Below, piece after piece: positions 1 to 64,000 of a stretch of DNA of 64,000 bases (its first letter is position 1; each line of letters begins with the position of its first letter). Source of the DNA: Muribaculaceae bacterium (GTDB lineage: Bacteria; Bacteroidota; Bacteroidia; Bacteroidales; Muribaculaceae); contig JAFLTX010000001.1 in NCBI GenBank assembly GCA_022509145.1, positions 53,161 through 117,160 on the forward strand, in the 5' to 3' direction. The position numbers and the translations under genes were made by a program. The notes under the pieces are model-generated. The model did not search any database, was not told the DNA's origin, and worked only from the letters and a program-made list of their open reading frames with translations.

Positions 1-2
1 TC

Positions 3-1502
3 CCTCATTTCAAGGTGGCCGACACCTACGGGCATACGGCAGTAGTGGAAGGTCTACTGACCCACCGGTATTTCCATGAGCCCGCATTCCGTTTCCGCAT
101 CAACGATATGGACCATCTGATGGTCTACAACACCGACAGCCGCATTAACCCCCGTTGGTATGGAAAGATCTTCGCCTCCGGGCGAGGCGAGGTGGTGGGC
201 GAGCCGGGAAGCGTGACTATAAGTGCCGATGTGGTGACGGACTCCGGGAGCGACTTCACTTTCGTGCTTTCCGACCAGCAGGAGGCCCAGAAATCGCACT
301 TCCTGACCTTCACAGACCGCCGCAAGGAGGAAGAGGAACGCAACCGAGAGGCCGACGAGCGGGAGAAGATACTCAACCGATTCAACTACAACGTTGTCAA
401 TTCTCAGGAGGAGGAATCCGATGTCTTCACTCTTGACCTGCGCGCCTCCGTGACAAACGACATCAAGCTCAACCTCATAATGGACCCGATTGCCGGCGAC
501 AAGATAACCGCCTACGGCGACGGCGCCATGACGATGACATACAGCTCACTCACAGACGAACTGCTCCTATACGGGAAATATACTCTGGAGAAGGGAACGT
601 ATAATTTCTCGTTGCAGGACATCATCCTCAAAGACTTCATCATCAAGCCGGGGAGCTCCATAGCATTCACGGGCGACCCCTACACCGGTATCCTTGACAT
701 CACAGCCGCCTACAGGGTAAACACCAGCCTGACGGAGCTCGACAGCAGTTTCGCCACCGACCGCGAGCTCAACCGCACGAGTGTGCCGGTGGAGGCTTTG
801 CTGATAGTAACCGGAGTGCTCACTTCGCCGAACATCGATTTCGACATAGCTCTCCCAACCGTCACCGAAGAGACCGCGAGAAAGGTGAAAAGCATCATCT
901 CGACAGACGATATGATGAGCCGGCAGGTGCTCTATCTTGTGGCGCTCAACAAGTTCTATCCGCCTGAATATATGGCCACGACCAATTCGGGAGGCGAGTG
1001 GGCGTCGATAGCCTCTTCGACCATCTCTTCTCAGATTCAAAATGCGTTGGGCCAGCTCACAGACAAGGTCACGATAGCGCCGTCGATCCGCAGCGACAAG
1101 GGTGATTTCTCTGATATCGAGTTCGACCTGGCGCTGAGTTCCCAGCTATTTAACAACCGGCTACTGATCAACGGTAACGTGGGATATCGCGATCCTTCAA
1201 ACTCCAACACCACTTTCGTGGGCGATTTCGATCTGGAATATCTTTTGACTAAAAAAGGTAATTGGCGCCTGAAAGCATACAATCATTTTAACGATCAGAA
1301 TTATTACCTGAAGTCGGCGCTCACCACTCAGGGGCTCGGTATCGTATGGCGGAAAGATTTCGGATATCCGGCTTCGGCAGTGCAGACACCGAAGAAAGAG
1401 CCCGTGCGCTCTAAAGAGGAGGAGCCGGCGCCTCAGCCCGAGCAGCCCACCCCAGAACCGGAGCAGCCCACTCCGGTGCCCGAGCAGGCTGACATCGAAT
1501 GA
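3..1502 (+). CDS. Translocation/assembly module TamB C-terminal part (5'-truncated by the window edge)
   Basis: Frame is open to the window edge. The DUF490/TamB-like beta-rich C-terminus includes LLYGKYTLEKGTYNFSLQDIILKDFIIKPGSSIAFTGDPYTGILDITAAYRVNTSL, with a Pro/Glu-rich tail. Confidence 0.85.
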   Translation, partial: PHFKVADTYGHTAVVEGLLTHRYFHEPAFRFRINDMDHLMVYNTDSRINPRWYGKIFASGRGEVVGEPGSVTISADVVTDSGSDFTFVLSDQQEAQKSHFLTFTDRRKEEEERNREADEREKILNRFNYNVVNSQEEESDVFTLDLRASVTNDIKLNLIMDPIAGDKITAYGDGAMTMTYSSLTDELLLYGKYTLEKGTYNFSLQDIILKDFIIKPGSSIAFTGDPYTGILDITAAYRVNTSLTELDSSFATDRELNRTSVPVEALLIVTGVLTSPNIDFDIALPTVTEETARKVKSIISTDDMMSRQVLYLVALNKFYPPEYMATTNSGGEWASIASSTISSQIQNALGQLTDKVTIAPSIRSDKGDFSDIEFDLALSSQLFNNRLLINGNVGYRDPSNSNTTFVGDFDLEYLLTKKGNWRLKAYNHFNDQNYYLKSALTTQGLGIVWRKDFGYPASAVQTPKKEPVRSKEEEPAPQPEQPTPEPEQPTPVPEQADIE

Positions 1503-1533
1503 GGCCAACAGAAGAATGAAACCATAAAAGAAG

Positions 1534-1567
1534 GGCCCCTGAGGCGATGAAAGTCGCGCCAGGGGCC
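1534..1567. terminator. Bidirectional terminator hairpin between convergent tamB and prs
   Basis: GGCCCCTG...CAGGGGCC inverted repeat located between convergent genes. Confidence 0.7.
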
Positions 1568-1592
1568 TTCGTTATCTTTGTTAAGACAGGTG

Positions 1593-2543
1593 TCAGAATT
1601 TCTTGAACAAATATTGCGAGGAGATGGATTGGTTGTTGTGGATGCGACGGATCGTGTCTGCAAACAACTTGGCAACTGGGAGGACGATAGCCTTCGGGTT
1701 CTCTTTTCCGTAGGGGATTGAGTCGGTGAAAATCATCTCCGTAAGCTTGCTCTCGATGACTCGAGTTGTGGCGGGGTCGCTCATCACCGCGTGGCTGCAG
1801 AGAGCCCTTACGGTTTTTGCACCCTTTTCGATCAGAAGGTCGGCAGCTTTAGTGATGGTGCCTGCAGTGTCTGATATGTCGTCGATCAAAATCACGTTTT
1901 TATCTTTCACATCGCCAATCACCGTCATAGTCTCCACCACGTTTGCTTTCGCGCGGTTTTTATGGCAGAGCACCAGGGGCACATCGAAATATTTGGCATA
2001 CGAGTTTGCCCTTTTTGCACCGCCGGCATCCGGAGAAGCTATTACCATGTCGGGGATATGTTGGCTTTCGATATAAGGGATGAAGATGGATGAAGCGTAA
2101 AGATGGTCTACGGGAACGTTGAAGAAGCCCTGGATCTGGTCGGCATGGAGGTCCATAGTGATGAGGCGGTTGATGCCGGCCACGCTAAGAAGATCAGCCA
2201 TCAGTTTGGCCGCAATGGAGACGCGAGGCTTATCCTTGCGGTCCTGACGCGCCCAACCAAAGTAGGGGATTACAGCCACGATTGTGGCGGCCGAGGCACG
2301 TTTGGCAGCGTCGATCATGAGCAGGAGCTCCATGAGGTTGTCGCTGTTGGGGAAGGTAGACTGTACGAGATATACCTCGGCGCCACGGATTGACTCCTCG
2401 AAACAAACCTCGAATTCACCGTCGGCAAAACGTTCGATCTTCATCTTGCCCATCTCGATGCCTAAATCTTTACAGATAGCTTCACCAAGGTAGTGACTTT
2501 TAGTGCCTGCAAATACTTTGATTGGCGGTAAATAGCTATTCAT
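1593..2543 (-). CDS. prs: Ribose-phosphate pyrophosphokinase
   Basis: 316 aa; VFAGTKSHYLGEAICKDLGIEMGKMKIERFADGE and VIASPDAGGAKRA are PRPP synthetase signatures. Confidence 0.95.
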   Translation of the reverse strand: MNSYLPPIKVFAGTKSHYLGEAICKDLGIEMGKMKIERFADGEFEVCFEESIRGAEVYLVQSTFPNSDNLMELLLMIDAAKRASAATIVAVIPYFGWARQDRKDKPRVSIAAKLMADLLSVAGINRLITMDLHADQIQGFFNVPVDHLYASSIFIPYIESQHIPDMVIASPDAGGAKRANSYAKYFDVPLVLCHKNRAKANVVETMTVIGDVKDKNVILIDDISDTAGTITKAADLLIEKGAKTVRALCSHAVMSDPATTRVIESKLTEMIFTDSIPYGKENPKAIVLPVAKLFADTIRRIHNNQSISSQYLFKKF

Positions 2544-2569
2544 GATGCAATTAAAAAAGTTTATTGTGG

Positions 2570-4321
2570 TTAGTGATTATTCTGATTTTGTTCCCGCAGG
2601 GGAATCACCACGGCGCTTGAGCCGGGAATTTTGATTTTTAAGGGTGTATGGCGCGACACCTCCAGATCGAACGTCTCTCCGAAGAGAAGGTCTTTTGCGC
2701 GGCCTTTGAATTCCGGAAGCCTCGCCATATCGAAGGCGAGCTCCGGGATATGGATTTCTGCAAAACGTTCGTCGCGGCTGAAATTGGCCACAATGAGCAG
2801 GGCCTCGTCCTCGTCGTGGCGCAACCATGCGAAGAGGGAATGCCCGTCGAAACCGGGGCGCCCGTCGTTGGCATACATCAGGTCGAAAAACTCTCCTTCG
2901 CGCAGGGCGGATCGGGAGTTGAGCATCTTCAGAACCTTGGAGAAGAATTTCCGCAGGTTCTTCTCGTGGGGCGTCAAGGCTGATCCGTCGGCCTTCCCGT
3001 CGGAATACCATCGGCGCAGGGAGGCCACGCTCCAATAGTCAAAGATAGTGGTGCGGTTGTTCTGGCCGGCAAAACCTTCGTTGTCGGCGCCCTTTTCGCC
3101 GAGCTCCTGCCCGTAATATATCATAAACGGGCCTTTGGAGATCATGCTCGAAACCACAAGGTGAGGAACGATACGTGCAGCGTCGCCGGCATATTCGGGC
3201 GAGCAGAAGCGCACTTCGTCATGGTTTTCCAGGAAATTGAGCATCTGCGATCCGATGCCGTCTACGGTCTTCCAGCAGTCGGTGAGGCGGGATGCACTCA
3301 GGCCGTGACGCTCAATCCCAACGAGAGTATCATAGAGATTCACCTTGTCATAGAGGTAGTCGAAGCAGCCGTAACCGAGGAAATCGCGATATTGGCCCAC
3401 ATCATAAATTTCTCCTATGAAGATGAGATGCGGGAAATCTTTTTTCAATTCGGGTATCACGTAGTGCCAGAAAGGGAGCGGCACCATGAAGACCATATCG
3501 CAACGGAACCCGTCAACTCCCATTTCGGCCCAATAACGCAAGATGGATGTCATCTTCTTCCACGTATCTGGAATCGGGTCGAAATGTTCTGAGCCATCGG
3601 AGTAATCTTTGCCGTAATTCAGTTTTACGGTCTCATACCAGTCAAACTCGGAGCAGACAGCCGAAAAACAATCGTTTCCCGTGGCCTTTGCTGGAATCTC
3701 TGTGTAGGAGAATTCTTTTGCACCATTACGGGAAACGTGAAATTCTTGATTTTGGATGTAATAATAATTGTTGGAGGGGCTGAAAAACTTTTCGCGGTCG
3801 TCATCTGCGCCGAAGTCGTGCTCGCCTGCCGGGGCTTTGTCGGAATGATAACACCGGGCCGTGTGGTTGGGCACGAAATCAATCAAGACCTTAAGCCCTT
3901 CCTTATGGATCCTTTTTACCGCAGCTTTGAACTCGTCTATGCGTTTCTCCACATTCTCGGCCAAAGCCGGGTCCACGTCGAAATAGTCTTTGATTGCGTA
4001 AGGCGAACCGGCCTCTCCCTTCACGATCTCTTTATGATCCGGCTTGATGCCAAATTCTGAGAAATCTGTCTTGGTGGCGTGTTCGATCACCCCCGTGAGC
4101 CAAAGAGCGTTGACCCCAAGATTTTTAATCCCCTTTATAACCTTTGAAGTGAGATGGTTAAACTTCCCGGAGCCGTTGCGTTCAAGCGAGCCGTAAGGCA
4201 TCGGATCGGGTTCCGGGTTGGTAAGTATGCGGGGGAAAAATTGATAGACAACCAATCTCTCATTCTTCCGGGGAGAGGAATTGAGATGGCTGTCTACGCT
4301 GCTATCAATCCGAGGGGTCAT
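2570..4321 (-). CDS. Alpha-amylase family (GH13) glycosyl hydrolase, apparently without a signal peptide
   Basis: VLIDFVPNHTAR, GVDGFRCDMVFMVP, FIGEIYD and FLENHDEVR match GH13 conserved regions. Confidence 0.88.
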   Translation of the reverse strand: MTPRIDSSVDSHLNSSPRKNERLVVYQFFPRILTNPEPDPMPYGSLERNGSGKFNHLTSKVIKGIKNLGVNALWLTGVIEHATKTDFSEFGIKPDHKEIVKGEAGSPYAIKDYFDVDPALAENVEKRIDEFKAAVKRIHKEGLKVLIDFVPNHTARCYHSDKAPAGEHDFGADDDREKFFSPSNNYYYIQNQEFHVSRNGAKEFSYTEIPAKATGNDCFSAVCSEFDWYETVKLNYGKDYSDGSEHFDPIPDTWKKMTSILRYWAEMGVDGFRCDMVFMVPLPFWHYVIPELKKDFPHLIFIGEIYDVGQYRDFLGYGCFDYLYDKVNLYDTLVGIERHGLSASRLTDCWKTVDGIGSQMLNFLENHDEVRFCSPEYAGDAARIVPHLVVSSMISKGPFMIYYGQELGEKGADNEGFAGQNNRTTIFDYWSVASLRRWYSDGKADGSALTPHEKNLRKFFSKVLKMLNSRSALREGEFFDLMYANDGRPGFDGHSLFAWLRHDEDEALLIVANFSRDERFAEIHIPELAFDMARLPEFKGRAKDLLFGETFDLEVSRHTPLKIKIPGSSAVVIPLREQNQNNH

Positions 4322-4474
4322 AAATAGGATTGAATTTTTAGCAAAATTAAAAAAAAATTCAAAGAAAACAAAGAAGAGAGCCGCAGGTCAGAAAAAAAAT
4401 TGTAGACCTTAAAGATTAAGGCCGTATTCAATAAAAATTGGAATTTTTTGAAATTGAGAGGGGAGACCGAAAAA

Positions 4475-5455
4475 TCAGGGACTCAGGATGGAGAGGAGGG
4501 TCTGAAACTTATTGTTTGTCTCCTCCCATTCGGCTTCGGGAGCAGACTGCGCCGTGATTCCACCTCCTGCAAAGAGAGCTGCCTCGGTTGGTGTAAGAAA
4601 GGCGCAGCGCAACGCTACGTAAAAATTGAAATCCCGGTGGCTCACGGGACCCAAGAAGCCTCCGTAGAGCGCGCGCGGACCTTCGTGGCGTTGAATCAGC
4701 TCGAGGGCCAACGTTCGCGGATGCCCTGCCAGAGCCGGTGTGGGTGCAAGGTCGCGCAAAAGTTCCGCCAGGTTTAAATCGGGACTTACCGAGGCGGAGA
4801 TGTCCGTTTTTATATGTTCAATTTTTCCTGCCTGCAAAGTGGTTGGAGAGCCGACTTGCGGTGAGAGTCCTGCATTGCGGAATGCTTCCTCAATATGTGC
4901 AGTCACGATGGCTTGCTCAAGCTTGTTTTTGGTGTCCCACGGGGTTTGTTGGGGCGATACGAGTCGGGTGCCGGCAAGCGCCACTGACGAGAGCCTCGCG
5001 CCGTCGGATTTCAGCAACAATTCCGGCGATGCACCTATCCAAGACCCGAACTCGCGGGTACTGATAAAGAAAACGAACGCATCGGGGTAAGCCGTGCAAA
5101 GATCCCGAAAGGCTTTGTCGGCGTCTATGGGAATTTCCACTTTCAGTCTTCTCGAGGCCACCACTTTCTTACCGGGCGAGCCTTCGAGATTTCTCTTGAT
5201 TTCCTCTATATAGGAGAAATATTCGGGTCTGGAAAGCTCTTTGAAGTCATAAGTTTTTAGATTCCTCTTCAGAACATCGGCAGGAATTGAAGGGAAAGGC
5301 TCAACCAATGAATAGAGTGCCATTCCCTCGATGTCGGCGAAGGGAGATATTGCGAAATCATTTGCTCCCGGGGCGGAAAGTGAGCCGTCAGAACGTTCTG
5401 CTCGGAAAATCCATTTCTCTTGCGCGCCTGGGAGGCGGTAAGCGATTACGTCCAT
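4475..5455 (-). CDS. menF: Isochorismate synthase
   Basis: Chorismate-binding domain: GASPELLLK, ALAGTR, PTPALAGHPRTLALELIQRHEGPRALYGGFLGP, FAGGGITAQSAPEAEWEETNNK. Confidence 0.85.
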   Translation of the reverse strand: MDVIAYRLPGAQEKWIFRAERSDGSLSAPGANDFAISPFADIEGMALYSLVEPFPSIPADVLKRNLKTYDFKELSRPEYFSYIEEIKRNLEGSPGKKVVASRRLKVEIPIDADKAFRDLCTAYPDAFVFFISTREFGSWIGASPELLLKSDGARLSSVALAGTRLVSPQQTPWDTKNKLEQAIVTAHIEEAFRNAGLSPQVGSPTTLQAGKIEHIKTDISASVSPDLNLAELLRDLAPTPALAGHPRTLALELIQRHEGPRALYGGFLGPVSHRDFNFYVALRCAFLTPTEAALFAGGGITAQSAPEAEWEETNNKFQTLLSILSP

Positions 5456-5457
5456 TC

Positions 5458-6774
5458 TCAGTCTTCCTTTATGGTGGGTTTAATCACCGAAACAGCCACA
5501 AATGTTGCGATGGAGGTGACCATTATAAAACTGAAGAAGAACAGATATCCGGCGCTCAACGTACCCACATTGTCGAATTTATTGAAAAAATCGAAAATCC
5601 AGCCTGCAGCCATTCCCGGAATCATCATGCCAAGCGCCATGAACGCCGTGCAGAAGGCGTAATGCGAGGTCTGACTTTCGCCCGCGCTGAAATACATCAG
5701 GTAAAGCATATAAGCCGTGAACCCGAAGCCGTAGCCGAATTGCTCGATGCCGAGCCCGACGGAAATCCAGAATAGATTGGAGGGTTGGTAGAGGGCGAAA
5801 ATACAATATACGAGGCAGGGGAGGGTGAGCGACAAGGCCATGGGCCAGAGCCACCGTTTAAGGCCACCGCGCGCTACCAGAAGACCCCCGACGATACCTC
5901 CGGCAAGAAGGGCCACCACTCCGACGGTGCCGTTGGCAAACCCCACCTGGGCCGTCGACAGTCCGAGACCTCCGTTTTCAACGCTGTCGAGCAGGAACGG
6001 GCTTACAAGCTTGAGGCACATAGCCTCCGGGAGCCGGTAAAGCAGAATGAAGGTCAAAGCCAGCCAGATATGTTTCTTCCGGAAGAAGGTGAAGAAGGTG
6101 AAGACGAATTCTTTAAGCAGAACCTGGTGGGAGATGTCGGTCCGAGGTTTGTCGGCTGCGGGTCGGGGCAGGGCAAACCTGTCCCAAAGGAAGATGAGGA
6201 GGAATACGGCGGAGAGGAGGATGAATGTGGCCGACCAGGCTGTGGAGACTTCGGCATATTTTATCTCAAGATACCCAGCAAACATAACGATCAGACCTTG
6301 GCCGAGGATGCTGGCGATGCGGTAGAACGTCGAGCGGATACCCACGTAAGCGGCCTGCTGCTTTTCATCGAGTGCAAGCATGTAGAAGCCGTCGGCCGCG
6401 ATATCGTGTGTGGCCGAGCAGAATGCCATGATCCAGAAAAATACGAGGGAGATGAAGAAATAGGCTTTCGAGGTGATGGCTATGGCTACCGAAGCCATTG
6501 CCACAGCTATCAGCAGCTGCATTCCGAGAGTCCACCACCGTTTCGTCTTGATGAGATCCACAAACGGGCTCCAAAACGGTTTTATGACCCACGGCAAGTA
6601 GAGAAGGCCGGTATAAAATGCCATCTCAGTGGGAGGAATCCCCATGTTGGTATACATTATCACCGTGAGCACATTCACGGCGAAATAGGGGAGCCCCTCG
6701 GCTATATATACAGAAGGAATCCAACCCCAGGGACCGAAGGAGCTGGCCTTTGCCGGGGTTGGATTCTGGTTCAT
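5458..6774 (-). CDS. MFS transporter, AmpG/PAT-like
   Basis: 12-TM pattern; WIPSVYIAEGLPYFAVNVLTVIMYTNMG, TGLLYLPWVIKPFWSPFVD, ATHDIAADGFYM. Confidence 0.8.
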   Translation of the reverse strand: MNQNPTPAKASSFGPWGWIPSVYIAEGLPYFAVNVLTVIMYTNMGIPPTEMAFYTGLLYLPWVIKPFWSPFVDLIKTKRWWTLGMQLLIAVAMASVAIAITSKAYFFISLVFFWIMAFCSATHDIAADGFYMLALDEKQQAAYVGIRSTFYRIASILGQGLIVMFAGYLEIKYAEVSTAWSATFILLSAVFLLIFLWDRFALPRPAADKPRTDISHQVLLKEFVFTFFTFFRKKHIWLALTFILLYRLPEAMCLKLVSPFLLDSVENGGLGLSTAQVGFANGTVGVVALLAGGIVGGLLVARGGLKRWLWPMALSLTLPCLVYCIFALYQPSNLFWISVGLGIEQFGYGFGFTAYMLYLMYFSAGESQTSHYAFCTAFMALGMMIPGMAAGWIFDFFNKFDNVGTLSAGYLFFFSFIMVTSIATFVAVSVIKPTIKED

Positions 6775-6805
6775 TTATAGATAGGTTTTAATCTGGAGCG
6801 GGTAA

Positions 6806-8839
6806 TTACCAGATGATCACGCGTTCTTCTTCGGTGCGGAACATGGGATCGCTTTCTTGGATGCCGAACGCTTCAAAGAAAGGAGCGATGTTGCGCAAAG
6901 CAACGTTGACGCGGTTCTCGCCGATTGAATGAACGTCGCTCACTGTCCTCACCTTGATCTCTTCGGGGCGGATGTTCTGAGCCCAGAGGTTGGCGAAGTT
7001 CATATAGAACACCTGAGCCGGTGTGAACCCGTCGATGAGTGCTTCTTCAGAATTGATGTCAACGCCTTTCTTCTTCTGCGAGTCGAGGAAAGCGGTGTAG
7101 GCTATTCTGAGACCGCCCTGGTCGGCGATGTTTTCACCGAGAGTGTATGCGCCGTTGGCGTGGAGGCCGGGGAGCACTTCAACTGCGCTGTATTGGTCCA
7201 CCAGACCTTGCGTGAGCTCCTTGAAGGCTGCTGCGTCTTCTGCGCTCCACCAGTTTTCCATATTTCCCTGAGGATCGAAGAGAGAGCCCTGGTCGTCGAA
7301 GCCGTGGGTGAGTTCGTGACCGATTACCACGCCGATGCCGCCGTAGTTTTCAGCATCGCTCGATTCGGGATCGAAGAAGGGAGCCTGCAGGATTCCGGCC
7401 GGGAATACGATCTCGTTGTTCAGAGGATTGTAGTAGGCGTTGATGGTCTGCGGAGTCATGCCCCATTCGGTACGGTCAACGGGTTTCCCCCATTTCTTGA
7501 GATATTCGTCGGAGTGCCACATGCGGGCGTTGTGAATGTTTGCCCAGTATGAAAGCTCGGGATCCACCTCCATGGTGGTGTAGTCTTTCCATTTGTCGGG
7601 ATAACCGATCTTGACAGTGATGGAGTTGAGCTTCTTCATGGCCTGAACCTTGGTGTCGTCGCTCATCCAGGGAAGATGGATGATGTGTTTGCCGAGCGCG
7701 TTGCGGAGATTTTCCACGAGGTTTTCCATATAAACTTTGGAGCTTTCGGGGAAATATTCATTTACATAGAGCTCGCCGATAGCCTCGCCCATGAGGCCTT
7801 CAACCACACCCTGCACGCGTTTCCAACGCGGTTGCTGCATCTGCACGCCGCTTCTCACCTTGTTGAATTCAAAGTTTGCGTCGGCGAAGGCGTCGGAGAG
7901 GAAGGGTGAAGCACCCTGCACGTATTGCCAGAGATAATAGTCCTTCTTCTCGCGGTCGGAGAGGGAAGCCAGCAGGTTGTCGCCCTGCTTCACGGTGTTC
8001 GGTTCAGTCACGTAGAGCTGGGCCGGAGGTTCGATCCCCATTGTGGTCTTGATAAACTCGGCGATGGCGATGTTGGGATAGAGAGCCTGAGCCTCCTCGA
8101 GGGTCATCAGATTGTCGATGGCCTTGAGGTCGCGGCTTTTCTCGCGTGTCCAGGTAGAGTCGGCGATAAGGGTCTCGATCTTAAGGACGTTTTTGGCGAT
8201 GCGTTTGGCGTCTTTCTTGGAATAGCCTGCGTTCTGCATCTGAGTTTCGATGAGTTTCACGTAAGCATCGCGCACCTTCTTGTTGTCCTTATCCTTGAGC
8301 AGATAATAGTCGCGGTCGCCGAGGCTCAGAGGAGCGCCGCCGATATACATTGCATACTCCGAGCTGTTGTGGAGGTCTTCCTGCGGCATGGCGCTGATGA
8401 AGGGAGAGGCGAAATATTTATGCACCCAGAAGAAGAGGTCCTTCATGTCGGCCGGGGCAGTGTTTTCGATTTTGGCGAGGTCAGCCTTGATGGGGGAGGC
8501 GCCGAGTTGGTTTCTCCTTACGCTGTCCATACCGCTTTCGTAAATCGCGGCAATCTTATATCCGATGGTGCCCGGCTGGGGGTTGGTCTCGCCGATACCC
8601 GTAACGATGCGTTTCACTCTCTCGTCGGTAGAGTCGGTCAGGATGTTGAATTGGCCATAGCGGGCATACTCGGGAGTAAGCGGGTTGGCTTCCATCCATT
8701 TCTGGTTCACGTGTTTGTAGAAATCAACACCGGCGGGATATTCGGGTGAAATACCCTCCTTGTTGAGGCTCTTCAGGTGTTCCGCGCCGGCGTAGAGTCC
8801 GGTGGTGAAGAGCAGGGTCAATAGAAGTAATTTCTTCAT
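6806..8839 (-). CDS. M13 family metallopeptidase (PepO/neprilysin-like), secreted
   Basis: Signal peptide; NAYYNPLNNEIVFPAGILQ, VIGHELTHGFDDQG (HExxH) and ENIADQGGL. Confidence 0.93.
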   Translation of the reverse strand: MKKLLLLTLLFTTGLYAGAEHLKSLNKEGISPEYPAGVDFYKHVNQKWMEANPLTPEYARYGQFNILTDSTDERVKRIVTGIGETNPQPGTIGYKIAAIYESGMDSVRRNQLGASPIKADLAKIENTAPADMKDLFFWVHKYFASPFISAMPQEDLHNSSEYAMYIGGAPLSLGDRDYYLLKDKDNKKVRDAYVKLIETQMQNAGYSKKDAKRIAKNVLKIETLIADSTWTREKSRDLKAIDNLMTLEEAQALYPNIAIAEFIKTTMGIEPPAQLYVTEPNTVKQGDNLLASLSDREKKDYYLWQYVQGASPFLSDAFADANFEFNKVRSGVQMQQPRWKRVQGVVEGLMGEAIGELYVNEYFPESSKVYMENLVENLRNALGKHIIHLPWMSDDTKVQAMKKLNSITVKIGYPDKWKDYTTMEVDPELSYWANIHNARMWHSDEYLKKWGKPVDRTEWGMTPQTINAYYNPLNNEIVFPAGILQAPFFDPESSDAENYGGIGVVIGHELTHGFDDQGSLFDPQGNMENWWSAEDAAAFKELTQGLVDQYSAVEVLPGLHANGAYTLGENIADQGGLRIAYTAFLDSQKKKGVDINSEEALIDGFTPAQVFYMNFANLWAQNIRPEEIKVRTVSDVHSIGENRVNVALRNIAPFFEAFGIQESDPMFRTEEERVIIW

Positions 8840-8909
8840 GATATTATATTTAGTTTGTTTGTTCTGATTTATTTCTAATTGATTGTAAATATAATTTCTA
8901 TCTGAGTGA

Positions 8910-10250
8910 TCAATCGGCTGTCATTTCAGCGTAAAGTTCATACTCTCCTGCACCGGTCACCACGGCTTCCACCATCTCGCCCGGCCGGGCGTTGCAATTG
9001 TGGATGATTACCTCCTGGTCAACTTCCGGAGAGTCGAATTCGGAGCGCCCGATGGCTGTGTCGCCGTCGTTCTCTTCAATCAATACGGTTATCTTCTTCC
9101 CTATCTGGGCAAGATTGTGTGCTTCGGCGATATCCCTCTGGATGCTCATGATCTCATCGAGGCGCGACTGCTTCACGTCTTCCGGGATATCGTCTTGAAG
9201 GTTGTCGGCGGCCAGAGTGCCCTCTTCTTCAGAGTAAGCGAAACCTCCAAGGCGCTCGAACTTCTGCGAACGTACAAACTCCTTGAGTTCTTCGAAGTCT
9301 GCCTCCGTTTCGCCCGGGAACCCGGTCATGACTGTCGTGCGCAGATGGATGCCGGGCACTTCCCTGCGTATGGCGGCAAGCAGCTCGAGTGTTTCCTCAC
9401 GGGTGATCTTGCGGTTCATAGCGCGCAACACCGGTGTGGAGATATGCTGAAGAGCTATATCTATGTAGTTGCAGACGTTGGAGTGCTTTCTGATCACAGG
9501 GAGCAGGTCCATCGGGAAATCGGCAGGGTAGAGGTAATGGAGACGAATCCATCTCACTCCCGGGATTGATGCCAGAGAATCCACCAGCTGTGCCAGTCTT
9601 TGCTCGCCGTAGAGGTCGATACCGTAAGACGAAAGGTCTTGGGCGATGATGTTGAACTCTTTTACGCCTTGGGCAACCAGGCCTTCCACCTCCGCCACAA
9701 TCTCTTCTATGGGGCGGCTTGTGTGGCGCCCCGTGATCAGAGGAATGGCACAGAAAGCGCAGAAACGGTTGCATCCCTCCGACACTTTTATGTATGCACT
9801 CCAGGGAGGAGTGGTGAGTTTCCGAGTGCTTTTCTCCGGATTTCTCGATTCGCGTTTCGAGTCGGGTGTTTGCTCGGTTTCCTGCGTTAGGTCAGGAAGG
9901 GTCTCGATGAAGTTTTTCCAATCGAACTTCCCATACCAGAGGTCCACCTCCTGAAGCTCGTTTTTGAGCTCTTCAAGATATCGCTCCGAGAGGCAACCCA
10001 TCACCACCACCTTCCCGATGTTTTTTCTCTCCTTCTCGGCAATGAGCTGGAGAATCATATTGATGGACTCTTCCTTGGCGTCGGCGATGAAACCGCAGGT
10101 GTTGACCACGGCATATTCACCTTTTACCTCCGAGGGATTGTGCACCACGTCATACCCCTTTCTCTCGAGGCGCGAGAGCAGCGACTCGGAGTCAACGAGA
10201 TTTTTGGAACATCCCATTGTAATGACGTTGACGATGGGGCGCGCTTTCAA
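8910..10250 (-). CDS. rimO: Ribosomal protein S12 methylthiotransferase
   Basis: MGCSKNLVDSE, SEGCNRFCAFCAIP radical-SAM motif, TRAM C-terminus. Confidence 0.95.
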   Translation of the reverse strand: MKARPIVNVITMGCSKNLVDSESLLSRLERKGYDVVHNPSEVKGEYAVVNTCGFIADAKEESINMILQLIAEKERKNIGKVVVMGCLSERYLEELKNELQEVDLWYGKFDWKNFIETLPDLTQETEQTPDSKRESRNPEKSTRKLTTPPWSAYIKVSEGCNRFCAFCAIPLITGRHTSRPIEEIVAEVEGLVAQGVKEFNIIAQDLSSYGIDLYGEQRLAQLVDSLASIPGVRWIRLHYLYPADFPMDLLPVIRKHSNVCNYIDIALQHISTPVLRAMNRKITREETLELLAAIRREVPGIHLRTTVMTGFPGETEADFEELKEFVRSQKFERLGGFAYSEEEGTLAADNLQDDIPEDVKQSRLDEIMSIQRDIAEAHNLAQIGKKITVLIEENDGDTAIGRSEFDSPEVDQEVIIHNCNARPGEMVEAVVTGAGEYELYAEMTAD

Positions 10251-10256
10251 GGAAGA

Positions 10257-11219
10257 TTAAATTTTAAAGAGACTTTTTACGAATTCTTCGGGATTGAACA
10301 CCTGCAGGTCGTCGATACCTTCTCCGATGCCGATATACTTCACCGGAATCTTGAACTGGTCGCTGATTCCGATTACCACGCCGCCTTTCGCCGTGCCGTC
10401 GAGCTTGGTGATCGCCAGGGTGTTGACATCGGTGGCTGCCACGAATTGTTTTGCTTGTTCGTAGGCATTCTGCCCGGTGGAGCCGTCAAGAACGAGAAGC
10501 ACTTCCTGAGGAGCGTCGGGGAGAACTTTCTGCATCACCCGTTTGATTTTGGTGAGCTCGTTCATGAGGTTGATTTTGTTGTGAAGACGGCCTGCGGTGT
10601 CGATGATGACCACATCGGCGTTCTGGGCCTTGGCGCTGCTTACCGTGTCGTAAGCCACTGCCGCGGGATCGCTTCCGGCATTCTGCTTGATCACCTGCAC
10701 TCCTACACGCTCGCCCCACTTCTCGAGCTGGGGAATAGAGGCGGCGCGGAAGGTGTCGGCAGCGCCGAGAATCACCTTGTTGCCGGCTTTGGCAAACTGG
10801 TAGGCGAGCTTCCCGATGGTTGTGGTTTTACCCACACCGTTCACACCAACCACCATTATCACATACGGTTTCTTATCTTCCGGAACGGTGAAATCTTCCT
10901 CTTCGCCTGCCGTTCCCGAGGGTTTGACAAGCATATTGCTGATCTCCTCGCAGAGGATGGCGTTGAGCTCCTGGGTGTTGACGTATTTGTCTCGGTTTAC
11001 TCGTTCTTCCAGGCGCTGGATTATCTTCAGGGTGGTATCCACGCCGACATCGCTGGTGATGAACGCTTCCTCGAGACTGTCGAGCACTTCGTCGTCTACT
11101 TTGCTTTTCCCAGCAACGGCGCGAGTAATTTTTCCCCAAACGCTCTCTTTGGTCTTCTGCAGACCGCTGTCGAGCTTCTCTTTCTTCTCTTTTGAGAAAA
11201 ATTTATTGAAAATACCCAT
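10257..11219 (-). CDS. ftsY: Signal recognition particle receptor
   Basis: GVNGVGKTTTIGKLA, DTFRAASIPQLEKW, DTAGR, TKLDGTAKGG. Confidence 0.96.
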   Translation of the reverse strand: MGIFNKFFSKEKKEKLDSGLQKTKESVWGKITRAVAGKSKVDDEVLDSLEEAFITSDVGVDTTLKIIQRLEERVNRDKYVNTQELNAILCEEISNMLVKPSGTAGEEEDFTVPEDKKPYVIMVVGVNGVGKTTTIGKLAYQFAKAGNKVILGAADTFRAASIPQLEKWGERVGVQVIKQNAGSDPAAVAYDTVSSAKAQNADVVIIDTAGRLHNKINLMNELTKIKRVMQKVLPDAPQEVLLVLDGSTGQNAYEQAKQFVAATDVNTLAITKLDGTAKGGVVIGISDQFKIPVKYIGIGEGIDDLQVFNPEEFVKSLFKI

Positions 11220-11244
11220 ATTTGTCAGTTGGTGAATGTTTCTG

Positions 11245-11275
11245 CAAAATTAATCATTTTACCATTCATTTGCAA
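11245..11275 (-). promoter_or_regulatory. Bacteroidota-type promoter of ftsY-rimO
   Basis: On the minus strand: TTG-N20-TAATTTTG, matching the -33 TTG and -7 TAnnTTTG consensus, about 25 nt upstream of ftsY. Confidence 0.7.
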
Positions 11276-11299
11276 GACACCCACTTTTGCCGGCAATAT

Positions 11300-11770
11300 T
11301 TACGTGTCGGGTAAGATATAGATGATTCTTTGGTTGGATGATCCGCGGAATTGCAGGTCGGGGTCTCTGAGAGATTCTACGAAGGGACCGTCGACTATAG
11401 CCTCCACATAGGGAAGAATGGCCCGCAAGTTTTCAGACGCCAAAATTTCCTCGTAGGTGAAACCTGTGTAGAGCCATACCGTGTAGCCGGCTTCATTTAT
11501 CGCTTTGGCGAGCCGGGTGCTTGCTTCGGGAATGAAGAGGGGGTCGCCGCCGGTGAGGGTTACGTTGAAATCTTCTTCCCTCACGATATCGAGAATCTCC
11601 TCCAGCGTCATCGGCGTTCCGGCTGTTGGATCCCAGCTTTGGGGATTATGGCACCCGGGGCATCGGTGGCCGCATCCGGCCAGATAGATTGAAGTGCGAA
11701 ATCCGGGGCCGTCTACCGTCGTGCCCCGGATTATATCCAATACCTGGAAAGTCAAGCTGTTGCTGTTCAT
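11300..11770 (-). CDS. nrdG: Anaerobic ribonucleoside-triphosphate reductase activating protein
   Basis: IRGTTVDGPGFRTSIYLAGCGHRCPGCHNPQSWD (CxxxCxxC). The track ORF starts at 11965, but the ATG of MNSNSL at 11770 is the likely start. Confidence 0.92.
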   Translation of the reverse strand: MNSNSLTFQVLDIIRGTTVDGPGFRTSIYLAGCGHRCPGCHNPQSWDPTAGTPMTLEEILDIVREEDFNVTLTGGDPLFIPEASTRLAKAINEAGYTVWLYTGFTYEEILASENLRAILPYVEAIVDGPFVESLRDPDLQFRGSSNQRIIYILPDT

Positions 11771-11805
11771 GCCGGTCTTTACCCTTTTGGGCGCCGAGAG
11801 AATCT

Positions 11806-14010
11806 CTATTCGTGAATCACTCTGTCGCGCAGTTCGGCAAGTTTGCCGGAGTTCCAGCGGTCGGTGGTCCCCACAAGGTAGCCCGTGATGCGCTGTATAG
11901 TCTCGAATTTCGACTGACATTTCGGGCAGTGGGTCATTCCTGTGGTTGCGTTTTCGTAGCCGCACTTCGGGCAGTGGTTGCGGTTGTGGTTCACACTTCC
12001 GTAGCCCATGTTGTAACGGTCGAGAAGGTCTACGATCTGCATGATGGCTTCTTCGTTGTGGGTGGCGTCGCCATCCATCTCTACGTAGAAGATGTGGCCG
12101 CCGCGGGTGAGCTCATGGTAGGGAGCCTCAACCTTAGCCTTATGGCGCGGCGAGCATTTATAGTAGACGGGCACATGGTTGGAGTTGGTGTAATAATCTT
12201 TGTCGGTTACACCTTTTATCACGCCGAACGTCTTGCGGTCTTTCTTTGTAAACTTGCCGGAGAGGCCTTCGGCCGGAGTAGCGAGGATGGAATAGTTGTG
12301 GCCGTAGCGCTCGCTGAACTCGTTGGCTTTGCTCCTCATGGTGCGGATGATCTTGAGGCCGAGTTCCTGCGCTTCTTCGCTCTCGCCGTGGTGATGGCCT
12401 GTGAGGGCGATGAGACATTCGGCCAGTCCGATGAACCCGATGCCAAGCGTGCCTTGGTTTATAACAGACTCGATGGTGTCGTCGGGGTTGAGCTCGGAAG
12501 CGCCGTTCCAGAGGGAGCCCATGAGCATGGGAAACTGCTTTGCAAGCGCCGTGCGCTGGAAATCGAAGCGTTGTTGCAGCTGACGGGCGGCCGTTTCGAG
12601 CACACTGTCGAGTTTCTGGAAGAAGAGGTCGAGACGTTGCTTTTCGTCTACGATATGCATCACTTCCAATGCGAGGCGCACGATGTTGACGGTGGTAAAC
12701 GAAAGGTTTCCGCGTCCGATACTGGTCTTCTCGCCATAACGGTTTTCAAACACGCGTGTGCGACATCCCATCGTGGCCACCTCATATTCATAGCGTTTCG
12801 GATCGTTGATATCCCATTTCTCATGATGATTGTAAGTAGCGTCAAGGTTGAGGAAATTAGGGAAGAATCTGCGGGCCGAAACCTTGCAGGCCAGCCTGTA
12901 AAGGTCGTAGTTGCGGTCTTCCGGGAGGTAGCTTACCCCTCTTTTCTTCTTCCAGATCTGGATTGGGAAGATGGCTGTGGCGCCATTCCCCACTCCTTCG
13001 TAGGTGGAGTTGAGAAGCTCTCTGATCACACATCTCCCTTCGGCCGAAGTGTCGGTGCCGTAATTGATGGAGGAGAACACCACCTGGTTGCCGCCGCGCG
13101 AGTGGATGGTGTTCATATTGTGGATAAAGGCTTCCATGGCCTGATGCACACGGTTGACGGTGCGGTTGATTGCGTGTTGCTTGTAACGCTCTAGACCGCT
13201 GAGGCCGTCAAGGTCGCGCTTGATATAATCTTCTATCTCGGAATCATAGATGGCCGAAAGGTCTTCGCCGCAAACCTGCTCGATGGTCTTTACCTCTTCT
13301 ACATAAGATGACCTGACGTAAGGGGCCAGATAGAAATCGAAAGCGGGTATGGCCTGCCCTCCGTGCATCTCGTTCTGAGCCATCTCGAGCGAAATGCAGG
13401 TGATCACGCTGGCGGTCTCGATTCTCTTGGCAGGGCGGCTCTCGCCGTGACCGGCCACGAATCCGTTGTGGAGAATCCTGTCGAGCGGATGCTGCACACA
13501 CGTAAGGCTCTTGGTGGGGTAGTAGTCTTTGTCGTGAATGTGGATATAGTTGTTTTTCACGGCTTGAGCCACTTCAGAGTCAATGAGGTAGTCGTCGACA
13601 AAAGGCTTGGTGGTTTCGCTTGCGAACTTCATCATCATACCGGCGGGGGAGTCGGCGTTCATATTGGCGTTTTCGCGCGTGATGTCGTTGTTTTTCGCCT
13701 CGATGATTTCAAGGAATACGTCGCGGGTCTTGGCGCGGCGCGCGATGGACCGCTGGTCGCGATAGGCGATATATTTCTTCGCCACATCTTTGCGCGACGA
13801 TTTCATCAGTTCCACCTCCACCTTGTCCTGGATATCTTCCACCGACATCTGTTCCGGGGAGTTCATCCCTATGCGGTCGGTGATTCTCTGTATCAATGCC
13901 TCGTCTTCACCCTGAGGTGTGGTGAGCATAGCCTTTCTTATAGCGGCCTTGATTTTTTCTTCGTTGTATCCAACAACGCGGCCGTCTCTTTTTACTACCG
14001 TTTGAATCAT
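11806..14010 (-). CDS. nrdD: Anaerobic ribonucleoside-triphosphate reductase
   Basis: N-terminal ATP-cone, CPKCGYENATTGMTHCPKCQ zinc site, C-terminal RITGYLVGTTDRWNSGK glycyl-radical region. Confidence 0.96.
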   Translation of the reverse strand: MIQTVVKRDGRVVGYNEEKIKAAIRKAMLTTPQGEDEALIQRITDRIGMNSPEQMSVEDIQDKVEVELMKSSRKDVAKKYIAYRDQRSIARRAKTRDVFLEIIEAKNNDITRENANMNADSPAGMMMKFASETTKPFVDDYLIDSEVAQAVKNNYIHIHDKDYYPTKSLTCVQHPLDRILHNGFVAGHGESRPAKRIETASVITCISLEMAQNEMHGGQAIPAFDFYLAPYVRSSYVEEVKTIEQVCGEDLSAIYDSEIEDYIKRDLDGLSGLERYKQHAINRTVNRVHQAMEAFIHNMNTIHSRGGNQVVFSSINYGTDTSAEGRCVIRELLNSTYEGVGNGATAIFPIQIWKKKRGVSYLPEDRNYDLYRLACKVSARRFFPNFLNLDATYNHHEKWDINDPKRYEYEVATMGCRTRVFENRYGEKTSIGRGNLSFTTVNIVRLALEVMHIVDEKQRLDLFFQKLDSVLETAARQLQQRFDFQRTALAKQFPMLMGSLWNGASELNPDDTIESVINQGTLGIGFIGLAECLIALTGHHHGESEEAQELGLKIIRTMRSKANEFSERYGHNYSILATPAEGLSGKFTKKDRKTFGVIKGVTDKDYYTNSNHVPVYYKCSPRHKAKVEAPYHELTRGGHIFYVEMDGDATHNEEAIMQIVDLLDRYNMGYGSVNHNRNHCPKCGYENATTGMTHCPKCQSKFETIQRITGYLVGTTDRWNSGKLAELRDRVIHE

Positions 14011-14076
14011 ATTGCAAAGTTATTATTTCTCTTTAAAACGGGCAATATTTTAGAAATAATTTTTCAAAAAATTTTA

Positions 14077-14157
14077 TTTTTGGAAAACTTTTTAACATTC
14101 CTAAAATTTTAATAACCTGAAAATAAATAAGATGCAAATTTTTTTGGAAAACTTTTT
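14077..14157. repeat. Exact 17-bp direct repeat TTTTTGGAAAACTTTTT at 14077-14093 and 14141-14157
   Basis: Read directly from the sequence; 64-bp period in the divergent nrdD/malic-enzyme intergenic region. Confidence 0.85.
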
Positions 14158-14363
14158 GCAAAAGTCAATTTTCAAAAGTTAATTCTTCTCAAAAATATGC
14201 CATCAATCTATAAGACACACGATTAGCGGTAAAACACCCGAAAAATCGATGAGAATTTTCACTTGAGAGGGGATTGAATCAAACCTAAGAGGAGGGGAGA
14301 ATGTTGTATTATCAGAGGAGGGATTTTGATAAATTCGGGGAAGATTAAGTCAATAAAAAATTC

Positions 14364-15716
14364 TTGATTATGGATAAAATTACTAAAGGAGAAGCCCTGA
14401 GATACCATGAAGAGGGGCGTCCGGGAAAGATTGAGATCGTACCTACCAAACCATACTATTCGCAGAAAGACCTTGCGTTGGCTTATTCACCCGGCGTGGC
14501 TTATCCCAGTATTGAGATTGAGAAAGACCCGGAAATGGCTTTCAAATATACCGATCGCGGCAACCTGGTGGGTGTGCTCAGCAACGGAACGGCGGTTCTC
14601 GGGCTGGGCGATATCGGAGCTTTGGCCGGAAAACCTGTGATGGAAGGGAAGGCGCTGCTTTTCAAGATTTTCGCCGGCATCGACGCCTTCGATATTGAGA
14701 TCGACGCCAAGGAGCCGGATAAGTTTGTTGAGGTAGCCAAAGCCATCTCGCCAACATTCGGCGGTATCAATCTTGAAGATATAAAGGCTCCCGAGTGTTT
14801 CGAGATAGAGAGACGGTTGAAGGAGGAGTGCTCGATACCTGTGATGCACGACGACCAACACGGCACAGCCATCATATCGGGGGCTGCTCTCATAAATGCC
14901 TGTGAGATTCAGGGGAAGAAGCTCGAGGATGTGCGGCTTGTAGTCAACGGAGCCGGTGCCGCGGCCATAAGTTGCACCCGGCTTTATATGAAGCTGGGGG
15001 TCAAGAAGGAGAACATCGTGATTTGCGACTCGAAGGGAGTGGTTCACAAACGGCGCTCTGACCTCAACGCCTTCAAGGGAGAGCTGGCCACGGAGAGGGA
15101 AATCGATTCTTTGGCTGAGGCGCTGGTGGGAGCCGACGTTTTCCTGGGATTGAGTGTCGGAAACATTCTGACGGAAGAGATGATAAGGAGCATGGCGCCC
15201 CGGCCGATAATATTCGCGCTTGCCAACCCGGAGCCGGAGATAGCCTACGACAAAGCCATCAAGGCTGTTCCCGACATCATCGTGGCCACCGGAAGAAGCG
15301 ACTATCCGAATCAGGTGAACAACGTGTTGGGATTCCCCTATATTTTCCGCGGCGCGCTGGATACCGAGGCCTCCGAGATAAATGAAGATATGAAGCTGGC
15401 GGCGGTCTATGCCATCGCCTCACTGGCTCATAAAAAGGTGCCGGCGGAGGTGGAGGCGGCATACGACGTCTGCGATTTGAAATTTGGCCGGGAATATATC
15501 TTGCCGAAGCCTTTGGACCCGAGATTGCTGCTTGAGGTGGCTCCTGCGGTTGCGAAAGCGGCCATGGAATCGGGTGTAGCTGGCAAGGAGATCAAAAACT
15601 GGGCCGATTACCGGCGGTTCCTGGAGAAGGTGGTGCCGCATGACGACAATCATGAGGCGAAGATGAAAGCTCTCGCACGCCATGAGATTCTTTGCCGGCG
15701 AGTGAGCAAGAGATAA
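14364..15716 (+). CDS. NAD(P)-dependent malic enzyme, short form without phosphotransacetylase domain
   Basis: [53 protein letters not shown]. Confidence 0.93.
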
Positions 15717-15731
15717 CCAAGTCGATGGAAT

Positions 15732-17210
15732 CTACTTCTTCCAGAAACTTCTCGTGAAGAGGATGAGTATGGTGAAAAGCTCGAGCCTGCCTATGAGCAT
15801 CAGGGAGGTGAGCACCCATTTCGCGGCATCGGGCACGAGTGCGTAATTCCCGTTGAATCCTGTGATGTCTGTGCCCACGCCGGTGTTGCTCGTTACGGAG
15901 AGCGAGCAGAAGAATGAATCGCTCAACGGCAAGCCGATGATACTCAGAATCACGCCGCCGATAAGGATTACGAGAAGGTAGAGGAAAAGGAAAGCCAAGG
16001 TCTTCTGCAAAACAGGAACCGGTGTGCCCTTACCGTTCATCGTCACAGTCTTTACAGAGTTGGGGTGCATCAGGCGGTAAAATTCATTTTTCAAGAATTT
16101 GTAGAGCACTATCACGCGGTCGATCTTGGCGCCGCCGGTGGTACTCCCCGCGCAACCTCCCACGCCCATCATCAGGATGAGGAGCACGAAGGCAATCGGG
16201 CCCCAATCGAAGAAATCGGCTTCTGTGAGCCCGGTAGACGACAGCAGCGAAACGGCCTGGAAGAGGGGGTCGATTGTCACGTCTTCCAATTCAAACGCAT
16301 GCCCGGTGATGATTACATTGATAGTGAGCAGAGCGTAGCAGACGAAAATTGTGGCCACGAATATCCTGAGCACCTCATTTTTCCAAACCTGCTTCAGCTG
16401 GCCCGTGGCACCACGGAACACGAGTGTGAAGTTCACACTGCCGATAAACATGAAAATCGTTATCACACCCTTTATATAAAGGCTGTCCCACTCGTCGAGC
16501 GAGAAATCGTGAGAGGCAAAGCCGCCCGTCGACATTGTAGACAATCCGTAACAGATAGCGTTGAAACCTCCCATCTTGGAGAAGGAGAGCAGCACGATGG
16601 CTATTACGGTGAAGATAGTATAGACGAGCCAGAGGTCTTTTGAAGTGGACCCTATACGCGGGCGTATCTTGTCGTGGGTGAGGCCGGTTACTTCCGCGTT
16701 AAACAATTGCATGCCGCCCTGATAGTTGAGCATCGGCACGATGGCGATTGTAAAAAGAAGGATTCCGAGGCCTCCGATCCATTGCAGCAGGCATCGCCAG
16801 ATCAATATGGAGTGGGGGATACCTTCGTAACTGTTGAGAACGGTGGCGCCGGTGGTTGTGAACCCGCTCATCGTCTCGAAGAAAGCGTCGGTGATGCCCA
16901 GATGGGTGCGGCAGAAGATGAACGGCAGCATCCCGAAGAGCGAAAGCACGATCCATGTAAGAGCCGTGAGAAGGATCGCCTCGCGTTTCCCCATCTCCCG
17001 GCTGGAGGGCCGGATGCTCATGAGAATGAACCCGACGCCGGCGGTGATGCCCATGGCCATTATGAAGTTGACCACGTTCCCTTCTTTGTAATATATGCCG
17101 AAAGCGGCCGGGATAATCATAATTCCCGCCTCTACAAGGAGCAGCCACCCAAACACCCGAAGCAACATCGGGAAATTTACGTAACTTTTATGTGAGAATA
17201 CCCTGTTCAC
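15732..17210 (-). CDS. trkH: Potassium uptake protein TrkH family
   Basis: MSGFTTTGATVL, STMSTGGFASHD, SSTGLTEADF, SVTSNTGVGTD K+-filter-like repeats. Confidence 0.92.
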   Translation of the reverse strand: MNRVFSHKSYVNFPMLLRVFGWLLLVEAGIMIIPAAFGIYYKEGNVVNFIMAMGITAGVGFILMSIRPSSREMGKREAILLTALTWIVLSLFGMLPFIFCRTHLGITDAFFETMSGFTTTGATVLNSYEGIPHSILIWRCLLQWIGGLGILLFTIAIVPMLNYQGGMQLFNAEVTGLTHDKIRPRIGSTSKDLWLVYTIFTVIAIVLLSFSKMGGFNAICYGLSTMSTGGFASHDFSLDEWDSLYIKGVITIFMFIGSVNFTLVFRGATGQLKQVWKNEVLRIFVATIFVCYALLTINVIITGHAFELEDVTIDPLFQAVSLLSSTGLTEADFFDWGPIAFVLLILMMGVGGCAGSTTGGAKIDRVIVLYKFLKNEFYRLMHPNSVKTVTMNGKGTPVPVLQKTLAFLFLYLLVILIGGVILSIIGLPLSDSFFCSLSVTSNTGVGTDITGFNGNYALVPDAAKWVLTSLMLIGRLELFTILILFTRSFWKK

Positions 17211-17260
17211 CGCTCTTTGCCGTATCTAATTTTAATTATAACCTGATCCTTCTCCACTGT

Positions 17261-18595
17261 TCATTTAAACCACTTCTCCATCTTCTGAAGCATGCCTGCC
17301 AGACAGAAAACCACCACGAAGTCGCCGGCTTCGATCTTGGTGTGACCGTTTACCAGCATACATTCGTCGCCTCTCACCAGAGCGGCCAGCGTCATTCCGT
17401 AGGGCAGCTTGAGGTCTTTCACCTCATGGCGAGTGATTTTGGAGCCCTTTTCAGCCTGCACTTCGGCCACCTCGGCATCGGCGAGGGTGAGGAACTTGGA
17501 GTTGCTCTCGTCGGCGGCCAGCAGCAGCTTGAAGATGCGGCTCGATGCCAGCAATTTCTTATTGATGGTGGTGCCGATGTTCAGATTCTCGGCCTGGGAG
17601 AGAAACTGGATGTTCTCTACGTCGGCGATAGTCTTCTGAATGCCGAATTCCTTTGCCGTGAGGCAAGCGAGGATGTTGGTTTCAGAAGCTTCGGTAAGCG
17701 CCAGGAAAGCGTCGTTCTGATAGATGTTGTTTTCGCGGAGCACCTCGATGTCGCGTCCGTCGCCGTGGATAATATCGCAGTCGGGCAGTTCGGTGGCGAG
17801 CCGCTCGCAGGTCTCGCGGTTGTCGTCGATGATCTTCAGCTGATACAGGTCGTGAAACTCCTTTGCAAACCTTACTGCAATACGGCTGGCTCCGTAGATG
17901 AAAGCCTTCTTGATCACGCGTTTCTTCTTGCCGCAGAGGTCTCTTACCTTCTCTATATATTCCGGGGTGGTGATGAAATAGACGATATCGTCGAGCAGGA
18001 GTCTGTCGCGGCCGGTAGGGATGATTGTCTCGTTGTTGCGCTTGATCGCCGCCACGTGGAAATCGTGATTCTCCACCGGCAGTTCCATCAGCATCAGATT
18101 GAGCAGCGGGCTGTTCTGGTGCAGTTTCACACCGATCATCAGCAGTTTCCCGCCGTGGAGTTCGCCCCAGTAGCGCGCCCAGTTATGGCTCAGCGAGAGG
18201 TTGATTTCCTCGGCCGCCAAAAGTTCAGGATAGATGAGCTGGTCCACTCCCAGTTCCTTGATGATGGCGGTGTTTTTAGGGAGGAGGAATTCATAGTTGT
18301 CAATGCGGGCCACCGTCTTTCTCGCGCCCAGCTTCTTGGCGATGGCGCAGCTGGTGATGTTGCGGCTCTCGTATGGGGTGACGGCCACATACAGGTCAGC
18401 CGAAGAGATGCCGAGCTGCTTGAGGGTGGCAAACGAGGAGGTGCTTCCGTTGCACGTCATCAGGTTATAATTGGCGTCGATCATATCGAGGCGCTCCTGA
18501 TCGGAATCAAGGAGGATTATATCCTGGTCTTCGTTCGAGAGCATCTTCGCCAGATGCGATCCTACTTCGCCTGCTCCTGCTATTATTATCTTCAT
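17261..18595 (-). CDS. trkA: Trk system potassium transport NAD-binding protein
   Basis: MKIIIAGAGEVGSHLAKMLSNEDQDIILLDSD; duplicated RCK/TrkA-N and TrkA-C domains. Confidence 0.93.
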   Translation of the reverse strand: MKIIIAGAGEVGSHLAKMLSNEDQDIILLDSDQERLDMIDANYNLMTCNGSTSSFATLKQLGISSADLYVAVTPYESRNITSCAIAKKLGARKTVARIDNYEFLLPKNTAIIKELGVDQLIYPELLAAEEINLSLSHNWARYWGELHGGKLLMIGVKLHQNSPLLNLMLMELPVENHDFHVAAIKRNNETIIPTGRDRLLLDDIVYFITTPEYIEKVRDLCGKKKRVIKKAFIYGASRIAVRFAKEFHDLYQLKIIDDNRETCERLATELPDCDIIHGDGRDIEVLRENNIYQNDAFLALTEASETNILACLTAKEFGIQKTIADVENIQFLSQAENLNIGTTINKKLLASSRIFKLLLAADESNSKFLTLADAEVAEVQAEKGSKITRHEVKDLKLPYGMTLAALVRGDECMLVNGHTKIEAGDFVVVFCLAGMLQKMEKWFK

Positions 18596-18612
18596 CTGCT
18601 TATGGGATGGGT

Positions 18613-20562
18613 CTAAGAATCTTTCTTTAAAACAGCCTTTACGATGGCATCGGCATCAATGCCGGATTCTGCTTTCTGCTCGGGGATGGAGGCGTGTTGC
18701 ACCCATGCATCGTCCACTCCCAGCCGCTGCACGGGGAGTTGTAATCCTTCATCTGCGAGAAACTCGCACACTGCCGAACCGAAACCGCCAACCACGGTGC
18801 CGTCTTCCACCGTAAACACGGCTTTATATCTGCCGGCAATCTCCCTGAGGAGGTCTTTGTCGAGCGGTTTGATCCAGATCATATCGTATACGTCGGTCGG
18901 TTTACCCTCCTGTTCGAGCCTCCGCGAGGCCTCCAGCGCATCGTTGAGCACGGCGCCGACCGAGAGAATGGCCACCTGCGCGCCGGGTGAGGCCTTTATT
19001 GCACGACCTTTCCCCATTGGCACGGGGGTGGGATCACCGTCTTCAGGATTTTTAGGCACTTTTCCCCGTGGATACCTGATGGCGATCGGGCCGGCGGTGT
19101 TCGCAGCCGTAAGCATCAGTCCACGGAGCGTCTCCGCATCACCCGGTGCGGCAACGGCCATTCCCGGGATGCAGCGAAGGTAAGCGATGTCGAGCAACCC
19201 GTTGTGGGTAACCCCGTCTTCGCCCACCAGGCCTGCACGGTCAATGCAGAAGACCACGGGGAGTCCCTGGATGGCGACGTCGTGGATTATGTTGTCGTAA
19301 CCACGCTGCAGGAAAGAAGAGTAGATGGCCACGAACGGCCGCTTGCCTGCCGATGCCAGACCGCCTGCAAACGTCACGGCGTGTCCTTCGGAGATTCCCA
19401 CGTCATAACCACGTTCGGGGAAGACTTTCATAAAGGAAGCCATCGAGGTGCCCGACGGCATCGCTGCCGTTATTCCCACGATGTCTTCATCGCTCTTGGC
19501 GAGCCTGATAAGAGTGTCCGCAAATACGTCTTGCCAAAGTTTCAGCGCTTTTGAGTCGGAGGGTTTTTCGGCGCGCTCTTTATCTCTGACGCCCGTTTCG
19601 GGGTCGAATTTCCCGGGAGCGTGCCATGTGGTGGGATCATCTTCCGCCACATTATAGCCTTTACCTTTCACCGTGTGAAGATGAAGGATGCGGGGACCTT
19701 GAATATCTTTGATTTCGCGGAAAATATTCACGAGCTCCACCACGTCATGGCCGTCAAACGGGCCGAAATAGCGGATGTTGAGCCCCTCGAATATGTTCTG
19801 CTGCTTCGAGATGAACGCTTTCAGTGAGTTGGTGAGCCTCGTCACGCGCCCTTTGCGCCCTTCCTTGATGTAACCTTTCCGTTTGAAGAAGTCGTAAGTG
19901 CGGAAGCGGAAGCGGTTGTAGCGCCTTGAAGTGGAGAAACGCGACAGATATCTGTGAAGAGCCCCGACGTTGGGATCGATGCTCATGTCGTTGTCGTTGA
20001 GCACGATAAGGAGGTTGTTGTCGCGGTTTGAGGCGTTGTTGAGCCCTTCGAACGCGAGCCCGTTGCTTATTGAGGCGTCCCCGATCACGGCCACCGTCTT
20101 GCAATCTTTTCTGTCGGGATTCAGTGTGTCGGCCACAGCCATCCCAAGCGCTGCGGATATGGAATTGCCGGCATGTCCGGCCACGAAGCTGTCGTAGCTG
20201 CTCTCGGCGGGATTCGGAAAGCCGCTGATCCCTCCCTTGGTGCGTTGCGATGCAAAGAGATCTTTGCGCTCCGTCAGTATTTTATGGGCGTAAGCCTGAT
20301 GGCCCACATCCCATACAAGGTTGTCGCGTGGAGTGTCGAACACATAATGAAGGGCCACGATAATGTCTACGGCCCCCATGCTCGAGGCGAAATGCCCCGG
20401 GTTGCTCGACAGATGCTGAATGAGAAATTCTCTGATCTCGCTGCACACCTGCGGCAACTGCTCCACCGGCAGTTTGCGCAAGTCGGCAGGATTGTTGATC
20501 GTGGAAAGGAGAGACGTCTGAGGGTCTTTCTTTTCTGATTTCGCTTTCTTGGATTTTCCCAT
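18613..20562 (-). CDS. dxs: 1-deoxy-D-xylulose-5-phosphate synthase
   Basis: HLSSNPGHFASSMGAVDI, DVGHQAYAHKILTER, GDASISNGLAFEGLNN, SFLQRGYDNIIHDVAIQGLPVVFCIDRAG. Confidence 0.96.
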   Translation of the reverse strand: MGKSKKAKSEKKDPQTSLLSTINNPADLRKLPVEQLPQVCSEIREFLIQHLSSNPGHFASSMGAVDIIVALHYVFDTPRDNLVWDVGHQAYAHKILTERKDLFASQRTKGGISGFPNPAESSYDSFVAGHAGNSISAALGMAVADTLNPDRKDCKTVAVIGDASISNGLAFEGLNNASNRDNNLLIVLNDNDMSIDPNVGALHRYLSRFSTSRRYNRFRFRTYDFFKRKGYIKEGRKGRVTRLTNSLKAFISKQQNIFEGLNIRYFGPFDGHDVVELVNIFREIKDIQGPRILHLHTVKGKGYNVAEDDPTTWHAPGKFDPETGVRDKERAEKPSDSKALKLWQDVFADTLIRLAKSDEDIVGITAAMPSGTSMASFMKVFPERGYDVGISEGHAVTFAGGLASAGKRPFVAIYSSFLQRGYDNIIHDVAIQGLPVVFCIDRAGLVGEDGVTHNGLLDIAYLRCIPGMAVAAPGDAETLRGLMLTAANTAGPIAIRYPRGKVPKNPEDGDPTPVPMGKGRAIKASPGAQVAILSVGAVLNDALEASRRLEQEGKPTDVYDMIWIKPLDKDLLREIAGRYKAVFTVEDGTVVGGFGSAVCEFLADEGLQLPVQRLGVDDAWVQHASIPEQKAESGIDADAIVKAVLKKDS

Positions 20563-20721
20563 TTATTTCTTTAAATATCTTTTGTACAGCGGCACGAAAA
20601 CGATGATTCCCGATATCGCCACCCAAAAAATATTTATCAACGTAACCCCTCCGCGGATAAAAATGAAGACTACGAGCCAAATCCATAAAAGGGCCACCAA
20701 TGACAGACCGAAGTATTTCAT
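20563..20721 (-). CDS. 52-aa small membrane protein, directly abutting the dxs start codon
   Basis: Manual translation: MKYFGLSLVALLWIWLVVFIFIRGGVTLINIFWVAISGIIVFVPLYKRYLKK*. Two hydrophobic segments and a basic C-terminus. The TAA (20563-20565) is immediately followed by the dxs ATG. Below the ORF-track length cutoff. Confidence 0.7.
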   Translation of the reverse strand: MKYFGLSLVALLWIWLVVFIFIRGGVTLINIFWVAISGIIVFVPLYKRYLKK

Positions 20722-20739
20722 CTCGTCTTCTTCAATCGT

Positions 20740-20774
20740 TTTATGCCCCGCCCCAGTATGGAGCGGGGCATAAA
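20740..20774 (-). terminator. Strong GC-rich hairpin between serA and the small ORF/dxs
   Basis: TTTATGCCCCGC...GCGGGGCATAAA perfect 12-bp inverted repeat. No U-tract follows on the minus strand. Confidence 0.55.
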
Positions 20775-20803
20775 CAGCGTTAGGGATTTTCTATTGACGG
20801 GTC

Positions 20804-21724
20804 TTATTTATTTACCTGATACTTGTTCCAGCCGTCCTTGAGGTAAGCCACGGCTTGCTCTGCGGCTGCCACACCGGCGTTGAAGTTGGCTTCGGCAGTC
20901 TGGGCTCCCATCTTTTTGGGAGTGAAGAATACGCGCGATGCGAATCTCTTTTCAAACTCTTCAGCCTTGTCGGGTTTGATGTCGGATACATAGCGGAGGT
21001 CTTCGCGCTCCTCGAGAGCCTTGAGAAGGCCGTCTTCGTCTATCACCTCCTTGCGGGCGGTGTTTACGAGCACGCCGCCTTTCGGCATCTGCATCACGAG
21101 ATCATAACCGATCGACGCCTTGGTTTGGGGAGTGGCGGGAATATGAAGCGAAACGTAGTCGTTCTGCGAGAAGAGGGCGTTCACGTCATGCACGGGAGTT
21201 ACGCCTTCAGCTTCCATAACGTCGTCGGCCACGAATACGTCGAGCGCTTGGATATCCATTCCGAAACCTTTGGCGATGCGGGCCACGTTGCGACCCACCT
21301 GCCCGAAGGCGTAGATACCGAGGGATTTACCCTTGAGCTCCGTGCCTGACTTGCCGTTGTATTGGTTGCGGCACATCATCACCATCATACCGAAAACGAG
21401 CTCGGCCACGGCGTTGGAGTTCTGGCCCGGGGTGTTCATCACGCAGATCCCTCTTTCGGTGGCGGCCTGCAGGTCGATGTTGTCGTAACCTGCACCGGCT
21501 CTTACGATCACCTTGAGGTCGGGGAGACCGGCGTCCATCACTTCGGCGTCAACCTTGTCGGAACGCACGATGAGGGCGTTGGCACCCACAACGGCTTTCA
21601 GCAGGTCGGCCTTGGTGCCGTTCTCTTCCACACGGATTTCGTTGCCAGAGGCATTTACGGTGTTTTCAATCGCTTTTACAGCTGCCGCTGCAAACGGTTT
21701 CTCTGTGAAAACAAGTATCTTCAT
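20804..21724 (-). CDS. serA: D-3-phosphoglycerate dehydrogenase (short, no ACT domain)
   Basis: VIVRAGAGYDNIDLQAATERGICVMNTPGQN; GKSLGIYAFGQVGRNVA NAD-binding motif. Confidence 0.9.
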   Translation of the reverse strand: MKILVFTEKPFAAAAVKAIENTVNASGNEIRVEENGTKADLLKAVVGANALIVRSDKVDAEVMDAGLPDLKVIVRAGAGYDNIDLQAATERGICVMNTPGQNSNAVAELVFGMMVMMCRNQYNGKSGTELKGKSLGIYAFGQVGRNVARIAKGFGMDIQALDVFVADDVMEAEGVTPVHDVNALFSQNDYVSLHIPATPQTKASIGYDLVMQMPKGGVLVNTARKEVIDEDGLLKALEEREDLRYVSDIKPDKAEEFEKRFASRVFFTPKKMGAQTAEANFNAGVAAAEQAVAYLKDGWNKYQVNK

Positions 21725-21739
21725 GGTTTAAATCTTATC

Positions 21740-22816
21740 TTAGTGTTTCGATTCAAATTCTTTCATGGCATCTACAAGAGCGTCTACGCTTTCCATGGGG
21801 AGAGCATTGTAGAGAGAAGCTCTGAAGCCGCCCACCGAGCGGTGGCCCTTGATACCTACGAGGCCCTTTGAAGCTGCGAATTCAGCGAATTCTTTCTCGA
21901 GGTCAACGTATTCGGGGTTCATCACGAAGCAAACGTTCATAATAGAGCGGTCTTCGGTGGCCACGGTGCCGCGGAAGAGCTTGTTGCGGTCGATTTCGTC
22001 GTAGAGCTTCGATGCCTTGTCGAGGTCCATCTTTTCCATCACCTTGATGCCGCCGATCTGCTTGTAGTAGCGCAGAGTCATCAATGCAGAGTAGATGGGG
22101 AGCACCGGGGGAGTGTTGTACATCGAACCCTTCTTGATGTGGGTGCGGTAGTCGATCATGTCGGGGATGGGGCGGGATACCTTGCCGAGAGCGTCTTCCT
22201 TCACGATAACGAAGGTAACGCCGGCGGGAGCGAGGTTTTTCTGGGCACCACCGTAGATCAGAGAGTATTTGGCAACGTCTACGGGGCGTGAGAAGATGTC
22301 GGAGCTCATGTCGCATACCATCGGGATGGGGCTGTCGAGGTCAACGCGGGTCTCGGTGCCGTAGATTGTGTTGTTGCTGGTATAGTGGAAGTAGTCGCAA
22401 TCGGTGGGGATGGTGTAGTCCTTGCCGAGCTTCGGAATTCTGTTGAAATTGAATTCTTCGGAGCTTGCCAATACGTCAACTTCGCCGAAGAAGCGGGCAG
22501 CCTTGATGGCGTTGGTGGCCCATGTGCCGGTGTTTACGTAGGCAGCCTTCTTGTTGAGCATGTTGAAGGGCACCATGTAGAACTGAGTGCTGGCGCCGCC
22601 GCCGAGGAACAGTACGTGGTATCCTTCGGGCACTTCAAGAAGCTCCTTGAAGAGAGCCACGGCTTCGTCTACCACTGCCTGGAATTCTTTCGAACGGTGG
22701 GAGATTTCAAGAATCGAGAGGCCTGTGCCTGCAAAATCTTTGATAGCTTTTGCTGTCTCGTCGATGGTGTAGGCGCTCATGATACTCGGCCCTGCATAGA
22801 AATTGTGCTTTTTCAT
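21740..22816 (-). CDS. serC: Phosphoserine aminotransferase
   Basis: [45 protein letters not shown]. Confidence 0.95.
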
Positions 22817-23066
22817 GTGTTTAGTGGTTCTTGATTTATATGGTTATATTATTGGCGCAAAGATAGTCAAAAATACTTTGATTTTCAAAAGAAGATCATC
22901 ATTATCGATACTTTTTTTCATTCCGCCCTCCCGGAAGGGCGAACCGAGCTGGCCCCGACAGCCTTATTTCAGGCAATCGCGCTCTTAACCCTCATCACTT
23001 TTTAGAGCCAATCTAAAAATTTTGTTGCAAGGTTCTTCCGCAAGGGAGCCAAAATTCTTTGGCGCC

Positions 23067-24350
23067 CTAATCTTTTTTGCCGCGGATGAAATTCATACGC
23101 TCGGCCATTTTCTGCTCGGAAGCATTCTCGGCGGCATTCCAGAAACGCCTGTCGGTGACGCCGTCGGGAAGATACTGCTGGTCGACGTAATGATTGGCGA
23201 AATCGTGTGAATACTGATATCCCTCGTGATAGCCGAGGTCTTTCATTAGCTTCGTCGGGGCATTGCGCAGATGCAGGGGCACCGGAAGGTTGCCGGTTTC
23301 TCTGACGCAAGCCAAGGCCTTGTCGATCGCCAAATAAGCCGAATTACTCTTCTGGGATGTGGCCAGATAGATGGTGCATTCCGAAAGGATAATCCTCCCT
23401 TCGGGCCATCCTATCTTGTTGAGAGCGTCGAAGGTAGCGTTGGCAAGGAGCAGGGCGTTGGGGTTGGCCAAGCCGATGTCTTCGGCAGCGAGAATCACCA
23501 GGCGCCGGGCAATGAAAGCCGGGTCTTCGCCTCCCTCCACCATCCGCGCCAGCCAGTAGACTGCCGCGTCGGGGTCGCTCCCTCTCACAGATTTGATAAA
23601 GGCCGATATGATGTCGTAGTGCATCTCGCCGTCCTTGTCGTAGGCGAGGGGATTTTGCTGCAGCGAGTTGGTGATGTTCTCGTTGCTGATCACCACAGGT
23701 CTGTCGGCTGGAGTGGATTGCTCCAGAAGGTCGAGAATGTTGAGCAGTTTCCTGGCATCACCGCCGGCAAACCGCAGGAGCGCCTCCTTCTCCCTGACGT
23801 CAAACTGGCGCTGGCTCAGCAGCGGGTCGGTGGTGATGGCGTTCTCGAAGAGCTGCATCAGGTCGTCTGCCTCAAGGGGCTTGAGTGTATAGACCTGGGC
23901 TCGCGAGAGCAACGGACGTATCACTTCAAACGAAGGGTTCTCCGTGGTGGCGCCGATAAGGGTTACCACACCGCGCTCCACGGCACTCAACAGGCTGTCT
24001 TGCTGAGATTTGTTGAACCTGTGGATTTCATCGATGAAGAGGATGGGCCTCCCTTTTGCAAACAAGCCGGCTCCTTCCTTCTCGCATAAAGCCAACACTT
24101 CGCGCACGTCTTTAACGCCGGAATTGACCGCGCTCAGAGTGTGAAACGGCACTCCGATATTCTTGGCCAGGATATGGGCCAAAGTGGTTTTCCCCACTCC
24201 GGGAGGGCCCCAGAGTATAAAGGAGTTTACTCTGCCGGTCTCCACCATATTGCGGATGATTCCGCCGGGACCTACGAGGTGTTTCTGGCCTATGTATCTG
24301 TCGAGCGAATCCGGCCTCATCCGCTCTGCCAATGGTATATTGCTGTTCAT
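23067..24350 (-). CDS. rarA: Replication-associated recombination protein A (AAA+ ATPase)
   Basis: LAERMRPDSLDRYIGQKHLVGPGG, WGPPGVGKTTLAHI, IDEIHRFNKSQQDSLL, GATTENPSFEV. Confidence 0.95.
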   Translation of the reverse strand: MNSNIPLAERMRPDSLDRYIGQKHLVGPGGIIRNMVETGRVNSFILWGPPGVGKTTLAHILAKNIGVPFHTLSAVNSGVKDVREVLALCEKEGAGLFAKGRPILFIDEIHRFNKSQQDSLLSAVERGVVTLIGATTENPSFEVIRPLLSRAQVYTLKPLEADDLMQLFENAITTDPLLSQRQFDVREKEALLRFAGGDARKLLNILDLLEQSTPADRPVVISNENITNSLQQNPLAYDKDGEMHYDIISAFIKSVRGSDPDAAVYWLARMVEGGEDPAFIARRLVILAAEDIGLANPNALLLANATFDALNKIGWPEGRIILSECTIYLATSQKSNSAYLAIDKALACVRETGNLPVPLHLRNAPTKLMKDLGYHEGYQYSHDFANHYVDQQYLPDGVTDRRFWNAAENASEQKMAERMNFIRGKKD

Positions 24351-24398
24351 AGATAATTCAAAATCAAAAAATCAATTACAAATATATAAAAAAATGAG

Positions 24399-24406
24399 TA
24401 AATTTG
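24399..24406 (+). promoter_or_regulatory. -7 element TAAATTTG for the FAD-dependent oxidoreductase gene
   Basis: TAnnTTTG consensus match ending 9 nt before the ATG at 24416. Confidence 0.5.
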
Positions 24407-24415
24407 CAATGAATT

Positions 24416-25993
24416 ATGAGTGAGACTATACGATTGAGGTTGAAACCGGAGGAAAGCGCCGATAGAAGCGCTCTGGAACGCCGCATTGCAGAGAAAGCCG
24501 GTAAAGCGCCCGTGGATTTTCGTATTACGCGCAAATCTATCGACGCCCGCCAACGGCAGGTGTGGGTCGAGATGGACGTTCTTGCGTCTTTCAGTGCCGA
24601 CGATCCTCTGCTTCCGGCCTTTAACCCGAAGGATTTCAAGCCGGTTGCGCCGGACGCCCCGCAAGTGGTGATCGTAGGTGCCGGGCCCGCGGGTTTGTTT
24701 GCCGCCTTGAGGGCCATAGAGCTCGGATGGCGCCCGGTGGTGGTGGAGCGCGGAAAACCGGTGGAAGACCGTCTTCACGATGTGGTGGCGCTTCAGAAAT
24801 CCGGGAAACTGGACCCCGAGTCAAACTTCTGCTTCGGCGAAGGGGGAGCGGGTGCTTTCAGCGACGGGAAACTCTTCACCCGCTCGAAAAAACGCGGCGA
24901 TGTGAAGGAGGTGCTCGCCCTGCTGCATCAGCACGGAGCAAAGGAAGATATTCTTTATGAAACGCATCCGCATATCGGGAGCGACAAACTTCCCGGTGTA
25001 ATCCGCAACATTCGCCACAGAATTGTAGAAAACGGGGGTGAAATTCTCTTTTCAACCAAATTCGAGAGCCTGGTTTTTAAAGACGGTGAAGTTGCCGGGA
25101 TAGTTACCGAAGACGGCCGCGAAATTTCCGGGCCGGTTATCCTCGCCACAGGCCATTCCGCAAAAGACGTCTACCGCTATCTTCATTCAGCAGGGGTGCC
25201 TTTGGAAGCCAAAGGGTTTGCAATGGGTGTGCGCCTGGAGCATCCCCAGCAGTTGATCGACAGCATTATCTACCATAATCCGAAAGGCCGCGGTGAATAC
25301 CTTCCTGCAGCTGAATATCGCATGGCTGTGCAGGTTGACGGGCGCGGTGTCTACTCTTTCTGCATGTGCCCCGGCGGAGTCATTGTGCCAGCAGTTTCGG
25401 CGGCAGGGGAGAGCGTGGTCAACGGGATGTCTTCATCGGCCAGAAGCGGACGCTGGGCCAATTCCGGGATGGTGGTCGAGATTCGCCCTGAAGATATCGA
25501 AAGTTCACAGCCTGAAAATGTCGCTGATGAAATGGGGATGTTGGAGTTTCAGCAAGGGGTGGAGAAACGTTTTTTTGAAGAAGCTAAATCGCTGAGCGCG
25601 CCGGCTCAAAGGATGAAAGATTTTGTCGACGGTAAGCTCTCCAAGTCGTTGCCGCCCTCGAGTTATGTGCCCGGGCTGCACCCTGCCGATCTTTCCAAAC
25701 TTTTGCCGCCCCATGTTTCCGACCGCCTGCGCAAAGGGTTGAGAATAATGGGGAAAAGATACCCGGGATTCTTGACCAACGATGCGGTGCTGATCGGATT
25801 GGAATCGCGCACATCGAGCCCCGTGAGAATTTCCCGCGACCCCGAAACCCTGCATCATCCCGCCTATAAAGGTTTGTATCCGGCAGGTGAGGGGGCGGGT
25901 TATGCAGGAGGGATAGTTTCGGCTGCAATCGACGGTATCAACGCTATGAATGCGATAGCCGGCGTCAATAGGCAGAAAGCCGATGACCGGTAA
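24416..25993 (+). CDS. NAD(P)/FAD-dependent oxidoreductase of unassigned function
   Basis: VVIVGAGPAGLFAALRAIELG Rossmann motif; C-terminal YPAGEGAGYAGGIVSAAIDGI; member of the uncharacterised FAD-dependent protein family. Confidence 0.88.
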   Translation: MSETIRLRLKPEESADRSALERRIAEKAGKAPVDFRITRKSIDARQRQVWVEMDVLASFSADDPLLPAFNPKDFKPVAPDAPQVVIVGAGPAGLFAALRAIELGWRPVVVERGKPVEDRLHDVVALQKSGKLDPESNFCFGEGGAGAFSDGKLFTRSKKRGDVKEVLALLHQHGAKEDILYETHPHIGSDKLPGVIRNIRHRIVENGGEILFSTKFESLVFKDGEVAGIVTEDGREISGPVILATGHSAKDVYRYLHSAGVPLEAKGFAMGVRLEHPQQLIDSIIYHNPKGRGEYLPAAEYRMAVQVDGRGVYSFCMCPGGVIVPAVSAAGESVVNGMSSSARSGRWANSGMVVEIRPEDIESSQPENVADEMGMLEFQQGVEKRFFEEAKSLSAPAQRMKDFVDGKLSKSLPPSSYVPGLHPADLSKLLPPHVSDRLRKGLRIMGKRYPGFLTNDAVLIGLESRTSSPVRISRDPETLHHPAYKGLYPAGEGAGYAGGIVSAAIDGINAMNAIAGVNRQKADDR

Positions 25994-26028
25994 GATAAAT
26001 TTAATAAATTTAAAGAAAAGCAAAATAT

Positions 26029-26715
26029 ATGATTTTGAATATTGAGACGTCATCAAAGCGTTGTTCGGTGGCGATCACTCATGAAGGAGAGGTGAAATTC
26101 CGGATGGTTTCCGACTGTGAGATGGACCATTCCGCGCGCCTTGCGCCGTTTGTCGACGAGGCATTGCGCCAGCTGAAACTCCACGACGCCAAGCTCGAGG
26201 CCGTGGCCGTAAGTATGGGTCCGGGGTCTTATACAGGCCTCCGCATAGGTCTCTCCCTGGCCAAAGGCCTCTGCTTCGGCAGCGACCTCCCGCTAATCGG
26301 AATCCCCACCCTCGAATTGATGGCTACAAAAGCCCTCTTCGCGATGGGGCCGCTTCCCGAAGGCGCTCTCTTCATCCCCATGATAGATGCGCGGCGCATG
26401 GAGGTCTACACTGCAGCTTATGACGAAGGGTTGCGACAGGTGGTTGAACCGCAGCCTATGATTCTCTCGGAAGAATCTTACAAAGAGTTTGCCGAAAGAC
26501 CCATTATCCTGATCGGCGACGGGGCTGAAAAAGCTCTTCCCGTTTTGCCGTTCACCCCGATTGCCGTCTATCCGGAGATGCCGCTGGCCGAGGATATGAC
26601 AGCCCTCTCGGAGAGGGCGCTCCGCAAGGGCGATTTCCTCGATATTGCCTATTCCACGCCTTTCTATCTGAAGAATTTCCAGGCAACCACTCCGAAAAAT
26701 AAAATTTTTGTGTAA
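26029..26715 (+). CDS. tsaB: tRNA threonylcarbamoyladenosine biosynthesis protein TsaB
   Basis: MILNIETSSKRCSVAI, VSMGPGSYTGLRIGLSLAKGLCFG. Confidence 0.94.
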   Translation: MILNIETSSKRCSVAITHEGEVKFRMVSDCEMDHSARLAPFVDEALRQLKLHDAKLEAVAVSMGPGSYTGLRIGLSLAKGLCFGSDLPLIGIPTLELMATKALFAMGPLPEGALFIPMIDARRMEVYTAAYDEGLRQVVEPQPMILSEESYKEFAERPIILIGDGAEKALPVLPFTPIAVYPEMPLAEDMTALSERALRKGDFLDIAYSTPFYLKNFQATTPKNKIFV

Positions 26716-26720
26716 ATTTG
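26713..26720 (+). promoter_or_regulatory. Putative -7 element TAAATTTG overlapping the tsaB stop codon
   Basis: TAAATTTG consensus 38 nt upstream of the DUF4290 gene ATG; the tsaB TAA is its first three bases. No clear -33 element. Confidence 0.4.
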
Positions 26721-26758
26721 CAGTTGCTACACATCTATAGAAAGAATACCGACGGAAT

Positions 26759-27349
26759 ATGATTCCATACAACACACGCCAAACCAAGCTTGCACTGCCG
26801 GAGTACGGCCGGCTGGTGCATGAGATGATTGATATATGCGGCGGTATTGAAGACCGCGACAGCCGTAACGCGTTTGCAGCCGTTATCGTGGAGACGATGA
26901 AGGCGATGACTCAGGAGAAAGGGAAATTCCCCGACGACAGAAAATATTGGGACCACATCCACGCCATAAGCGCCGGGCAGCTCGACATTGATTATCCTTA
27001 CGGCACTCCCCAGGAGGCGGCCGAGCAGGAGCCCCCGAAGAAAATCCCTTACAGTGCCTCTGATTTTGGCAGGCGCCATTACGGCCACATTCTGCAGAAG
27101 TTGGTGAGGGAGGTGGCCATGATGCCCAATTCGGAAGATAAGGACGCTTGCGTGGAGCTCCTTGCCACCCATATCAAGAAGAGCCTCGTGGTCAACAACA
27201 GCGAGAACTCCACCGACGAGATAGTGCTGTCAGACCTCGCAGCCATGTCGTCGGGCAAGATCCAGGTGGAAGAAGGCCTTTTCGACCTCCCCGAATATAA
27301 GGAGGAGAAGCCGACGAAAACGGCTAAAAAGAAGAAAAACAACAGGTAA
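26759..27349 (+). CDS. DUF4290 domain-containing protein
   Basis: MIPYNTRQTKLALPEYGRLVHEMID...DFGRRHYGHILQKLVREVA, characteristic of the Bacteroidota DUF4290 family upstream of murA. Confidence 0.85.
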   Translation: MIPYNTRQTKLALPEYGRLVHEMIDICGGIEDRDSRNAFAAVIVETMKAMTQEKGKFPDDRKYWDHIHAISAGQLDIDYPYGTPQEAAEQEPPKKIPYSASDFGRRHYGHILQKLVREVAMMPNSEDKDACVELLATHIKKSLVVNNSENSTDEIVLSDLAAMSSGKIQVEEGLFDLPEYKEEKPTKTAKKKKNNR

Positions 27350-27364
27350 TAACCCGGTAAAAGC

Positions 27365-28675
27365 ATGAGCAGTTTCATTGTAGAAGGCGGACGTCGCCTC
27401 GTAGGCACGGTATCTCCTCAGGGCGCCAAGAACGAGGCGCTCCAGGTGATTTGCGCCACGCTGCTGACCGGCGAGAAGGTGACAATCTCCAATCTCCCTG
27501 ACATCCTCGATGTGAAAAACCTCATCGAGCTGCTCCGCGAAATGGGAGCGGAAGTCAACTTCACCGCGCCGGACGTGTGTGAATTCCAGGCAAAGGATAT
27601 CAATCTGGATTACGTCTTCTCGCCGGAATTCCGACGTAAGGCACAGAGCCTCAGAGGTTCGGTGATGGTTACGGGTGCGCTTCTCGGCCGTTATGGGAAA
27701 GCTCTGCTTCCCAAACCGGGCGGCGACAAGATAGGCCGCCGCCGTCTCGACACCCACTTCCTCGGTTTTGAGAAACTGGGCGCTTCATTCGAATATGACT
27801 CCTTCTTGAAGATTTACCATATCGAGGCGAAAGAGGGGCTTAATGGCACGTTTATCCTCCTCGACGAAGCCTCCGTGACTGGTACCGCCAACCTTATCAT
27901 GGCCTCGGTCTTGGCCAAGGGCGTCACCACGCTCTACAACGCCGCGTGCGAGCCATACGTGCAGCAGCTCTGCCTCATGCTCAACAGGATGGGGGCAAAA
28001 ATCTCGGGTGTCGGCTCCAACCTGCTCACAATCGAGGGCGTCGAGGCTCTCCACGGTACGGACCATCGCCTTCTGCCCGACATGATCGAGGTGGGAAGTT
28101 TCATAGGAATCGCCGCCATGACCGGGGGAGATGTGACTTTGAAGTCGGTAAGCATGAAAGACCTCGGCGTGATGCCCGATGCCTTCCGCAGGCTCGGGGT
28201 GTCGCTCGAAGTGACCGGTGACGATATCAGGGTGAACCAAAAAGAGATTTATGAGATCGACACGTTTATCGACGGCTCGATAATGACGTTCTCAGATGCT
28301 CCTTGGCCCGGTCTTTCGCCCGACCTTCTGAGCATCTTCCTTGTGGTGGCCACCCAGGCGAAGGGGAGTACTCTGATTCACCAGAAGATGTTTGAGAGCC
28401 GCCTCTTCTTCGTTGACAAGCTTATCGACATGGGCGCCCGCATAATCCTCTGCGACCCTCACCGCGCTGCCGTGATAGGAAGCGGAAGGTTCCACTACCT
28501 GCAGGCCACCGACATGGCGTCGCCGGATATCCGCGCCGGTGTGGCCATGCTCATAGCGGCCCTCGGTGCCCGCGGCACAAGCCGTATCCAGAACATCGGC
28601 CAGATCGACCGCGGATACCAGCAGATCGACAAGCGCCTGAATGCTCTCGGAGCTTCAATTATAAGAGAAGATTAG
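27365..28675 (+). CDS. murA: UDP-N-acetylglucosamine 1-carboxyvinyltransferase
   Basis: GTVSPQGAKNEALQVICATLLT; RRKAQSLRGSVMVTGALLGRYG; EPT synthase fold repeats. Confidence 0.95.
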   Translation: MSSFIVEGGRRLVGTVSPQGAKNEALQVICATLLTGEKVTISNLPDILDVKNLIELLREMGAEVNFTAPDVCEFQAKDINLDYVFSPEFRRKAQSLRGSVMVTGALLGRYGKALLPKPGGDKIGRRRLDTHFLGFEKLGASFEYDSFLKIYHIEAKEGLNGTFILLDEASVTGTANLIMASVLAKGVTTLYNAACEPYVQQLCLMLNRMGAKISGVGSNLLTIEGVEALHGTDHRLLPDMIEVGSFIGIAAMTGGDVTLKSVSMKDLGVMPDAFRRLGVSLEVTGDDIRVNQKEIYEIDTFIDGSIMTFSDAPWPGLSPDLLSIFLVVATQAKGSTLIHQKMFESRLFFVDKLIDMGARIILCDPHRAAVIGSGRFHYLQATDMASPDIRAGVAMLIAALGARGTSRIQNIGQIDRGYQQIDKRLNALGASIIRED

Positions 28676-28741
28676 ACCCCTGGAATAGAAGTTAAACCAA
28701 AATTACCCTCCCCGGAAAGGGATTGTGAAGAAGACGTAAGG

Positions 28742-29296
28742 ATGATAACACGCGATGATCTGTTTTGTGTAGGTCGCACTTTCCGTACCCACGGCTACAA
28801 GGGCGAACTCAAGGTAGACTTCACTCTCGATGAGGAAGACGTCATCGCTCAGATGCCCGTTTTCATCGAGATAGACAATATCCCGGTGCCGTTCTTCCCC
28901 GAGAAACTGAGAGGAGGGGTCGACAACAACGCTTTCATCAAATTTCGCGACATAGACTCCGACCAAGCCGCTGAATTTCTTCGTAACAAGAACTTGTATG
29001 TGATAAAAGCCGATCTTGCCGAGCGTCTGGGATGCACTCCCGACGATCTCTCGGCTTTCGAGGCCGGCTATGAAGGGTTCAGGATCGTGGATGCCGAGTC
29101 TGGTGACCTGATAGGCGAAGTGGCCGGGCTCGAAGAGGGCGTGGAGTATGATTATCTTCTTGTGAGATTAAACGATGGCGAAAAAGAAGTGTCTATTCCT
29201 TTGGTTGAAGATTTTATAACAGAGATATCAGAAGATGCCGACGGAGAAGGGGGCGAGATTCGAGTGGCCCTCCCCGACGGTTTTCTGGAGATTTGA
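28742..29296 (+). CDS. rimM: 16S rRNA processing protein RimM
   Basis: VGRTFRTHGYKGELKVDF; EVAGLEEGVEYDYLLV; VEDFITEI PRC-barrel. Confidence 0.9.
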   Translation: MITRDDLFCVGRTFRTHGYKGELKVDFTLDEEDVIAQMPVFIEIDNIPVPFFPEKLRGGVDNNAFIKFRDIDSDQAAEFLRNKNLYVIKADLAERLGCTPDDLSAFEAGYEGFRIVDAESGDLIGEVAGLEEGVEYDYLLVRLNDGEKEVSIPLVEDFITEISEDADGEGGEIRVALPDGFLEI

Positions 29297-29640
29297 TGCG
29301 TTTTTCTAACAGTGAGGATATGGAAAATTACGTTTTTGACGAAGATAAAGCCCTGGCGTTCATCCGCGAGGCAGTCGGGAAGAAAGTAAGCGACAAATAT
29401 TCCGACGATGAAATCTTGTTTATCATAGACACAATCTGGGATTATTACGAAAACAAGGGTTTCCTTTCTCTCGATATGGACGAGACCGAAGAGGAAATTC
29501 TCGACGCCGACGACCTTATAGAATATGTGAAAAAAGAGGTGGCGGCCGACGAAGAGCTTATGATGGATCCCGCCGATATTTCTCAAATTGTAAAAGCTGA
29601 ACTTCAATATGAACAATCGCTCGAAGATGTCGGATTTTAA
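29293..29640 (+). CDS. Acidic conserved-type hypothetical protein
   Basis: 115-aa ORF overlapping the rimM stop (TGATG) and the following ORF start; strongly acidic and co-directional. Confidence 0.75.
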   Translation: MMRFSNSEDMENYVFDEDKALAFIREAVGKKVSDKYSDDEILFIIDTIWDYYENKGFLSLDMDETEEEILDADDLIEYVKKEVAADEELMMDPADISQIVKAELQYEQSLEDVGF

Positions 29641-30268
29641 GAAACTTCTATGTGCAGCCGTTTGTGCCTGCGGGCTTCTTCTTCCTTTAGAGGCCGGAGC
29701 CGCAGGAAGAGACGCAAAACTCGACGATTACTCTTTCATTGAGATGATCAATTCGGTCGACCTCGGCGACCAATCGGATTTCATCCAGCAGTTCCAGAAC
29801 AAAGAGGCGAGAGCCAAACTCCTGCCTAAATACAACGGTAAAGACGGATGCACCGTGGAGAATTACCGCAACAAGGAGGTGCTCCTCATCACCATTCCGG
29901 CGCGATTGCTCTTTGCTCCCAACGAAACTCTGCTCAACGACAAGGCTTCGGAATATCTGCAGCCGTTGAGGCGGTATCTGCGCCAGCCCGACACGTATCG
30001 CGTTCTTCTCGTGATGCACACCGACAACACCGGCTCCGAGCTCTATCGCGATGAAATCACGGAAGAGAGGGTGGAATCTATCTTCGAATGGTTTGAGGAG
30101 AGCGGGAGCGACACGTCATATCTCTTCCCCTATGCGATGGGCGACGAGATGCCTATCTACGAAAACGATTCGCAGAAAAACCGCGACGCCAACCGCCGCC
30201 TTGAAGTCTTCCTCATGCCCGGGAAGAAGATGCTCGACCAGGCAAAGAAGGGGAGAATAGAGTTTTAA
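29609..30268 (+). CDS. Secreted OmpA-like domain protein
   Basis: Signal-peptide-like N-terminus; LLFAPNETLLNDKASEYLQPLRRYL and KNRDANRRLEVFLMPG are OmpA C-terminal motifs. Confidence 0.75.
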   Translation: MNNRSKMSDFKKLLCAAVCACGLLLPLEAGAAGRDAKLDDYSFIEMINSVDLGDQSDFIQQFQNKEARAKLLPKYNGKDGCTVENYRNKEVLLITIPARLLFAPNETLLNDKASEYLQPLRRYLRQPDTYRVLLVMHTDNTGSELYRDEITEERVESIFEWFEESGSDTSYLFPYAMGDEMPIYENDSQKNRDANRRLEVFLMPGKKMLDQAKKGRIEF

Positions 30269-30293
30269 AAAGACTATATATTATTATGTGTTT

Positions 30294-30323
30294 AACCGGT
30301 TATATAATGTGTTGTAACCGGTT
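30294..30323 (+). terminator. Hairpin from two AACCGGTT palindromes followed by TTTT
   Basis: AACCGGTTATATAATGTGTTGTAACCGGTTTT; stem of 8-11 bp with a short U-tract, 26 nt after the OmpA-like gene. Confidence 0.5.
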
Positions 30324-30384
30324 TTGCAGTTTATATATTCCCGGTGTGAAGATAGATATCGGCCGGATTTAATCTTTTGAAATT

Positions 30385-31203
30385 ATGGGTGCGTATACGC
30401 TGACCTACATATATCACGATTGTTTCCTGCTTGAGCCGGATGCGGAGACTGCCGTTCTTTTCGATTATTGGAAAGATCCTTTGGCCGACAGCACCAACAA
30501 GGATTTCCCTCCGCTGCTTGAGAGGCTCAAGAGCAAAAAGCGCGTCTATATAATCGTGAGCCATCACCATAAAGACCATTTTTCCCGGCGCATTTTCCTA
30601 TGGGCGAAGGAGCTTCCGGATGTGAGATACATCGTGAGCGAAGACGTATTCAAGGCGGTGAAATATATGTTTACAGAAGGCTCGACGTATGCCGGCTACC
30701 GACCTCCGCGTGAATCCCTCACCGTGTTGAAGCCCGGGGAATCTTTCAACGACGGGTGTCTCTTGGTAAAAGCATATCGTTCTACAGATATCGGTAATTC
30801 TTATGCTGTCGAGACAGCCGAGCTTAAGGTTTTCCATGCCGGCGACCTCAACGCGTGGCTGTGGATTGATGAGTCCACCCCTGATGAGGTTGAAGAGGCG
30901 CGCAATAATTTCACGGAGATAATTTCAGAAATCAAGGCCGATTATCCGGCCTTTGATGTGGCTATGTTTCCCGTGGATTCGCGCATAGGACGCGAATATT
31001 GGTGGGGCGCCAAATATTTTGTAAATGCGGTAGACGTTGATTTGTTTGTGCCGATGCACTTTGAGCTTACCGAAGTTGAAGGCTTCGAATTGCGTCATCG
31101 TCTCGATGCCGGTGCCTTCGAGCTTTATGCCCGCGGCTCGTATGGCTCCTACCTTTTCTTGCAGCAGACCAGAAGCCGTTACCGTTCAGGCAACAATAAA
31201 TAG
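30385..31203 (+). CDS. MBL-fold metallo-hydrolase (UlaG-like)
   Basis: YIYHDCFLLE, VSHHHKDHFSRR (HxHxDH), VFHAGDLNAW. Confidence 0.85.
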   Translation: MGAYTLTYIYHDCFLLEPDAETAVLFDYWKDPLADSTNKDFPPLLERLKSKKRVYIIVSHHHKDHFSRRIFLWAKELPDVRYIVSEDVFKAVKYMFTEGSTYAGYRPPRESLTVLKPGESFNDGCLLVKAYRSTDIGNSYAVETAELKVFHAGDLNAWLWIDESTPDEVEEARNNFTEIISEIKADYPAFDVAMFPVDSRIGREYWWGAKYFVNAVDVDLFVPMHFELTEVEGFELRHRLDAGAFELYARGSYGSYLFLQQTRSRYRSGNNK

Positions 31204-31288
31204 TTTCCGTTCAGGAATCAATAATCAAAAGCAAATCTTTGTAAAGGATGCGCCGCTATAGATTCAAGCTGGCGCTTGCTGAACTTTC

Positions 31289-31438
31289 TTAGTTGATTAT
31301 CAGCTGAGAGAATGCTATCGATGTGAGGGGTGTGTACACCCTGGCGTATTGACGTATTATCTCAAGGGTGGTGTTTTTAGGTTTCCTCATTGATGTGTCG
31401 GACGCGCCTGCATCCTTAAAGTTGGTAAATTCTATCAT
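31289..31438 (-). CDS. 49-aa small ORF (alternative in-frame start gives 33 aa)
   Basis: Manual translation: MIEFTNFKDAGASDTSMRKPKNTTLEIIRQYARVYTPLTSIAFSQLIIN*; an AAAAAAAG stretch lies upstream of the ATG. Below the ORF-track cutoff. Confidence 0.4.
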   Translation of the reverse strand: MIEFTNFKDAGASDTSMRKPKNTTLEIIRQYARVYTPLTSIAFSQLIIN

Positions 31439-31559
31439 AGGCAGACTTTTTTTAACTTACATATTATAAACGAAAAAGGTAACGCCATTATTATTATAAG
31501 CTTAGAAATTATCTTATCAAGACCCCGCCGACTGTTTTGGCAACATCTGCAAAAAGAGA

Positions 31560-31585
31560 TTCCCCGACCTTGCCCGGCCGGGGAA
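31560..31585 (-). terminator. Rho-independent-type terminator on the minus strand
   Basis: TTCCCCGACC-TTGCCC-GGCCGGGGAA stem (one mismatch), followed on the minus strand by TCTCTTTTTG. Confidence 0.65.
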
Positions 31586-31668
31586 CTCCGCTTAACTAAA
31601 TAAAAATTGATTAACTAAGATTTCTTAACTAAGAAAACCTTTTACCTGTAGTTATCCAATCGGCATGC

Positions 31669-31725
31669 TCATTCGCCTATTTTAAAGGGCCGGCCGTTGA
31701 TGGGGATAGAAATGTAAACTTTCAT
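31669..31725 (-). pseudogene. Possible N-terminal stub of a DUF4406-like gene
   Basis: ATG frame MKVYISIPINGRPFKIGE*; resembles the start of DUF4406 (nucleoside deoxyribosyltransferase-like) proteins, then stops. Confidence 0.3.
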
Positions 31726-31746
31726 AGATTATATTTTGTTAATTAG

Positions 31747-31779
31747 TTGTATTCTACAGGGAAAAAAGTATTATCTTTG
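31747..31779 (+). promoter_or_regulatory. Bacteroidota-type promoter of the ncRNA candidate
   Basis: TTG (31747-31749)-N22-TATCTTTG (31772-31779). Confidence 0.6.
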
Positions 31780-31784
31780 CAACA

Positions 31785-31890
31785 GATTAAGACCTAAACG
31801 CAATAGAGCCATGATGTCGGAACGGTGGCATTTGGTTTAAAGACCGTATGTGGAGGTATTCGAATTACCCGTTGCGTTTTTAGGTCTTAT
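31785..31890 (+). ncRNA. Structured small RNA candidate (6S/6S-Flavo-type is one hypothesis)
   Basis: Consensus promoter just upstream. 15-bp terminal helix AAGACCTAAACGCAA (31789-31803) with TTGCGTTTTTAGGTCTT (31872-31888), with a 2-nt bulge. Internal hairpins include GCCA...TGGC, GGTTTAAAGACC and GGTATTCGAATTACC. T-rich 3' flank. Confidence 0.5.
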
Positions 31891-31920
31891 TATTTTACCC
31901 TTTTATATTTCTTGAGTGTA

Positions 31921-31950
31921 AACTGCTGGGAATTACTTTTCCCAGCAGTT
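31921..31950. terminator. Perfect 12-bp hairpin
   Basis: AACTGCTGGGAA-TTACTT-TTCCCAGCAGTT. Confidence 0.55.
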
Positions 31951-32136
31951 ATATAGTTAACTATATTGCCCTTTTTGCCGTTGACTTTGAGATTATAGTT
32001 GGAATGAACTACAAATTTTTCATTCCGTTCACGATCGAAATATATAAAGGCTTTGCCGTCATGATATATCTTCTTTCCTGCTCTCCTGATAGGAAATTCT
32101 GCGAGATGTTCAGGCGATAATTGATTTTTTACCTGA

Positions 32137-34383
32137 TTATCTAACTACAACTTTCTCCTTACCTACGATGTAGAGACCGGGCTGCAGACCTTGAGTAGCC
32201 TCGCTCTTTGAAACGTTTCTCTTCACCACGGCTCCAGCGATGGAGTAGACGTTTATAAGTTCGTTCTCATCAACGCCGACTGTGCCTACGCTGGTAACGG
32301 TGTTGTCGGTCTGAGCGCCATATAATTCTACACCCAGAAGTCGGATGCCATAACCTGTATCTTTGGCAGTAGGAAGAATCTTGATAGACTGGATGTCGTC
32401 AAGATTGGCTGCCTGACCGCTTACACCGCCTCTGGTGGCTACTCTTCTGTAAATTCTGTCTACGGGGTTAACTCCTCCCTCAAATTTGCGGTCGCTTACA
32501 GTAAAGATAACGCCGTTGGAATTGTCGTTATAGGTTGCAACCACGGTGTAATCTGACGGGCAAGCGGCTTCCCATTTGAGCTTGATGAGGTCGAAGTTGG
32601 CGGTCTTTTCAGTAAGTCTGATTTCAAGGGTTGAGCCTATGCCGAAACCATGATCGTTTTCATTAATCTCCCCATCCAGACTGAGATTGGACTCTTCCCC
32701 GTTGATGAAGAGCTTATGTTCGATGGCTGTATTGAGGCTGTTGTCTTCCGAGCCGATTACGTAAACCACTGTTTCTGCGTTTACATCGTCGTATTGGGCA
32801 GTGATGGTGAAGTTTCCTTTGCCGTATTCCGACGCTTTAAATGTGAAGACGTTACCATTCATGTTGGAGGCGTCAACTTCGTTACCGCCGCAGAAGAATT
32901 TCACACCCTCCACATTCATCACCAAGCCGTTTTGATCGTAGACGGTAGGTGTAACAGTTACGCTTTCGTTCTCTGAAATATAATTGTCTGAGACTTCGAG
33001 AGTCATGCTTTCTGCATCGGTCTCTTCAAAACCTTGACCGGCAACGTAAATTTCTTTGATCCGAGGCTTCCCTGCAGGATTGTCGTTATCCCTGACTGCG
33101 ATATAACGGGCAACAACCGGAATATCGAAGACATAAGATGTCAAGCCAGAAGCGGGGCGGCTCATTGTTTCTGATGATGTCCAGCCGGCATATTTGCTTC
33201 CGGATGTCCAGCCTTCATTCTCGCCGGGCATCGTTGCTCCTTCTGTAGCGTAGCTTACGGCATATTTGCCACCGCCTACGCCCCAGAGAACTTCAACGGC
33301 ATTTATCACGTGGTCTTCTCCAAAGTCAAGTACAACCCAGGAGTCGCCACCGCCGTAGTCACCGTTAAACTCATAGTAGGTGTCTTCGTTGCCGTCTGTC
33401 GCGTTTGTTGCGGGGTTGGGAACGTCGGTTTCGGGTTTCACTCTACCTGTTACGCTTGCTTTTCCAGCAATGTTTTCGGTCTTTTCCCAATTTACGGAGA
33501 TGAAGAGAACAGCTGTTCCTGAGATTTCGGCTCCGGTTTCTTTTACCGTTGCAGTTGCCGTAAGGGTATAGGTGCCGATTTTGTTGGCGGTAACTGTGAA
33601 TTTACCTTCACCATCGTTGGAGATGTCGGCAGCTTCGGGATCTGAGCAGACGAGTGAGAGGTTTTGGATAGCTTCGAAGTCGCCGATCACTTCGCCGGCG
33701 GCATTCACAAGTTGCACTGTAACTTCTCCTTTATTACCGTCGATCAGATCCAGATTGTTAAGACTCAAACCGGAGATATCCTCAAGGCCTTCCATATATG
33801 TGGCTTTGAACTCAAACATACCGCAACCGTAAGCCTTGGCCCAGTTGTTCGGTTGGCAATAAACCAGTATGTAACGGCCGGTGGCAGCTTTCTCAAATCT
33901 GGTAAACTCTACATAGGCACTCTGATATGCCTCGTCGTTGTTGCCGCCTTCCCCAACGGGACTGAGAGCCTCCACGTCTGTGGTGAGTCGATAATATGTC
34001 TTCCCGTTGGTGCCTTCGATAGAAGTCATTTCAAACGGGCTGTCCTGCACATAAATCTTATATGAAGCGGCGTGATTGTCTCTCCAATAGATTTCTACGG
34101 CATTGAGCTGTTGCGAGGACCCCAGATCAAAGAGGAACCAGTTGGTCTCTCCATGCTGCTGGTTACCTTCGTCCAGAGGAATGTTGAAATTAACCGTTTC
34201 CGTGCTTGCACTGGTGTTGTCTTTTTCATCGGTAATATCTACGGCATTACCTTCTCTTACCGAACTCATGGTTACCTGCGCGCCCTTTGCGAGATTGTCA
34301 TCCGACGAAATCGTCCAGTCGACTGCAAATCCGTTGAGAGCCACAAGCGACACTGTCAAGATTGTAAAAATAGATTTTTTCAT
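32137..34383 (-). CDS. Secreted multidomain protein with two discoidin (F5/8C-like) regions, Ig-like regions and a T9SS-like C-terminal tail
   Basis: Signal peptide MKKSIFTILTVSLVALNGFA; repeated LFDLGSSQQLNAVEIYW and VLDFGEDHVINAVEVLWG; tail INVYSIAGAVVKR...GLQPGLYIVGKEKVVVR. The track ORF extends upstream to 34491, but the ATG at 34383 fits the signal peptide. Confidence 0.75.
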   Translation of the reverse strand: MKKSIFTILTVSLVALNGFAVDWTISSDDNLAKGAQVTMSSVREGNAVDITDEKDNTSASTETVNFNIPLDEGNQQHGETNWFLFDLGSSQQLNAVEIYWRDNHAASYKIYVQDSPFEMTSIEGTNGKTYYRLTTDVEALSPVGEGGNNDEAYQSAYVEFTRFEKAATGRYILVYCQPNNWAKAYGCGMFEFKATYMEGLEDISGLSLNNLDLIDGNKGEVTVQLVNAAGEVIGDFEAIQNLSLVCSDPEAADISNDGEGKFTVTANKIGTYTLTATATVKETGAEISGTAVLFISVNWEKTENIAGKASVTGRVKPETDVPNPATNATDGNEDTYYEFNGDYGGGDSWVVLDFGEDHVINAVEVLWGVGGGKYAVSYATEGATMPGENEGWTSGSKYAGWTSSETMSRPASGLTSYVFDIPVVARYIAVRDNDNPAGKPRIKEIYVAGQGFEETDAESMTLEVSDNYISENESVTVTPTVYDQNGLVMNVEGVKFFCGGNEVDASNMNGNVFTFKASEYGKGNFTITAQYDDVNAETVVYVIGSEDNSLNTAIEHKLFINGEESNLSLDGEINENDHGFGIGSTLEIRLTEKTANFDLIKLKWEAACPSDYTVVATYNDNSNGVIFTVSDRKFEGGVNPVDRIYRRVATRGGVSGQAANLDDIQSIKILPTAKDTGYGIRLLGVELYGAQTDNTVTSVGTVGVDENELINVYSIAGAVVKRNVSKSEATQGLQPGLYIVGKEKVVVR

Positions 34384-34593
34384 GAATATTTTGATTTTTT
34401 CCAATTTTATAAGTGCAAAATTACAGCCGTTCAAAAGTAATGCCAAATAAATATACTCTACAAAGACTCTACAAGCACCAAAATATAACACTACATCAAA
34501 AACTCAAACATCTGATTTACCGCGTTTTAATGTTCCTTTGTTACGCTCATTGATGTAATGGTGGGAAAAAATAAAACTTTTCGGCAATTCCCA

Positions 34594-34626
34594 TTGCTCT
34601 TATGTCGCACATTTTCGTTAAATTTG
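34594..34626 (+). promoter_or_regulatory. Bacteroidota-type promoter of hisS
   Basis: TTG (34594-34596)-N22-TAAATTTG (34619-34626), 27 nt upstream of hisS. Confidence 0.6.
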
Positions 34627-34652
34627 CTTAATAAATCACATTTCTGAAAATA

Positions 34653-36044
34653 ATGGCAAATAAACCTTCAATCCCCAAGGGGACACGAGATTTCGGACCG
34701 GAAGAGATGGCCCGGCGCAACTATATTTTCAACACCATCAGAGAAGCCTGCAATCTTTTCGGCTATCAGCAGATCGAGACGCCTGCCCTCGAGACTCTCT
34801 CAACTCTTATGGGGAAATATGGCGATGAAGGTGACAAACTTCTGTTCAAGGTGCTCAATTCAGGCGATTTTCTGAAAGACGTGGATGAGGAGTCGTTCTC
34901 TCAGAAAGACCTGCGCAAGATCACGTCTGCTATCAGCGAGAAGGGGTTGCGCTATGATCTCACCGTACCTTTCGCCCGCTTCGTGGTGATGCACCGAAAC
35001 GATATCCCGTTCCCGTTCAAGAGGTTTCAGATACAACCGGTGTGGCGTGCCGACCGTCCTCAAAAAGGGCGTTACAGGGAATTTTACCAATGCGACGCCG
35101 ATGTGGTTGGATCCCCGTCGCTCAATAATGAGATCGAACTCCTCTCGTTGCTCGAATTCGTGTTTGCAAAACTCGGAATCCGTACGGTAATCAAGCTCAA
35201 CAACCGCAAAATTCTCTCCGGAATCGCAGATTACATCGGCGCTTCCGACCATCTTGTCGACATAACTGTAGCCATCGACAAAATTGATAAAATCGGCCTT
35301 GAGAATGTGGTGAAGGAACTCGAGGAGAAAGGATTGAAGAAGGAGGCAATAGAGAAACTCACGCCGATTCTGACCCTCTCGGGAAGCAACGAGGAGAAAC
35401 TCGCCACACTGTCGGAGATTTTGAAAGACTCTGAAACCGGCATGAAGGGTATCGAGGAGATGAAGTATGTGGTAAGCGGCTACGAGCAGCTGAATAAAGG
35501 GAAGGGGAGCGGTCTGTCTACTCTTGACCTTGACTTCTCGCTTGCACGCGGTCTCAACTATTATACCGGCACAATCATAGAAGTCAAGGCTGCAGACGTG
35601 GAGATCGGCAGCATCTCGGGTGGCGGTCGCTACGACAACCTTACGGGTGTGTTCGGAATGCCGGGAATCACAGGAGTGGGGGTTTCATTCGGCGCCGACC
35701 GCATCTATGATGTGCTTTCGGCCCTCGATCTCTTCCCGGCACAAAGCGCCGACGGGCCTCAGGTGCTCTTCCTCAATTTCGGCGAGAAAGAATCGGGGTG
35801 CTGTCTGCAACTCATAGAGAAATTGCGTGATGCCGAAGTGTCGTCGATGCTTTATCCCGACACCGTAAAGATCGGCAAGCAGCTCACTTATGCCAACGCC
35901 CTCAATATCCCTTACGCCGTTATGATCGGCGAGCGCGAGCTGGAAGAGGGGAAGGCGGTAGTGAAAAATATGGCGAGCGGCGAGCAACGCGACTATTGTT
36001 TTGAAGCGCTTGTAGAAGATTGCAAATCTATTTTTGCCCGTTAG
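34653..36044 (+). CDS. hisS: Histidyl-tRNA synthetase
   Basis: [46 protein letters not shown] class II aaRS motifs. Confidence 0.95.
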
Positions 36045-36045
36045 A

Positions 36046-37188
36046 ATGAAGCTGTTTTCAAGAAGGATTTCCTTAACGCCGCTTCTCGCCGCATTGCTTT
36101 TGGTAGTGGGCGCTTGCAGCAAGCAGCGCGAGTCTTACCACGGAGTAAACGTAATGTCCGACTCCGAGTTGGTGGCCGTATATGAACGCGACGGCTACGA
36201 CGAGGTGTTCATCGTTGATCGGGACGGCTCTGAAGTAGCTCACTATCTGCTCATTGACAAGGCCGACAGTATTCCGCAAGGAATCCCGGAGGATGCAACT
36301 GTGATCCGTACTCCTCTCTCCAACGTCATAGCTGATTCGGAAGTGTATGCTTCGGCGATGGAAGAGTTGGGCGAAATAGAGAAGATATCCGGCGTTTTTG
36401 ACGGTGCTTTCTTCACTTCGCCGGAGATTGCCAAACGATTGAAAAACGGCAGGATAAAAGATCTTGGGAAACCGTCATCGCCCGACATCGAGGCAGTTAT
36501 GGCGCTTGGCCCCGAAGCGATCTTGGTAAGCTATTTCAAGGGGATGGAGACGCAAAACATCGATAAAATCGGAGTCCCGATAATCAAGATGTTCGATCTC
36601 CAGGAGTCCACACCTCTGGCGCGCGCGGAATGGATAAAGTTCATCGGTAAATTGTTTGGCAAAGAAGAAGCTGCCGACAGCATTTATGACTCCGTCGCTA
36701 CCAAATATAATGACCTGTCGGCGAATAAGAACACTAAAAATATCCCTCCGAAAGTACTTGTAGACCTTATGTATGAAGGTGTATGGTACGCGCCGGGACA
36801 CAATTCGTATCAGGGAGCGTTGATTGCGGATGCCGGCGGGAGAATCTTCACACCTGCAGAAAACTCCGGCTACACGATCAACCTCTCGCCCGAGCAGGCT
36901 CTCCTTTACGGGGCCGACGCCGATGTTTGGCTTATCAAGCATTATGGCGACGAGGCTTCTTTAAGGGCGCTTCTTGAAGCCGATCCCGTCTATCGGCAGC
37001 TGCGCCCTTACAATTCAGGCGAGATTTATTTCGTTGACACCTCGCAGAGTTCTTTGTTCCGTGATTTCCCGTTTCATCCCGAAAAACTGCTCGAAGATTA
37101 TCGCGCCATATTTACAGGCGACACCACGGCAACCCTTCAATATTTCAAGGAGCTTCCTTTTCCTGAAGAGAAGCAGAAAAAGAGATAA
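36046..37188 (+). CDS. ABC transporter substrate-binding lipoprotein (iron-siderophore/cobalamin type)
   Basis: Lipobox-like LLLVVGAC; SPDIEAVMALGPEAILVSYF; typical FecB/BtuF fold; directly upstream of a FecCD permease. Confidence 0.85.
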   Translation: MKLFSRRISLTPLLAALLLVVGACSKQRESYHGVNVMSDSELVAVYERDGYDEVFIVDRDGSEVAHYLLIDKADSIPQGIPEDATVIRTPLSNVIADSEVYASAMEELGEIEKISGVFDGAFFTSPEIAKRLKNGRIKDLGKPSSPDIEAVMALGPEAILVSYFKGMETQNIDKIGVPIIKMFDLQESTPLARAEWIKFIGKLFGKEEAADSIYDSVATKYNDLSANKNTKNIPPKVLVDLMYEGVWYAPGHNSYQGALIADAGGRIFTPAENSGYTINLSPEQALLYGADADVWLIKHYGDEASLRALLEADPVYRQLRPYNSGEIYFVDTSQSSLFRDFPFHPEKLLEDYRAIFTGDTTATLQYFKELPFPEEKQKKR

Positions 37189-37203
37189 AAACACCATCAA
37201 GAA

Positions 37204-38238
37204 GTGACCCGCAGTAGGAACAACATCGTCATCACCTCCATCGGAATCCTCTTTCTGTTCGGAGGCTTTCTGGGTGTGATTCTTACGGGTTCTTCGGGCA
37301 TATCTCCGCGCCAGGTGTTCGGTGCAATTTTCGGCACCGGTGATGTTTCCTCATTCGTTTCGACCATAGTGTTGCAGACACGACTCCCTATGGCGCTCGG
37401 TGCTGTGGCGAGCGGCATCGCGCTCTCGATTGCGGGGCTGATGATGCAGACGCTCTTTCACAATCCGCTGGCCGGCCCGTCGGTGCTCGGCATCTCTTCA
37501 GGCGGTTCGTTTGGAGTGGCTTTGGTGATGATGACAGCTTTGAATTCGGCAGGCGTCTTATCTTCAGATTTTCTCCCGTTCATCTCGATATTGGCAGCCA
37601 TAGCCGGGAGTCTTGCCACGATAGCCCTGCTCTATCTTTTCTCCACTTTCCTGAAGTCGGGCGTCAGTCTGATAATCGTAGGTTTGATGCTCAGTTACCT
37701 GTTTTCATCGGGAATTTCCCTGCTCAACTATTTCGCGAAAGCCGACGAGATACGTTCGTTCGTTATGTGGGGGCTCGGGAGCTTCTCGGGACTGCGGCTC
37801 AATACCTCCCTCATTTTGCTCGTGACGGTTTTACTCGCCTCGCTTCCCGCGTTGTGGTATATAAAACCTCTCAACGCTCTGCTTATCAACGAAAGGTATG
37901 CCGAGAGTGTGGGATATTCTGTGAGAAAGTTGCGCGGCTCCATTCTGCTGATGTCGGGTCTGATGGTGGCTCTCCCCACCGCTTTTTGCGGCCCGATAGG
38001 GTTCATAGGCCTGGTGGTGCCGCATATCTGCCGGCTCCTTTACAACACCTCCAACCATTCAGTGCTCCTTCCGGCTTCAATTCTCTTCGGAGCGGCCGTC
38101 ACTCTCCTCTGCACGTTTGTGAGCGTGATTCCGTCGGGTAGCTTCGGCATCATACCCATCAACGTAATCACTCCCTGCATCGGGGTGCCTATGATACTCT
38201 ATCTGCTGTTGAAACGCAACAAACTCCTTTATTTCTGA
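37204..38238 (+). CDS. FecCD/BtuC-family ABC transporter permease (GTG start)
   Basis: RLPMALGAVASGIALSIAGLMMQTLFHNPLAGPSVLGISSGGSFG; GPIGFIGLVVPHICRLL. Confidence 0.93.
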   Translation: MTRSRNNIVITSIGILFLFGGFLGVILTGSSGISPRQVFGAIFGTGDVSSFVSTIVLQTRLPMALGAVASGIALSIAGLMMQTLFHNPLAGPSVLGISSGGSFGVALVMMTALNSAGVLSSDFLPFISILAAIAGSLATIALLYLFSTFLKSGVSLIIVGLMLSYLFSSGISLLNYFAKADEIRSFVMWGLGSFSGLRLNTSLILLVTVLLASLPALWYIKPLNALLINERYAESVGYSVRKLRGSILLMSGLMVALPTAFCGPIGFIGLVVPHICRLLYNTSNHSVLLPASILFGAAVTLLCTFVSVIPSGSFGIIPINVITPCIGVPMILYLLLKRNKLLYF

Positions 38239-39059
38239 TGAAACCGATTCTGCAGACACGACAACTGGCCATCGGCTATAAGGGAGCGCCTCTCCTGAAG
38301 GGGATCGACTTGTCTCTTTTCAGCGGCATCACCACTGCTGTGATCGGCAGAAACGGCAGCGGAAAATCTACTCTTATCAAGACTCTTACCGCCTCTCTCA
38401 AGCCGAAAGAGGGGGAGGTGATTCTCGACGGCAAGCCGCTCGGCAGCTATTCCAACAAGGAACTGGCGCGGCTTATGGCTTTTGTGGGGACGGAAAAAGA
38501 TATAGCGGGTGGGTTGCGCCTCCATGAGCTTGTGGCCCTCGGAAGAATCCCCCACACCGGATTTTTCGGAAAAATGAGTCAAGAAGACCGCAGAGGTGTG
38601 GAACATTCAATCGAGCTCGTGGGGATCTCCCATAAAGCAGACGCTTTCGTGGGAGAGCTGTCTGACGGCGAACGCCAGAAAGCCATGATAGCCAAAGGGT
38701 TGGCCCAAAACACTCCCATCATCATAATGGACGAACCCTTCACTTTTCTTGACATTGCTTCAAAACTCGAGATGCTTAGGCTCCTCAACCGTATCGCCGA
38801 GAGCGAGAAGAAGGCGATTCTTTTTTCGACCCACGAGATATCTCTGGCCCTGAGGATGGCGCCAAGAGGCTGGCTGTTCACATCCGACATGCAGTCGGGG
38901 GAGAAGCGAGTTGTTGACGGCACTCCCGATCAGATGATCGAGAGGGGAGAGATAGATAAGGTTTTTCCGGATTCTGCCGTCAAATTCTCGCGCGAGACCG
39001 GCGAATTCATCCTGGAAAATGCTCCTCACGAAGATAGCGGCAATAAAAATCTCTCTTGA
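38238..39059 (+). CDS. ABC transporter ATP-binding protein (FecE/BtuD type)
   Basis: Walker A GRNGSGKSTLIKTL, LSDGERQKAMIAKGLAQ signature, IIIMDEPFTFLD Walker B; start overlaps the permease stop. Confidence 0.94.
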   Translation: MKPILQTRQLAIGYKGAPLLKGIDLSLFSGITTAVIGRNGSGKSTLIKTLTASLKPKEGEVILDGKPLGSYSNKELARLMAFVGTEKDIAGGLRLHELVALGRIPHTGFFGKMSQEDRRGVEHSIELVGISHKADAFVGELSDGERQKAMIAKGLAQNTPIIIMDEPFTFLDIASKLEMLRLLNRIAESEKKAILFSTHEISLALRMAPRGWLFTSDMQSGEKRVVDGTPDQMIERGEIDKVFPDSAVKFSRETGEFILENAPHEDSGNKNLS

Positions 39060-39115
39060 CGGAAATAAAAAGATAGAATATTAATAATCAGAGAAATAAT
39101 TAAAATTAATATATT

Positions 39116-40378
39116 ATGAAAAAACTCCTTACTGTGGCGCTTATTGCGTCGAGCATCATCCCGGCTCTCTCGCAGACAACGAAGAAAGAGATGTTGGAAA
39201 ACGTCAACAAGACCGGTTCGGTGTATTATGCCTATCCCGTGACCGAATCTCACAACACACCCGCTCCCGAGTGCTATAAACCTTTCTACATCAGCCATTA
39301 CGGGCGTCATGGTTCCCGCTATCTCATCAGCACCACCGATTATACCTGGGTGCGCGATGCGCTGCACAAAGCGGCTGCCGCAGATGCGCTGACCCCGCTT
39401 GGCCTCGACGTGATGGCGCGCGTGGACTCGGTGCTCCTCGAAGCGGATGGTCGTGGCGGCGACCTGTCGCCCCTCGGTGTGAGGCAGCATAGAGGTATCG
39501 CGGAAAGAATGTATGCCGCTTATCCGGAAGTGTTTGCCGACAGCACGGAGATTTCAGCCCGAAGCACGGTGGTGATACGCTGTGTCTTGAGTATGGATGC
39601 CTTCAGCGAACGTCTCAAAGAGCTCAATCCCACTCTGCAGATCACCCGCGAGTCGTCGGAGAGATATATGCCTTACCTCAACTATCACAGCCCGGAAAGC
39701 GAGGCTTACCGCAAGAAAGAATGGCGCGAAGAGGGGAGAAAGTTTAAAGAAGAGATGACACGCCCCGACCGCCTTATCAAATCGCTTTTCAAAGATAAGG
39801 ACTATGTGCGCAAGTATATAAACCCGATTGACTTCACCTGGGGTCTGTTCTACCTGGCATCCGGAATGCAAAACATAGAAACTCCGGTTACTTTCTACGA
39901 CCTCTTCACCCCCGAAGAACTTTTCAACCTCTGGCAAGCTTTCAATTTCGATTTCTTTGCCGGCAGCGCCAACTATCCGGCCAACAAGGGGATGCAGATC
40001 GACAATGCAAAATATCTCTTGCGCAACATCATCCTCACAGCCGACGAGGCTCTGGCTCAAGATAAGCCTACAGCCACTCTGCGCTTTGGGCATGACACCA
40101 ACCTGATACCTCTGGCCGGCATTCTGGAATTCCCGTCTGCCATAGGCCAGACCACGGATCCTCACAAGATTTACGAAGTGTTTGCAGATTATAAGGTGGC
40201 CCCGATGGGAGGGAACGTGCAGCTCATCTTCTTCAAGAACGAATGTGATGCCGATGCACCGGTGCTCGTAAAGCTGATGCTCAACGAAGAAGAGCAGAAG
40301 ATTCCTGTGGCCACTGACACCTGGCCGTTCTACAAATGGGAAGACGTAAGGGCCTACTACAGCAAGTGGCTTGAATAA
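39116..40378 (+). CDS. Secreted histidine-type phosphatase (phytase/MINPP-like clan)
   Basis: Signal peptide MKKLLTVALIASSIIPALSQ; ISHYGRHGSRYL catalytic motif and a distal LRFGHDTNL motif. Confidence 0.82.
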   Translation: MKKLLTVALIASSIIPALSQTTKKEMLENVNKTGSVYYAYPVTESHNTPAPECYKPFYISHYGRHGSRYLISTTDYTWVRDALHKAAAADALTPLGLDVMARVDSVLLEADGRGGDLSPLGVRQHRGIAERMYAAYPEVFADSTEISARSTVVIRCVLSMDAFSERLKELNPTLQITRESSERYMPYLNYHSPESEAYRKKEWREEGRKFKEEMTRPDRLIKSLFKDKDYVRKYINPIDFTWGLFYLASGMQNIETPVTFYDLFTPEELFNLWQAFNFDFFAGSANYPANKGMQIDNAKYLLRNIILTADEALAQDKPTATLRFGHDTNLIPLAGILEFPSAIGQTTDPHKIYEVFADYKVAPMGGNVQLIFFKNECDADAPVLVKLMLNEEEQKIPVATDTWPFYKWEDVRAYYSKWLE

Positions 40379-40393
40379 TCCTTAAAAAACTAT

Positions 40394-40429
40394 GGCGGTG
40401 TGCCATAATGAATAATGTGGCACGCCGCC
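40394..40429 (+). terminator. GC-rich hairpin after the phosphatase gene
   Basis: GGCGGTGTGCCA...TGGCACGCCGCC, 12 bp with one G-U pair. Confidence 0.6.
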
Positions 40430-40580
40430 CTGGAACTTTAAATTTAATCGGAGAATCCTTGGCCGCGATTAATCAAGACGCATCGCAAGTGGATGCTTTC
40501 CACATTATGATGCCGGAAAAAGAAAAATTACATTTTTTATTATAATTTCGCCTATATTTTAAGATTTTTTAAAGTTTTAT

Positions 40581-40588
40581 TATCTTTG
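40581..40588 (+). promoter_or_regulatory. -7 element TATCTTTG upstream of the serine palmitoyltransferase-like gene
   Basis: TAnnTTTG consensus 75 nt upstream of the ATG. Confidence 0.5.
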
Positions 40589-40662
40589 CATACTGAAGCA
40601 TGGAGCCTCGCTCCGGAATATAGATAGCAAAACAGTTAGAAACTCGTTCCATTGCTCTGATT

Positions 40663-41850
40663 ATGAAATTATTACAAAATAAATTAGGGAAATACGACGC
40701 TCCGCAGAAGGCGAAAGCCGTAGGAGTGTATCCTTATTTCCGCCCCATATCAAGCGAACAGAACACCGAAGTGCTGATGAACGGCAAGAAGGTGCTTATG
40801 TTTGGCTCCAACAGTTACATGGGTCTTACCAATCACCCCAAGGTGATAGAAGCAGCCGTGGAGGCTACAAAAAAGTATGGTACAGGTATGGCCGGCTCGC
40901 CGTTCCTCAACGGTACGCTCGACATCCATAAGGAGCTCGAGGCCAAGCTCGCCGATTACATAGGGAAGGAAGACGTGATGATCTACTCCACCGGTTTCGG
41001 CGTAAACCTCGGCGTGGTCTCAACCCTCACAAGTAAGGAAGACTACATCATTCTCGACGAGCAGGATCACGCTTCAATCATCGAAGGGCGCCGACTCTCG
41101 ATGTCGAACTATCTCAAGTTCCGCCACAACGACATGAAGAGCCTGGAGGCACAGCTGAAAAAGTGCGACCCCGACAAGGTGAAGCTTATCGTTACCGACA
41201 CCGTTTTCTCGATGGAAGGCGATGTGGCCAACATGCCTGAGATCGTGAAGCTGGCAAAGAAATACAACGCTTCCGTCATGGCCGACGAGGCCCACGGCAT
41301 CGGCGTTTTCGGCAAAGGCGGTCGCGGGGTGGTAAACCACTTCGGCCTTACCGACGACGTTGACCTCATCATGGGTACATTCTCAAAGAGTCTCGCCTCG
41401 CTGGGCGGCTTCATAGCCACCGACAAGGAGATTACCAATTTCCTGCGCCATCACTCGCGCTCCTATATCTTCACAGCGAGCATCACGCCCGCTTCCACAG
41501 CGGCCGCAAGCGCGGCGCTCGACATCATCATCGCCGAGCCCGAACGCCAGGAACACCTTTGGGACATCACAAACTATGCCCTTGAAAACTTCAGGGCCAT
41601 GGGTTGCGAGATAGGGCATACCTCCACTCCCATCATCCCCATTTTCATCAGAGACGACTACAAGACCTTCCACGTTACCAAAGACCTCCTTGACGAGGGC
41701 GTCTTCGTGAATCCTGTAGTCACTCCGGCCGTGGCTCCCCAAGACACCTTGATCCGCTACTCGCTTATGGCTACCCATACCAAGGAGCAGGTGGCCCGTT
41801 CGCTCGAGGCGATTCAGAAGGTGCTTAAGAAATACGACGTAATTCCTTAA
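40663..41850 (+). CDS. Serine palmitoyltransferase-like alpha-oxoamine synthase
   Basis: FGSNSYMGLTNHPKVIEAA, GTGMAGSPFLNGTLDIHKELE, DEAHGIGVFGKGGRGV, GTFSKSLASLGGF PLP-lysine. Confidence 0.88.
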   Translation: MKLLQNKLGKYDAPQKAKAVGVYPYFRPISSEQNTEVLMNGKKVLMFGSNSYMGLTNHPKVIEAAVEATKKYGTGMAGSPFLNGTLDIHKELEAKLADYIGKEDVMIYSTGFGVNLGVVSTLTSKEDYIILDEQDHASIIEGRRLSMSNYLKFRHNDMKSLEAQLKKCDPDKVKLIVTDTVFSMEGDVANMPEIVKLAKKYNASVMADEAHGIGVFGKGGRGVVNHFGLTDDVDLIMGTFSKSLASLGGFIATDKEITNFLRHHSRSYIFTASITPASTAAASAALDIIIAEPERQEHLWDITNYALENFRAMGCEIGHTSTPIIPIFIRDDYKTFHVTKDLLDEGVFVNPVVTPAVAPQDTLIRYSLMATHTKEQVARSLEAIQKVLKKYDVIP

Positions 41851-41918
41851 AACATATATCTAAAAGGTTTTATTCAGGACACTAACCGACACTAACATAA
41901 TCTCAATAATTACGACTA

Positions 41919-42449
41919 ATGGTATACCGATTTAAATTAGTAAGTGACGAAGTAGACAACTTCAGCCGAGAAATTGAGATTGACTCAGAAGCCAACTTCT
42001 TGCAGTTGCGCAACGCAATTCTCGACAGTGTAGGATACTCCAAAGACGAACTTGATTCCTTCTTCCTCTGCGACGACGAATGGCATAAAGAAGAAGAGAT
42101 TACTCTTGAAGAAATGGACTCATCAAGCGACACCGACAGTTGGCTGATGGAGTCGACCCCCCTCTATGAAATGATTGAAGAGGAAGGGCAGAAGCTGATT
42201 TTCGTGTTTGATTACATCACCGAGCGTTGCTTCTTCATGGAGATGATAGAGAGCATCCCGGGCCGCAATCTTGCCGAAGCCATCTGCACCTTGAAGAAGG
42301 GGAAAGCTCCCGAGCAACACGTGGATCTTGAAGAGTTTGAGAAAGCCGTGGATGAGAAAATCTCGAAGGATTTCGACATATCCGAAGACTTCTACGGCGA
42401 CAATCAGTTTAACGACGACGAGATTCAAGACCTCGACTACGTAGACTGA
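41919..42449 (+). CDS. pRiA4b ORF-3-like family protein
   Basis: MVYRFKLVSDEVDNFSREIEIDSEANFLQLRNAILDSVGYSKDELDSFFLCDDEW; LIFVFDYITERCFFMEM. Confidence 0.7.
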   Translation: MVYRFKLVSDEVDNFSREIEIDSEANFLQLRNAILDSVGYSKDELDSFFLCDDEWHKEEEITLEEMDSSSDTDSWLMESTPLYEMIEEEGQKLIFVFDYITERCFFMEMIESIPGRNLAEAICTLKKGKAPEQHVDLEEFEKAVDEKISKDFDISEDFYGDNQFNDDEIQDLDYVD

Positions 42450-42501
42450 TCCGACCAAGAAAGACGTCTGAACGGATATTCTTCCGAGCGGATAAACTTT
42501 A

Positions 42502-42537
42502 CGGAGGCTGCACTTCACATCGACAGTGCAGCCTCCG
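42502..42537 (+). terminator. Rho-independent terminator
   Basis: CGGAGGCTGCACT...AGTGCAGCCTCCG perfect 13-bp stem followed by CTGTTCTTTTTT. Confidence 0.9.
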
Positions 42538-42626
42538 CTGTTCTTTTTTCTCTGAATACCAATCCCGCTGATATATGCCCCGTTCTCTGAGTGATGGGCA
42601 ATTACCTTGCGAAATGGACCTTTTCT

Positions 42627-42992
42627 TTATTTGCCGCCGGAGAAGAGCCTCTTGAACAGCGATTTCTTCTTCGGTTCTTCCTCGGCCTCAGGTTCCGGCT
42701 TGAAATGCACATGCAGCTCCGGCGAACGCTTCCCCAAGAAGAGGATATGGTTGGGAAAGACGAAAGCCACGTGCTTGTTGAATTCCAGGATTGCGTGGAG
42801 ATTGCGGGCAAGAATCCGCCTGAAGGGGTTGAACTCCTCCATATCTTCAAACACGAGTTCGTCGCCCTCCATTTTCAGTTTATGGTGGGCTGACAGCATA
42901 TTCAAAAAGTGGTCTATCTGCAGATTCTCTTGGTTCTCTTCAGGCTTGGCGTATTCTTTATAGATGTCTCTGATTACTTCTTTGGTTATCAT
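42627..42992 (-). CDS. Hypothetical protein
   Basis: 121-aa ORF, MITKEVIRDIYKEYAKPEENQENLQIDHFLNML..., basic tail KKKSLFKRLFSGGK; no overlapping better ORF. Confidence 0.7.
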   Translation of the reverse strand: MITKEVIRDIYKEYAKPEENQENLQIDHFLNMLSAHHKLKMEGDELVFEDMEEFNPFRRILARNLHAILEFNKHVAFVFPNHILFLGKRSPELHVHFKPEPEAEEEPKKKSLFKRLFSGGK

Positions 42993-43083
42993 GGCGGAAA
43001 TGTTTGGAATGGTTTAAAAATCAATTGAAAACATTAGGGCTATATATGTTTAACACAATAGAGGAAGCATGGTTCAACAAAAA

Positions 43084-43111
43084 GGGGATTTTAACGTATG
43101 TTAAAATCCCC
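43084..43111 (-). terminator. Rho-independent terminator of the mmd/oad operon
   Basis: GGGGATTTTAAC-GTAT-GTTAAAATCCCC; on the minus strand followed by TTTTTG. Confidence 0.9.
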
Positions 43112-43150
43112 CCTTGGAGTTTATAGTGTCAAAAAACTACGTGTCGGGTA

Positions 43151-44323
43151 TCAACCGAGGAAGCTGAGCAGAACGCCGGCAGCCACCGCCGAACCGATCA
43201 CACCGGCCACATTCGGACCCATGGCGTGCATCAGCAGGTAGTTGTTGGGGTCGTATTCCAGACCGAGATTCTGCGAAATGCGGGCAGCCATCGGTACGGC
43301 CGAAACGCCTGCATTGCCGATAAGCGGATTGATCTTCTTATCCTTGCGCAGGAATATGTTGAAAATCTTCACGCTGAGCACACCTGTTGAGGAGGCGATG
43401 ATGAAGGCCAGGAACCCGAGACCGAAAATAAGCAGGGTGTCGAGGTTCAGGAATTTGTCAGCCTGCGTGGAGGCACCCACGGTGAGACCTAGCAAAATGG
43501 TCACGATATCGGTCAGGGCGTTGCTTGCCGTCTTTGCCAATCTCGTTGTAACGCCGCTTTCACGCAGGAGGTTGCCGAAGAAAAGCATGCCGAGCAACGG
43601 AATGCCGGAGGGCACCACGAAGCAGGTAAGCATCAAGCCCACGATGGGGAAGATGATTTTCTCGTTCTGACCGACAACACGCGCCGGTTTCATCTTGATG
43701 AGGCGCTCCTGCTTGGTGGTGAAGAGGCGCATCAGCGGCGGTTGGATCAGAGGAATCAGAGCCATATAGGAGTAGGCCGAGACTGCCACGGCTCCAAGCA
43801 GGTCGGGATTGAGCTTCGATGTGGTGAAGATCGCGGTCGGGCCGTCGGCACCGCCGATGATTGCCACACAACCGGCCGAAAGCGGGTCAAACCCAACCAG
43901 AAGCGAGAGCATGTACGCGCCGAAGATACCGAACTGGGCGCAGGCGCCTATCACCATCAGCTTCGGGTTGGCGAGCAACGCGCCGAAGTCGGTCATGGCC
44001 CCGATGCCGAGGAATATCAGAGGAGGATACCATCCTTTCTCCACACCGTTGTACAGAATGTTGAGCACCGAGCCCGGCTCGTAGATACCGATCTCCATAC
44101 CCGGTTGGAAGGGGATGTTGCCCAACAGCATACCGAAGCCTATCGGCACGAGAAGCAGGGGCTCGAAATTTCGCTTGATGGCAAGCCATACGAAGAAGCA
44201 GCCTACTGCAAGCATCACCAGATTTTGCCATTCGCAGTTGGCAAAGCCGGTGAAATTCCAGAATGTCTCTATAGTCTGCCTCATGTAAGAGGCAAAAGAA
44301 CCCGTAGAATCTAATAAAAGCAT
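43151..44323 (-). CDS. Sodium ion-translocating decarboxylase subunit beta
   Basis: GIGAMTDFGALLANPKLM, GGADGPTAIFTTSKL, NAGVSAVPMAARISQ. The track ORF begins at a TTG at 44347; the ATG at 44323 is preferred. Confidence 0.93.
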   Translation of the reverse strand: MLLLDSTGSFASYMRQTIETFWNFTGFANCEWQNLVMLAVGCFFVWLAIKRNFEPLLLVPIGFGMLLGNIPFQPGMEIGIYEPGSVLNILYNGVEKGWYPPLIFLGIGAMTDFGALLANPKLMVIGACAQFGIFGAYMLSLLVGFDPLSAGCVAIIGGADGPTAIFTTSKLNPDLLGAVAVSAYSYMALIPLIQPPLMRLFTTKQERLIKMKPARVVGQNEKIIFPIVGLMLTCFVVPSGIPLLGMLFFGNLLRESGVTTRLAKTASNALTDIVTILLGLTVGASTQADKFLNLDTLLIFGLGFLAFIIASSTGVLSVKIFNIFLRKDKKINPLIGNAGVSAVPMAARISQNLGLEYDPNNYLLMHAMGPNVAGVIGSAVAAGVLLSFLG

Positions 44324-44339
44324 AGCAAAATCCTCCGTC

Positions 44340-44786
44340 TTATTCAATTACCATAAGGTCGGTGCCTTCAAGCACGGAGTCGCCCACCTTGCAGAGAATC
44401 TCTTTCACCACGCCGCCCTTCACCGTGTGGATGTCGTTCTCCATCTTCATGGCTTCGAGCACGCATACGGTGTCGCCGGCTTTCACTTCGTCGCCGACTT
44501 TCACATTGAGGCTCATCACGGTGCCGGGAAGCGGGCTCTTCACGGCGGCGGCCTTGGTGGCGATCACCGGTTTGGCCACTACCTTCTCTCCCGTCTCTGT
44601 GCGTGGTGCCTCGAGTGCGGCTTTCGGCTTCTCTACGGCCGAGGGTTTCTTCTCGATGGCCTTGTCGAGCTCTACGTGGTAGGGCGTACCGTTCACCTCT
44701 ACATATACTTCATTGTCTTTCACGTCGCCTACGCCAACAGTGAACCGTATGCCGTTGATTTTATATTTGTATTCTTTAAGTTTCAT
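44340..44786 (-). CDS. Biotin carrier subunit of decarboxylase/carboxylase
   Basis: Biotinylation motif VLEAMKMEND and an Ala/Pro linker. Confidence 0.93.
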   Translation of the reverse strand: MKLKEYKYKINGIRFTVGVGDVKDNEVYVEVNGTPYHVELDKAIEKKPSAVEKPKAALEAPRTETGEKVVAKPVIATKAAAVKSPLPGTVMSLNVKVGDEVKAGDTVCVLEAMKMENDIHTVKGGVVKEILCKVGDSVLEGTDLMVIE

Positions 44787-44806
44787 ATTCTGCGATTATT
44801 TCCTGA

Positions 44807-45427
44807 TTACCTGTCTCCTAACTTTTTATGTGTATGCTCTACATAAGGCTCGTGCCTCATGTTGTAGATTTTTGAATTCCAGGGTGAGTAAGCTTTGCGC
44901 AATTTGCGAATTGTAAGTATAGTGTCTTGCATGTCGTGGTCGGTGGCAAAATGCTGAGCGAGAGCGGCCGATATGGCTGCGATCACTTCGCCCGAGTCGG
45001 GTGAGGAGTCGGCCTTGTCGTCGCCGGGTTCTTTCCTGAGAGCCTTCGCCGTCTGTTTCTTCTTATGGGCGAGAAACGCCGACGAAATCTTTCCGAATAT
45101 AAGGAAAAGGATGCTCAAGACGATGAGCGCCCCGATGACGATACACATGGCGATGATGGTGATACCTCCGCCGTAGGAATCGTAGGTCTGGGCGTCCTTG
45201 GCCTTTTGTGCCTGAATCATTTTGCGGGCCAGCTCGCTTTCCTCTACATAATTCACTTCTTCAGAGGGAGCGTATACCGGGATTGCTTCCGTCTGCTCGC
45301 CCACGGTCACGTCCGTCTGCACCTCGTCGAGCTCGTGAGGCGACGACTGCGCCCTGAGCTGAGGCCCGAACAACGGCAGCCCACACAGTAATGCCGAAAT
45401 GATGAATCTTTTTACCTTGTTTCTCAT
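44807..45427 (-). CDS. OadG-like gamma/delta subunit with single TM segment
   Basis: Position in operon; TM segment GGGITIIAMCIVIGALIVLSILFLIFGKI; C-terminal region with AISAALAQHF. Confidence 0.8.
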   Translation of the reverse strand: MRNKVKRFIISALLCGLPLFGPQLRAQSSPHELDEVQTDVTVGEQTEAIPVYAPSEEVNYVEESELARKMIQAQKAKDAQTYDSYGGGITIIAMCIVIGALIVLSILFLIFGKISSAFLAHKKKQTAKALRKEPGDDKADSSPDSGEVIAAISAALAQHFATDHDMQDTILTIRKLRKAYSPWNSKIYNMRHEPYVEHTHKKLGDR

Positions 45428-45469
45428 TTTATACCTGCTTGGCAGTTGTTTCTAAAGGTAATGGAATAG

Positions 45470-45507
45470 AAGGGATGAGAAGGGAACCGGGTTCCCTCCC
45501 ATCCCTT
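45470..45507 (-). other. Intra-operonic hairpin between mmdA and oadG-like gene
   Basis: AAGGGATGagAAGGGAACC...GGTTCCCTccCATCCCTT near-continuous stem; no U-tract on the minus strand. Confidence 0.7.
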
Positions 45508-45518
45508 TGTGATATTAG

Positions 45519-47072
45519 TTATAATGGAATGTTTCCGTGTTTCTTGGCCGGATTTGTCACTTTCTTTGTAGCCAGCATCTGGAGGGCCTTGATGATGCGG
45601 AAGCGCGTGTTGCGCGGTTCGATCACATCATCGATGTAGCCGTACTTGGCTGCATTGTAAGGATTGGCGAAGAGGTTGCGATATTCTTCTTCCTTCTCTG
45701 CGATGTAGGCAGCGGGATCCGGTTGGTTTTTGGCTTCCTTAGCGTAGAGTACACCGGCAGCGCCTTCGGCACCCATAACTGCGATTTCAGCCGTGGGCCA
45801 TGCGTAGTTCACGTCGCCGCGGAGCTGCTTGCAGCTCATCACGATGTGTGAACCGCCGTAGCTCTTGCGCAGAGTAACGGTTACTTTGGGCACTGTGGCT
45901 TCGCCGTAAGCATAGAGAAGCTTGGCGCCGTGGAGGATCACACCGTTGTATTCCTGACCTGTGCCCGGAAGGAATCCCGGAACGTCTACAAGCGTTACCA
46001 AAGGAATGTTGAAGGCGTCGCAGAAACGCACGAATCTTGCGCCCTTGCGTGAAGCGTTGGAGTCGAGCACGCCGGCGAGCACTTTAGGCTGGTTGGCAAC
46101 AACGCCTACGGCCTGACCGTTGAAGCGGGCAAAACCGATGATGATGTTCTTGGCATAATCCGACTGCACTTCGAGGAATTCGCCGTTGTCGACGATTTTT
46201 CCGATTACGTCATACATATCGTAGCTCTTCTTCACGCTGTCGGGGATAATGTCGTTGAGCTCGTCTTCGAGACGGTCGATCGGGTCGTTGCATTCCACCA
46301 GGGGAGTCTCCTCAAGGTTGTTCTGCGGCATGTAGCTGATAAGCTTGCGGATGAGGCTCAGAGCTGCTTCGCCGTCTTCCACTGCGAAGTGGGTTACGCC
46401 GCTCTTGGTGGCATGTACGGATGCGCCGCCGAGCTGCTCCTGAGTCACGTCTTCACCTGTAACGGTCTTCACAACCGACGGGCCTGTGAGGAACATATAG
46501 GAAATACCTTTCACCATGATGGTGAAGTCGGTGAGGGCAGGGCTGTATACGGCACCGCCGGCGCAGGGGCCGAGGATGGCCGAAATCTGCGGAATCACAC
46601 CTGAAGCCAGGATATTGCGCTGGAAAATTTCAGAGTAGCCGGCAAGTGCGTTGACACCTTCCTGGATACGTGCGCCGCCCGAGTCGTTGAGACCGATCAC
46701 GGGAGCACCCATCTTCATGGCCATATCCATCACCTTGCAGATCTTCTGGGCCATTGTCTCGGAGAGAGAGCCGCCGAATACGGTGAAGTCCTGAGCGAAC
46801 ACGTATACCAGACGGCCTTCGATTGTGCCGAAACCGGTTACCACGCCGTCGCCGAGGATGTGCTTCTTGTCCTGGCCGAAGTTGGTGCAACGATGGGTTA
46901 CAAACATGTCGAGCTCTTCGAAGCTGCCCTCGTCGAGGAGTTGGGCGATTCTTTCGCGAGCCGTATATTTACCACGCTGATGCTGCTTTTCAATGGCTTT
47001 TTCGCCGCCACCGAGACGCGCTTCCGCTCTCTTCGCAATCAGTTCCTGGATTTTCTCTTCTGCTTTACTCAT
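45519..47072 (-). CDS. mmdA: Methylmalonyl-CoA decarboxylase/acyl-CoA carboxylase carboxyltransferase subunit
   Basis: GGAKAIEK-type N-terminus, [47 protein letters not shown]; next to mce. Confidence 0.93.
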
Positions 47073-47110
47073 TTTGTTGTTTCGTTTTTTTATTGAGGAT
47101 AGTGATTGTC

Positions 47111-47533
47111 TTATTTCTTTGCGGGGTCTTCGCAGAGCTCGGTAAGCACGGCTTCTGTGCTCTTCGGGTGGAGGAAGGCGATGTTCAGACCGTCGGCGCC
47201 TTTTCTGGGAGCCTTGTCGATGAGCTTGATACCTTTATCTTCAGCTTCTGCCAGAGCCTCGGCCACGCCGTCTTCTACGGCGAAGGCGAGATGGTGCATG
47301 CCGCCGCGGCCGCCGTTCTTCTCGATGAACTTGGCGATGGTGCTTTCGGGCGATGTAGCTTCGAGAAGCTCGATCTTAGTGTCGCCTACCTGGAAGAAGG
47401 CAGTAGTAACCTTCTGGTCTTCAACTACTTCTTTCTTGTAGCACTTCAGACCCAGCGCGTTTTCGTAATACTTGATTGCCTCCTCGAGGTTGGGAACGGC
47501 AATACCGATGTGTTCGATGTGTGAAATTTTCAT
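47111..47533 (-). CDS. mce: Methylmalonyl-CoA epimerase
   Basis: [44 protein letters not shown] vicinal oxygen chelate fold. Confidence 0.93.
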
Positions 47534-47671
47534 GTGTATAGAAATGTTTTTTGTTAGATTGTTCTTTTAAAATATGCCGCAAAGTTACTCATTTTTTGCG
47601 AATATTACATGAATAATTTTGTAGGTTTGCAATAATTTACGAAATTTGCAGAGAAATTTAAAGAAATAGGA

Positions 47672-48688
47672 ATGAAGGTTACACCCGAGGTGATAGCCCG
47701 TCTGTCGGGCGGCATCGTCGATGGTCCCGCCGCGCGCGAGATTACCGGCTTTGCCAAGATAGAAGAGGCAGGCGAAGGTGACATCAGCTTTATTGCCAAC
47801 CCGAAGTATGCCCACTTCGCTTCGTCATCCAAAGCATCCGCTCTTCTTGTTTCTTCCGATTTTGAAGCTCCGGAAGGAACCACGGCCACTCTCATAAGGG
47901 TAGAAAATCCATATTCTGCGCTGGCCCGTCTGATGGCGGCGTTTGAGCAGCCCGACACGAAAACCGGTGTCGAGCAGCCCTCCTTTATCTCCGAATCTGC
48001 CTCTCTCGGCAGCGGCGCCTACGTCGGTGCCTTTGCCTATATAGGCGAGAACGCAAAGATAGGCGAAAACGTCAAGATCTATCCCCATGCCTACGTTGGC
48101 GACGGAGTGGAGATAGGAGACAACTGCAAGATTTATCCGCATGCCACGATTTACGCCGGATGCCGCATCGGCAACAACTGTATAATCCACGCCGGGGCCG
48201 TGATCGGGGCCGACGGTTTCGGATTCGCTCCCGACGGTGATACCTACCGCAAGATACCGCAGCTCGGCATCGTGGTGCTCGAAGACGATGTGGAGGTCGG
48301 CGCCAACACCACCATAGACCGCGCTACGATGGGCGAGACCCGCGTGGCCGCCGGTACCAAGCTCGACAACCTGATTCAGGTGGCCCACAACGTAAGGATA
48401 GGGCGCAACAATGTGATTGCAGCTCAGACCGGGATAGCCGGAAGCACCGTGATAGGCGACTCGAACCGCATAGGCGGCCAGACCGGCTTTGCAGGCCACA
48501 TCAAGTTTGGCAGCCGCTGCGAGGTGGGCGCGCAGACAGGAGTGAACCGCGGATTGGGCGACGGGAAGCGCATCATAGGCTATCCGGCAATGGATGCCTC
48601 GCTTTTCGCCCGTATTTTCGTTCTGCTCAAAAAACTTCCCTCTTTATTTAAGGAGGTAGACGATTTAAGAAAAAAAATTAACAATTGA
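47672..48688 (+). CDS. lpxD: UDP-3-O-(3-hydroxyacyl)glucosamine N-acyltransferase
   Basis: Left-handed beta-helix hexapeptides; [26 protein letters not shown]. Confidence 0.95.
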
Positions 48689-48689
48689 T

Positions 48690-50072
48690 ATGAAACAACA
48701 AACGTTGGCAGCTTCTTTCACAGTAGAAGGGAAGAGTTTGCATTCAGGCCGTAAGAGTGTGGCCACATTCCACCCGGCTCCGGACAATCATGGCTATAAG
48801 TTTAAAAGGATAGATCTCGAAGGTCAGCCCGTGATCGACGCGGTGGCTGAAAACATCGTGGATATCGCCCGCAGCACCATCATAGGTAAAGGTGAGGCTC
48901 AGGTAAGCACCGTAGAGCACGCCTTGTCTGCTCTCTATGCAATGGGTGTGGACAACTGTCTCATCGAGGTCAACAGCTCCGAGATGCCCATCCTCGACGG
49001 CAGCGCGCGCAAATACGTTGAACTCATCGAGGAGGTAGGTCTGCAGGAGCAGAATGCCGATAAAGATTACTATATCATAAAGACAAAGACCCAGATCAAG
49101 GACGAAGAGTCGGGCTCAACCATCACCATCTACCCCGACGAGGGGTTCAGCGTGGAAGTGATGGTGGAATACAACTCGCCGATTCTCCCCAACCAGTTTG
49201 CCGTGCTCGACGACATGGCTGAGTTCAAAGACGAAGTGGCCGGCGCGCGCACGTTCGTGTTCGTGCGTGAGATCGAAGACCTTCTCGACAAGAATCTCAT
49301 CAAGGGCGGCGACCTGGAGAATGCCATCGTGATCTACGACCGTGAGATTGACAAGGAGAAGATCAACGAGATATGCGACCTTATCGGGCAGCCCCACATG
49401 GAGCTCCCGAAGCTTGGCTACATCAATCCTTCGCCTTTGCAGTGGGACAATGAGCCTGCACGCCATAAGCTGATGGACGTGATCGGCGACCTGGCTTTGA
49501 TCGGCCGTCCTATCAGAGGCCGCGTCGTGGCCATCCATCCGGGACATGCTATCAACAGCCGTCTCACCAAGATGATCCGCAAGGAGGTGAAACACACCGA
49601 GATCCAAAGCCCGGTCTACAACCCCAACGTTCCGCCGATCATCGACATCAACGGCATCAAGAGCCTCATCCCGCATCGCTATCCGTTCCTCCTGATCGAC
49701 AAGATTATAGAGATAGACCGCAAGCATTGCGTGGCTGTGAAGAATGTGACCGTCAACGAGCCGTTCTTCCAGGGGCACTTCCCGCAGGAGCCGGTAATGC
49801 CCGGAGTTCTGCAGATCGAGGCGATGGCCCAGGCTGCCGGTGTGCTCGTGCTCAACTATCTCGACGAGCCCGAGAAATATTCCACTTACTTCCTGAAGAT
49901 AGACAATGTGAAGTTCCGCCAGAAAGTTGTGCCCGGCACCACGCTGCTCCTCAATGTGGCCCTCACAACGGAAATCCGCCGAGGCTGCGCCACAGTGAAG
50001 GGGTATGCTTTCGACGGCGACAAGATCGTAAGTGAGGCTGAATTCCTGGCTCAAATTATCAAGAACAAGTGA
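48690..50072 (+). CDS. lpxC/fabZ: Bifunctional UDP-3-O-acyl-GlcNAc deacetylase / 3-hydroxyacyl-ACP dehydratase
   Basis: LpxC N-terminus (GKSLHSGRKS, TVEHALSALYAMGVDNC) fused to FabZ (IPHRYPFLLIDKII, FFQGHFPQEPVMPGVLQIEAMAQA). Confidence 0.96.
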   Translation: MKQQTLAASFTVEGKSLHSGRKSVATFHPAPDNHGYKFKRIDLEGQPVIDAVAENIVDIARSTIIGKGEAQVSTVEHALSALYAMGVDNCLIEVNSSEMPILDGSARKYVELIEEVGLQEQNADKDYYIIKTKTQIKDEESGSTITIYPDEGFSVEVMVEYNSPILPNQFAVLDDMAEFKDEVAGARTFVFVREIEDLLDKNLIKGGDLENAIVIYDREIDKEKINEICDLIGQPHMELPKLGYINPSPLQWDNEPARHKLMDVIGDLALIGRPIRGRVVAIHPGHAINSRLTKMIRKEVKHTEIQSPVYNPNVPPIIDINGIKSLIPHRYPFLLIDKIIEIDRKHCVAVKNVTVNEPFFQGHFPQEPVMPGVLQIEAMAQAAGVLVLNYLDEPEKYSTYFLKIDNVKFRQKVVPGTTLLLNVALTTEIRRGCATVKGYAFDGDKIVSEAEFLAQIIKNK

Positions 50073-50851
50073 GTCTGATGGATAGTAGAAGTGTAATCAG
50101 CCCGAATGCAAAAATTGGCCGCAATCTCAAGATTGGGCCGTTTTGCTGCATTTATGATAATGTGGAGATAGGCGACGACTGCGAGTTGATGAACGGCGTC
50201 ACCATCCTTCCCGGCGCAAGAATCGGCAACGGCGTGAAGATTTTCCCGGGTGCCGTGATTGGAGCTGTTCCCCAAGACCTCAAGTTCCGCGGTGAAGACA
50301 CGCTGGCTATCGTCGGCGACGGCACCACTATCCGCGAGTGCGTAACCATCAACCGCGGCACGGCTTCAAAAGGGAAGACCGAGGTGGGAGAGGGGTGCCT
50401 TCTGATGGCATACGTGCATGTGGCCCACGACTGCCGCATCGGCAACCATGTGATTGTAAGCAACGCCGTGCAGTTTGGCGGCGAAGTTGTGGTAGACGAC
50501 CACGCGGTGATCGGTGGAGGCAGCCTCATCCATCAGTTCTGCCATCTCGGCAAATACATCATGCTGCAGGGTGGAGCACTGGTCAACAAGGATATCCCCC
50601 CGTTTGTCAAGGCAGCCCGCGAGCCTATTTCGTTCGTAGGTCTGAATGCCGTGGGGCTTCATCGCCACGGGTTCTCCCGCGAGGACGTGCAGACCATCTC
50701 GGAAATCTACCGTATCCTCTATATGAGCGACCTCAACGTAACCAACGCAGTTAAATTGATACTGAAGACACTCCCGGAATCAACATATCGCAAAGAGATT
50801 GTGGAATTTGTAGAGAGTTCCGAAAGGGGAGTCATTAGGTCGGCTATCTGA
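50069..50851 (+). CDS. lpxA: UDP-N-acetylglucosamine acyltransferase (GTG start overlapping lpxC/fabZ stop; ATG at 50078 possible)
   Basis: Hexapeptide repeats; GAVPQDLKFRGEDT, IRECVTINRGT, MAYVHVAHDC. Confidence 0.95.
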   Translation: MSLMDSRSVISPNAKIGRNLKIGPFCCIYDNVEIGDDCELMNGVTILPGARIGNGVKIFPGAVIGAVPQDLKFRGEDTLAIVGDGTTIRECVTINRGTASKGKTEVGEGCLLMAYVHVAHDCRIGNHVIVSNAVQFGGEVVVDDHAVIGGGSLIHQFCHLGKYIMLQGGALVNKDIPPFVKAAREPISFVGLNAVGLHRHGFSREDVQTISEIYRILYMSDLNVTNAVKLILKTLPESTYRKEIVEFVESSERGVIRSAI

Positions 50852-51552
50852 TGATTTCCAAAACTGTACTTGACCATGTAGTGACCGAAGGTATTCCCGA
50901 CCTTTGGAAGGTGTTGCTTCCCGACCAGAAGCGCATCGTGTCGGAAAATCTTGACCTTAAGGAGTATAAGAAGGGGCAGATTATCTACGCCGAAGGCGAG
51001 GACCCGGAAAACCTTTGGATACTGCTCAACGGCAAGGTGAAGAAATATAAAAGCGGAGTGGGCGACAGGGTGCAGATCCTCAGGCTCTATCGGCCGGTGG
51101 AATACTTCGGCCATCGCGCTTACTTTGCAGGCGAGCAATATGTGTCTACTGCTGCGGCCTTCGAGCCTTCCACGCTCGGCTCCATCAACATGCGTATCGT
51201 GGAGGAGTTGATCCGAAACAATACGGAGCTCGCCATGTTTGTGATTCACAATCTGTCGAAGACACTCGGCGGCTCCGACACCAAGATCGTGAACCTCACC
51301 CAGAAGCACATCCGCGGACGTCTGGCTGAAGCGCTCCTCCTTCTGCTTGACAACTATGGCTTTGAAGACGACAACGCGACAATTAAAATCTATATGAGCC
51401 GCGAAGATCTGGCCAACCTCTCCAACATGACCACGGCCAATGCCATCCGCACTCTCAGCACTTTTGTCAATGAGAAGCTTATCATCGTTGACGGTCGCCG
51501 CATCAAAATCATCAACGAGCCCCAGCTCCGCAAAATCTCCAAATACGGCTGA
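50851..51552 (+). CDS. Crp/Fnr family transcriptional regulator
   Basis: cNMP-binding-like domain (YKKGQIIYAEGEDPENLWILLNGKVK) plus HTH (MSREDLANLSNMTTANAIRTLSTFVNEKLI). Start overlaps the lpxA stop (TGATG). Confidence 0.9.
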   Translation: MISKTVLDHVVTEGIPDLWKVLLPDQKRIVSENLDLKEYKKGQIIYAEGEDPENLWILLNGKVKKYKSGVGDRVQILRLYRPVEYFGHRAYFAGEQYVSTAAAFEPSTLGSINMRIVEELIRNNTELAMFVIHNLSKTLGGSDTKIVNLTQKHIRGRLAEALLLLLDNYGFEDDNATIKIYMSREDLANLSNMTTANAIRTLSTFVNEKLIIVDGRRIKIINEPQLRKISKYG

Positions 51553-51605
51553 CACCCCCATCCCGAAAGAGAAGTTAACTCTCAAAAAAGATCCCAACCA
51601 TATAA

Positions 51606-51636
51606 AAGCCTCCGTCACCCAATCAAGCGGAGGCTT
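51606..51636 (+). terminator. Terminator hairpin between convergent crp-like and menE genes
   Basis: AAGCCTCCG...CGGAGGCTT 9-bp stem. Confidence 0.75.
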
Positions 51637-51701
51637 CTCATATATAAAACTGTAGCTTAAGCTGCGGTTTTTCTTTTGCGGCTGAGTTTTTCGGGTTTGG
51701 G

Positions 51702-52697
51702 TTAGGGTTTTCGTTTTATTTTTCCTGAGGCGGTGCGGGGCAATGATTCCACAATCTTGATGGCTTTGGGGCGTTTCATGCGCGGGAGCGTCTCTTCGGG
51801 GATGGCGTCGATTGCCCTTTTTATCTTTGATTTCAATTCTTCCTCATTCTCAGGACTCTTCTCCGCGGCAACAAGCAGTATCAGTTTGGATGTCCAGATT
51901 TCGTCAGGTTCGGAGCTGATTATGAATTCCTTACAATAGGGATTGACGGCATCCTGCACCACTTTCTCCACCTCCTGGGGTATCACCTTTATCCCGCCGG
52001 TAATGATTACGTCATCCTTTCTTCCGATGATTTCAAAACTGCCGTCAACCGCCATGCGCCCCATATCGGTGGTGGCCACAAACACGTCGCCATCCTTTAT
52101 CAATATGGAGTCGTCTTCGGCAAGATTGATCTCCGCACCGGGAAGCGGCACGAACCTCGGACGTTTCCCCGAACTGCCTGCGATGCGCCTTATGGCCACA
52201 TGCGTGGCCGTCTCCGTCATCCCGTAAGACTCCCAAGCCGTAACCTTGGAGGCCACGATGCGGTCCCACATCCGGTCGTCGATGGCGCTCCCGCCTACAA
52301 GGAAATTCTTGACATTTGAAAACTTATCGAGATTTTCCAGAATGTAAGCCATCTGTGCAGGCACCACACACATCAGGGTGATTTCATCCGGGTCGTCGGG
52401 GAGCTGCAGCTCTATTTTCGGCTCGGAAAACGTAAGTTTGCATCCTGACTCTATGCTTCTCGCAATCATCATTTTCCCCCCGATAAATTCAAACGACATC
52501 CCGGTGTGCAGGCGGCTCCTCTTCGTTATTCCGAAGAAGCGGTTCGTGCGGCGTGCGCTGCGCCTTATCTGCTCAGGCGGCAGCACTATCTGTTTGGGAG
52601 TCCCTGTGGAGCCAGAAGTCCTTACGGTAATCCCCGCACCCTTGCTCCATTCGTTGAGGTATTCTTCAAGCAGTTGTTGTTGGCTTTTGTCAGTCAT
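51702..52697 (-). CDS. menE: o-succinylbenzoate-CoA ligase (AMP-binding)
   Basis: VRTSGSTGTPKQIVLP, WESYGMTETATHVAI, RTASGKIKRK; in the men cluster. Confidence 0.9.
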   Translation of the reverse strand: MTDKSQQQLLEEYLNEWSKGAGITVRTSGSTGTPKQIVLPPEQIRRSARRTNRFFGITKRSRLHTGMSFEFIGGKMMIARSIESGCKLTFSEPKIELQLPDDPDEITLMCVVPAQMAYILENLDKFSNVKNFLVGGSAIDDRMWDRIVASKVTAWESYGMTETATHVAIRRIAGSSGKRPRFVPLPGAEINLAEDDSILIKDGDVFVATTDMGRMAVDGSFEIIGRKDDVIITGGIKVIPQEVEKVVQDAVNPYCKEFIISSEPDEIWTSKLILLVAAEKSPENEEELKSKIKRAIDAIPEETLPRMKRPKAIKIVESLPRTASGKIKRKP

Positions 52698-53749
52698 TTT
52701 AAAATCTCTCTGAGTTGTTGGTAATAGCAGTCGGCCGGTCCGGTATAAGTTAAATTCTCTCCTACAAGCTGCAAGGGAGAGGGAAGGTTGTTGGTGTAAA
52801 GGCCACCGGTACCCAGTCCTTGAGGAATGTCGAGCGGATGCTGACCGGCAAATTGGGCTATGGCATTGAGGCCTACGTTGGATTCAAGCGCCGAGGTGAG
52901 CCACCATCCGATGCCGCGCTCCTCCTTCCCGGCGCAATCAATCCATTCCGAAGCCCCTGAGAATCCTCCACAGAGGGCCGGCTTCAAAACAAGATATTGC
53001 GGCCTTATGAAGTCTAAAAGCTCTTCTTTTTCGCGCCGTGTAGTTACCCCGATCAACTCCTCGTCAAGGGCAATCGGCAGCGGTGAATTTTTGCAGATAC
53101 GCCTCATCGCCTCCGGTTGACCGGCCTTGACAGGTTGCTCAATCGAATGAACGCCCAAGGCTGCCAGCTCCTCGAGCTTGGGCATCACGTCATCTTCAGT
53201 GAATGCACCGTTGGCATCGACGCGTATGGTAATCGCCGTGCCGAAGCGCTCTCTGATTTTTCTCACGAGGGCTATCTCATCTTCCCACTCGCGCGCTCCA
53301 ATCTTGAATTTGACGCATTTGAAACCGCTCTCAATTTTTCTGAAAGCCTCCTCCTGCATCTCTGCAACGGGATTCATCCACACCAATCCGTTGATTCTAA
53401 TAGACTTACTGCCATCTGTGAATTCCGACTCGAAGATAAGCCCGTTCTCGTTTCGCAGACTCCTCAGAGCCGATTCCACGCCAAATTTCACCGACGAGAG
53501 GATGGCTCGTGAAAGCAGATCCTCGGCGTTTTCGCAATTGGCAAGAGCGTTGAGCTCCGCGACGACTTCTTCCGGAGTCTCCGCCGAAAGTCCTTTAAAC
53601 ACAGGTACTTCTCCGAAACCTTCACGGCCCGGCAGCTCATCATCTTTTATACGGATAAAAAACGTGAGCTTCTCCGTGAGCACCTCCCGGGAAGTGCGGC
53701 TCGGAGTCTTGAATTTCAGAAGATAGGGCGCGGCGTCAACCCTTATCAT
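52694..53749 (-). CDS. menC: o-succinylbenzoate synthase (enolase superfamily)
   Basis: [34 protein letters not shown]; 4-nt overlap with menE. Confidence 0.9.
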
Positions 53750-54558
53750 GGGAACATCGGGAATTGGTCAAAGTCCGGGTCGCGCTTCTCCAGGAAGGCG
53801 TTCTTACCCTCCTGAGCCTCATCCATAAGATAATACATCAATGTTGCGTCGCCGGCAAATTCCATGAGTCCGGTCTGGCCGTCGAGCTCGGCATTGAGCG
53901 CACGTTTTATCATCCTTATCGCAAACGGTGAGCGAGTCTTGATTACCCGGCACCATTCCATTACCGTTTCTTCAAGTTTCTCAAAGGGAACCACGGCATT
54001 TATCATCCCCATCTCGAGAGCTTCGGCAGCCGTATATTGGCGGCAGAGAAACCAAATTTCGCGGGCTTTCTTCTGGCCAACGCACCTCGCCAGATATGAC
54101 GAGCCGAACCCTGCGTCAAAGCTCCCCACCTTGGGACCGGTCTGGCCGAAGCGGGCGTTTTCGGAGGCAATCGAAAGATCGCAGATCACCTGCAGCACGT
54201 TGCCACCACCGATGGCGTAACCGTTCACCATAGCGATCACCGGCTTCGGAATCGAACGGATGGCGCGGTGAAGATCAAGCACGTTCAGGCGCGGAACGCC
54301 GTCGGAGTCCACATAGCCGCCCGAACCCTTGTAGTTCTGGTCGCCTCCGCTGCAGAAAGCCTTGTCGCCGGCGCCCGTAAGAACTACCACGCGAATATCC
54401 TGACGCTCCCTGCAAATCTGCATCGCCTCAAGCATCTCCATATTGGTGCGGGGGCGGAAAGCATTGTAGACGCGCGGCCGGTTGATGGTGATTTTCGCTA
54501 CACCGTCGCAAAATTCGAAAAGTATATCTTCATACTCTTTTATCGTTTTCCATTCCAT
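53746..54558 (-). CDS. menB: 1,4-dihydroxy-2-naphthoyl-CoA synthase
   Basis: [66 protein letters not shown]. Confidence 0.96.
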
Positions 54559-54565
54559 AATTCCT

Positions 54566-56233
54566 TTATTTTCTGTCTGTTAAATATTTTTCTAATATAG
54601 CTGCATTATCACCGGCGTTGCGGGTGTCGAGATGCAGTATCGCAGGCCCGCAATCTTTTCTGAAGAAATAGGGAAGCGCTTTCTTGAGGGTTTTCTCAGA
54701 GGCTGCATAGAAGTATCGCAAGCCATAGGATTCCGCCAGGTCTTCTATCGGGACCCTGTTCTCCGTGGCAAGGTATTTCTCCCTGATGCTCAGCTTTTTG
54801 GTAGCTTTGATGAATCGGAATATCTCTCCTCCGCCGTTGTCCAGAACCACAATTCGCAAATTGTCGGTCAACATCCCAGATGCGAGGGCCGCGATGTCGT
54901 AACCGAAAGACATATCGCCGGTTACCAGGCAGGTGATCCCGCCATACACGTTTGCAATCCCTACTGCCGTCGAAGTACAACCCTCTATCCCGGAAACACC
55001 CCGGTTGGAATAGATGGCGTGGGTCTTTGAGAGGGAAAGAATCTGCCCGTAACGCACGCATGTGCCGTTAGAGAGGAACAGATTGGTATCCGACGGCAAC
55101 CTGCGGAACAAGCCGGCCAAAGCCTTCAGGTCGCTCCAGCCGAAGTCGTTTGTGCCTACCGAAGTTTTCTCCCGTATTTCCGACCACTCCCGGCGATAGT
55201 CGGGTCCTCTTTTATCGCGGGCGAGGAGTTTCCCGAAGGTCTGCAGGAAGGTGTAGGGGATGCAGTCTATCTGGGTGGTCAAAGCCTTGAAGCAATCCAC
55301 TATATTCTCGGTCACACCGAGGTTCCAATGTTCTTCCGGCTGGTTTTCACGAAGGAATTCCTTCAGTTTCCTTGACACCAACGCACCTCCTGTTGAAATC
55401 AGTATATCCGGTTTCAAGGAGCGTTTCTCCTCCTCGCTCATTGCGAAGAGCGCCGTGTCCACCATTGTACATTCCGGGGGAAGGTGCAGGTTGGAGAGAG
55501 TCTCGGCCATCACGCACACGTTGGGCAAAGAAGCCAACAATGACACGGCTTTTTGCATCTTATGGTCTGGCTCCATAAACCCTGCCGTGAGCATTATCTT
55601 TCTACCCTTGGCTCTCTCGGCAAACTCTTTGATCTGCTGGGTAGAGAGTCGTTGCGCGGGGGTAATCCGCTCTATTTTTCTCACATTTTCGGAAGGGTAG
55701 ACTTCCTCGGCTACATTCCCGTCGAGATGGATGTTGAAATGGACCGGCCCCGCCTTTGGCGCCAGACAGCGCTGGAGTCCTTCGTTTACTATGCGGTTGG
55801 CAAACCAAAGATAATCTTCGTCGTCACCGTATTTCGCGGTGAGGTCATACTCACATTTCACTATGTTGCTCAACGCTCCGGGCTGGCGGATGGTCTGCGA
55901 ATCATCCTGGTCTATCCATTCAAAGGGTCTGTCGGCACTCACCGCAACCAGCGGAACGCCCTGGTAATAGGCTTCGGCGATGGCCGGGGCATAGTTCAGC
56001 AACGCCGAGCCTGATGTGCACACGAGAGCTACCAGGCGTCTTGAGGCCACAGCCATACCAAGCGCTATAAAACCGGCCGAACGTTCATCCGTCACTACGT
56101 GAGGCCGGAAGCTGTGATTGCCGTCAACCGCCATCAGCAGCGCGGCGTTGCGCGAGCCGGGGGAGCATACCACGTCTCTCACGCCGTATGCTTCGAGCAG
56201 CTTGAAAAATTGCGATATCAGTTTCTCTTGCAT
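54566..56233 (-). CDS. menD: 2-succinyl-5-enolpyruvyl-6-hydroxy-3-cyclohexene-1-carboxylate synthase
   Basis: [53 protein letters not shown]. Confidence 0.96.
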
Positions 56234-56289
56234 CGTAAATTTCCTGTAATCAGGAGTCTATAATTAAAGAGGTGCGCAGAAATCAATAT

Positions 56290-57225
56290 TTAGAAGAAAG
56301 CAACCGGGGCATATCCGGCCAGGAACGCTCTCCCGTCCATCGGCTTCTTCCCAGCCGGCTGGATGGTGTCGATGCGTATCGCACCGCCGTCGCCAGTCGC
56401 CGCTGTCAGAGCTTTGCTCACTATCTCGCAACTTCCCGGCTCCTTCTCGCGATTCTCAAAGAGGGGGGTACATTTGAGGATTTTCACTTCAATCTCCTTC
56501 CCGTCTTTGAGGCGCAGGTAGCTCCAAGCGCCGGGATAGGGGGAGAGGCCGCGCACCATACGTTCCACTTCTCTCGCCGTTCTGCTGAAATCAATCTTGC
56601 AGTCCGGTTTGAAAATCTTCGGCGCCGGTGTGAAGAAATCGGCTTGAGGCTGGGGTGTGGGAGTAAGCGATCCGTCTTCAATACCTTTCAACGTTTCTAT
56701 TACCACCTTGGCGCCGCGTTCCTTGAGCTTGTCGTGGAGGGTGCCGGCATCGTCATCATCGTCGATGGGAACCGATGAGGAAAGCAGTATCTCGCCTTTG
56801 TCGATTTCAGAGTTGATGTAGAAGGTGGTGACACCCGTATTCTTAAACCCTTGGATGATGGCGTGGTTGATGGGAGCCGCACCCCTCAGCTGAGGCAGCA
56901 GAGAGGCGTGAAGATTGAAGGTCCCTTTCGGCGGAATACCCCACACCAGCTCGGGGAGCATCCTGAAGGCGATGACCACGAAAACGTCGGCTTCAAGCGA
57001 TTTCAGCGTTGAGAGAAACGTCTCGTCTCGCAGTTTTTCGGGCTGAAGAATCGGCAGCCCGTTCTCCATTGCAAATTTCTTCACATCGCTCTCTATCAGC
57101 TTGTTGCCACGTCCGCCCGGTCGGTCCGGAGCCGTAACTACCGCCACCACTTCATGTCCCTCGTCAATGATGGCCTGAAGGCTCTCCACGGCAAATTCCG
57201 GTGTTCCAAAAAATACTATTCTCAT
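56290..57225 (-). CDS. fmt: Methionyl-tRNA formyltransferase
   Basis: MRIVFFGTPEFAVESLQAII; NLHASLLPQLRGAAPINHAIIQG. Confidence 0.96.
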   Translation of the reverse strand: MRIVFFGTPEFAVESLQAIIDEGHEVVAVVTAPDRPGGRGNKLIESDVKKFAMENGLPILQPEKLRDETFLSTLKSLEADVFVVIAFRMLPELVWGIPPKGTFNLHASLLPQLRGAAPINHAIIQGFKNTGVTTFYINSEIDKGEILLSSSVPIDDDDDAGTLHDKLKERGAKVVIETLKGIEDGSLTPTPQPQADFFTPAPKIFKPDCKIDFSRTAREVERMVRGLSPYPGAWSYLRLKDGKEIEVKILKCTPLFENREKEPGSCEIVSKALTAATGDGGAIRIDTIQPAGKKPMDGRAFLAGYAPVAFF

Positions 57226-57269
57226 GTTTATCTTCTATTCTTTCAATATATTAATAGGTCTCGAAAGCG

Positions 57270-59069
57270 CTAATCATCGGAATAATTCCTGAGCACATCA
57301 CGATAAGAATTAAAAATCTTTGATTTCGACACGAAGCCCAGGTAGCGGTCGCCGTCAACCACCGGAAGGTTCCAGGCATTGGTGTCGTCGAAAGTTCGCA
57401 TCACGGTCTCCATCGAGTCTGAAATCTGTATCCTAGCGGGAGGCATTGCCATAAAGCGGCTCACCGTCATCTTGTCGTAAAGATCGGTGCGGAACATTAT
57501 GTTGCGTATGTCGTCGAGAAGCACCATCCCCATAAAATTCCCTTCCTCGTCGGTAACCGGGAAGATATTCCGTTTAGATTTCGAAATTATATCCACCACC
57601 TCGCGCAAGGTCATCTTCGGGTTCACCTCCTTGAAGTCTGTCTCCACAAGGCTCTCTATGCTGAGGAGAGTGAGCACCGTCTTGTCTTTGGCGTGGGTCA
57701 TAAGCTCGCCGGTCTGAGCAAGGCGCAGCGAATAGATGCTGTAAGGCACGAAAGCCTTGATGGTCATATAGGAGAGGGCGGACACTATCAGGAGTGGGAG
57801 GAAGAGATCATATCCTCCCGTCATCTCGGCCGTGAGGAAGATGGCCATAAGGGGTGCGTGCATCACGCCGGCCATCACGCCGGCCATCCCCATCAGGGCG
57901 AAATTCTTCTGCGACAGGACGATCCCTATGTCGAGCGTATTGAGCACGTAGGCGAAGAGGAACCCCGTCATGGCCCCCACGAAGAGGGAAGGAGCGAATG
58001 TGCCGCCCACACCGCCGGCTCCCGTTGTGGAAGCGGTGGCGAATACTTTGGTCAGGATGATCAGCGCGATAAACAGGGCGATAAACCACACCGAATGGCG
58101 GTCGAAATAGAAGAACGTGCCGTCTACAATCGAGGAGGTTTCACCGTCGAGCAGCTGGTCGATTGCTCCGTATCCCTCGCCGTACAACGGAGGAAACAGG
58201 AAGATGAGTATCATAACTACCAAGCTGCCGGATATGATTTTAATCAGCGGAGATTTTATCTTCCTGAAAATACCCTCGGTGAAAAACATCATCTTGGTGA
58301 AGTAGAGCGAAACCATACCGCAGATTATACCCAATATCACCGTGTAGGGTATTTTGCTGGTCATGAAGGGTTCACTCATCGAGAAGAAGAATTCCGAGTT
58401 GTAACCCTCGAGCACATACGCCACAACGGCACCCGAGATAGAGGCTATCAGCAGAGGCATCACGGTTACCGCCGTAAGGTCGATCATCAATACCTCAAGA
58501 GTGAAAAGCATTCCAGCGATTGGCGCGCGGAAGATACCTGCGATACCGGCCGCCGCCCCGCATCCCACCAATATCATCAATATCTTGGGCGAAAGACGGA
58601 ATGCCTGCCCCACGTTCGAACCGATGGCCGCTCCGGTGAATACGATAGGACCCTCGGCGCCCACCGAACCGCCGAACCCTATAGTGATGGCCGATGATAT
58701 CATCGACGCCCACATGAATTTCTTCTTAAGCCGAGATTTGCGTTGGCTGATGGCGTAGAGCACGCGGGTGACTCCGTGGGAGATTTTGTCTTTTACCACG
58801 AATCTCACAAACAGGTAGCTCGCCAATATACCGGCTGCGGGATATATCAGGTAGAGATAGTTCGCCTCCGTCACATTGATATACGAGGTAAGGAAACCTC
58901 CTATCAAATGAATCAGATATTTGAGCAATTGGGCTGCAAATCCGCAGAGCACGCCGATGAAAAGCGAAAGGAATATGACGAAACGATTCTCCTTGAAATG
59001 ACGCTCGCGCCAACCTACGAATTGCATCCACAGGGCAGTAGCACGGTTATGTCGCTCTTGATAGGCCAT
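57270..59069 (-). CDS. ClC-family chloride channel/transporter with C-terminal CBS domains
   Basis: GGSVGAEGPIVFTGAAIGSN, GIFRAPIAGMLFTLEV, GAGGVGGTFAPSLFVGA; tandem CBS at C-terminus. Confidence 0.93.
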   Translation of the reverse strand: MAYQERHNRATALWMQFVGWRERHFKENRFVIFLSLFIGVLCGFAAQLLKYLIHLIGGFLTSYINVTEANYLYLIYPAAGILASYLFVRFVVKDKISHGVTRVLYAISQRKSRLKKKFMWASMISSAITIGFGGSVGAEGPIVFTGAAIGSNVGQAFRLSPKILMILVGCGAAAGIAGIFRAPIAGMLFTLEVLMIDLTAVTVMPLLIASISGAVVAYVLEGYNSEFFFSMSEPFMTSKIPYTVILGIICGMVSLYFTKMMFFTEGIFRKIKSPLIKIISGSLVVMILIFLFPPLYGEGYGAIDQLLDGETSSIVDGTFFYFDRHSVWFIALFIALIILTKVFATASTTGAGGVGGTFAPSLFVGAMTGFLFAYVLNTLDIGIVLSQKNFALMGMAGVMAGVMHAPLMAIFLTAEMTGGYDLFLPLLIVSALSYMTIKAFVPYSIYSLRLAQTGELMTHAKDKTVLTLLSIESLVETDFKEVNPKMTLREVVDIISKSKRNIFPVTDEEGNFMGMVLLDDIRNIMFRTDLYDKMTVSRFMAMPPARIQISDSMETVMRTFDDTNAWNLPVVDGDRYLGFVSKSKIFNSYRDVLRNYSDD

Positions 59070-59072
59070 CCT

Positions 59073-60539
59073 TTACTTCCCTTTGCCTCCGCTTACTGTT
59101 TTAATGGTATGAATCAATATCTTGAAGTCCACGGCTACCGACATGTTGGAAAGATACACAAGGTCGTAGCGGTTGCGCTCGATCATCTCGTCCACATTGG
59201 TGGCATACCCGTATTTTACCATCCCCCATGATGTGAGGCCGGGTTTCAGCTGGTGCACAAGGGTGTACCACGGAGCCTTCTCCACGATTTTGGCTATGAA
59301 ATACTCCCTTTCAGGCCGAGGTCCCACCAGCGACATGTCGCCCTTCAACACATTCCAGAGCTGCGGCAGCTCGTCGAGGCGATATTTCCTCATCCAGCGG
59401 CCCGTCCCGGTGATGCGCGTGTCGTTGTCGTGCGAGAGCATCGGCACTCCTTCTTTCTCAGCGTCGGCCACCATGCTCCTGAATTTATACATCTTGAACG
59501 GCTTGCGGTGAAGCCCGACACGTTCCTGAGCGAATATCACTTTCCCGCCTCCTCCGGAAAACTTCACCCTCAGCGCCAGGAAGGCCATCAGAGGCGAGAG
59601 TATGATGGAGGCGATCCCGGCCATGACAATGTCGAGGGAGCGTTTTACGTTTTTTGAAAACTCCGAAATGTAAGGTGTCGTGATGTCGATAAGCGGCTCG
59701 TCAAGGATGTTTTCAAGCCTTACCGAGGGTGATATGATGGTAAGGGTGTTCGGATTGATTTTTATAGAGATGTCGTAGGGGTAGAGGCTGTAGAGCAGAT
59801 GCAGCGTCTCCTCGGTGGGGGACTGGTCGCCCGGTGGTACAATTATAACCTGGTCAACTTCCCCATTTTTGCAAAGCTCTTTCAAGTCGTTGATGTCGGT
59901 GATGATTCTTGCTGTCGGAAACGCATTCTCTATTTCGCCGCTATCTTTCTCGTCACCAAACGGCATAAACCCTATCAGGTGGCCGTCGGGTTTCCGGTTC
60001 GGGTCCACCAGCTTGGAGGTTAGCTTCATGGCGTTGACGTTCATCCCCACAACCACGGTGCGCGGCTTCACGTCTTTCCGCTTCATCATCCCGATGATGT
60101 TTGCCGACAGCAGGAGCCTTCCCGTAAATGTAAAGGCAAAGAGGAGGAGAAACAGCACCAGGAGCAGGAACCAGTTTTCGCGCCGCAGATACAGCTGGTC
60201 GTTGGTAAGGGCCGCAAGGTAGATGATGATGCTGTTGAAGACCTGCGAGTAGAGTGTGAGCAGGAAGTCGTTGAGTCGCGAGCGGTGGTAGGGCTTGTTG
60301 TAATAGCCTGTGATCCAATAAACAAACAGCAGCAGCACCGGCACAAATATCTGCTCCATCACCATCTTTGGCGACGAGATATAGTTGCTGAATGTCACGA
60401 AAGTGCTTTCGAGATGCAGGTAGAGGTAGCGGAAGAGATTGAAGCAGAAGAAGGCTATGAAGGTGGTGGCCCAGTCGGTGATGATGCATCTCCACCGCTG
60501 ATAGCTCGTTCCGGGCAACGTTTTATATCCAGCCTTCAT
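59073..60539 (-). CDS. Polyprenyl phosphate sugar-1-phosphate transferase (WcaJ/bacterial sugar transferase family)
   Basis: N-terminal TM bundle; [71 protein letters not shown]-type signature. Confidence 0.92.
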   Translation of the reverse strand: [488 protein letters not shown]

Positions 60540-60587
60540 ATCTCTTTCAATCTCCTGTTATATCTTTAATCTCTTGTTAATCCTCTT

Positions 60588-61169
60588 TTACTCTCTGATG
60601 ATTGTTTTCTCTCCTTTGTCGGATATTTTCACGATTCTGCTCGCAGCTGCTCCGATGGTGTCGCGCCCGCTTGTGCAGACATAGTCCACTGCCTTTTTGA
60701 TCTCTTCGCTTATCTCCGAGAAGGTGGTGGGAGCTGTCTCTCCTGAAAAGTTGGCCGATGTGGAGACCAAGGGCTTCCCAAGCAGCGCACAAAGCTCCTG
60801 TGTAAACGGGTTTCTGGGTATCCGGAAAGCGGCAGAACCGTCTCCGGCCTTCAACTTCTCAGAAATCCTTTTAGGGCGCTCATAGATTATTGTCACGGGT
60901 CTTTCGGAGCGCGCCATCTCTTCTTCGGCGGCCGGGTGGACCGTCTCTACAAATCGGCGCAGGGTCTCCGAAGAGTCGCAGAGTGAAATCATCGCTTTGG
61001 AGTCGGGACGCCTCTTTATGGCGAAGATTCTCTCTATCGCCTCTTCATTTGTCGAGTCGCATCCGATACCCCAAATGGTGTCGGTGGGGTAGAGGATTAT
61101 ACCCCCTCCCTCGACCACTTCGGCAGCCTTCCTCAGATCGTTGACCATTCTTTCTTCCGGAGTTACCAT
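60588..61169 (-). CDS. tsaC: L-threonylcarbamoyladenylate synthase (Sua5/YrdC/YwlC)
   Basis: ILYPTDTIWGIGCDSTNEEAIERIFAIKRRP; LLGKPLVSTSANFSG. Confidence 0.94.
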   Translation of the reverse strand: MVTPEERMVNDLRKAAEVVEGGGIILYPTDTIWGIGCDSTNEEAIERIFAIKRRPDSKAMISLCDSSETLRRFVETVHPAAEEEMARSERPVTIIYERPKRISEKLKAGDGSAAFRIPRNPFTQELCALLGKPLVSTSANFSGETAPTTFSEISEEIKKAVDYVCTSGRDTIGAAASRIVKISDKGEKTIIRE

Positions 61170-61172
61170 TTT

Positions 61173-63125
61173 TTACAGGTTTTCGGCTTCTTCTATCCAG
61201 GCTCTCCCTTTGGCGTCAGACGGCATGCGCCAGTCTCCGCGCGGCGAGAGGCACACCGAACCGATTTTAGGTCCGTCGGGCATGCAGCTGCGTTTGAACT
61301 GCTGGCTGAAGAAACGCTTGTAAAACCCTGTCAGTCTTTCTTTAAGCTCATCGCGGGAGTATTTCTCGCCGAAAGCTATCTCGGCCAGTCTGAAGATTTT
61401 TGCCGGAGAGAATCCGTTGCGCAACACGTGATACATATAGAAGTCGTTGAGCTCGTAAGGCCCTACGAAATCTTCCGTCTGCTGCTTTATCTCGTTCCCT
61501 TTCTCCGAGGGTATAAGTTCCGGCGAGATAGGCGTGTCGATGATGTCTTTGAGCGTTTCGCGAAGCAGAGGGTCTTCTGTATTGTCGGCATACCAATCCA
61601 CCAGGTATTTCACCAATGTCTTCGGCACCCCGGCATTCACGTTATACATCGACATATGGTCGCCGTTGTAGGTGCACCATCCCAGCGCGAGCTCCGACAT
61701 ATCGCCGGTGCCGAGCACGATTCCGCCCGTCTTGTTCGCCACATCCATCAATATCTGGGTGCGCTCGCGGGCCTGACCGTTTTCATAGACTACGTCATAT
61801 TTATCTTCCGGCTGCTCGATGTCGAGGAAATGTTGTTTCACGGCGGCGCTGATCGGTATCTCCCTCGCCGTCACCCCGAGGCGCTCCATAAGTTTGTGCG
61901 AATTCCCCTTGGTGCGTTCAGAATTGGCTTTCGACGGCATCGTTATCCCCACAATCTCCTTCAGGTCGAGGCCGAGTTTCCGATATGTGCGGTGGGCCGT
62001 GAGCAGAGCCAATGTTGAATCAAGACCGCCCGATATCCCGACAGTTATTCCGTGAGAGGGGAGTGCCTCAAGTCGGCGTGCAAGTCCCCAGGATTGTATC
62101 TCCGCTATCTCGCGGCACACGGCATCCCGGTTCTCTTTGGAGCTGGGTACGAAGGGATGTTTCTCCACTCTCATTTCCTCCATTGCGAACCGCGGCTTAT
62201 CTGCGGATGCTTTCAAGTCGATAAAGCGGGCTTTCCCGGGAGTAGAGCAGTCGAAGTAGGTTGAATATTTCCTGCGGTCGTTTCGCAATTTCTCTACATC
62301 GATTATTCCGGTGGAGTATGACGGCGACCCTGCAAAGCGCTCGTTTGCGCCGATAATCGCGCCGTCAGCCGCCACAAGGTCTATCCCTGAGAATACCAGG
62401 TCGGTCGACGATTCGCCGGCCCCTGCCGAGGCGTAGGCGTAACCGCAACGGCACCTTGCACTTTGGGAGGCCACCAGCCCGCGGATGTATGAATATTTGC
62501 CGATGTTGTCGTCGGTGGCCGAAAGGTTCAGTATGATGTCGGCCCCATTTTCGCAAAGCCAAGATGAGGGAGGGGTAGGCACCCAAAGGTCTTCGCAAAT
62601 CTCTATCCCCACGTTGGCTCCCTGATATTGGAATATCAGGTCGGTGCCGAAAGGATAAGGCTCACCTCCGATCTGAATCTCGCTCTCCACGATCCCTTCA
62701 CCGGAAGCAAACCATCTTTTTTCGTAAAATTCCTGGTAATTGGGAATATGCGTTTTGGGAACTACACCCTGAATCTTACCTCCATAGAGCACCACTGCGC
62801 AATTGAAGAGTCTTCCTTGCCAGAGGAGGGGAGCTCCCACCGCTACCATACGCGGGTCGTCTTTCAATGACGAGCAGAGCGAGACCACAGCCGCTTCCAC
62901 ATCTTTGAGCAAAGTCTCCTGAAAGAAGAGGTCGCCGCAGGTGTATGCACTGACCGAGAGCTCCGGGAACCCTATTATGTCGGCGCTTTTCAGTTCTTCC
63001 TCCGCAAGCAGAGCCAATATTTGCTCCACGTTTTTTGAGGGGTTGCCGATCTCCACCAGGGGAGTGGCGGCTGCTATTTTGTAAAGCCCGAAACGGGCCG
63101 TCTGGTCAGTTGGAACCATCTTCAA
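61173..63125 (-). CDS. nadE: Glutamine-dependent NAD+ synthase
   Basis: CN-hydrolase domain (GFPELSVSAYTCGDLF, EICEDLWVPTPPS) plus synthetase GISGGLDSTLAL. Confidence 0.95.
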   Translation of the reverse strand: MKMVPTDQTARFGLYKIAAATPLVEIGNPSKNVEQILALLAEEELKSADIIGFPELSVSAYTCGDLFFQETLLKDVEAAVVSLCSSLKDDPRMVAVGAPLLWQGRLFNCAVVLYGGKIQGVVPKTHIPNYQEFYEKRWFASGEGIVESEIQIGGEPYPFGTDLIFQYQGANVGIEICEDLWVPTPPSSWLCENGADIILNLSATDDNIGKYSYIRGLVASQSARCRCGYAYASAGAGESSTDLVFSGIDLVAADGAIIGANERFAGSPSYSTGIIDVEKLRNDRRKYSTYFDCSTPGKARFIDLKASADKPRFAMEEMRVEKHPFVPSSKENRDAVCREIAEIQSWGLARRLEALPSHGITVGISGGLDSTLALLTAHRTYRKLGLDLKEIVGITMPSKANSERTKGNSHKLMERLGVTAREIPISAAVKQHFLDIEQPEDKYDVVYENGQARERTQILMDVANKTGGIVLGTGDMSELALGWCTYNGDHMSMYNVNAGVPKTLVKYLVDWYADNTEDPLLRETLKDIIDTPISPELIPSEKGNEIKQQTEDFVGPYELNDFYMYHVLRNGFSPAKIFRLAEIAFGEKYSRDELKERLTGFYKRFFSQQFKRSCMPDGPKIGSVCLSPRGDWRMPSDAKGRAWIEEAENL

Positions 63126-63295
63126 AACTCTGTCTTTCGTAAACTCTTTCTCTATCGTTTTTGCGGCAGTTGCCGATAGAATACAAAATTAATAAAAAAT
63201 CCGATAGTTTCACCACCTCCGGCCCCCAACTTTCTCCCTATTCATCAAAAATTATTGAACTGACTCCCGGAGCCCGTATCCCTTGAAACGAAAAA

Positions 63296-63327
63296 AAGAG
63301 ACGAATTGGATTATCCATTCGTCTCTT
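63296..63327 (-). terminator. Rho-independent terminator of rpmB-rpmG-DUF4295
   Basis: AAGAGACGAATtGGAT...ATCCATTCGTCTCTT; minus strand continues TTTTTTT. Confidence 0.9.
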
Positions 63328-63348
63328 CTTAAATCGTATCTTATGTTC

Positions 63349-63498
63349 TTATTTAAGTGCGTCTTTTACAGCGTCGTTGGGCACCATCTCCTCTTTGAAT
63401 ACGTATGCACCTGTCTTGGGTGATTTTTCCATCAGTATCACTTTTGAGAAAGTGCGGCCTTCACCTTTCTGAAGACTTGCTACCGTTTTCTTTGCCAT
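63349..63498 (-). CDS. DUF4295 domain-containing small protein (49 aa)
   Basis: Manual translation: MAKKTVASLQKGEGRTFSKVILMEKSPKTGAYVFKEEMVPNDAVKDALK*. Below the ORF-track cutoff; directly downstream of rpmG. Confidence 0.9.
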   Translation of the reverse strand: MAKKTVASLQKGEGRTFSKVILMEKSPKTGAYVFKEEMVPNDAVKDALK

Positions 63499-63520
63499 AA
63501 TCTCTTATCTGATTGGGGGA

Positions 63521-63709
63521 TTATTTAATTTCTTTATGTACAGTCACCTTCTTGAGGATGGGGTTGTATTTCTTCAGCTCCATTCTTCCAGGGGTGTTCT
63601 TGCGGTTCTTAACCGTGATGTATCTCGACATGCCGGGCATACCGCTTGCCTTATGTTCGGTACATTCAAGTATCACTTGCACTCTGTTACCTTTTGCTTT
63701 CTTTGCCAT
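63521..63709 (-). CDS. rpmG: 50S ribosomal protein L33
   Basis: [62 protein letters not shown]. Confidence 0.96.
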
Positions 63710-63731
63710 AATTTAATCGGTATTTTCGGGG

Positions 63732-63995
63732 TTAAAAACTCAATACGGTAATTTCTCTGAAATCCAAATTCCCGGCTGCTTCAGCTTTTCTCAATGCTGC
63801 GTTAAGACCGATCTTGTTGATTGTGCGGAGTGCGTGGGCACTTACCACCAGCTCAATCCAAATGTCTTGTTCGGGCCAGTAGAATTTTTTCTTATGGAGG
63901 TTTACTTTAAACTTCCTTTTGGTGCGACGTTTGGAGTGTGAAACGTTGTTTCCCGTCGCCGTCTTTTTGCCTGTGAGTTGACAAATCTTTGACAT
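63732..63995 (-). CDS. rpmB: 50S ribosomal protein L28
   Basis: [33 protein letters not shown]; complete just inside the window edge. Confidence 0.97.
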
Positions 63996-64000
63996 GACTG

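Follow-up and report, generated by a model that had tools for sequence, protein, structure and literature searches.

The window, a stretch of 64,000 nucleotides from a Muribaculaceae genome, encodes a conserved structured RNA which is preceded by a promoter box and shows a tRNA-like cloverleaf without an anticodon loop. There is high confidence that phages carry a real family of structured RNAs to which it belongs. In phages and prophages of Bacteroidales the RNA and a small, oppositely transcribed gene form a well-supported module; the gene product is a predicted RNase which the RNA may inhibit. This tRNA-like family is supported by covariation, has no matching family in Rfam, and is tied to an uncharacterised phage protein family.

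Promoter and structure of the RNA

The RNA and its promoter comprise the following elements (positions in the window).

31747-31779 (+): Bacteroidota-type promoter, read directly from the sequence; -33 TTG (31747-31749), N22, -7 TATCTTTG (31772-31779)
31788-31889 (+): conserved part of the tRNA-like RNA; 105.9 and 89.4 bits with models R2 and R3, for which the window copy was a training sequence
31788-31804 (+): 5' strand of the acceptor-like helix, pairing with 31871-31889; both sides changed in 14 of 17 pairs across the family
31808-31829 (+): D-like arm (GCCAT/GTGGC) whose loop, GATGTCGGAAC, contains an invariant GG, the element GATGT(n)nGGAAC being conserved from the window to phages
31830-31849 (+): middle ('anticodon') hairpin; both sides changed in 6 of 6 pairs, loop length and sequence variable among copies
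31855-31869 (+): T-arm GGTA / TTCGAAT / TACC; both sides changed in 4 of 4 pairs, 100% paired
31871-31889 (+): 3' strand of the acceptor-like helix, on the same basis as the 5' strand

A previous sequence-only reading of this region had proposed a promoter-driven, structured small RNA. The TTG-N22-TATCTTTG promoter which it described is present, and the box is located just upstream of the closing helix, at a distance of 8 nt in the window copy instead of about 6 nt. The helix, given there as 15 bp, consists of 17 pairs with a 2-nt T bulge. All listed complementarities (the GCCA...TGGC, GGTTTAAAGACC and GGTATTCGAATTACC hairpins as well as ACGGT/ACCGT) were found again, and the absence of a plus-strand ORF across the RNA was confirmed. 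Among 29 family copies, 22 carry a TAnnTTTG -7 box within 40 nt upstream, compared with 1.8% of random positions; most of those lacking it come from genus g220 or stand second in a tandem pair.

The folding energy of the segment is -36.2 kcal/mol versus a mean of -22.7 for shuffled sequences (z = -5.0; 0 of 200 shuffles as low). When the window copy is folded alone, its D-like and middle arms pair differently in the minimum-energy structure than in the covarying cloverleaf. In an alignment of 19 sequences the elements run from the acceptor-like helix through the D-like arm, the middle hairpin and the T-arm back to the acceptor-like helix. The T-loop TTCRANN is present in 28 of 29 copies and the motif GG(T)A(A/G)C in all 29; in the D-like loop, main-group copies have GATGTn(n)GGAAC and outliers GGTAGC. 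Since the middle loop varies in both length and sequence, the RNA has no anticodon loop. The resemblance of the TTCGAAT loop and of a 7-bp pairing to a tRNA T-arm and acceptor stem, pointed out in the earlier reading, is borne out by this covarying cloverleaf.

No tRNA was called by ARAGORN in the window. Rfam gave no family at threshold in the window, and a permissive scan of the locus no match on the RNA itself. Some matches, Ms_IGR-8 among them, lie immediately 3' of the RNA; they align to a hairpin in the adjacent protein remnant and were taken as chance. This strong hairpin (31921-31951; AACTGCTGGG...CCCAGCAGTT) could be the terminator of the RNA.

Homologues and covariation

Covariance models identified about 20 relatives of the RNA, distributed over phage contigs and 7 genera of one bacterial family. 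Searching relatives at the DNA level had given two clear homologues, a three-sequence covariance model three further copies among 111 genomes of the genus, and pattern matches in named genomes another two (one labelled Duncaniella, one Porphyromonadaceae). With an eight-sequence model, copies were detected in at least 15 of 397 genomes of the family, distributed over 7 genera; this is a lower bound, as few candidates were scored per genome. Pattern matches in viral and genome collections were mostly due to chance and were weeded out by the covariance search. In the assembly of the window (88% complete) no other copy of the RNA or of its partner gene was found, and the RNA had no match in GenBank phages and plasmids. 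Neither model R2 nor the exact pattern yielded anything in 393 genomes of the order outside the family, which reflects either a narrow spread of the RNA or narrow models.

Compensatory changes were present in 18 of 32 pairs in the eight-sequence alignment, and in 13 pairs in an independent MAFFT alignment that had not been fitted to the model. In the 19-sequence alignment (A7; the window copy and 18 others) they were found in 26 of 32 pairs, with 90% of cells paired; A7 and alignment A5 had been fitted to the model, a procedure biased towards the structure. The covariation score of the 19 sequences was 0.73 versus 0.25 for shuffled alignments, and slid controls did not exceed 0.14. Thus, folding energy, homologues in other genomes and strong covariation indicate that the RNA is more than chance, and the original proposal of a structured, promoter-driven non-coding RNA is supported.

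The window locus as a prophage relic

The RNA of the window is flanked by two gene remnants.

31669-31725 (-): what remains of the start of a DUF4406 gene (MKVYISIPINGRPFKIGE*), oriented divergently to the RNA; assigned by eye
31890-32123 (-): C-terminal fragment (77 aa and stop) of the RNase-like protein starting MAKSxGGVR, tail-to-tail with the RNA, 0 nt between

The protein fragment is 56% identical over 79 aa to the corresponding protein of prophage L192 (tblastn, E = 1.4e-23), and was found again with a profile of which it is itself part (E = 6e-28). The remnant MKVYISIPINGRPFKIGE* was compared with MKLYISIPISGRPL of L192 (Pfam DUF4406), which occupies the same place in that prophage. On account of the protein remnant following the RNA and the truncated DUF4406-like start upstream, the window copy is identified by sequence comparison as a decayed prophage segment between chromosomal genes, in which RNA and promoter are intact and the protein is truncated. 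A similar relic state was observed in genome G515. The earlier designation of the RNA as an orphan holds inasmuch as it is solitary in its source genome, but the family is part of a phage module, and the protein partner persists here as a C-terminal fragment.

A convergent RNA-protein module in Bacteroidales phages

In phages and prophages the RNA lies tail-to-tail with a gene for a small protein starting MAKSxGGVR, which in most cases follows a DUF4417 gene. Such loci were found in the prophage of genome G667 (L192; with terminase, portal, DUF4406 and epimerase genes), in phage contigs L208/L209, L283 and L285/L286, and as island copies in L201 and L027. A search based on the protein only detected the partner gene in 7 of 247 genomes, and a convergent tRNA-like RNA was present at all seven loci. 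Three of these were already known through the RNA and four were new; two of the new RNAs scored E = 4e-8 and 0.005, and two were weak (E = 0.14 and 1.6; 14.0 and 9.6 bits) but still showed the closing helix, the T-arm and the -7 box. In 12 of 12 modules, including a second module of contig L294, the RNA is convergent and downstream; its end falls between -13 and +40 nt relative to the stop codon, and RNA and stop codon usually touch. Every partner gene in the loci examined was accompanied by the RNA. Divergence of protein and RNA was correlated across the 12 modules (Mantel r = 0.57, p = 0.002), a relationship which, as judged from these sequences, shows joint inheritance and not necessarily interaction. 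An intact partner is missing from the neighbourhood of more than half of the RNA copies, and those of genus g220 adjoin unrelated small ORFs.

The main form of the partner matched no curated family, was not assigned to a known defence family by PADLOC, and had no match in GenBank phages. A divergent member, L297, matched Pfam MuF_C with E = 1.8e-4 and 22 bits, below the cut-off of 27.6; the main group did not match. Members of the main group contain a conserved His in a helix (I.H..RD) and a C-terminal Thr (ITA). According to PMC5512222, MuF-C is one of the PBECR domains, predicted RNases with an active site formed, as in colicin D, by a helix His and a C-terminal Thr or Ser; packaging and injection of these proteins are presumed. 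The His/Thr arrangement of the main group, matched by eye, fits this pattern. An AlphaFold model of the partner was poor (pLDDT 59), and Foldseek retrieved no PDB match below E = 0.7. From the sub-threshold profile match of L297 and the residue pattern, we infer a partner with BECR fold and RNase activity of PBECR/MuF-C type, perhaps acting on tRNA like colicin D.

Proteins with the MAKSxGGVR start and other, weakly CdiA_C-like C-terminal domains are also encoded after DUF4417 (L023:8387-8905 and 9435-10013, both minus strand; L027:11137-11673, minus strand). Such varied C-termini suggest interchangeable effector domains, as might be expected of a small polymorphic effector system in phages. 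Contig L294 has a second effector-like gene similar to that of the MuF_C-like L297 protein (499-987, plus strand). The tRNA-like RNA convergent with it (1017-1100, minus strand) gave a sub-threshold Rfam tRNA match.

Comparison with known RNA classes and systems

The RNA shares with tRNA and with the tRNA-like domain of tmRNA the order of arms, the T-loop TTCRANN, the GG of the D-loop and the position of the acceptor beside the T arm. It differs from them in that the 7-nt anticodon loop on a 5-bp stem and the CCA/discriminator end are lacking, and that the acceptor helix is up to 17 bp long instead of 7 bp. Searched against all of Rfam, some outlying members matched tRNA (E = 0.02), tRNA-Sec (0.39), mascRNA (0.03) and the T-arm of tmRNA (0.001), all below the curated cut-offs. 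A degraded tRNA or tmRNA pseudogene, to which these matches and the T-arm and D-loop resemblance could point, is very improbable: the compensatory changes indicate selection on the whole fold and thereby contradict such decay, and none of the copies was called tRNA or tmRNA by ARAGORN.

With 6S-Flavo (RF01685) the RNA has in common a length of about 105 nt, a long terminal helix and occurrence in Bacteroidota, and an assignment to 6S or 6S-Flavo had been put forward on the basis of length and helix. It had to be abandoned, as neither RF01685 nor RF00013 matched at the gathering threshold or at E <= 10. In the whole genome no 6S match was obtained either, with the controls being unmatched too. 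The structure supported by covariation is a three-armed four-way junction, whereas 6S-Flavo is a rod with a large central bubble. Moreover, among 111 genomes of the genus just 6 had a detected copy, with differing neighbours. That the RNA is a 6S or another housekeeping RNA of the family can hence be dismissed almost entirely.

YrlA is a small RNA of bacteria and phages which, like the RNA described here, combines a tRNA-like D/T elbow with a long helix closing its ends. Its tRNA-like module is circularly permuted relative to tRNA (PMC11472068), whereas the present RNA displays the normal tRNA arm order and has no Rfam match. No gene for the Ro60/Rsr (TROVE) partner was found in the 20 host genomes or in 101 genomes of the genus, with a control genome being positive. 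Unpermuted arm order and absence of a TROVE partner speak against a Y RNA.

RNAs of type III toxin-antitoxin systems consist of short repeats located upstream of the toxin gene on the same strand. ToxIN, CptIN and TenpIN resemble the present module in combining an endoribonuclease-like protein with a structured RNA on mobile elements and in the occasional tandem arrangement of RNA copies. They differ in layout, as the RNA described here is a cloverleaf placed convergently downstream, is tandem in some loci only, and accompanies a protein similar to MuF-C/PBECR and not to ToxN. PBECR/MuF-C domains are likewise phage-borne and small and share the His and C-terminal Thr pattern; of the partner proteins, one member gave a weak profile match and most match no Pfam model. 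The passages of PMC5512222 that were searched mention no RNA partner. For 6S RNA, tRNA, YrlA and classical type III systems, at least one tested feature failed in each case. Nothing indicated that the RNA marks a CRISPR, a retron or a group II intron. In the literature searched, which included few subscription journals, such a module was not found described; supplements of surveys such as PMC8040213 might hold the motif unnamed.

Proposed function and alternative explanations

The position of a tRNA mimic beside a probable RNase suggests inhibition or a decoy. We tentatively favour inhibition as a realistic possibility, in which a phage RNase is restrained by the tRNA-mimic RNA. Transcribed opposite to the partner gene, the RNA would bind the enzyme via its tRNA elbow and acceptor features and present no cleavable anticodon loop, so that the enzyme would be kept inactive in the phage's own host, with the RNA serving as a decoy or as an antitoxin akin to those of type III systems. 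Copies standing alone, like that of the window, would be relics, possibly kept as immunity against related phages. This proposal draws on the covariation, the tRNA-like anatomy, the sub-threshold tRNA-type Rfam matches, convergent linkage, co-divergence, the MuF_C match of L297 and the His/Thr pattern; it is weakened by the copies without an intact partner, the unrelated neighbours in g220, the weakness of two of the four independently found RNAs, and the poor structural model and empty fold search of the partner. The wider claim of a new class of phage module, with an opposite-strand non-coding tRNA mimic as dedicated inhibitor of a BECR-fold phage RNase, an undescribed toxin-antitoxin architecture and solitary copies retained by bacteria as immunity, is rather doubtful as a whole. 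If the RNA does inhibit the protein, tRNA mimicry would be used as an antitoxin, and the phage MuF-C/PBECR-type domains, which are without known targets, would gain a partner pointing at tRNA.

Alternatively, the RNA might be a phage counter-defence decoy absorbing host anticodon nucleases or tRNA-sensing defences, with the RNase-like protein being merely another conflict gene of the cargo region. Phage origin and a tRNA-like fold without anticodon loop agree with this explanation, as do solitary or tandem copies that show no linkage to the protein and in part lie in islands containing restriction genes. It is unlikely, since an independent decoy would not be expected to be so closely and convergently linked to a single protein family or to diverge in correlation with it. 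Linkage and co-divergence are accounted for equally if the partner RNase uses the RNA as a substrate or co-factor (as a guide, as a scaffold by which it is packaged into the virion, or as an RNA to be processed), a role to which the presumed packaging and injection of PBECR proteins would lend itself. It is judged quite unlikely, because no sequence feature favours a co-factor over inhibition and the middle loop, the expected cut site of a tRNase, is not conserved. A cis-acting 3' element (a bidirectional terminator or mRNA-stability structure of the protein gene, or an antisense regulator acting on the 3' end of that gene) is suggested by the RNA abutting or overlapping the stop codon and by the reverse strand folding too; the convergent placement is equally compatible with an antisense or terminator role. 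Such an element is nevertheless distinctly improbable in view of the separate promoter box on the opposite strand, the conserved D-like and T-loops, the covariance model scores (121 bits for the plus strand versus 26 for the minus strand) and the persistence of solitary copies without the gene.

Other tRNA-like copies and arrays

In genus g220 the RNA occurs in arrays, in which various tRNA-like or helix-closed RNAs immediately precede small ORFs without family assignment (L200:10232-10318, plus strand; L198:8816-8921, minus strand; L196 and L197). These arrays adjoin genes for restriction enzymes, WYL regulators and helicases. Contig L201 carries four copies of the RNA, two of them in tandem (L201:8741-8944, 11071-11168 and 14705-14795), among toxin-antitoxin and phage-type cassettes in which one leader/promoter sequence is repeated. 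Another tRNA-like element, with a 9-bp closing helix and a GAGGTTCGAGTCCTC T-arm, is located on a related phage contig (L230:4812-4893, plus strand).
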